A stretch of DNA of 34,708 nucleotides, from the NCBI GenBank assembly GCA_004325065.1, contig PITI01000020.1:1-34708 (forward strand), read 5' to 3'. This document shows, piece after piece, positions 1 through 34,708 of the stretch. The notes under the pieces were generated by a model. The model worked only from the letters and a program-made list of their open reading frames with translations, did not search any database and was not told where the DNA came from. The position numbers and the translations under genes are program-made. Within the stretch, counting starts at the first letter, position 1, and every line of letters starts with the position of its first letter. This stretch comes from Hamiltosporidium magnivora. Lineage: Eukaryota > Microsporidia > Dubosqiidae.

Positions 1-2
1 TA

Positions 3-959
3 GATCAAGGAATTCCATCGTCATGGAAATTTCATCGAATACAACCGGTACCGAAAGGAAACGAAAACTTCAGGCCCATCGCTTATTGAAGAAACAAAAA
101 AACTTTTGAAAAAATCATCTTAAGCAAATTTGATGTACATCTTCATAAGCAACAGGCTGGTTTTAAGACAGGACATTCATCGCTTAACCCCGCGCTTGCA
201 CTCGACACACTCTTAAGACATAGCAACGGCAATATGATAAATGTAACACTCTACATTAAGAAAGCTTATGATTCAGTTGACAGAAATAAACTTTACTGGA
301 AACTAATAAAACTGCAAAAATTTTCTATCAGAGACACAAAACTTATAGCTCACCTTATAGAGAATAACAAATACACTCTGTGCTCAAACAAAGCCACATC
401 ATTAGTAAAGACTGCATCAATAGGACCACCAAAGGGTAGCATTATTTCACCAAAATTGTTTAATATATTTATTGATGATATAATTCACTTTATACAGAAA
501 AGATTTAGACATATGGTATTCCTATATGCTGTCGATATTCTAATATGCCCACCAACGGTCCAAATTGCCCAAAATATCATATTAGGAATGGAAAGGCACT
601 CAACGATTAATAATTACAGATTCAATCCGGATAAATGTTACTACAATACAACAAAAGATATCAGTATCAAAGTATACAACACTAATTTTACAAAACAGAG
701 CCCTCTAAAATACTTATGTTTCTTTTTTATAAATAGAGGGGCAGGAGTGTCCAAATCGACCAAGATCATAAGACAGAAAGCCGTTAGGGCTGCGGTAATA
801 ATGAATAAAGTCATGACAAAGAGCATATTTTACAGAGAAGAAAATAAATACAGAATGAAACTAAAAGGATATACTACGTTTGTGAGACCATACATTGATT
901 ACTTTTCGCAACTATTAGGCTTTCAAAAAACCTTTCTTGATCAGAAAGATAGAATTTAG
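3..959 (+). pseudogene. LINE ORF2 reverse transcriptase, broken (copy A)
   Basis: One frame reads through the RT domain from base 3 to the stop at 957-959, interrupted by a single in-frame TGA at 87-89. Visible blocks in order are an N-terminal 'PVPKGNENFRPIAY' segment (the usual P-x-x-K...RPI block), 'QQAGFKTGHSS' (about 150-182), motif A 'LYIKKAYDSV' (about 246-278), motif B 'GPPKGSIISP' (about 423-455), motif C 'YAVD' (about 525-536) and a C-terminal 'RPYIDYFSQLLG'. Two catalytic positions are altered: the motif A Asp is Tyr (TAC where GAC is expected) and the YADD box reads YAVD. With the stop, the enzyme cannot be active. The first ATG at 234 lies inside the RT domain and is not a real start; the 5' part is off the window. 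Confidence 0.88.
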
Positions 960-1525
960 AAAGGTATAATAAAAACCTATTTAAGATTTACTATCGAACA
1001 CCCTCAAAATTTACGCACTTTTTCCAATAGAAAATGCTTATCAAAGAGCAATGTGATTGAGGTACAATATGGCGTATAAACTAAAAAGAGCAAAAAACAC
1101 AACTATTAGAAAACTATACTTTAGGTTTAACTCAAAGAACCTGAAAACCCTGAAAAACAATTATGTCAGAGACCAGAAAATTTACAAAAATGAAAGCTTA
1201 TAGACTAAATTCAAGAGAATTTTAAAAGAAAAATTAAGGTTAAACTTCAGAACATTTAGTTGGAGTAACACACTAAAAAAATACAATTTCCAAAAATGCA
1301 CCTAAGATGAATTCTCACAGATTTTAAATGTTATACAAACAGAATACAAAAGAAGAGATCTTGGTGATATTTTATTAAAATTTATCTTGATATACATAAG
1401 CCTCCCACATTATAATGAAACAAATGACTATGGCCTAGTTAACCTAAAACACACAAAAAAAAATCAAAAACAAAAGGCGGGGAGCCAGAAATGAACGATA
1501 CCGCCATATTTAAATATTTGGCTAG
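960..1525 (+). pseudogene. Decayed LINE ORF2 C-terminal region (copy A)
   Basis: Downstream of the RT stop, pieces of reading frame in several phases correspond to the Lys/Arg-rich C-terminal region seen better preserved in copies B and C. The end is marked by a 'PPYL' coding block (about 1501-1512), matched by LPYL in B and C and PPYL in D. A 5-bp inverted repeat GGCGG/CCGCC (1476-1480 and 1501-1505) overlaps it. Multiple stops and frame changes rule out expression. Confidence 0.6.
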
Positions 1526-2020
1526 ATTTACACTGCGAGAAGAGATGAGGGACTATTAACGAGCGCGAGTTGGCCATGGGAGTTAGACCCCCCCCCCCCC
1601 AAAAAAAAAAAGACACAGTTGCATTAAAGGGGGTCTTATTGCATATAGGAGCGCGGATCATTAACACTCTTTATGTAAGGGCTACAACAGTAAGCGATAA
1701 GTCAATCCTAAAGGGGTGATACTTTTATTATAAACTAGCAGTGAGCATAAAAGGTGATGGGGACTGACGAGTAGATAAAGGATGTTGTTTTCTTGCCTAT
1801 TGAGGATTATGTATGATGATCGTTAGGGAGTTTTAGATTGATTGAATATAGCCTGAGCCTAAAAGGAGTTAATTCCTGCAGGATAAAGTATGACAATAGG
1901 ACCCCCTTGTTTGATATATAACATAGTCATCGGGTGGCCTTAAGGCTAGGAGAGTAGTTCAGTTAGTTTAAGACGTGTTAATAGAGACCCTAAAACTCTA
2001 TAGTAAAGGTTAGGGTTAAT
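1526..2020 (+). other. 3' UTR of LINE copy A
   Basis: Non-coding and less AT-rich than the rest of the window. It contains a C13-A11 homopolymer junction (1588-1611) and scattered relics of the G-rich motif typical of this family (for example AAAGGGGGTCTTA near 1625 and TAAAGGGGTGATA near 1709). The regular spacing seen in copy C is largely lost. It ends with GGTTAGGGTTAA just before the terminal hairpin. Confidence 0.6.
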
Positions 2021-2022
2021 CA

Positions 2023-2042
2023 TTTCTAGAACTTTCTAGAAA
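2023..2042 (+). other. 3'-terminal hairpin of LINE copy A
   Basis: TTTCTAGA (2023-2030), loop ACTT, TCTAGAAA (2035-2042): a perfect 8-bp stem just before the A/T-rich tail. Copies B, C and D have a hairpin at the same place with different stem sequences. This suggests a structure kept for recognition of the RNA 3' end by the element's own reverse transcriptase (inference). Confidence 0.7.
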
Positions 2043-2439
2043 CATAAAAATATTTAAAGAAAATTTCTTTTTCCTAGCCTAATACAGTAATAATAACCTG
2101 CAATATTATCAATTAAGGTTAATAATGTATACTAAATTTATACGCCCTCATATAGATTATTATCCCAGCTGCTCGGTTGTAATAAAAAGTTTAATGAAGG
2201 CACTGATAGGATACAAAAAGGCATAATAAAATATCTACATAAAATTTATTTCAAAACGCCAACGAAGATCTTATACGCATTATTTCGCTTGGAAAATACA
2301 AAGCAAATAGCGGATAGACTCAGGAGCAATGTTGCTTATATGATCATACACACAAGAAAAACACTTTAAGATGGATATTCAAAACGAATAAATCCAAAAT
2401 ATAAAAAATTTAAAGAAAAATTACAAGTATATCAAGAAT

Positions 2440-2793
2440 ATGGTTCAGGGAAATGAATTTAAAGCCAAATATAATAGATGGCAAAAAGAAAATTTGCGTC
2501 TTAATTCCCATATCTTTAACTCTTTCGAGAATCTAAGGCAGTACAAATCCAAAAGGATTCCAACAACAATATTTAAAACTTTTTTAGATATTATTAGTCC
2601 AGAACATAAAAGAGAAAATATAATTGAAATTTTAGTAAAATTTATTCAGCATAATATAGATCACCCTAACCTAGCGGAGTTTTTATTGGCCTTATTAATC
2701 CACAAGATACGAATTAGCAGGTACGTTAAGGCAGGATTCCCACAAGGGACGTTACTGCCATATTTAAAAATTTTTTACCAGATAATATTTTAA
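2440..2793 (+). pseudogene. LINE ORF2 C-terminal fragment (copy B)
   Basis: A 117-codon open stretch that is not an independent gene. It is the C-terminal domain of ORF2 in the truncated copy B. Copy C has the same segment in several frames (about 7290-7610), including the shared words 'LDIISPE' and 'LVKFIQHNI' and the terminal 'GTLLPYL'. No RT or endonuclease motif lies within it. The function of this conserved C-terminal region is unknown. The ATG at 2440 is internal to the ancestral ORF2, so translation from it is unlikely. Confidence 0.75.
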
Positions 2794-2944
2794 AGCTGAT
2801 TAGGTTGAGAAGATGCCAATGAAACAAGACAATCTGGAACCTCAAGGAATTCCATATGAGGCTTCGTGAAAGTATAAGGGCAGATGAAACTGTAGTAACG
2901 GGTGTTATTAATGATACCAGGAGGAGGGGTTAATTGTGTGTAAA

Positions 2945-2962
2945 TTCTGAAATTTTTCAGAA
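2945..2962 (+). other. 3'-terminal hairpin of LINE copy B
   Basis: TTCTGAAA (2945-2952), loop TT, TTTCAGAA (2955-2962): 8 paired bases. Compared with copy A the stem differs on both sides in a compensating way. It is followed by the shared A/T tail ending TTTTCTTTTCC. Confidence 0.7.
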
Positions 2963-3089
2963 CTTAAAAATATTTAAATAAAATTTTCTTTTCCTAACCC
3001 TTAAATTCCATTTCAGACAAAAACACCAAAAACAATAAAGAAAAACAAATGACAAACCAACAACTCGAAGAATAGTACACGAAAGAACA

Positions 3090-4120
3090 GTGACAGAAAA
3101 CAAGACAAATTATTCAACGTGCGTTGGATGCAAGACTACATTAAAAAGCACAAACATACATCCTCAGAAGACGACAAAGACCGCAGATACAGGTATAGAG
3201 GGCCATAATAGGATCAGAATCATAAATAAGGAAACGGGGGGAAATAACAAGGAAACAACAACAGATCTATCAGGTAATAGCCAGCCTGGTAATACAAGGA
3301 TACCTTCTAAGGAACATAGTGAGACATAATCTGATCAGATAACATCTACATGTAACTCAAGTTTCACAGCAGATCAAGAAAAAAAGTCGAAAATATCAAG
3401 GTCTCCAAAAACAATAAGGCTTTCATGGATATCAAAGCTGTCACCCCATCCTTTTTTTCAAGACATACAAATAATACTCAAGAACACATTGTCTAAAACA
3501 CGGGATAAATAAAATAAAAGCTTCTGATTAAGAATGAAAGCAGTGAAGATGATAATACAGAAAAAGAGAGTAGGGCAATAAATGACAATAATGAAGAGGA
3601 AAAGAACAAGGTAGTGGAAGGAGATAAAAACATCCTAAACACCAAATGGGATATCAAAAATAGTAAGGTGACTAAGGAATCGGATGCGGTTGATACTACA
3701 AGATTGGCAATGATTGAGGACAAGTTGAGTGTTTCTAGGATTGAAGAAACAGATATAATAGCGATATGCACAAGCAAGAACGATATTAAGGAGATAAATA
3801 CTGAGAAAGCTGAGAAAGAAGGACCAACATACACGCCAAATCTTTTAAGGAATAGGTTTAGTGCCGAACTGGGAGGAACGGGATATTTAAGACCGAGGCC
3901 AAAGATAACGATAAGGATCAGAGAAAAACCAATAAGCCTAAGCCAACCACGAAACACAGAAGAATTGAAGAGAATAACAAATGAAGACGGAAAAGACTAT
4001 GACATATCAACAGAGGGTTTAGAAGGATTAATAAGATACAGCGAGAGATTAGAACCCAGACTTAAGAACGAGGTAATGAGCCAGAGGCCCGTACATGAGA
4101 CTAATATATTCAAAAAATAA
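3090..4120 (+). pseudogene. LINE ORF1 N-terminal remnants (copy C)
   Basis: Two open pieces in different frames, 3090-3329 (79 aa) and 3614-4120 (168 aa), are very hydrophilic and rich in Lys, Glu, Thr and Asn. The first carries CVGC (Cys-x2-Cys) early on, possibly half of a zinc-binding site. Position upstream of an endonuclease/RT ORF in the same element indicates ORF1, the RNA-binding chaperone or gag-like protein of LINEs, but no RRM, CCHC knuckle or esterase motif is visible. Long - strand frames over the same bases (3493-3957, 3997-4269) are low-complexity mirror frames. Function is assigned by position only. Confidence 0.55.
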
Positions 4121-4437
4121 TAGTATAGGGAACCGGGTACCTGAATGTTCGAAAACGAGGGAAGAAAAGAATGATGTAGTAGATGCAGTAATAACCTGGA
4201 GGATAAATGTAAGGAGCAGATGAAATACAAGACAGAAGTAGCCATCACAAGTAAGAATAAAGAGCACAAACCAATAATGAATATAAGTTACAGACTTAAC
4301 AACACGAAACTTAATAAGGAGCAGAAAATTTTAATTACACAAGGAAATCTTCATTTACAGTAACAAGGTACATCATTTTATATTTTGGGAACATTTCCTT
4401 TAAGAGAATTTCTCTATACTGGTTAGCTCTTGAGACA

Positions 4438-4803
4438 ATGGAACCGGGTAGTAGTAAAGACGTGGTGAATATGGTGTTCCTATCAAAAACCGTTCTAGAA
4501 GTAATATGCAAGGAGGGTAAGAAAGAGGCGGTTAATCGTGTTTTCCGAAATATAGGAGCAAGGCTTTTAAAGAATTCTCCTGAAGTGGATAGTAATGGGC
4601 TCTTTAAAATCAGTGGCTTTTTAGCAAGAATGAAAAGGATCAAATACAGAAGGAGTAATAATAATTACAAACTTAGAAGACTGGCAGTCAAAGTTCTCAA
4701 GAGTAAAGGGAAAGAGCTGCACAAAGTAATTGGAAGTCTCAATATTAAGGCCAATGATATTGAGATGGACAATGCTTCGAGTCTTAATAAAAAATCCTTA
4801 TGA
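4438..4803 (+). pseudogene. LINE ORF1 C-terminal part (copy C)
   Basis: A 121-codon open frame, highly basic (many Lys/Arg), ending in TGA at 4801-4803. The last bases overlap the ATG of ORF2 in an ATGA quartet. That junction marks it as the end of ORF1. It is separated by frameshifts from the ORF1 pieces upstream, so the ATG at 4438 may be only an internal Met. The basic charge suits nucleic-acid binding (inference). No named domain is recognised. Confidence 0.6.
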
Positions 4804-5345
4804 TTAGTAAAATAGGATTTATAAACGTTGGGGGACTATCTGAGATTAAAACATTTAAGATAAATAACATTTTGAGACAATATGATTTGGAAGTCTTAGG
4901 TATTGCCGAGACATGGAGTCACGATATAATACCGATTGTGAAAGGATACAATATCCTTGGTTTAAAGAAATCTTTAAAAGTAAAAGATAGATATTCTAAT
5001 AAAGAAAGTATGATAGTTTTAAGAAAGATTGGATTAGAATGCGATACAATTGAGAAGTTACTGATGTGAGAGTGTTAATAAAGATTGACAACAAAATTTT
5101 TATATTTATTATTTGTTCTCCTAAAAATAATACTGCTGAAATTCTAAAAACGCCACTACCGACTAAACCAAACAAATAATTTTCATTCTAGGTGACTATA
5201 ACCTAGAACAAAACAAAGCATTCGAAATAGAAGTTTTGAACAATCACGCTGTGTACGGAGTCTCGGAAATAGATCGACACTAACACATTTGCTCAAAACG
5301 ATAAACAATCTGACCCTGATAGGATATTTAGTAACTTTCCAGTAA
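4800..5345 (+). pseudogene. LINE ORF2 AP-endonuclease domain (copy C)
   Basis: The N-terminal domain of ORF2 nicks target DNA to start reverse transcription. The open part (4800-5069, 89 aa) starts 'MISKIGFINVGGLSEIK', matching the first strand of APE-type endonucleases with the conserved Asn. It then has 'VLGIAETW', which contains the catalytic Glu (usually QET). After a stop the domain continues in another frame with 'FILGDYN' (about 5182-5202), the GDxN block, and possibly the late 'DPDRIFSN' block (about 5312-5335). The start ATG overlaps the ORF1 stop. Stops at about 5067 and 5281 plus frame changes make it non-functional here. Confidence 0.8.
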
Positions 5346-5934
5346 GTACTTAAATTATTAAGATTGAAGAAATGAACCATAAACTGTTATTTATTCAACA
5401 ATAACTGCACTAAGGAAAAGACAAAATATTACATGAAACTCTTAAAAATCCAGAACTAGCAAAATGCCTTAGATAGAAAATTAAGATCCTAATGAGAAGG
5501 AATGAAAATTTAATAAAAAAAACCTTCCTATAGATAAGTTGCACCGCTCTCCATAACATTTTACTATAAGTCGTGCGAAGACTAGTCATACGTAAGCAGA
5601 GCCGAGAAAACTTACATCCTATAATACAGAAGCAAGAAGAAACGCGAAAAAGCAAGAAATAACAATCAGGAACTTTTTGATCGCTTTTACAGTGATGTTA
5701 AAAGGTTAAGAAAAACCTACCAGAAGCAGACACAAGAGACCTAAAAGTAGAACATATTGGAATTGAAGCCTCTATACAAGAAGCTATAATAAATTTCATG
5801 CACCGCAATAACAAAAACTAACTTTAACAATAAAGTTTTACTTAAAAACTTTATTCTAGATGGAAAAATAATAAGCATAACAAAAACTATTGAATGGATC
5901 AAAAACTACAAGAACAATACTTGGAATAAAACGT

Positions 5935-7190
5935 GATATCAGGACAAACAAAATTAATTCAGTGAGTGAGGAAGAAGTATGCAATTATATCAAAACACTC
6001 AAGAAAGACAAAACAAGCGGAATCAGTTGTATTAAAATGAGTTCCTAACGCTATACCTTGCTAACTTGTAAACGTACTAACAGAGATGTATCACCCCAAA
6101 ACAACGTATATATGATATTCAAGGCTTGGAAGAAGCACATCATTGAACCGATACTGAAAAGCAAAAAAATTAAAACCAATACTTAAATAGAGAAACGCGA
6201 AAACTGTTGGAGAAATTTATTATAAAAAGTTTTGGCATAAAAAGTTCAAGACAGCAAGCGGGGTTTAAAAGAGGACAACCAACATTAAATCACGCATTAA
6301 ACCTCGAAACTCGTCTTATACATAGTAAGAAGAAAGAATATGTGATAAACTTGATATTTTTAAAACATATGACAGCATTTACCGGAAAAAAACACTATAA
6401 GAAACTCATGATTAATCAGAGGTTTTATAGAGAAGAGACTAATCTGATAGCTGAGCTAATCTAAGACGATTAATACAGGATTTATACCCTGGTAGATAAA
6501 AATGACTAGAAAACAGCCGCTAGGAGTACCACAAGGCAGCATAATACCACTAATAGAATTTAACAAATTCATAGATGACATACCCCGAAAGATATCTAAA
6601 TACTTAGAACCGTACATATTTACATATGCAGACGATATTCTTCTCTTTTGTTGCGACCAAAAAACATCTAGTTTATGATGAATCAATGTCAGGAGCATGT
6701 TATTAAAAATATATATAAACTATATCCCAATAAATGCTTCTATAACGCATCGACTGAATATGAATTTTACATAGATAAGGTAAAGATAAAGAAACAGGCC
6801 CCTTTAAAATACCTAGGATATTTCTTTAATAAAAAATGTGCCGATACCCAAAAAAGTAAAAACAATAAGACAAAAAGCGATAAAAGTAGCCGTCATACCA
6901 TATAAGATACTTAAAAATAGCGAATTTAGCAGAAAACAAAGTATGCACACTTGAGCTTTAGAGCATACAAAACTTTTATAAGACCACACATAGATTACTT
7001 TTCTCAACTCCTTGGATGCAATAAAACATCTATCGAAGGAACAGATAGAAAACAGAAAAGCTCTACAAATACCTGTTTACGATATATTACAAGATGCCTA
7101 GTAAGATTCCATATGCCATTTTTCCAATTGAAGATTCAACACAAAGAGCAAGAAGACTCAGAGGTAATATTGCACACAAAATCATAAATT
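5935..7190 (+). pseudogene. LINE ORF2 reverse transcriptase, frameshifted (copy C)
   Basis: RT blocks can be followed across several frames. 'SEEEVCNYIKTLKKDK' (about 5964-6011) is the usual entry block. 'RQQAGFKRGQPTLNHAL' follows (about 6249-6299). Motif A is intact only in a shifted frame, 'LDIFKTYDSIYR' (about 6350-6385). Motif B 'GVPQGSIIP' and motif C 'YADD' lie in a 58-aa open stretch at 6502-6678. The thumb region 'PLKYLGYFF' (about 6798-6824) and 'RPHIDYFSQLLG' (about 6983-7018) complete it. Unlike copy A, the catalytic residues are preserved, but at least three frame changes and several stops break the gene. It is therefore the better template for the ancestral enzyme. Confidence 0.85.
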
Positions 7191-7289
7191 CTAGAAAAAC
7201 TCTTTTAAGGCATATTTCAAACCAACAGGTATTAGAATATTAAAGATTTAAAGAAACAATATAGGTTAATTAAATTTTTGTTAACGGGC

Positions 7290-7610
7290 AGTGAATTCTA
7301 CGCCGACTATAAAAAAACGGCATAAAGAAAATCTACGGCTCAATCTAAGAATATTCAATGGTCTTCTTCGTTAAGATCTTACAATTTTAAAATGATAACT
7401 TCACAAAAATTTAGATAAATTTTAGACATCATCAGCCCAGAGCGTAAAAGAGAAAACAAAGTTGATATTTTAATTAAGTTTATTCAGCATAATATAGGCC
7501 TGCTAACCTAGCAGGGTTAGTATTAGCCTTATTAATCTACAAGATCGAACTACCATATATGTAAAAGACGGGAGCTCGAGAGGGACATTACTGCCATATC
7601 TAACTATTTT
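7290..7610 (+). pseudogene. LINE ORF2 C-terminal region (copy C)
   Basis: Frame-broken homologue of the open frame at 2440-2793 of copy B. Shared are 'KENLRLN'-type, 'DIISPE', 'LIKFIQHNI' and terminal 'GTLLPYL' segments, plus the following AAACAAGACAAT (about 7656). No catalytic motif is seen. Conservation of the very end of the coding region in all four copies suggests a functional C-terminal domain or an RNA signal overlapping it. Confidence 0.6.
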
Positions 7611-7755
7611 AAACAGATAACACATTGGAGCAGATCAAGGTGAGGAGACACCCATGAAACAAGACAATGTGGAACCTCAAGGAGTTTTCAGATGAGGCTT
7701 CGTGGAAGTATAAGGCCCACATGAAACTGGTAGTAACAGGTGATAATTATCATCT

Positions 7756-8275
7756 AGAGGGGGGTGTTAACTGAGAGTGAGTTCTCAGAATCTAGTCGCA
7801 ACAATTAAAGGGGTGTTATTCATAATGCTACTAGGGGGTGTTAGCATAGGAGAGTGACCTAAGGGGTGTTAACTACTAAAAAGGTGGTAGTTTGACATCA
7901 GTATTAAAGGAGTGTTAACCATAGTCCAGTGGCTTAAAGGGTGTTAAGTACGACACAGCTACTAAATGGGTGTTAGTGTACCGTCAATAGCAAAGGGATG
8001 TTAATCATGTGAACCTGTTTAAGGGGGTGTTAAGTATATGACAAGTATTAAAAGAGTGTTAGTTTAGCCTTAGTAGTAAATAAGTGTTAGCCATTGGACA
8101 GTGGTGCATAAGGGGGTTGTTAAGTACGATGCAGCTGCTAAGGGGTGTTAGTTAAAACTTAGTAGTAAAGGGGTGTTAACTGTGTGAGCGTGACTAATTG
8201 GGTGTTAAGTATAAGACAAGTACTAAAGGGGGTTTAAGCTCCTCGAGCAGTATTTATATGCAAAGGGGTGTTAGT
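7756..8275 (+). repeat. 28-29-bp G-rich minisatellite in LINE 3' UTR (copy C)
   Basis: About 17 units with core AAAGGGGTGTTAA. The TGTTA part starts near 7765, 7814, 7839, 7867, 7913, 7942, 7971, 7999, 8028, 8057, 8085, 8118, 8146, 8174, 8203, 8232 and 8269. Most steps are 28 or 29 bp. Six units form a higher-order repeat of about 172-176 bp: CAGTGG at 7927 and 8099, TAAGTACGA at 7945 and 8121, TAAGTAT at 8031 and 8206. The G-rich strand is the element's sense strand. Degenerate versions occur in copies A and D, and copy B keeps only one or two units. Confidence 0.85.
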
Positions 8276-8284
8276 TGTATGCAG

Positions 8285-8302
8285 TTCTAGAATTTTCTAA
8301 AA
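8285..8302 (+). other. 3'-terminal hairpin of LINE copy C
   Basis: TTCTAGAA, loop TT, TTCTAAAA region: TAGAA (8288-8292) pairs with TTCTA (8295-8299), then one mismatch and two more A-T pairs. It is weaker than in A and B but in the same position, between the minisatellite and the A/T tail (8303-8335). Confidence 0.55.
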
Positions 8303-8689
8303 ATTTTAAAATATTGAAATAAAATTTTCTTTTCTATTCAAAAATCAAAGAAGAAAATCTAAGACTGAACTATAAGTCTTTGAATGGAACAAAATTCTTA
8401 AATAATAGAATTTTAACCGACAATCAACAACAAATATCAATAAATTACCTAGAATCTTGGATTCGATAAATAAATACAAAGATCTTGTTGAAATCTTGAT
8501 AAAATTCATGCAAGCAAATATGGGCCAATCTATGCGCGAAGGTTGGTTACTGGCCTGATAACCAAACAAATAACGAAACGAATCGCGATAGGGCGGGGAG
8601 CCATTTTATACAAAACCGCCGTATTTAAATAATTTTAAACAAATAACACTGGAAACAGACAAATCTAGATATTATAGAAATACTGATTT

Positions 8690-9145
8690 TTAAAGGGGGT
8701 AAATGATATGACAATGGAGCTCTCTAAACCTATTAAAGATAGAGAATAAAGGGTGTTAATTTACCGAGTACCTTACTCTTAAGGGTGTTAATGATAAGAG
8801 ACTGCGGCCTCTACAACACTACTTTACATACATTAAGAGTGTGTTAACCCAATGTGATATAAGCCAACCTGGAGTGTGTTAAGTAAAAGGAAATTCTATT
8901 GATTACGACCCTTTAAATGGGTAGGAATTATGTCGCTTGTAAAGGGGTCTTAGATATATGTGTGTTGGGTTGTTATATTGCACTCAAAAAACCTGTTTCT
9001 TTAATGTGGGTATATTACTTAGAAGAAATCCAGGGGTGCGTGTAAATAAGACCCCCTTGGAGTATTGGGATAAATGGGTGTTATTTCTATGGGATTGTAC
9101 TGTGTCCTAATACCCCCTTGTTTTTTTTATTTCTAATGGGGTGTT
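8690..9145 (+). repeat. Degenerate G-rich repeat in LINE 3' UTR (copy D)
   Basis: Motifs such as AAAGGGTGTTAA, TAAGGGTGTTAA and TAAGAGTGTGTTAA recur every 30-60 bases. They are related to the minisatellite of copy C but more decayed. Both G-rich (GGGGTNTTA) and C-rich (ACCCCCTTG near 9052 and 9112) versions appear in the second half. Confidence 0.6.
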
Positions 9146-9255
9146 AGACAAGGGCCATTGGGAGCACGATTAATACCTTTTAATTTTAGTGGTTTCTATA
9201 GGTTTAGTTGTGGTGTCTGAAGGTGTTTTTTTTCGTATGATGTGTAGCTGAAATT

Positions 9256-9281
9256 TCTAAATTTTCTTTGGAAATTTTAGA
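9256..9281 (+). other. 3'-terminal hairpin of LINE copy D
   Basis: TCTAAATTTTC (9256-9266), loop TTTG, GAAATTTTAGA (9271-9281): ten pairs with one T-T mismatch. It is followed by an A/T tail like that of the other copies. Confidence 0.65.
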
Positions 9282-9320
9282 CACGTAATATTATTCAAAT
9301 AAAATTTCTTATTCCTTCTT

Positions 9321-12300
9321 ATTAAATAAACTGGATATTATTTTACATGAGGTTGTTAAATTCAAATTAACTTGACAAATAAAGGGGTAGTAGAAATAGA
9401 AATTTGACTTCTAAAGAATTTTCATTTTCCTTCTGGCCTTCATCGTAAGTCAAACCCTTTTAACTGATGAATAATAAAGTAATCTAATCGATATTTTTCC
9501 AAATTTCTCAAAAAAAAATTGCTTTTCAAAATATCTGGATGTTGAATATAACTCTATGCAGACTTGGTATATTATCACCCCCTGTATTATTGAGCAGAAT
9601 TTTTTTAACTAGGAATTAAAGTAGTTTTTTGTGTTTCAAATTTTAAATAATATTTTTGTCCTCTAAAACTTGTTTTAAAGACGAAAAAGATGTCTTGGAA
9701 TAAGTATTGGACTTTTAAGCTTCTAGTTTTGTATATTATTATAAAAAAACATTTTATGACATATAAAAAAAGAAGAATCGAATCTTAAAAATTGTCGAAA
9801 CGGATAGTTGAGGGCAGAAAAAAATAAATTAAAAACGGAAACTGTTTTTTTATTAATCTTAATATTTTTTTCTTATGCATGCTTATATTGTTTAGGCTGT
9901 TACCTTGTTTCGTTTACAATGTTTTTTTAATTATCTTTTTCTATCTCTCAGTCAATGCGTTGAATTCACCTATTTTTTCATATTTAAGTTTTTAATCTTT
10001 GACTTTTTTTCTTAATTGGGTCTCTTATATGACATTATGTATCATAAATAATTTTTTTTGCCCAAAAAATCACTTCTCTTGGATATTTTTGTTTCTTAGG
10101 CTCTTATTAAGTCTTGATTCTGGATTTTGACCCTTCTGTTGATAAATAAAAATTATTTTAATATAATTTACACTTGACTGATTCAAGATTTATTTTTATT
10201 TGTAACTAAGTTTTCTTAATGTAAATTTCGTGGTATTAGTACATAACGACTCGGTTTACGGTAATATGACTTTTTCTATTATACAAATAAATATTATCCA
10301 TTATTTCGAAATTAATTTTGATTGCCAGTTGGACTGTTACAAGTTAATCTTGGGGATTATAATTTCTATTTAAAAAAGGTTTGTCTGATTTTTATTATTT
10401 TCTAAAATAATTTGAGTTATTTTTTTCATTTTCACATGATTTTTTGTTCGCTTCTATGTTCTCACCAAAGATAATTTTTCTAATCTTCCTGGCCTTTTCT
10501 TCTGATTTGTTATTAGACGATTTATATTATCTGATGGCTTGCAATATATCTTTATTAGGGTTTTATTTTGCGTTTTTTGTTCCTATGTTCCTCAAATTTC
10601 TTCAAAATAACTTTGAGTATCTCAATTTTTTACCGGATTAGTCTCACTTTTTACTTGGTTAGTTCTTTATAATATATTTTTATCTTTATTATAGCAGAAA
10701 CATCAATTATGTGTCTTCTCATTTAGTCATCTTGAGGAATCACAAATAATTACAAGCGTATTATTTAGAATTAAAAAACTTTAAGTAAAATTTTCGCTGC
10801 TATATTTCTTTATTCTATTAAATTTATTCTATCCTGCAAATTTTTTTATTTAGACTTATTCCGCTAATTATAATTAGCACTTGAGGAAATATTTTTCGTG
10901 CAAGATGTGTTATAAAATTGTTTCTCTTAAAATACTTCTGCTTTTGAATTATAAAATGTCTTGGTTTTTTATATGAAAAACTATCCTTGGATTTATATTT
11001 TCGCGCGTATCTCAAATATATTTAGACATCTTCTAATGATTTGTGAAAGTACAAACGGCTTGTCATTCCTGGGGTAGACACTTTTTTTATGCTAGAATCG
11101 GATTCTTTACATTATAAATTTTGAAAATAACTTTTATATACCAAAATAAGTAATCTTAAATAATTTTCGGGTTTACTTTTATTCTGCAATTCAAACCCTT
11201 TTTGGCGTAAAAATTTGTTAGACAAATCTGTTTATATGGAACATATATATAGCGTTAAAAAAAACAAATTCTCTTATTTTATAATCTATTGTTTCGGACA
11301 TATCTGAATTCATTTTTTTATGTTCGTTTTAGATTATTTTAAAGTTATTTGAAGGCGAGTTAATTTTTGTCAAAAAATTGTTTGTAATAAATCTATGGTT
11401 GTATTATTAAAATACATTTTTCGAATTATACTTCGATAGCGAAAAAAACAGAACTTTTTGGACAAATACATGAATATGTCTAAGTTAAATACAGGAAGGG
11501 AAAAGTATTTGTGGTAAAATATGATAATGTGTTGAAATCTTGAAAATTCTCACAACTCGTTGCGACACGCTTTTAATAACCTTTCGGATAGGACCATAAT
11601 AAATGTCATGGCAATGGAATTCTTCTGTATCTAGTCCTCAATAAACACGAATTTTAACTTTCAAAACGCATCAAAATTCACCTGTTCCACTATTTTTTCT
11701 AGATTTTATTTCCAAAATTGATTATATTTTGGTAAATACAAATACCGAAATAGAAACCCAAACAATGATCGATTTATTGTTCAGAATATATTAAATAGAT
11801 ACCTCAAATTTTGTCCGAAATACATATCAAGTTTTTTCTAAATTTTGCAATTTTAGAGGCATTGTGATTTTATACAAGTTTACAATGAAATGAGTCTTTT
11901 ATAAAGTTTAAAAACACTTATTATTGTTCAACGATTCTGTTTTAACGCTTTTCTATATAGAGTTTATACTGAACTCAAGATAAATAGTGCAATAGAAGCA
12001 TATTTAAATTTAATATCACTTGAAAAAAAATGTTCTGAATCCTTTTTTTTTAACCTAAGAAGAAATTTAGTAACAATAAATACGGAGTAACATAGAAAAA
12101 TGTAAAAAAATATTCTGTAAAATGTGAATATGCATTGGAAATTTGAAACAAAAAAATTTCTAATTTTTGGAACTAAAATTCGAGATAAACTAAAAAAATG
12201 TTCAATTATCTGATAGGCTTGTGAAAATTCAAATGAAAAAAAACGAATAAAAAAAAAGGGTGGAATCACTTACATAAGAATACAAACTTGACATCAGATT

Positions 12301-13079
12301 TATTTTATTAGATTAGCCTTTTTCACTTCTAAATTTCTAAAAAAACATATTCAATAAAAAATGAATATGTAACTCTTTTAACTTGTTATCTTGTGTTTTT
12401 ACTAAATACTTAAACAAATTTAATATATTTAGACTATTATTTTAGGCTTGTAAATCTGCATATAGTATTAGAATATAATTAAACCTGTGTCTCAAATAAC
12501 AGTTTATGTGTTTTTAAATGATTTTCAAATTTTTGGAAATTTAGCAGGAAACTATTTTATTTTAAAACTTAAAACATATTTAAACATTTTTTATTGGTTA
12601 AAATTTGTGATATTACAACTTTTCACAACAAAAAAAAATATAGGTAATTTTCTAACATATTTTATACATTATCACATCAATGTAGTAGTTTTCGACTTGA
12701 AAAAATCCATAGTTTAATCAACTGTTTGAATTTTGTTTCAGTAAAATTTTTCTTTACTCTATAATTAATTCAAGGTTTTAGCCCAATATCCATATAAACT
12801 TCATAACCTTTAGGGTTTTAAAAATGACAAAAACTTCGTAAATTAACTTATATTTAGCAAAATATATTTGAAGAAAATTAGATCAACTCTTTTCCTAGAC
12901 TTATCGTTTTCCAGAAAAATTTAAATTTTAATTACCAAAAATAAATATTTAACTTTGAAATTCTATACATTAATTATAAAAATTATTCAAAGAAGCATTT
13001 AATTAAACCAATTACAAATTAATTTTTTATTATTTTATTATTTGGTTTCGGATGTCTAATTCAATCAAAATTCTAAAAT
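9321..13079. other. Gene-free AT-rich stretch
   Basis: About 3.8 kb with no coding region I can support. Short open frames such as 10444-10641 (+), 11964-12269 (-) and 12487-12717 (+, GTG only) translate to Phe/Ile/Leu/Lys-rich, low-complexity peptides expected by chance in AT-rich DNA. They lack a CCC/GGG signal close to a start. No repeat family or RNA gene was recognised. Confidence 0.6.
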
Positions 13080-13892
13080 CTAATATTTTTCAAGAAAGTC
13101 TTCTTTTGAAATAATTTTATTGCAGAATTCATAATTTTCATAATCAATATCAAATATATAACCATTCGCTTTATCAATAATTTGCTGCAAATATATTAAA
13201 GTATCCATATTATTATAATCCAAGATTTCAAATATAATCAATGATTCATTTTCTATTACTTCTATCATATTTTTATACAATAATGCCTTTGTATCTTTTT
13301 CGTTTAATAATTCTTTAAGATTCCTACACATAATTATATCAGACAATTTCAATTGTAATTTGTAATTTTTTAAATTATCACATTTTGAAATAACTGTAAT
13401 ATGTGGTGCTTCTAAAAGTATCATTGATATTGTTGTTAGTAAATAAGTCGAAATCAGTGCATGCTTGTCCACAAAAAATACAGAATCTACTAAATTTACA
13501 ACTGTTAATCCAATCCCCTGTTTCATTAAAATCCCAATAAATCTTTTTAGCGAAGAATCAGTCATAAAAAATTCAACCTGTCCTGGGCAGTCAAACAAAA
13601 AATAACTGTCCTCACATTTTTTGATTATTTCATCAAAGATTTCTTTAAATGAATTTGTAAAGTTGTTAATTATTTCTTTAACAGCTAAATTTGGTCCGGT
13701 TTTATATTTTTTCATATATTCTTTTGTGGTATCGAAATTTCTAATATCATAATGATATCCTACTAATATTTCGTTGCCTGGATCTAAATTCACAATGTAT
13801 AGATTTCTATTTTTTAAGAATTCCTTTTTTCTTAAAATATAAGTTGTTTTACCACCACCAGGTGGTCCAATGATTACTTCTGCAAATGCCAT
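13080..13892 (-). CDS. GPN2: GPN-loop GTPase 2 (GPN2)
   Basis: 270-aa GTPase of the GPN family, cytosolic proteins that help assemble and import RNA polymerase II (and III). Seen: P-loop GPPGGGKTT (residues 9-17), the family's Gly-Pro-Asn loop in KTGPNLA (66-68), G3 box DCPGQVE (101-107) and G4-like SKCD (169-172). The late 'IDKANGY' (239-245) matches the VDKANGY of GPN2 rather than GPN1 or GPN3. A frame-compatible ATG lies 10 codons upstream at 13922, but the start at 13892 is preferred. It gives the family N-terminus, and on the coding strand a CCC triplet (13895-13897) sits 3-5 bases before it. Length is slightly below the human protein (about 310 aa). It is divergent from Rab11, 277 bp away. 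Confidence 0.93.
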   Translation of the reverse strand: MAFAEVIIGPPGGGKTTYILRKKEFLKNRNLYIVNLDPGNEILVGYHYDIRNFDTTKEYMKKYKTGPNLAVKEIINNFTNSFKEIFDEIIKKCEDSYFLFDCPGQVEFFMTDSSLKRFIGILMKQGIGLTVVNLVDSVFFVDKHALISTYLLTTISMILLEAPHITVISKCDNLKNYKLQLKLSDIIMCRNLKELLNEKDTKALLYKNMIEVIENESLIIFEILDYNNMDTLIYLQQIIDKANGYIFDIDYENYEFCNKIISKEDFLEKY

Positions 13893-13894
13893 GA

Positions 13895-13897
13895 GGG
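13895..13897 (-). promoter_or_regulatory. CCC start-proximal motif of GPN2
   Basis: The coding strand reads ATTCCCTC directly before ATG. CCC/GGG triplets just upstream of start codons are a known microsporidian expression signature. Here the motif falls inside the longer frame and so argues for the internal ATG as the true start. Confidence 0.7.
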
Positions 13898-14164
13898 AAT
13901 AAATTATTTTTTTAAAAAACACTTTTTAGAACCGCGTAAATTACCAGTAAATTTTTTTGTTATATTTCTAAAATTTTACAGATTTAAATTTAGTTTTTAG
14001 AATCCCGTAATACCAAATAAAATGCTATTTTCTGGCTTTGTTTATTCTTATAGGTGGGAAAATATTTGAAAAGAAAAATAATTTGTCAAATTAAATCACT
14101 ATCTGATACGAAACTGTCACATATTGTGAAACACTAATTTAAAATACGGTAGAATTTTCAAAAA

Positions 14165-14168
14165 GGGG
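14165..14168 (+). promoter_or_regulatory. GGGG start-proximal motif of Rab11
   Basis: AAAAGGGGA immediately precedes the ATG at 14170. This is the GGG form of the microsporidian start-proximal motif and implies a very short 5' UTR (inference). Confidence 0.65.
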
Positions 14169-14169
14169 A

Positions 14170-14814
14170 ATGTCCACATCTGTTAAGAAAACTTCGGAAA
14201 AATACGACTATCTATTCAAAATTGTTCTCATAGGAGATTCTGGTGTCGGAAAAACAAATTTACTATCAAAACTTACAAAGGATGTATTTTCTACCGATAG
14301 TAAAGCTACTATCGGTGTAGAATTTGCTACAATGTCTTTTGACTTAAAAGATGCGGTTATAAAAGCACAAATATGGGATACTGCTGGACAAGAGAGATAC
14401 CGCGCAATAACATCTGCATATTATAGAGGAACTCTCGGTGCTTTAATTGTTTACGATGTAACTAAAAAAATTACATTTAAAAGTGCAATTAACCAGTGGC
14501 TCGATCAACTACGCCAACATTCTCAAGAAAATATATCAATTATGCTTATAGGGAATAAAACTGATTTGGAAAATCAAAGAGAGGTAACAAAAGCCCAAGG
14601 AAATGATATAGCGGTACAAAATAATCTTTCTTTCATCGAAACATCAGCTTATTCAGGAGAAAATGTAGCAGAGGCATTTAAACAATTGGTAGTGAAAGTT
14701 TATGAAATTAATAAAGCAAAAGAACAAGCTAATATGCGAAAAGGTATGGTAAAAAATCAATATAAAGGCGTACCCTTAAGAAAACCAAAAAAGAAAAATT
14801 CAGGTTGTTGTTAA
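14170..14814 (+). CDS. RAB11: Rab GTPase, Rab11/Ypt31 type
   Basis: 214-aa small GTPase. Rab11/Ypt31 controls traffic from late Golgi and recycling endosomes to the plasma membrane. Seen: P-loop GDSGVGKT (22-29), switch I with TIGVEF (47-52), WDTAGQE (69-75), NKTD (129-132) and ETSA (157-160). A variable basic tail ends in CC (213-214) for double geranylgeranylation. The N-terminal 'YDYLFKIVLIGDSGVGK', 'IGVEFAT' and 'AQIWDTAGQERYRAITSAYYRG' segments are characteristic of Rab11 rather than Rab1 or Rab8. All catalytic elements including the switch II Gln are intact. AATAAA follows the stop (about 14818). The start is supported by GGGG just upstream. Complete and probably functional. Confidence 0.95.
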   Translation: MSTSVKKTSEKYDYLFKIVLIGDSGVGKTNLLSKLTKDVFSTDSKATIGVEFATMSFDLKDAVIKAQIWDTAGQERYRAITSAYYRGTLGALIVYDVTKKITFKSAINQWLDQLRQHSQENISIMLIGNKTDLENQREVTKAQGNDIAVQNNLSFIETSAYSGENVAEAFKQLVVKVYEINKAKEQANMRKGMVKNQYKGVPLRKPKKKNSGCC

Positions 14815-15958
14815 ATCAATAAAAAAATATTTTCATTCTTTATAATAATTATTGCGTTCTAAATTATTACATTCTAGAAAGTTTTAGACTTTCTTTTCCG
14901 ATATTTATTTTTCTTAGAAACAAAATTGATTTGTTCTGTAAAAACGCTGTTTAAAATACTTCAAACGGAGTTATTAGTATTATTTTTCACCTTATTTTAC
15001 TTAGTAAAATTTGTTTTAAAGAAATTCAACCTAAGTTTCCTTGAGTTTATTTTTTTTTCTATTTTTGAAGTATTTATTTTAAGAAGATTATTTTTAATTC
15101 GCCCGAATAATAATTTCGGTAAAAAAATTTTACTTTTCAATTAAAAAAAAAAACGCATTTTAACGGTTTGAAAATATTAAATCGTTAATTTCAAGTAATT
15201 TTTTAAATAAATTTTTTCCGCTTAATTTTTACATTTTTTTTGAGTTTTAATTATTCTTAAATAAGACTTTAAATTATAATTAATTCAGAGAACTAAAGAA
15301 TTATATTTTCAAAAATTTCTAAGAATTTTTAAATGATTTATTCTTAAGGATTAACGAAAAATTAAATGGATTCTGTTTTTAAAATCTATTTTAACCTTTT
15401 TATGTTGCTTTATTGGCAAATAATGGTTTATTTGACAAATCAATTTGATTATCCGAATTTTAAGAAATTTCTTTGACTTTAGAACATATTTCTATGAATA
15501 TTTTTTTATTTCATCACAACTTTTTAAATGTTTTTAGTTTTATAATTAATATTTTTTATCTTCATTCTAGAAATACTTCTTTAAGTATAAGTAATATACC
15601 GAAATTTTTTTTTGTGATAGAAAATATTTAAATGAGAATTTATTAACTAAAAAACATAACTACGTTTTCATGGTTATCTATGCCTTTATTTTTTTACTAC
15701 CAATTAAGATAGAAACTTTTTTTCTTTGCGGACATGAATTTGCTTAAAGTCATTATCATGGTTCTGGAAATTTATATTTATTTGGAATAAAATATCTTTT
15801 GGTAAATAATTTTACCAGTGAAATTCCTTACAAATATTAAATTATTTACAAATTATTCTGATGTTCAAAAAATTTACAAATTGATTTTTTTGATAATCAG
15901 ACATAAAAAATATTAAAAAAACAAAAATATTTGATAAACGATAAAAAAAATGTTTTTT
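14815..15958. other. Intergenic AT-rich DNA
   Basis: About 1.1 kb between the Rab11 stop and the next gene's stop, so the two genes converge. Only low-complexity Phe/Lys/Leu-rich chance frames are seen (for example 14926-15144). No RNA gene or repeat was recognised apart from the AATAAA after Rab11. Confidence 0.6.
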
Positions 15959-16639
15959 TTAATCTTTTGTATTAATCTGTTGATTATTTGTGGTTTGATT
16001 GTTTCTTTTTGATGTTCGTAGTGGTATTTTTAGATTTGAGGAATTAAACACTGTACTTTTCATAGCAAAAGTATCATATTTATTTTCTGGGAAAAACCAT
16101 TTCTTTTTAACAACTGGTTTCAAATTTATAATCATTTTTTTTATTGAATCTTTTATTATAACTGGTTTCCTTGTAGAGTCTTTTTCGTTATTTTCTGTAT
16201 TTTTCTTATTTATTTTTTTCTTTCTTTTTCCTTTATTTGTAATTTTCAGACGAATTTTAAACGGTTTGGAATTATCTGTTGCATTAGCATCCTCCGTGAA
16301 ATAATTTGTTTGGTTACTGCATACAGTCTTTGATGGCATTTCAACCAACGTTTCTTTAAAAATATCATTTCTTTTGTTAAAATCCGTGGAATTACTTTCT
16401 AAGTTAATCTCATTTACCGATTTAGTACTTATATTTTTATATATAAAATCGGTTTCGTTTTCTTCAATATAACAACAGTGGAAATCTGCATATAATGCCA
16501 AAACAATTTCATTACATTTTTTACATTTTAACTTTGTTGTTTCTGGTACTATCATTTCATTTATAGGTTCTGATTCTTTAAAATCAAGAATATCTATGAA
16601 ATTTATATTTTTTTGTTTTCCATCATTATTTTCAGTCAT
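15959..16639 (-). CDS. Hypothetical basic protein with N-terminal zinc-knuckle-like motif
   Basis: 226 aa, function not recognised. Near the N-terminus (about residues 36-55) lies 'KLKCKKCNEIVLALYADFHC', Cys-x2-Cys then His-Cys-Cys 12-14 residues later, compatible with one zinc ion. This spacing is loosely like the zinc fingers of SAGA subunits Sgf11 or Sgf73. The remainder is polar and very rich in Lys, Asn, Thr and Ser, with a strongly basic patch 'KGKRKKKINKK' typical of nuclear or RNA-binding tails. No signal peptide or membrane segment. A GGG triplet 12-14 bases upstream of the ATG supports it as a real gene despite low complexity. A SAGA-type role is only a guess. Confidence 0.65.
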   Translation of the reverse strand: MTENNDGKQKNINFIDILDFKESEPINEMIVPETTKLKCKKCNEIVLALYADFHCCYIEENETDFIYKNISTKSVNEINLESNSTDFNKRNDIFKETLVEMPSKTVCSNQTNYFTEDANATDNSKPFKIRLKITNKGKRKKKINKKNTENNEKDSTRKPVIIKDSIKKMIINLKPVVKKKWFFPENKYDTFAMKSTVFNSSNLKIPLRTSKRNNQTTNNQQINTKD

Positions 16640-19600
16640 ATTATCTTTTACCCATTTTTTTTATTTATTTTTTTAAATTTCAAATAAATTAAAGAATTAT
16701 TTGAATAAAAAATATTTTTAGTATTTTATTGTAAACTCTGTGATTTATATTTATTACCTTCTTTTTTATGTAGTTTGAGTTTAATCACTTCGATTTTAAT
16801 CATGATTAGATTTTTTAACCAATTATTATTTTACAGTTATACAACAATTCTAAATTTTTAGTTCAGAATAGGAATTATAAAATATGAATATAAAAAGCTT
16901 GGTTTTTTATATGGTCAGTTTTACGTATGCTTGTAAATTTTTTTATTTAGCATCTGATTTTACTTATATTTTTGTGTTTGATTTCGATTTGAAGATTACC
17001 TTATTCGGTAAAATTTATTACTAATAAACCAATCTTTAACTGTGAAACCCAGTCTCGGACTTTTACTTGCATATGTAAAAAAAATTGACTCAATAATGTT
17101 TTGTCAAGTAAAATGTTGCTATTGTCTTGAATATAAACATATTTCAATCTCATATTTATTAAAGAATCAGTTTCGTTCACATTATATTTTCAAATTCAAA
17201 TATGATATCTGATTTACTCATCATAGTAATTATTTTCAAAAATTATGGATTACCTCTATTCTTTTAACAGAAATTTGTATGAAAAGAGAGTTTAATTCTT
17301 TAGGCCACTTTTTTCTAAAAAGCTATTTTCTAGTAGTTGATCTATGTAGGTACGAAACTTAGCCGATTTTCGGGTAATTTCCATGTAAAACCATAAAATT
17401 ATAGCTTTGCTTATTTAGGTATGAAAAAATTGCTCGTAAGTGATAAGAAAAACAAGTTTTATTAATTCAGGAAAGCTAAGTAGCAGGTTATACCCGTTGT
17501 ATTATATTTATGCGTCTAGATCGCTCCGTTTAAACCACACATATATTTATTGGTCGAAAGATATTCGGTTCGATAAATGTGGAACAAGAAGAAATACTCT
17601 AGCCTGTTAGGAGTTATGATTAAGTTCTCGACTTTCGATCACATTATAAGCAACATATATTCACGAAAAAAGTCAAGTACATCGCTCAATGTATGGATAA
17701 CACACTCTTTTGATGAATACTTTGCGATTTAGATATCTAAGAGATTCTCTCGAATTTCTGAAGCAGTATAAATATAAAACCTAGACTGAGATGAAGCTCA
17801 TGGGAATATTAAAAATGTTCTCCTCCAATAAAAAAAGTGTAATGTTTAATAATTAAATTGTTAGAATAAAAACCTTATTTGACTTCAAATTTTCTTATAA
17901 TTTAATCCTTTGTATAATTCGCAAAATTAAGTTCCGGTTTTTTTATTTGAAAATATTCATTAAAAATAATTGGTAAAATACTTTTCTTAAATATACAAAC
18001 CACTTTTCTATTTAAACCAAATCAACAACTATTCAGATACATTACAAGAATATTAAACAACAATTTAAAACTAATAACTTTTTCAATTTTAGAACTTGGT
18101 TGTACTATTGATTTAACAGAAAATTATAAGTGTATTTCTTATATAGAAATTCTATTATCTAATCTATATTTAAACGGTTGAAATTTATTACAAATTCAAA
18201 AAACTTGCAAATGTCTATCTTTGATCATTAATGAATACATTTTAGGTGAATTAATTCGTTTGGACGTTTTTGCAAATAATATGGAAATCATTAAACCTGT
18301 AATTTAGAATATATTTCAACATCTTTGTTGATTAATTTTTAATGATAAACATATAAATATGGAAATATAAACTATAATCAGTTCATATTTGTAAACATAT
18401 CTTTCTATTTCATTCGAAAATGCCTTAATAAAACAAATCCTGTATATTTATTATCGTGTCTCAAAATATACCTAAAAAAATCGGAAATACTAAAACTAAA
18501 AAATATGCAACTAATTCGGGAAATAAGCAACTAAATTAAAAAAATATAAATAATTCAACCAGCTTAAAGAATTATTTTGGTTCTTGATATATCAATCAGG
18601 AAAGAGATAATTTAAACCAACTAGACAACAACCTTCTAGAGATTATAATAAAGATTTTATTCATTTTACAAGTTCAAAGAAATTTTAAATAAATATCCAA
18701 AATAAACTCTACGAAAAAGTCTTAAAAGAAGAATAAAACATTAGATAAATCCGAGTTTATGTTAATCTTTTACAAACAGAAACCAGCACCTTGAAAATTT
18801 GTTATTCTAAGAAAACGGTTATAGTTCATGCTTAACCTTTATATGTTATAGGAATTAAAAATATTTTACTATTTGTTATGGCAATAAATCAAGAAATTAC
18901 ATAATAAAGTCTTATGATATAAAAAATCCACAAATATATAATCAGTTCAAAAATTTCAGACACAAATTTAACTTTAAATTTAACAAAATAGTTAATTAAG
19001 TTGTAAATATTAGATTAAGCGCATATATAAATGAATTTGTAATAGAAAATAATTATTTTTATTTTCGAAACTGAGAGTTTGAAATTTTATTACTTTTGGA
19101 AAAAATAACCATGCATTCTTGATTTGGCTATAAGACATAAGTAAGCTAGCAATGAATTATATTCGAAATTAAAAATCTAAATTTATGATTATAAGAAATA
19201 TATTAAATACGATTGTTTACAAATTATATTACGGGTTTTTAGTTTTTATGAATGGAGTTGTTAATAATATTCTTTAAAAAATTATAAATTTCTAATTTTA
19301 ATTCTGTAAAAGCTTTCAAAGAATAATCATATTTAAGAAAAATTTTAAATAAATTTTAAAATATTAAAGAAGATATAAAAGATGTACAAAATGATTAGAT
19401 GCTTATAATATTATCAAATACATTAAAAAAAGTCTAAAAAATTTTTTTTGTTACAAATACCAAGTAATGTACATGATAATTTGCTAAAAATAGAAGAAAC
19501 AAATAAAAAATTTAGATTTTTTTTGTAAATGAAAATTTACCTATTTTTTAATTTAATTAATTTAAAGATCTAAATATTTTTTTCAGCTATAAATTATTAT

Positions 19601-19683
19601 TTATAAATTAAAGAAGAAAATTTGTTATCTAAAAATATTATCTTCTTTAAAGTTCATTACTCTCAGAAAAAAAAAACTAATAT
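16640..19683. other. Intergenic region with a GC-richer island
   Basis: About 3 kb without a supportable gene. A GGG triplet at 16651-16653, 12-14 bases before the ATG at 16639, serves the gene to the left. At about 17450-17830 composition is less AT-biased and resembles decayed mobile DNA. It contains an imperfect inverted repeat (CCAC...ATTTA...TCGAA with TTCGA...TAAAT...GTGG, about 17535-17582) and the 14-mer CTGAGATGAAGCTC (17785-17798), which recurs at 26471-26484. The rest is plain AT-rich DNA. Confidence 0.5.
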
Positions 19684-21348
19684 TTAATTATCTTTCTTTA
19701 TATAATTATCATAAAAAGCTGTAGGTGTAACAATAAAGTATCCCGTATTTGTTTCGTTTAAAATGAAAAAGAATCTTCTTTGTGTTTGATATTTCAGTTC
19801 TAGACAAGTTAGATATTCTTCTATTGACGAACATGAAATATTTTCCACTGAATTCTTAATTATTTCAAAAATGTTTGAATATGCAGAAAAAGATAAAGAA
19901 GTTGAAGATTCGTTGAGTTTAAGTTTAAAGTCCGAAACAAGTTGTCCGGGAACCCTTAAAAGGCATTTATCTGGGTGTTCATTTGAATAATTTAACACAT
20001 CTAGAAGACCTGACACATTAACATTAAATAATAAACTTCTTGTAATTGTAATTACACATCCTCTTTTAAAAATTTCATAGATCGGTGGAAAATTTAAATC
20101 ACATTTTGACGTATCAAAAACAAAAAATCTTGATCTATTTTTCTTGTGGTAAATTAAATTAGGAATTGTATTTACATATGAAATATAGTCTTTGTTTATA
20201 AATATTATTGACGTACTTTTTTCTAAACTAGATATTTGCTCACAACCTCGTCTTTTAAGAAAACTTGAAAAATACTGCATTACTTCTGAGGAGTCATTAC
20301 TAAATATAGAAAATTTAAAAATTGGAGACAAATTATATTCATATAAATTAAAAATAATTAAATCTTCAACCACAGATTCAAAAATTGCTGAATTTTTATT
20401 CCAAATCAAAAACTCATCATTTTGTATTTTTTTCATATTTTTAAACATTTTTGTTTCTATAAAATATTTTTTTTCAAAAACTAATAGATTGTAAAATCCG
20501 TGTATATCATATTTTTTAAACGCTTTTTCATGATAGAAAAATATATATGCCACGTTTATATCGGTTTCGATATCTACAAAGGCTTTTTTATTTTTGGAAA
20601 TTTCTTCGTTAAATTCTGAAAATTTTGGGTCGCTGTTATGAAGTAGCAAATTAAAATAATCATATTTTTGAAGTTTTTTATTTTGTAACGAAGAAAATAA
20701 CAAGGAATAAATATCAGCGATTTCAATATAAAAACAAATTTTCATTTTAGTTGGTGGTTTCTTAATTAAATTAGAGGAACCGTTTTTAATGTGAAAGTTT
20801 GCAATATAATTATTTTCATATGACATGATAAATGAATCCTTGGGTGCCAAGAATGGTTTAGGTGTTTCGATAATCTTTTTTTCTAGAACAATGGGTTTTT
20901 CGATTTCAAAATATCGTCTTGAATGAGAAAATTTTGGAATAAATTGAACCTGGTTCTTTACAAAGGAACTTTTTGGTGGCTCTTTTTTCCTCATATTTGA
21001 ATTTTTTGTACTGATCTGCCTTTCTAAATTTTCTTTTTTCTTAATATCAGATTTCGGTTTATCTATGAAACTCGTAATATTAAAAGAAACATTTTCTACT
21101 CTTTTCATGCTTTGTAATTCTAATAAAATTTTTCTTTCTTCTGCTTTTCTTTTTTCTTTGACTACCTCTGCTAATAATTCCCGTTGGTATTCTTTTAATT
21201 TATATATAAACAGATTTATCTCTTTTAGTGCAGAAATATTATTAGAAGGTTCCCATGTTTGAGACATGTCGCTCCACGACACTAAAAAATAATCTGTACC
21301 ACTAATTGACCTATAACCAAGAATTTTTTTTATCTCTTGTTTTACCAT
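19684..21348 (-). CDS. Chromodomain protein, remainder unrecognised
   Basis: 554 aa from the ATG at 21348; the preceding TTG codon is in frame but not a likely start. Residues about 6-48 form a chromodomain: 'IKKILGYRSISGTDYFLVSW' followed by 'TWEPSNNI', the hallmark WEP-N block. Of the three methyl-lysine cage aromatics, only Trp25 is clear; the others appear as Gln4 and Met28 by my hand alignment. A charged helical linker follows (about 50-160). The C-terminal ~370 residues look folded (mixed hydrophobic and polar, Phe/Ile/Tyr rich) but match nothing I recognise. Chromodomain plus a large C-terminal body recalls fission-yeast Chp1 of the RITS silencing complex; this is speculation. CCC lies at 21360-21362, 12-14 bases upstream. 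Confidence 0.85.
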   Translation of the reverse strand: MVKQEIKKILGYRSISGTDYFLVSWSDMSQTWEPSNNISALKEINLFIYKLKEYQRELLAEVVKEKRKAEERKILLELQSMKRVENVSFNITSFIDKPKSDIKKKENLERQISTKNSNMRKKEPPKSSFVKNQVQFIPKFSHSRRYFEIEKPIVLEKKIIETPKPFLAPKDSFIMSYENNYIANFHIKNGSSNLIKKPPTKMKICFYIEIADIYSLLFSSLQNKKLQKYDYFNLLLHNSDPKFSEFNEEISKNKKAFVDIETDINVAYIFFYHEKAFKKYDIHGFYNLLVFEKKYFIETKMFKNMKKIQNDEFLIWNKNSAIFESVVEDLIIFNLYEYNLSPIFKFSIFSNDSSEVMQYFSSFLKRRGCEQISSLEKSTSIIFINKDYISYVNTIPNLIYHKKNRSRFFVFDTSKCDLNFPPIYEIFKRGCVITITRSLLFNVNVSGLLDVLNYSNEHPDKCLLRVPGQLVSDFKLKLNESSTSLSFSAYSNIFEIIKNSVENISCSSIEEYLTCLELKYQTQRRFFFILNETNTGYFIVTPTAFYDNYIKKDN

Positions 21349-21359
21349 CAAAAATAAAA

Positions 21360-21362
21360 GGG
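21360..21362 (-). promoter_or_regulatory. CCC motif of the chromodomain gene
   Basis: The coding strand reads AGCCCTTTT 12-14 bases before the ATG at 21348, the same spacing as the GGG before the gene starting at 16639. Confidence 0.5.
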
Positions 21363-22414
21363 CTAAACTGATTTCTAAAAAATCTTTTATAAAAATTTTT
21401 ATTAAAATTTACTTTCTAGTTGAAATAAATTCCTGGAAAATCTAGAAGCGTAACTGCTTATTGAATAGGCTTATAAATCATCTAATAAAAATTTTTTAAA
21501 GAATAACAGTTTTTGAAACAAATTTATTTTTTAATCTACCGTTCGAAATATTTTCAAAATATATTACGCTTTAAAATTTCGTTAAAAAAATTTTAATTCT
21601 TTATTTACTTTATTTCTAAATTTATAATAAACTTTTATTTCAAAAGAAATTTGAGAAGAAGCATATCAATTTACCATATGAAGATAAGAATATAATATAA
21701 ACTTTATAAAGTCTAATACAATCGACTTTAAAATAATAGGATTATATAGGAACTCATAAATAAATTATGACTATATGTAACTTTTATAAGAAATATATTA
21801 ATACTCCAAGGAAAAAAATTTATTCGTTTTTAGAGAAATACTAAGTTTAGATTCTTAGCAGCTTTTTTCAAGAACCTTTAAGTTTAAAGAACCATAGAAA
21901 AATGGTTTTTTTGAATCGAGTTAGATATATTATTTTCTCCTTAATCCTTTTAAAATATCAATAAATATAAAATCTTTATTATCAATATTGTCTTATAGAT
22001 GAAATATATCTATAGTATACACGTATTATTAAGTAAAAATATTTACTTTTTTTTCGGTTTAAACTCAAAAGAACTTTAATATATTTTTTTAAAATTTTTT
22101 TGTAGGATTTAAAGTAATGATTTATAAATTGCTAATGTTTTTCGTTATTACTAAATCTTTATGAACTTTGATGAAAATTTAATAAAAATTTTTTAGTTAT
22201 AATTTACAGAAAAATACTGATTGTGATTATTACATGTTTAGAGAAATATTATATCTTAAAAATTTAATTTGAAATTTTTAAATGAATAGGGTTTTTATTA
22301 GAAGAGACTTAAATTAATATTTTTTGATTCAAATTTCAAAATTAAAATAGGAAATGAAATTTGTTTTGTATTTAAAACATTCCTGTTAGAATAAAAATTG
22401 AATTTTCAATTTTT
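21363..22414. other. Intergenic AT-rich DNA
   Basis: About 1 kb with no open frame of note on either strand and no recognised repeat or RNA. It separates the chromodomain gene's start from the next gene's stop. Confidence 0.6.
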
Positions 22415-22770
22415 TTATTCCAAATCATTTACAGAAAATAATTCGTGCATTTCTTTTAAAGTGGATCCTTTAAAATCTGCTATTTTTCCCATCATGGCTT
22501 GTGCAATATCTTTAAGTTCGTTATAAGATTTAACTTGGCAATAAATTCTTTAATTTCCATATTTGGATCTTTTATATTTAATCGATTTATTATTTCGTCA
22601 CATTTCTCTTTATAAAAATATTCTTCAACCTTTTCATACTCAACTGACAAATAAAAATATGAATCTTTTATTTCTGTAATAAAATTGTTTTTATTTAGAA
22701 ATTCAAAATTTAAAATTTTATTTTTATGAATTATTTTTTCTTTTTCCCAATTATTTAATTCTAAATCCAT
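22415..22770 (-). pseudogene. Small gene with Skp1-like C-terminus, one frameshift
   Basis: The first frame (start 22770, 92 codons) ends prematurely at 22492. A second frame continues on the same strand to a TAA at 22415-22417. One missing base near the short T run at 22529-22531 would join them into about 118 aa. The C-terminal frame includes 'ELKDIAQAMMGKIADFKG' and 'LKEMHELFSVND', which aligns by eye with the end of Skp1 ('VANMIKGKTPEEIRKTFNI'), the SCF/kinetochore adaptor. The N-terminal half is short, acidic and not recognisable as a Skp1 BTB fold. CCC at 22774-22776, 4-6 bases before the ATG, marks a real start. It may be a sequencing error rather than a pseudogene. Skp1 identity is uncertain. 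Confidence 0.5.
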
Positions 22771-23227
22771 CAAGGGTGATTAATTTTTTAAAAATAGATT
22801 TGTTTTATTAGGAGTGAAATGCTATTATTTAATAAATTTCTGGACTAAAATTTTTTTTATAATTTTTTTAATTAATTTACTTCTACCTTTTTTACCACTA
22901 CTTTCTCTTCTTCTATATAAGCGATAGCAATAATTTTTTTAATTAATTTACTTCTTCCCTTTCTATTGATTGTTACATTTACACTGAATGTGTCTAGAAA
23001 TATTTCGTTGAAAAAAAAGGAATTCATTTCATAGTATTGCTTAACTTTTTACATTTTTAGAAAGGTTTGTATTAAAAACGAGTTTTATAAAAACTGCTTT
23101 AGAAAGTTGATTGACTTCTCATTTTAACATTTTTAATCCAGAGTTTTACCTAAAAAAAACTACGAAAAAAAAACTACGAAAAAAATTACTGAATTTTTTA
23201 CTTTTTAATTTAAATTTACAAAAACAG
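22771..23227. other. Short intergenic with direct repeats
   Basis: No gene apart from the CCC motif next to the gene on its left. A 29-bp direct repeat (28 of 29 identical; ATAATTTTTTTAATTAATTT then ACTTCTACC or ACTTCTTCC) lies at 22859-22887 and 22930-22958. Two copies of CTACGAAAAAAA occur near 23160-23180. Both look like local slippage or duplication. Confidence 0.6.
22774..22776 (-). promoter_or_regulatory. CCC motif of the Skp1-like gene
   Basis: The coding strand reads ATCACCCTTG just before ATG (22770). This supports the ATG over the in-frame TTG immediately upstream. Confidence 0.6.
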
Positions 23228-24430
23228 CTAAGTTGTAAGAAATTGCCATTCTTTACAATCAAAACACATAGTTTCATCTACAATTTTTCCATAAACATTA
23301 TTTACGAACAATTTTTTCATGTAACTAATTTTATGTTTTAGAAGACTCATATTATCAGTTACATCAAATATACATATTACATTTCCAATATGGCATTCGG
23401 TTTCTAAATCAAACCCTGCTATTCTGCACCATGGATTATTCTCTGTACACTGACCTTTAAATATAGTATCTGTACACATTCCAATGTTCAAAATATTGGA
23501 ATAATCGTAATTTGGATTATAAATTCCAGAATTCATCGCACATCTTTTTTCTCCCGGTGAACTAAAAATTATTCCTTTTAAATTATGTTTTGCTGCCATC
23601 AAAGAAGCAATTCCACCACCCAAAGAATGTCCAGTAAGTATTATTTCTTTATCTTTATAATTTTCTTTTACATAATTTATTATTTGTTCAATTTCATTTA
23701 AATAACTGTATTTATTATAATTATCGTTCCAAGTATTTAAATTACAGACATTATTAGCACCACAATTAAAATTGATCCAAGGAAATAATGATTTGGTACA
23801 ACAACAGGAATATATAAGTATATCATTCATCTTATCTCTTTTATAACTATTTCTAGAATTCAAACCATCAAAAATTAAAGAGGTTCCTTTTATAGCAAGT
23901 ACATAATTCTTATAATTATCGAAAAATATTACTTTCATTCCATTTGTATCAAATCCAAATATTTTTTTAATTCCTGGAAATGAAGGAAGATTCTGATATG
24001 TTTGTTCACACATTAAAAGGAAATTAAAAATTTCTTTTTTTGTATAAAGTGGATTTATTTGCATCAGAAGAGTGTCTAGATCGGTGAATGATTGGTTAAA
24101 ATCATTTTTTGTTTTTATATCTGTATTGTATATGCTGGAGAAAGACTTATTACTTGCTTTTTTCTCAGAATTCAAAGTATCTGAATTTTTTGGAATAGAA
24201 ATTAGTTGGTTTGAACCTTGTTTGTCTATTTCAAATATTCCTTCTTTCTTAGTTTCAAATTCCAATGATTTCGAATTTTCTGGAATGGACATTAGTTGGT
24301 TTAAATCTTGTTTGTCTATTTCAAATATTCCATCTTCTATTTCAAATATTTCTTCTTCTATTTCAATATCAATTTGGTAAGAATGTATATTTTCAAAAAT
24401 AATAAAAATCGTGAAAAAAATGAGAAACAT
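23228..24430 (-). CDS. Secreted class 3 lipase, Atg15-like
   Basis: 400 aa. An N-terminal hydrophobic stretch (residues 1-17) is a signal peptide or signal anchor, so the enzyme should enter the secretory or vacuolar route. The catalytic domain has 'AIKGT' (179-183, oxyanion region), a cysteine cluster 'SCCCTK...NCGANNVCN' (208-230), the nucleophile elbow GHSLGG (Ser269), an Asp in 'MCTDTIF' (321) and a His in 'LLKHKI' (366). The cysteine cluster before GHSLGG and the 'GFDLETECHIGN' block before the His resemble Atg15/Cvt17, the vacuolar phospholipase that breaks down autophagic and MVB vesicles. A generic secreted microsporidian lipase is the alternative. Residues 34-93 are two 30-aa tandem repeats. 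It lies 67 bp downstream of RPS11, on the same strand. Confidence 0.88.
   Translation of the reverse strand: MFLIFFTIFIIFENIHSYQIDIEIEEEIFEIEDGIFEIDKQDLNQLMSIPENSKSLEFETKKEGIFEIDKQGSNQLISIPKNSDTLNSEKKASNKSFSSIYNTDIKTKNDFNQSFTDLDTLLMQINPLYTKKEIFNFLLMCEQTYQNLPSFPGIKKIFGFDTNGMKVIFFDNYKNYVLAIKGTSLIFDGLNSRNSYKRDKMNDILIYSCCCTKSLFPWINFNCGANNVCNLNTWNDNYNKYSYLNEIEQIINYVKENYKDKEIILTGHSLGGGIASLMAAKHNLKGIIFSSPGEKRCAMNSGIYNPNYDYSNILNIGMCTDTIFKGQCTENNPWCRIAGFDLETECHIGNVICIFDVTDNMSLLKHKISYMKKLFVNNVYGKIVDETMCFDCKEWQFLTT
24151..24329 (-). repeat. 90-bp tandem duplication inside the lipase gene
   Basis: Two adjacent 90-bp units encode 'GIFEIDKQDLNQLMSIPENS' and 'GIFEIDKQGSNQLISIPKNS' with the following ten residues. 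At DNA level, TGGAATAGAA at 24191 and TGGAATGGAC at 24281 are 90 bp apart in otherwise near-identical context. The repeat lies between the signal peptide and the lipase domain and keeps the reading frame. Confidence 0.85.
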
Positions 24431-24497
24431 AAATTTTAAAAAATCGTTTTATTTATTTTTGTTTCAAAAAAATGATAAGAAAAATTAAAAGAATATT

Positions 24498-24977
24498 TTA
24501 ATGAGAAAGAATCTTAAACTTGTCAGTTTTTACTTTTTTCTTTTCAAAATCAACTATAACGAATTTTTTGGTTCGAGAAAGTGGACGTACTTCAGCGCAG
24601 GTAACAGAATCTCCAATATTTATTAGACCATGGAAACAAGGTGACATGTGGACACTAAACTTGGTGTTTCTTCTTTCGTATCGTTTATATTTAGGAACGT
24701 AGTGTAAGTATTTCTTAACAACTGTAATTGTCTTATCCATTTTCATTCTAATTACTTCTCCTTTGAAAATTCTACCTCTGACAGTCACATTACCGGTAAA
24801 TGGACATTTTTTGTCAAAATAAGTTCCATTAATTGCAGTTTCGGGTGTTTTAAATCCTCTTATTTCCTTATAAAAGCGTTTTGGTTGACTTGGATCGTCA
24901 GCTTTTTTTAAAGGATTAATGTAGACTCCAATCTGTTGAGGAAATAATTTTTCTTTTGCAAAAGTTGGTTTGGACAT
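24498..24977 (-). CDS. RPS11: 40S ribosomal protein S11 (uS17)
   Basis: 159-aa small-subunit protein that binds 18S rRNA. Clear family blocks are 'GFKTPETAINGTYFDKKCPF' (about 41-60), 'TGNVTVRGRIFKGEV' (61-75), 'MKMDKTITVVKKYLHY' (78-93) and 'YERRNTKFSVHMSPCF' (99-114), then 'IGDSVTCAEVRPLSRTKKF'. Length is normal for the eukaryotic protein (about 158 aa). No intron is needed. The start is fixed by the family N-terminus and by CCC at 24984-24986, 7-9 bases before the ATG. The lipase gene follows 67 bp downstream on the same strand; co-transcription is possible but not shown. Confidence 0.97.
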   Translation of the reverse strand: MSKPTFAKEKLFPQQIGVYINPLKKADDPSQPKRFYKEIRGFKTPETAINGTYFDKKCPFTGNVTVRGRIFKGEVIRMKMDKTITVVKKYLHYVPKYKRYERRNTKFSVHMSPCFHGLINIGDSVTCAEVRPLSRTKKFVIVDFEKKKVKTDKFKILSH

Positions 24978-24983
24978 CTCTAA

Positions 24984-24986
24984 GGG
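24984..24986 (-). promoter_or_regulatory. CCC motif of RPS11
   Basis: The coding strand reads AAACCCTTAGAG then ATG. Ribosomal-protein genes are where this microsporidian start-proximal motif is best known, so this instance anchors the interpretation of the others. Confidence 0.75.
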
Positions 24987-27429
24987 TTTTTAAATAAAAA
25001 TTTTATTTTTATTTTTTTTTCAATTCAAAATAAAGAAATGAAGTCTTAAAAAATAAAATGGTAAGAAATAGCAAGTTCGAAATAATTCATAATAAAACTA
25101 AGACGGAAATGTAGGGATGTTATTACTATGTCTTTAGATATTTATTGGAAACTTATTCACAAATTTAATTCGTACAAAGCATTGGTTAATAATATTATTG
25201 AAATCTTAACGGAATATATACGCTTTAAATACTAAATATGATCTGAAGTAAATCATGAAATTATTTTGGAAAATTTATTATTCTTTTATTTTTTTAATTA
25301 AAATATCGATTCCCACTGTAATTCGTTCTTACCTACCTATTTCTTGTTTTTAAAAAGTTGTTAAAAATACTTAAAAAATATTATCTGATGTATTTTCTTA
25401 ATTTATCTGATGGCTGTTCTTAATTTATTGGAAGTATTTTACTCATTAACGAACTATTTAAAGAAAATTATTCTTGTATTTTTTTATATTCAATTTTCAT
25501 TGTTTAATCTTCAATCATCATTGGATAATTTTAATTAAAGTCTATTATATTCAATATTAATCCATCTATATTTCTTAGGCATTATGAAAGACAAATTTAA
25601 CTCTTTTTTTAGTTATGTTATCTTAATATAATAGTAGCTTGTATATATTTGAAAATTTCTTGTTTATTGATAGAAAATACGTGTGTTGGTAAATCCTGAA
25701 GATTACAGATATATTAACTTCTGTTAATTTATTCCTTTAAATAAGTAATATAAGAAGAAATTAAATTTTTAAAATAATTTTTCATATAAACTTATTTTGT
25801 GATATTTTTCATTTATCAATTCAGTAATGCCCCGACGAGGACGGTTCACCTCGAAATGTTTACTTGATTAAAAGATTATAGAAACCAATAAGAGTGGTCT
25901 AATTAGGATATGGATTTTTCTATTTGTTCTTAAAACTTACACAATCAATAATGGTGAGTAGAACTGAACATAAAACAATTGAAAAGTTTCTTCTTTTTCA
26001 AAAAAAATATTTGAGATAAAATTCGTAAATTTTCTTCTGAATTGTATTATTTGTCAAGAATAACATAATAAAGTTCCGTTTTCAATTGTTCTAACGGTTC
26101 ATCTTAAAAAAAAATTACATCACTTGCTTGTGATTTCTTTTGTAAGAATTTACAGTTACATAAAAAATTTTATGATACAATTTATGCTTTTTTTGCCATT
26201 CTTCTGTGCAGTTTCTTTAAATTCTTAATAATAATTGGATAACACAAATGTTGCTCGAATAGCTTCATAGAACTTTATACTTGATTAAATTAACAGATTT
26301 TTAATAAAAATGATTGATCAAATTATACAATTAATAAATTACCTGTACAGAATATCGTTACCAAGAACATCTTTTTCAGACAGATAAAACACTTCATAAG
26401 AATAAATTTCTTGGGAAAAGAGACAGAATCAATCAAAATGTGTGGAAAGCTAGCAGCCTAAATATTAAAGCTGAGATGAAGCTCCGAAAAACCTGTAGTA
26501 AATATAAAAGAAGAAGAGAAATATGCAAGTCAAAAAAGTCAAATTTTTATTGGGAAATTACTCAAAGTGCGTAATAATTTGGAAATGAAAGACTAAAAAA
26601 TATACGTGAAACAGACCAGGTGAGAATAAGAAATTTTTATTCAAAATGTTAAGAAAAGATAGTCCAGATTTTGAAATTTACGATTATTTTCGGCATTTTT
26701 TTTTATGATGAGAAGAAAGTTCGTTTCTATAAATTTAATCACTGGTAGATATATATTTCGCAATTTATAATTTCATTATATTATCGCAGAGTTTCTCAAA
26801 AGTCTTTACTTCTTCAGATATAGAATTATCAATTTGGTCGTTATAATATAAATTATTTATACTTTGGAAGAAAAAAAAAGTTTTTTTAATTTGAAATTGC
26901 TTTATAAGTAATTTTTAAGTTGAAATATCAAATAAGGCTCGAATTGTTTTTTGTAAGACATTTTTCCCTTATAGGCTAACCTATTAGATTCGTATTGGCT
27001 TGTTTTTTGATTAAAAAGGAGAGCGCTTAATATAAATTTTAGTTTACGCATTTTTTCTATGGAAGTGATACAATGTAACATAAGCAGCTCTTTTTTTTGC
27101 AATCTTTCTTTAAAATTTTATATTAATTCGAAACAGATATCTATTGGCTCTTGTTCATATCGTATTGTATTTTATATTAGAATCTAACATTATAATCTTT
27201 TTAAATATACATCAGTATTTTTTTTGCTTCTATTTATAGGTTATCAAAAATCCAAGCTAAAATTTAATTTATAATTGAATTTTCTCATATATATAGCGGC
27301 TTTACATCATTTGAAAAGCTTTCATATTTTTAACGATGCTTCCCCACTGTTTTATATTGATAACTAAATAATTTTGATGTAACATATTAAGTTTACTCAA
27401 ATCATTTTTCGCATCAACTACTTCTCTTT
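24987..27429. other. Gene-free region with two short GC-richer islands
   Basis: About 2.4 kb without a supportable gene. At 25828-25860 a GC-rich patch reads GCCCCGACGAGGACGG then TTCACCTCGAAATG, with CGAGG/CCTCG able to pair. At 26466-26495 lies AAAGCTGAGATGAAGCTC followed by CGAAAAACC. Both resemble decayed hammerhead-like cores found in retroelements. The - strand frame at 26902-27102 is probably chance. Confidence 0.45.
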
Positions 27430-27600
27430 TCGTGATCAAAATCTTCTTCTACTATCTTCGGAGTAGTTCAAAAAAAATTACAAATACCTCTTTCTGTTTA
27501 ATTTTTTTCTACATTTCTATACCAACAAAGCCTTCTTTGTTTTATTACAGTGGCCAGATTGCTTCTTAACAAGAGTAAAATATTTCTTGATTCGATCTAA
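27430..27600 (-). pseudogene. Possible second decayed LINE C-terminal fragment
   Basis: On the - strand one frame reads 'QRRLCWYRNVEKN' (about 27500-27540), preceded by a basic helical stretch and followed by 'SEDSRRRF'. This recalls the LRWYGHVxRM...GRRRRGRP ending of many arthropod LINE RT proteins. Stops interrupt it and the similarity is weak. The 61-aa open frame at 27517-27702 covers it in a different phase and is probably not a gene. Confidence 0.3.
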
Positions 27601-27839
27601 TTTTCTGATCGTTATTTTTATGTATCGATACATCATTCTCCAATATATCGAAATTAATTTTGTGCTTTGTCTACTCCGACTATAATTATGCAAATCTAAC
27701 AATGTTTTGGTTATTTTTACTGGTTTGATATTTTAATACTGCTAAATGGCGTTATAGCTCTTAAAGAGCGCGGGTATCCTTACCGATTTTTCTTCATCTT
27801 TCTATATCTTGCGCTTTTTTTTTACTGTCATACATTGAT

Positions 27840-28200
27840 CATTTTCAGATTATTTCCTACAGCATCTATCCAACTGATTAGTGATCTATATTTTGTTCTT
27901 TTTCATAGTGTTAATACATATTGACTTCATTTGTCCTTCGATTAAGGGGCATTCGTATTACATGTCCTAGCCATCTTAATCTTACTCATTTTATTTCGGT
28001 TACTATATTTGAGTCATGATAGAGATCTTAAATTTTTTTTATTAGTTCGAAGTTTTCGCTCAAAGATTATGTTTTTGATTCATAAATTCTACGGTTTATG
28101 TTTCTTTCCACCTAGTCTACAAGCATTTCATCTCTTTTTGTAATGATCCAAGTCTCAGATCCATGGATTGAACCAGGCCGTATGATAGTCTTATATATTC
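27840..28200 (-). pseudogene. RTE-like LINE, C-terminal reverse transcriptase remnant
   Basis: Translating the - strand in one main frame with several stops gives the classic end of arthropod RTE-like LINE proteins. 'KTIIRPGSIHGSETWIITKR' (28192 to about 28133) is followed by 'VERNINRRIY', 'ELIKKI', 'LYHDSNIVTEI', 'VRLRWLGHVIRMPLNRR' (about 27930-27985) and 'SWIDAVGNNLK' (about 27847-27880). These match the family blocks YKTLIRPVLxYGSETW, FERKILRRIYGP, RLRWxGHVxRMP and RWIDxVExDLK. In-frame stops show it is dead. It is unrelated to the LINE array at the left of the window, whose C-terminus reads RPHIDYFSQLLG. Confidence 0.85.
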
Positions 28201-28253
28201 TTTTTAAATTCCTTCTCATATATCTTTATTCATTCCTTTAAGTGTTGGGAAAA

Positions 28254-28520
28254 TAATTTTCTTGGTGATTCCATGCTTGTCGCAAGAGGTGACTAAAAGG
28301 GACTGGTTTTCCTGGTTGTGTGTAGAGCTAACGACCCACTTTTTTAAACCACATTGGTCGAATTCCCAAAAAAGTAAACAAACCCAGTGGAAAGAGACGG
28401 GGGAGCGGCATTACTGAGGGAGGCCAAGGCTTGTGCAGGGCTTCGGTGCTAAGGATGGATAATATCTTGAATCAATTAAGCGATGCCTCGCAAAAAAGAC
28501 TTTATTTTCTGACTTAATTC
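28254..28520 (+). mobile_element. Likely 5' leader of an arthropod-type LINE
   Basis: A GC-richer block reading CATGCTTGTCGCAAGAGG, then GACTAAAAGGGACTGG, CTAACGACCCAC, AAAGAGACGGGGGAGCGGC and ATCTTGAATC. It ends at an ATG (28482) with frame 'MPRKKDFIF'. From memory, this order of blocks precedes the endonuclease ORF of arthropod LINEs whose proteins begin MPRKK and end RLRWxGHVxRMP. The frame stops after a few codons. The block is on the opposite strand to the RT fragment next to it (27840-28200). No search was possible, so the attribution rests on recall. Confidence 0.5.
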
Positions 28521-29552
28521 GTTCTTTAATTTCCTTCTTGTTTTTGTTAAAGTTGATATATTCTTTGGGTTTTAAATAAAAATTTACATTATCTGAAAAT
28601 TAATTTATATTTTTGCTTTATTTATAGGGTAAAAATTAAAATCACAGTTTCAAAATATACTTGTAGTGCTTTAAATGCGATATAGTTGTAGGTACGCACT
28701 CCAGAATATTCTAAAATTGTTTTATAAACTTTATATAAATCTTTTTTTATAGTTTATAAACCATTTTGAATTCAAACCAGCGAAAGTTGAAATACATTTC
28801 GAAATATTTTTTTGTTATTTACGAAATGTTTCACCTTGGTTTTTCTGTTAAACTACAAAATAATAATTTAAATGCACTTTCAATTTCATTCTTAAAGATT
28901 TTTTATATTTAACTATTAAATGTAGTTTGTCTTTTGCTAAATATATATTTTTTGTATATTTGCATTTAGTAAGAAAATATTATTTCCTTCCTGATCTTGA
29001 AACATAAATATTTTATAGAAAAAGAAGTTTTTTAAAACTGCAGAACCTCGGTATCATCAAAAAGTCATGCATTTTATATTAAATTCGTGTTTTCAACATA
29101 AAAATCTATTTTAGCTTTAAATTTTTAGAAATTCCTAGGATTTTAAAATTGCCACAGATGCATATTAAAATGAAAATGTTATTTTTCTGATGTAAAACTA
29201 AAAATTTAATCAAGCAAGGTTATTCTTTAAAAATTATTTTCAAAAAATATAAACTTTCTATTTCATTTTTAGGAAGCATAATAAAAAAAACCGATCATGG
29301 TAACAATACAAATCTATAAACTTGATTTATATTTTTGAAAAATATGTTTTTTAGCCAAACACGCTACTGAAATCTATAACAATAGGTTCATTCATAGTGG
29401 AATCATTCCAGATTAGAATTAAATTACAAATAATTATAAAATTATCTGTTTTAAGAATATTTAATTTCCTTTTTTCAAAAAATTATTCTAGATGGATAAA
29501 AAAATATTCTGGATTTTGAAATTCGTTGAAATATTCATTATTCTGAAAATAC
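28521..29552. other. Intergenic AT-rich DNA
   Basis: About 1 kb with no recognised gene, RNA or repeat. There is no CCC/GGG motif just before the ATG at 29553. Confidence 0.55.
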
Positions 29553-30257
29553 ATGAATTTTGAATCAAATAATCAGAATATCATTTCTAAAGTTGTTATG
29601 AGAAATATTTTAAACATATTGTCAAGCTTACTTATCTCAGTATATCTTTTTACAAATAACTTGATATCATTGCACGTATTAGGTGGAAATGTTTTATTAA
29701 TAGCGACTATACAAGGTTATTATGTTGTTTTCGGATATATCGCACCGATTATTTGTAATGATTTGGCTTTAAAACACAATATACGAATATCTCTCCTCTA
29801 TAATGAGTTTCTGATTAATACAATTTACATTTTATTCTCTGGCAATTGTTTAAGAGCAAATCTAAATATTATTTTTCAAGAATGGCTTACAAATATATTT
29901 TATACCACCTTAATTTTATCTGTGGTTTATTCAACGATTCAAAACCTAATATTCTTTTTCCGAAAAGATAGAAATCTTGTATTTTCCTACACTTTTCATA
30001 CTTGGATTCTATATTTTTTAGTTATATCAGATTATTTATGTTATTTCATATATGTTTCAAGATTGAATACTTGGTTTTTATCTTTTTATGCATTTTACAA
30101 ATTTTTGTTTCTATTCACATGTTGCACGATCAAAGAACCATTTCAATTTCAAAGATTTCTTTTGATTTTGGATTCTTTAGGAGCTTTTAAAGTTTTTTTA
30201 TTTGCAATTTTAGTTGTAGTTAGGATATATTATAAGAATATAGTCGTGCATGAGTAA
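29553..30257 (+). CDS. Multi-pass membrane protein, unknown family
   Basis: 234 aa, not recognised. After a polar N-terminus (about residues 1-15), roughly six hydrophobic segments can be counted by eye (about 18-38, 47-67, 83-98, 115-137, 147-170 and 176-192), and another near the C-terminus (about 209-228). Short polar loops such as 'FRKDRN' separate them. There is no signal peptide beyond the first segment and no transporter motif. The length of uninterrupted frame and the alternation of loops and segments argue for a real gene, although Phe/Leu/Ile/Tyr richness is partly expected from AT bias. No CCC/GGG motif precedes the ATG. Candidates include lineage-specific microsporidian membrane families; I cannot choose. 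Confidence 0.7.
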   Translation: MNFESNNQNIISKVVMRNILNILSSLLISVYLFTNNLISLHVLGGNVLLIATIQGYYVVFGYIAPIICNDLALKHNIRISLLYNEFLINTIYILFSGNCLRANLNIIFQEWLTNIFYTTLILSVVYSTIQNLIFFFRKDRNLVFSYTFHTWILYFLVISDYLCYFIYVSRLNTWFLSFYAFYKFLFLFTCCTIKEPFQFQRFLLILDSLGAFKVFLFAILVVVRIYYKNIVVHE

Positions 30258-33200
30258 GCTATTTAAGTATTATTAAAAAGAAATTTATATTAGCTCTAAT
30301 ATTTTATCTTGAAAATAGCTTAGAAATTATACTTTTTTGCATTTTGTTTTTATTTTCGTAATATAATGTATATTTTTCTTTGTTTAAAATTTTTTTTCAT
30401 ATTATATTTTTGAATTAGCTAAATTCATTGTTAAAATAAAAGTTTCGTCGTTTCATTTATACTTTTTACACCGCGATATGTCAAGTTTAAAGTTTAATCC
30501 TTCTTTCTATTTTTGTCACTGTTTTGTAGCCGATTACATCTGCATTTTATTTAAATGATTAATTTGTTAGAAACATCAAAAAAGGATGGAATACATACGA
30601 TGAGTGCTATTTTAATTATATTGTGAAATCAAATCATTTTAATTTTCTAATACAGGTTTTTATCTAAGTTTTATAAAAGTGTGTTATGAGTCATATAAAA
30701 TGCAAATCATCTTTTTTCTTTTATTGATGTGTAATGACTATTTAGGTTAGTTTTTCTGTTCTAATTTTTTCATAACAAATATTTCGAATTTAGTCGTTGG
30801 ATGCATGAGCTACATCTTTAATCCTTTTTTTCTTGATTTAATCAATATTTAGTTTTATTTTTCTTTGTTTAAATAATTTTATATGTTCCGGTAATTCACA
30901 TGTTATAGTCATATATTACATATGTTTTTGTTTTCTTGTTAAATAAAAACGTTTTAAAACTTTATTATAATCTTCTTAATCAGGTTGTATATTTCTTCAC
31001 AAAATATTTTCTATCGACTTATAAGTCAAGTTTTGAACAAATTGAAAATCTATTAGAAAATACAATTTATGTATTTTAACTTCAAAACTTACTTCCTCAT
31101 AAAATTTACCATGCAAATAAAATATAATTCGTTCCTTTATTCAAGGTATGATGAAATTCGTTTAAAATCTTCTCAAAAACTCATGAGTAACGAATACTAT
31201 AAAATATTTTTTTTAAATGTGATTAAAGTAGGTTTGGTTCCATAATAGACTTCATAACACATGATAATGAATGCGCACTTTTGGGTTTTTGTAAATATAC
31301 TTTTTCAAAATGTAGCGTATTTTCTCAGCAAATTCATTTACGTTATACAAAAAAGATTAAGCTTTCTAGTATCATGAATTCCTTTAAAATTCTTTTAAGT
31401 CCGAGACAATTTTCATCTTTAAGTAAATTTTAAAAAAAACCTTCATACTGAATGTATTACCGGTCAGATGTACCTAAAATATAACTAAACAAATTATAAT
31501 TATAATATAATACCACTGTTTCTTATTTAATCCAAGAAATCTACAAAATTGAATGTTTGGTTTCATTCTTTGAAAGCTTAATATTGATATATCATATAAA
31601 AACTCGTTTACTATTTTCTGAATTTTAACCACTTTAAAGCTTGATCAGGCATTCATAAGTTATATTCTAATAATTCTCAGTATTTTTAAAATCAACTTTT
31701 TTTCTTTTATTTGAATATCTAGTAATGGCGTTGTAAATTTTCTTTGCAATATAAGCACTTTTCCTTGTATGCTTTCGTTTTTTCTTTGCTTCTTTTAGCA
31801 TTTTACAAAATCAATATAATATCTTTTATGATTATATCCATTAAATAAGTTCTGTATTATGGTCTAAAAGATCAGCTGGAGAAGTTTAAAATTGAAAGTT
31901 TTGTTCCGCGTTGTTTTTTTGCTTCCTTATTTTTTAATAATTATAGGTGTGTGAAGAATGTTTTTTCTTTGATTTTAAAGCAAGATTACGACTTTGATAC
32001 TATCTATACAATTAGATTCTTTCCAATAAGAAAACATGAATACTCTTTTTGAATTATCTTGTTCAACGTTAAACATTTGTAAATTAATTTGCGAGTTTGA
32101 TAATTCGCTAAAGTCATTGTTTTAAGATTTAAAATTTTCATTTCATCTTATTTCAAAGAAATAACTATCTCATTGGTGTATAAATAAGAATTTAATTTTT
32201 GCTTTTTTGGGTTCTTTAAATCGAATTATGCTGCGACATTATTCTACATAAAAAAGACATATACTAGAGATTAAATAAGTAAGCTGTAATAATAAGAAAC
32301 GAAAAAAAACTAGAATAAAGAATATTTTTTAACTTATCTTAGTCTTCAGTTCCTTTGAATAACTTAGAACGCATTTTATTCAAAACTTCTTTGAAAATAT
32401 TTGCAAATAAATAGAAAATTTCGAATTTCGAATATAAATTTTGAATTTACTTTAAATATCTTATTTCTTTGTAAAGAATATCCAAAGTAAGTGTTTAGAT
32501 TACAAAGTGTTCTATAATTTGAAAAAAGGTGGCCACGAATCAATGATTTTGTAATAATATTTTTTGAGTTTTAAGCTGATTTTTATATCTTCTTGCTTTT
32601 TATAACTTCTTTAGTCTTGTTATAATTCTGAATACTACAATAAATTTAAATACCAATAAAAAAAGACTTCCTAATAAAGAAAATTTTACTTTTTTAATCA
32701 AATATTAAATCAAAAATTTAAATTTTTTATTTTGAGGTATTTTTATTATAAATATGTCTTTCAAATTATTTTAAAAAGCTAGAGTTCCGATGTCGAATAT
32801 TAGAAAAGCTTTACACTATATAAATTTTGTAATTTTAGATATATTTGGGTTTTTTAAAAGAAATTTAGAGTCAAAAACAAATTGATTTAAACAATATAAA
32901 ATTATCTAAGCAGCGAGGTATGAATATCAAGATTTGATAAAAAAAAAACTAGAAATTCATAGAGAAACAAAAATGCCCCAATAAATTTACTTTTAAATCT
33001 TAATAATTGTCTTAAAGATATTCTTAAACTTAAGTTAAAAAAATTTAGTCAAAAGTTTAAATTTTACAAAATTTTGATTTAATAATAAAAAAATATTTTG
33101 TTAATTCTGTAATCAAATTGGTTTGAAAATAAATTTGTATTTTTTTTGATTTAGAGTAAAGTTATAATTTCCTCCTATAGAAATCTCATTATTGTATTCT

Positions 33201-33684
33201 ATAAAGAAAAAATATCTTCCATATTGTATTTAGATGTGCAAAGTATAATTTAAATTGATATTATAATACCTTTTTAACACATTAACCAGGAATTTACTTA
33301 TATAGTTCGAAATCAGCAATAGATCTACCTAAAAGTATTATGAGGTTTTTTAAATATTTCCATAATTTTTTCGAAAGCTTCATTCATTAAATCCTTTGTA
33401 TTTAATATTTTTTTATTCTAGAGAATATTTAAGAAAAAAATATTATTTTATATTTTACATATGAATTTTTTAGAATTAATAAAAATCGATAGTCTTTGGA
33501 TTTAATTTTTCGAAATTTTAATTATTTATTTGATTTGTGAATTAAATATACAATTACATTTTGAATTTCACTTTGTAAATATTTTTTTTTAAAATAAAAA
33601 TTTATACAAAAAAACAACTTTGTTAAAAAAATTTATAAAATAGAAATAAATTTGTTTTAAAAAAGATTCATTCAATTCACAATT
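30258..33684. other. Gene-free AT-rich stretch
   Basis: About 3.4 kb with no open frame worth calling on either strand, no tRNA-like B box, and no recognised repeat or transposon remnant. It separates the membrane-protein gene from the UBC7 stop; the two genes converge across it. Confidence 0.6.
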
Positions 33685-34188
33685 TTATTCAAGAGTTTTT
33701 TGAGTGAGTCTCCTAACCTTTTTAAAATATTTATCTGGTGATTCTCTGAAATCCACAGCTGCATCCAAATTTGCTGGGCTTTCACAATTTGGAGAGGTAA
33801 GTAGAGATATTATTGAAACAATAACACTTTCGGGATTTCTTACCGGCATCCAACGTTCACTGAGATTTTCATATCCATATTCGTCATCTCCCGGTTTGTG
33901 TAAAATGGAAATACAAACATCTCCATCTTTGTCGATATTTGGATGCCACATTTCAGAAACGAATCTAAAAGTCGGAGGTGCTTCTGGATACGCAATAGGA
34001 AAAGTCATTCGGGCCATAAAAATTCCATTTTCATATGGTGTGTCCTTCGGACCAAAAACAAGCACTTCCCAATTGTATATGTTGTCATCAACCAATCCTA
34101 CACTGAAATGTTCATTTGCTCTCTCCTGTAATCTTTTAAATTCCTTCTCTATAAAAGCTTTTGATCTCTTGCCCTCATTAGCAGCCAT
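33685..34188 (-). CDS. UBC7: Ubiquitin-conjugating enzyme E2, Ubc7/UBE2G type
   Basis: 167-aa E2. It takes ubiquitin from E1 and passes it to substrates with E3 ligases; the Ubc7/UBE2G branch serves ER-associated degradation and builds Lys48 chains. Seen: the UBC fold blocks 'NWEVLVFGPKDTPYENGIF' (about 39-57), 'FPIAYPEAPPTFRF' (63-76), HPN (82-84) and active-site Cys92 in 'DGDVCISIL'. The insertion after the cysteine, 'HKPGDDEYGYENLSERWMPV' (97-116), is the acidic loop that defines the Ubc7/UBE2G/Cdc34 group. Length is normal for the group. No C-terminal membrane anchor, as in yeast Ubc7. No CCC/GGG just upstream; the start is set by family length. Complete. Confidence 0.95.
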   Translation of the reverse strand: MAANEGKRSKAFIEKEFKRLQERANEHFSVGLVDDNIYNWEVLVFGPKDTPYENGIFMARMTFPIAYPEAPPTFRFVSEMWHPNIDKDGDVCISILHKPGDDEYGYENLSERWMPVRNPESVIVSIISLLTSPNCESPANLDAAVDFRESPDKYFKKVRRLTQKTLE

Positions 34189-34317
34189 AACGAATCAATT
34201 TTGTTTTATTTTTATATTCAAATTTTAAGTAAGAATTTAACAATTAAAAATTACAAATTTTTTTTTGATATAAAAATTCTATTTTGAATATTTTTATAGG
34301 TGGAAGGTATTTCAAAA
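34189..34317. other. Short spacer between UBC7 and the right-edge ORF
   Basis: 129 bp between two divergent starts. The half next to UBC7 is AT-rich. The half next to the right ORF contains ATAGGTGGAAGGTATTTC, which marks a change of composition. Confidence 0.5.
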
Positions 34318-34708
34318 ATGGGTAGAAAGAAAAATGTTAGCAGCGAAATACTGAAAAATACCAAAATAAAGGCTGCAAACGACGCTGATGAGGTGAAGAA
34401 AGGTGATAGTGGGATACATAGATGTGAGATACACACACCGGCGATTTCCCTACCTTCCTCCTCCTACACAACAATAACACCTCCACCACCAAGCCAAACA
34501 TGCAGTAAAATGCAAAATAGTGGGCTTGACACCTTACCTTCGCCTAATGCACCAGTTTCCTCTTCGGTTGAAGTCTCTGCGTGCGAGCCATCGTACGACA
34601 TGACAAACCCCTGTACTCTAGCTATTCCGGAAGGTAACAGGCTAATGGCATTGCGGACGATATTCGATTCCGTAACAGCCGACCCGAAGGAATGGCCTCG
34701 AATTGTTT
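34318..34708 (+). CDS. Partial GC-rich ORF, possible mobile-element or transferred gene
   Basis: An open frame of 130 codons runs from ATG 34318 off the window edge. The product starts 'MGRKKNVSSEILKNTKIKAA' and continues through a Ser/Thr/Pro-rich low-complexity section ('SYTTITPPPPSQT') to 'RLMALRTIFDSVTADPKEWP'. No domain is recognised. Codon use includes many G/C-ending codons (CCG, GCG, ACG, TCG, GAC), unlike every cellular gene in the window, and the composition change begins near 34300. A disordered Pro/Ser-rich N-terminus followed by a helical segment would fit the gag or ORF1 protein of a retrotransposon, but that is inference. It is divergent from UBC7. Confidence 0.6.
   Translation, partial: MGRKKNVSSEILKNTKIKAANDADEVKKGDSGIHRCEIHTPAISLPSSSYTTITPPPPSQTCSKMQNSGLDTLPSPNAPVSSSVEVSACEPSYDMTNPCTLAIPEGNRLMALRTIFDSVTADPKEWPRIV

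Follow-up and report, generated by a model that had tools for sequence, protein, structure and literature searches.

A tail-to-head LINE array with telomere-type units at two of its joints in the microsporidian Hamiltosporidium magnivora

We find that the left end of contig C20 of Hamiltosporidium magnivora, analyzed over its whole length of 34,708 bases (the window), is filled by an array of LINE copies, and we think it likely that its builder is a two-ORF LINE with chromosome ends or telomere repeats as its target, acting in a host with TTAGGG-type telomeres and a telomerase gene. This reading rests on copies joined tail to head on one strand in several contigs, on telomere-type units behind most of their tails, on 5' truncation, on a single orientation relative to contig ends, on neighboring copies from different subfamilies and on the telomerase gene. 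Counting against it are the absence of any assembled chromosome end, tails that lack a unit or have no recognizable LINE body before them, the mid-contig place of the one copy with both ORFs open, and an endonuclease match below the Pfam cut-off.

Four copies, A to D, lie on the + strand with joints at 2079/2081, 3000/3001 and ~8336. The window spans contig C20 completely, so the contig end at base 1 falls within copy A (1–2079), which is cut inside the reverse transcriptase (RVT_1 match at 48–719, with one stop) and retains the ORF2 end, a long 3' UTR and a tail (2051–2079) made up of a first part at 2051–2072 and a degenerate telomere-type unit, CCTAGCC, at 2073–2079. Copy B (2081–3000), delimited by matches to C494 and C105, is 5'-truncated and holds the ORF2 end, the 3' UTR and a tail (2971–3000) that consists of TATTTAAATAAAATTTTCTTTT at 2971–2992 and the telomere unit CCTAACCC at 2993–3000; its start is the point from which it can be aligned with the longer copies on C105 and C494. 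Copy C (3001–8335) is near full length with ORF1 and ORF2 both broken, as judged by ORF matches: open stretches of the ORF1 region run to 4803, ORF2 matches with many stops span 4800–7499, and the tail at 8312–8335 lacks a unit (it can be read to 8339, the last bases perhaps already belonging to D). Copy D (8336–9318), 5'-truncated and strongly diverged, comprises the ORF2 end, the 3' UTR and a tail without a telomere unit (9292–9318), and is the weakest of the four; tblastn with ORF2 over 160 kb missed it, a search limited to D and three other short stretches gave a weak match to it (33% over 51 aa, E = 0.002), and both its hairpin and its tail match those of other family copies. The first-pass annotation had described four same-strand copies joined tail to head, with B and D reduced to the ORF2 end and 3' UTR, and direct reading, BLAST and a covariance model all bear this out. 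The joints themselves are real, but A/B and B/C are not bare, each holding a telomere-type unit, while joint C/D and the end of D hold none. Recombination that duplicated a single LINE insertion in tandem would also give adjacent copies on the same strand; this is exceedingly improbable, because copy B is 91% identical to the C494 copy and 90% to the C105 copy, versus 70% to its neighbor C.

The features of the element class it as a non-LTR retrotransposon: a reverse transcriptase, no LTRs seen in a repeat search of the window, 5' truncation of B and D, and a putative upstream endonuclease. Both ORFs are open in a copy on C233, where they overlap and encode 351 and 914 aa. ORF2 of this copy matches RVT_1 in Pfam (E = 1.7e-31), and its residues 9–136 give an exonuclease/endonuclease/phosphatase match of 21.1 bits, below the Pfam cut-off of 24.5; a C-terminal restriction-like endonuclease is absent from the ORF2 Pfam matches. 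With two ORFs and an N-terminal endonuclease-like match instead, assignment to the single-ORF CRE/R2-like type (MoTeR, FoTeR, CNL1) was rejected. The best PDB matches of the reverse transcriptase are R2-type chains, which is the type that the PDB holds, the putative endonuclease part returned nothing useful from the PDB, and the sole NCBIfam match was a group II reverse transcriptase far below its cut-off. The C233 copy sits in the middle of its contig, whose first 2.5 kb yield no ORF1 or ORF2 match and only short, weak DNA matches. A candidate on C308 was set aside as belonging to a different LINE (33% across a short piece); C74 gave a weak match (E = 5e-6). The same kind of joint, in copies of different subfamilies, occurs on C20, C105, C207, C233 and C19, and C329 carries at least four of the family's hairpins on one strand, observations that make an assembly chimera or a chance cluster of ordinary insertions highly unlikely, even though the assembly is a draft with repeats at contig ends.

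Copies A to D share one conserved 3'-UTR hairpin on the + strand (A, 1474–1513; B, 2728–2767; C, 7564–7603; D, 8590–8628), detected with E-values of 3e-16 to 2e-10 by a covariance model whose 12 building sequences include these four. The RNA hairpin is GC-rich and shows paired changes across the 12 copies. An AT-rich stem-loop just before the tail reaches z < −1.9 in four of eight folded stretches and is weak in the other four, two of the eight being overlapping stretches from the tail upstream of the C233 copy; because this result is mixed, our argument rests on the GC-rich hairpin. An Rfam search of 1–9400 gave no match. Repeats of GGGTGTTA in the 3' UTRs of C and D were rejected as a mark of the LINE, as the motif is genome-wide (287 adjacent pairs; 0 in the reversed control).

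The motif CCTAAC is the C strand of TTAGGG. Across 17 family tails on eight contigs, exact CCTAAC follows directly in 10, a count that includes tails found via patterns that themselves contain telomere letters; leaving out the four tails that were listed by such patterns or adjoin one gives 6/13, and leaving out also two found by BLAST with B's tail gives 4/11. Variants (CCTAGCC, CTTAACCC, CCCTAA, CCC only) follow four of the 17, and three have neither unit nor variant, two of these in the window. No poly(A) tail was seen on the family's copies. The tail pattern AAATAAAN{7,13}CCTAACC has 12 genome matches, nine of them family tails, compared with two in the reversed control; those on C113, C170 and C194 were judged by eye to be chance, and matches of a separate search on C144 and C190 were set aside, a LINE tail not being seen there. 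A recognizable LINE body was not found before the tails on C210, two on C19/C207 and one upstream of the C233 copy. Pieces of host genes are present on C19 and C207.

Longer telomere-type stretches also sit behind tails. The pattern TTAGGN{0,2}TTAGGN{0,2}TTAGG has two matches in the 10.74-Mb genome, both interstitial and directly behind a family tail, and none at contig ends; 2.7 units follow a tail on C399 and 3.3 a tail on C210, with extra tandem units (CCTAACCCTAACCCTAACCC) on C210, C399 and C19. These stretches bear on the rival idea of a site-specific LINE aimed at its own tail, or at another sequence, without any relation to telomeres, in which CCTAACC would simply be the 3' end of the element. 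The joints do sit at tails and a single CCTAACC unit there could belong to the element, but the extra tandem units, the position of both three-unit sites and the orientation relative to contig ends described below make such a LINE very improbable. The first-pass alternative of a LINE targeting its own 3' tail survives in another form, as the tails carry the telomere unit and targeting of telomere repeats would therefore give tail-to-head joining.

On all eight contigs that can be judged, the 3' ends face away from whichever contig end is nearer, compared with 7 of 16 for other reverse transcriptase matches (hypergeometric 0.009), contig ends often lying in repeats for technical reasons. The inward-facing 3' ends first noticed on C20 are thus repeated on other contigs. 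The array runs right up to the contig end on C20, C105, C207, C494 and C399; no chromosome end is assembled.

The genome contains an apparently normal gene for the telomerase catalytic subunit, predicted at 841 aa with an RNA-binding domain (E = 3e-18), RVT_1 (E = 5e-18) and the core motifs FYCTE, DIKSCYD, QGLPQG and YIDDF, and TTAGGG is the telomere motif reported for H. tvaerminnensis, B. daphniae and G. vavrai (PMC12449221, consulted in part). The first-pass annotation had likened the array to HeT-A/TART and suggested looking for a lack of TERT and of simple telomere repeats. Telomerase loss is rejected, the gene and TTAGGG-type units both being found, and since both are present, which is part of what that annotation had named as counter-evidence, the strong HeT-A/TART form is unsupported; what stands is a telomere-array-like arrangement with 3' ends inward and a telomere repeat at most tails. 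That chromosome ends are kept by LINE additions alone, as in Drosophila, is consequently very improbable, despite the tail-to-head arrays with inward 3' ends and a telomere tract that is not assembled anywhere. A variant of our preferred explanation, differing from attachment at an open end, deserves considerable weight, if somewhat less than an even chance: the LINE would insert inside long telomere tracts by nicking the G-strand, as SART/TRAS and FoTeR do, the arrays being collapsed or eroded tracts. The endonuclease-like ORF2 N-terminus (sub-threshold), the units behind the C399 and C210 tails and the telomerase gene are consistent with this, but joints inside arrays hold at most about one unit (3–8 bases) where read, whereas FoTeR 3' ends have three to seven TAACCC copies (PMC12857005, in part) and SART1 requires at least three repeats (PMC7265360, in part).

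Under targeting of chromosome ends or telomere repeats, the LINE RNA would end close to AAUAAA-AUUUUCUUUU, either including a CCUAACC unit or stopping short of it, and reverse transcription would be primed by the 3' end of the telomere G-strand (5'-GGGTTAGG-3'), presented by a natural overhang or a nick. The cDNA would grow outward, so that the LINE 3' end would face the centromere with CCTAACC after it; the outer (5') end would be trimmed by incomplete synthesis or later erosion, and the next copy would join outside the previous one. Three copies begin with ATG 0–3 bases behind a tail and its CCC, and tail plus unit (AAATAAAATTTTCTTTTCCTAACCC followed by ATG) is similar to a microsporidian poly(A) signal plus AAATTT/CCC promoter, suggesting that the last 30 bases of the tail and the telomere unit may also be the promoter of the next copy. 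We extend this tentatively, judging from sequence, to a broader reading that is possible but rather doubtful, in which LINE gene expression makes functional use of the telomere repeat. The element itself would bring hardly any 5' UTR; one stretch of 30 bases (AAATAAAATTTTCTTTTCCTAACCC) would terminate a copy (AAUAAA), serve as the end that anneals to the telomere and, joined to the CCC that the telomere supplies, act as the core promoter of the copy that follows. A copy would be switched on by a telomere or by the array itself, and pieces of host genes would be picked up via template switching and carried.

LINEs that live at telomeres have been described in insects, Giardia, Chlorella and a few fungi. 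The first-pass annotation took such an array to be new for microsporidia, which is correct only in part: telomere-repeat joints and tail-to-head LINE arrays are unreported among the matches listed in the microsporidian literature, but LINE-flanked telomeres are reported in Microsporidia sp. MB, the nearest microsporidian case among those matches, where LINE stretches reaching 10 kb border the TTAG telomeres of most chromosomes (PMC13174016, in part). That species is like ours in having LINEs beside telomeres and differs in its TTAG repeats, a comparison made by description only, the joints, order and orientation not being described in the portion of that source used (PMC13174016). Resolving such joints to the base in a microsporidian brings in a lineage from the root of the fungi or next to it and tests how commonly LINEs and telomerase occupy chromosome ends together; it may also help to explain why draft assemblies of genomes like this one lack ends. 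If true, the tail-promoter idea would give telomeric LINEs another origin of a 3'-end promoter in addition to that of HeT-A, and in this instance the promoter would include the telomere repeat itself.

SART1 and TRAS1 have two ORFs, as on C233 here. MoTeR of Pyricularia is a fungal telomere LINE grouped with FoTeR, and both have a single ORF and a restriction-enzyme-like endonuclease, unlike the two ORFs and N-terminal endonuclease-like match of another type seen here. In the parts of the sources consulted, SART1 and TRAS1 of Bombyx mori likewise lie in telomere repeats that the host keeps, and differ in belonging to the R1 clade and inserting in opposite directions (PMC7265360, PMC10088271); SART1 has a poly(A) tail and its three-repeat requirement contrasts with the roughly one unit at our joints (PMC7265360). 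FoTeR of Fusarium likewise has truncated copies, 3' ends that carry TAACCC units and 5' ends that carry one motif, with more units at its 3' ends than at our joints (PMC12857005). CNL1 of Cryptococcus forms arrays of copies in subtelomeres with telomere repeats outside, and differs as an R2-like, MoTeR-related, single-ORF element that inserts in a gene too (PMC12810828, in part). GilM/GilT of Giardia form one-direction head-to-tail arrays between subtelomere and telomere repeats, with 5'-truncated copies and long 3' UTRs and, in the portion of the source consulted, no mention of a tail promoter (PMC5537684); by reverse transcriptase they fall in the CRE clade (PMC10088271). The same partial source describes the Athena/Terminons of bdelloid rotifers, which share short telomere repeats at 3' ends and 5' truncation, carry captured host ORFs all oriented one way (compare the host-gene pieces on C19/C207), and have a Penelope-like rather than a LINE reverse transcriptase (PMC5537684). 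It also describes the head-to-tail arrays of HeT-A, TART and TAHRE in Drosophila, 3' ends inward as here, and a 3'-end promoter of HeT-A and TAHRE that serves the next copy, comparable to the tail promoter proposed above (PMC5537684). Those elements have poly(A) tails in a host where telomerase is absent, whereas H. magnivora has a telomerase gene and telomere units. The present LINE therefore resembles the telomere-targeting LINEs that live beside telomerase (SART/TRAS, MoTeR/FoTeR, CNL1, GilM/GilT), not the Drosophila-type replacement.

We find that the array of four same-strand LINEs claimed by the first-pass annotation holds, with the joints read and every copy on the + strand, tail to head: A at 1-2079, B at 2081-3000, C at 3001-8335 and D, the most diverged, at 8336-9318. 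Each carries a GC-rich hairpin followed, about 200-710 bases downstream, by a tail of type TATTTAAATAAAATTTTCTTTT, and GC content is 30-34% across the four array parts, 24% beyond them and 26.7% for the whole window, which coincides with contig C20 (34,708 bases) in a draft assembly of 10.74 Mb and 644 contigs. Tandem duplication was rejected as the origin of the array: B is 90.0% identical to the second copy on contig C105 and 90.9% to the copy on C494, vs 70.1% to C. Array neighbours come from different subfamilies, and so the copies arrived separately. Copy A's 3' UTR has a C run followed by an A run (1589-1611), which could be a slippage or assembly feature. Next to D, the stretch at 9319-9389 is 80% like one behind a transposase-like gene at the right end of C156 (L021) and looks, by eye, like the remnant of a DNA transposon of Merlin/IS1595 type. 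The genes right of the array (GPN-type ATPase, Ras/Rab GTPase, class 3 lipase, ubiquitin-conjugating enzyme) are ordinary ones. For ribosomal protein S11 the four top PDB matches, with E from 4e-56 to 2e-45 against 1e-39 for the one after them, are 6zu5, 7qep, 7qca and 6rm3, which we take to be microsporidian ribosomes.

The family copy on C233 has both frames open: ORF1 (351 aa, 5524-6579) and, sharing 8 bases with it, ORF2 (914 aa, 6572-9316). ORF2 matches RVT_1 (Pfam, E 1.7e-31) and, at its start, exonuclease/endonuclease/phosphatase below threshold (21.1 bits vs a cut-off of 24.5); ORF1 holds a CxxC..CxxC stretch seen by eye, and its first 309 residues give only a sub-threshold Pfam C1 match (E 0.013). 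Searching the whole genome with ORF2 yields matches on C19, C20, C105, C207, C233, C329 and C494 and a weak one on C74; a match on C308 is unrelated to the family. Hairpin and tail are also present on C399, and a tail only on C210. Contig C329 (14,364 bases) bears ORF2 matches from 547 to 12,274 and at least four hairpins, all +, three of the hairpins found by model in the pieces scanned (two weakly, E 0.01 and 0.05) and one more by pattern.

Alignment of 12 hairpins gives the consensus GGC[A/G]GGGAGCCC-N4-GGGAC-RTTAC[T/C]GCC, with 89.5% of cells pairing vs 33.7-49.5% after shifting one strand by 1-3 columns. Six cells are altered on both sides, a number equalled, like the covariation score, by 1 of 500 shuffles; neither the two pairs altered on both sides (115/500) nor the number of pair types (405/500) is exceptional. 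Allowing up to three mismatches, the pattern matches six times genome-wide (C233, C207, C329, C399, C19, C20) and never in the reversed control; it fails to detect half of the 12 aligned copies, and more diverged ones may therefore exist elsewhere. A different motif, GGGTGTTA, forms 287 closely spaced adjacent pairs across the genome (vs 0 in the reversed control) and occurs on both strands and many contigs, within LINE 3' UTRs (window 7811-8207 and 8751-8790) and upstream of the telomerase gene (L060).

Directly behind most tails lies a telomere unit, the C strand of TTAGGG. Among 17 tails examined, exact CCTAAC follows those of B, C105 second, C494, C399, C19 (three), C207 (two) and C210; A has CCTAGCC, C105 first CTTAACCC and C233 CCCTAA, the tail lying upstream of C233 has just CCC, and C, D and C105 third have no unit. 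Four of these tails (C19 first and third, C207 outer, C210) were listed through telomere letters in the search or as neighbours of such, and without them the exact unit stands at 6/13; removing also the C399 and C19 second tails, found by BLAST with B's tail, leaves 4/11. A three-unit pattern matches only at C19:5650 and C210:225, each directly behind a tail. CCTAACCCTAAC matches five times at four places, two of which are tails; the matches on C144 and C190 are not LINE tails. At the right end of C190 (L074), CCTAACCCTAAC sits about 155 bases from the end of the contig in a degenerate CTAAC-rich stretch that has no LINE tail.

Reported telomere motifs are TTAGGG in H. tvaerminnensis, B. daphniae and G. 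vavrai, TTAGG in Encephalitozoon and N. ceranae, and TTAG in species MB (PMC12449221, PMC10158259, PMC11592040, PMC13174016). The patterns used reveal no terminal telomere tract at any contig end (apparently contigs of about 10 kb upward). Absence of TERT had been suggested as a check, and a telomerase gene is in fact present: the 841-residue product on C509 scores E 3e-18 against the telomerase RNA-binding domain and E 5e-18 against RVT_1, and contains FYCTE, DIKSCYD, QGLPQG and YIDDF, presumably telomerase motifs.

The LINE 3' end points away from the nearest contig end on 8/8 family contigs: + at the left of C19, C20, C105 and C210, - at the right of C207, C399 and C494, and + slightly left of centre on C233 (7/7 without it), with C329 left out since direction there cannot be judged. 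The 29 RVT_1 contigs comprise six of the family, one telomerase, six left out for want of length data and 16 others, on which 7/16 point inward (hypergeometric 0.009, computed after the fact). Against a telomere-LINE reading stand the absence of any chromosome end from the assembly, the tendency of contigs to end in repeats anyway, the mid-contig copy on C233, whose first 2.5 kb has no ORF match, the 3/17 tails lacking a unit, and four tails with no recognisable LINE body upstream.

Attachment of the LINE to short or eroded chromosome ends has a small lead, given that the joints span about one unit, that new tails cap truncated copies (A on B; an outer tail on the C207 host-gene piece) and that the copies run in a single direction. 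Insertion into telomere-repeat tracts is slightly behind, with the endonuclease-like match in ORF2 and the 2.7 and 3.3 units behind the C399 and C210 tails in its favor. On C19 (L019 1600-2600) and at the right end of C207 (L070), some 93 bases of LINE tail plus a unit are joined to fragments of a multi-copy host gene that looks leucine-rich-repeat-like by eye (its Pfam LRR_8 match reaches only E 0.08). Sequence ahead of the tail is similar to paralogues located on other contigs, with similarity fading near the fusion point in the C513 and C511 pieces, and the tail part matches LINE tails only. Template switching by the LINE reverse transcriptase would give the observed order and strand, and recombination would do so as well; the 93% likeness between these fused copies makes a single event, followed by later exchange, likely.

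At the C105 and C207 joints the next copy starts CCC|ATGGC, and at that of C233 CCCATC|ATGGC; in all three the ATG opens ORF1, intact on C233 alone. In E. cuniculi, 5' UTRs are reported to be shorter than 7 bases, with a CCC-like motif directly upstream of most start codons, an AAATTT-like signal upstream of it in ribosomal protein genes, and AAUAAA as poly(A) signal (PMC2803860). Here CCC or GGG lies within 15 bases upstream of the ATG in 6/10 ORFs of at least 150 aa vs 5.6% of 1295 ATGs; AAATTT-like motifs (7/10 vs 33%) are less telling. S11 has AAATAAAATTTTTATTTAAAAACCCTTAGAG upstream of its ATG, the C207 joint AAATAAAATTCTTTCTTCCTAACCC. By this likeness, which is not proof, we infer that a tail with its unit would act as promoter of the next copy; copies C and C105 third lack the ATG expected at the joint.

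The array had been called new for microsporidia. LINE stretches adjoining telomeres are already reported in species MB (PMC13174016); what stands is that, among the matches listed, no microsporidian report of such joints, array order, orientation or tail-promoter arrangement was found, and the available text of Parisot et al. 2014 counts microsporidian LINE families without the word telomere. Telomere LINEs as such are a known kind, recorded in insects, Giardia, Chlorella, Pyricularia, an anole and rotifers (PMC10088271), and the proposed tail promoter would resemble that of HeT-A, whose 3' promoter drives the next copy (PMC5537684).
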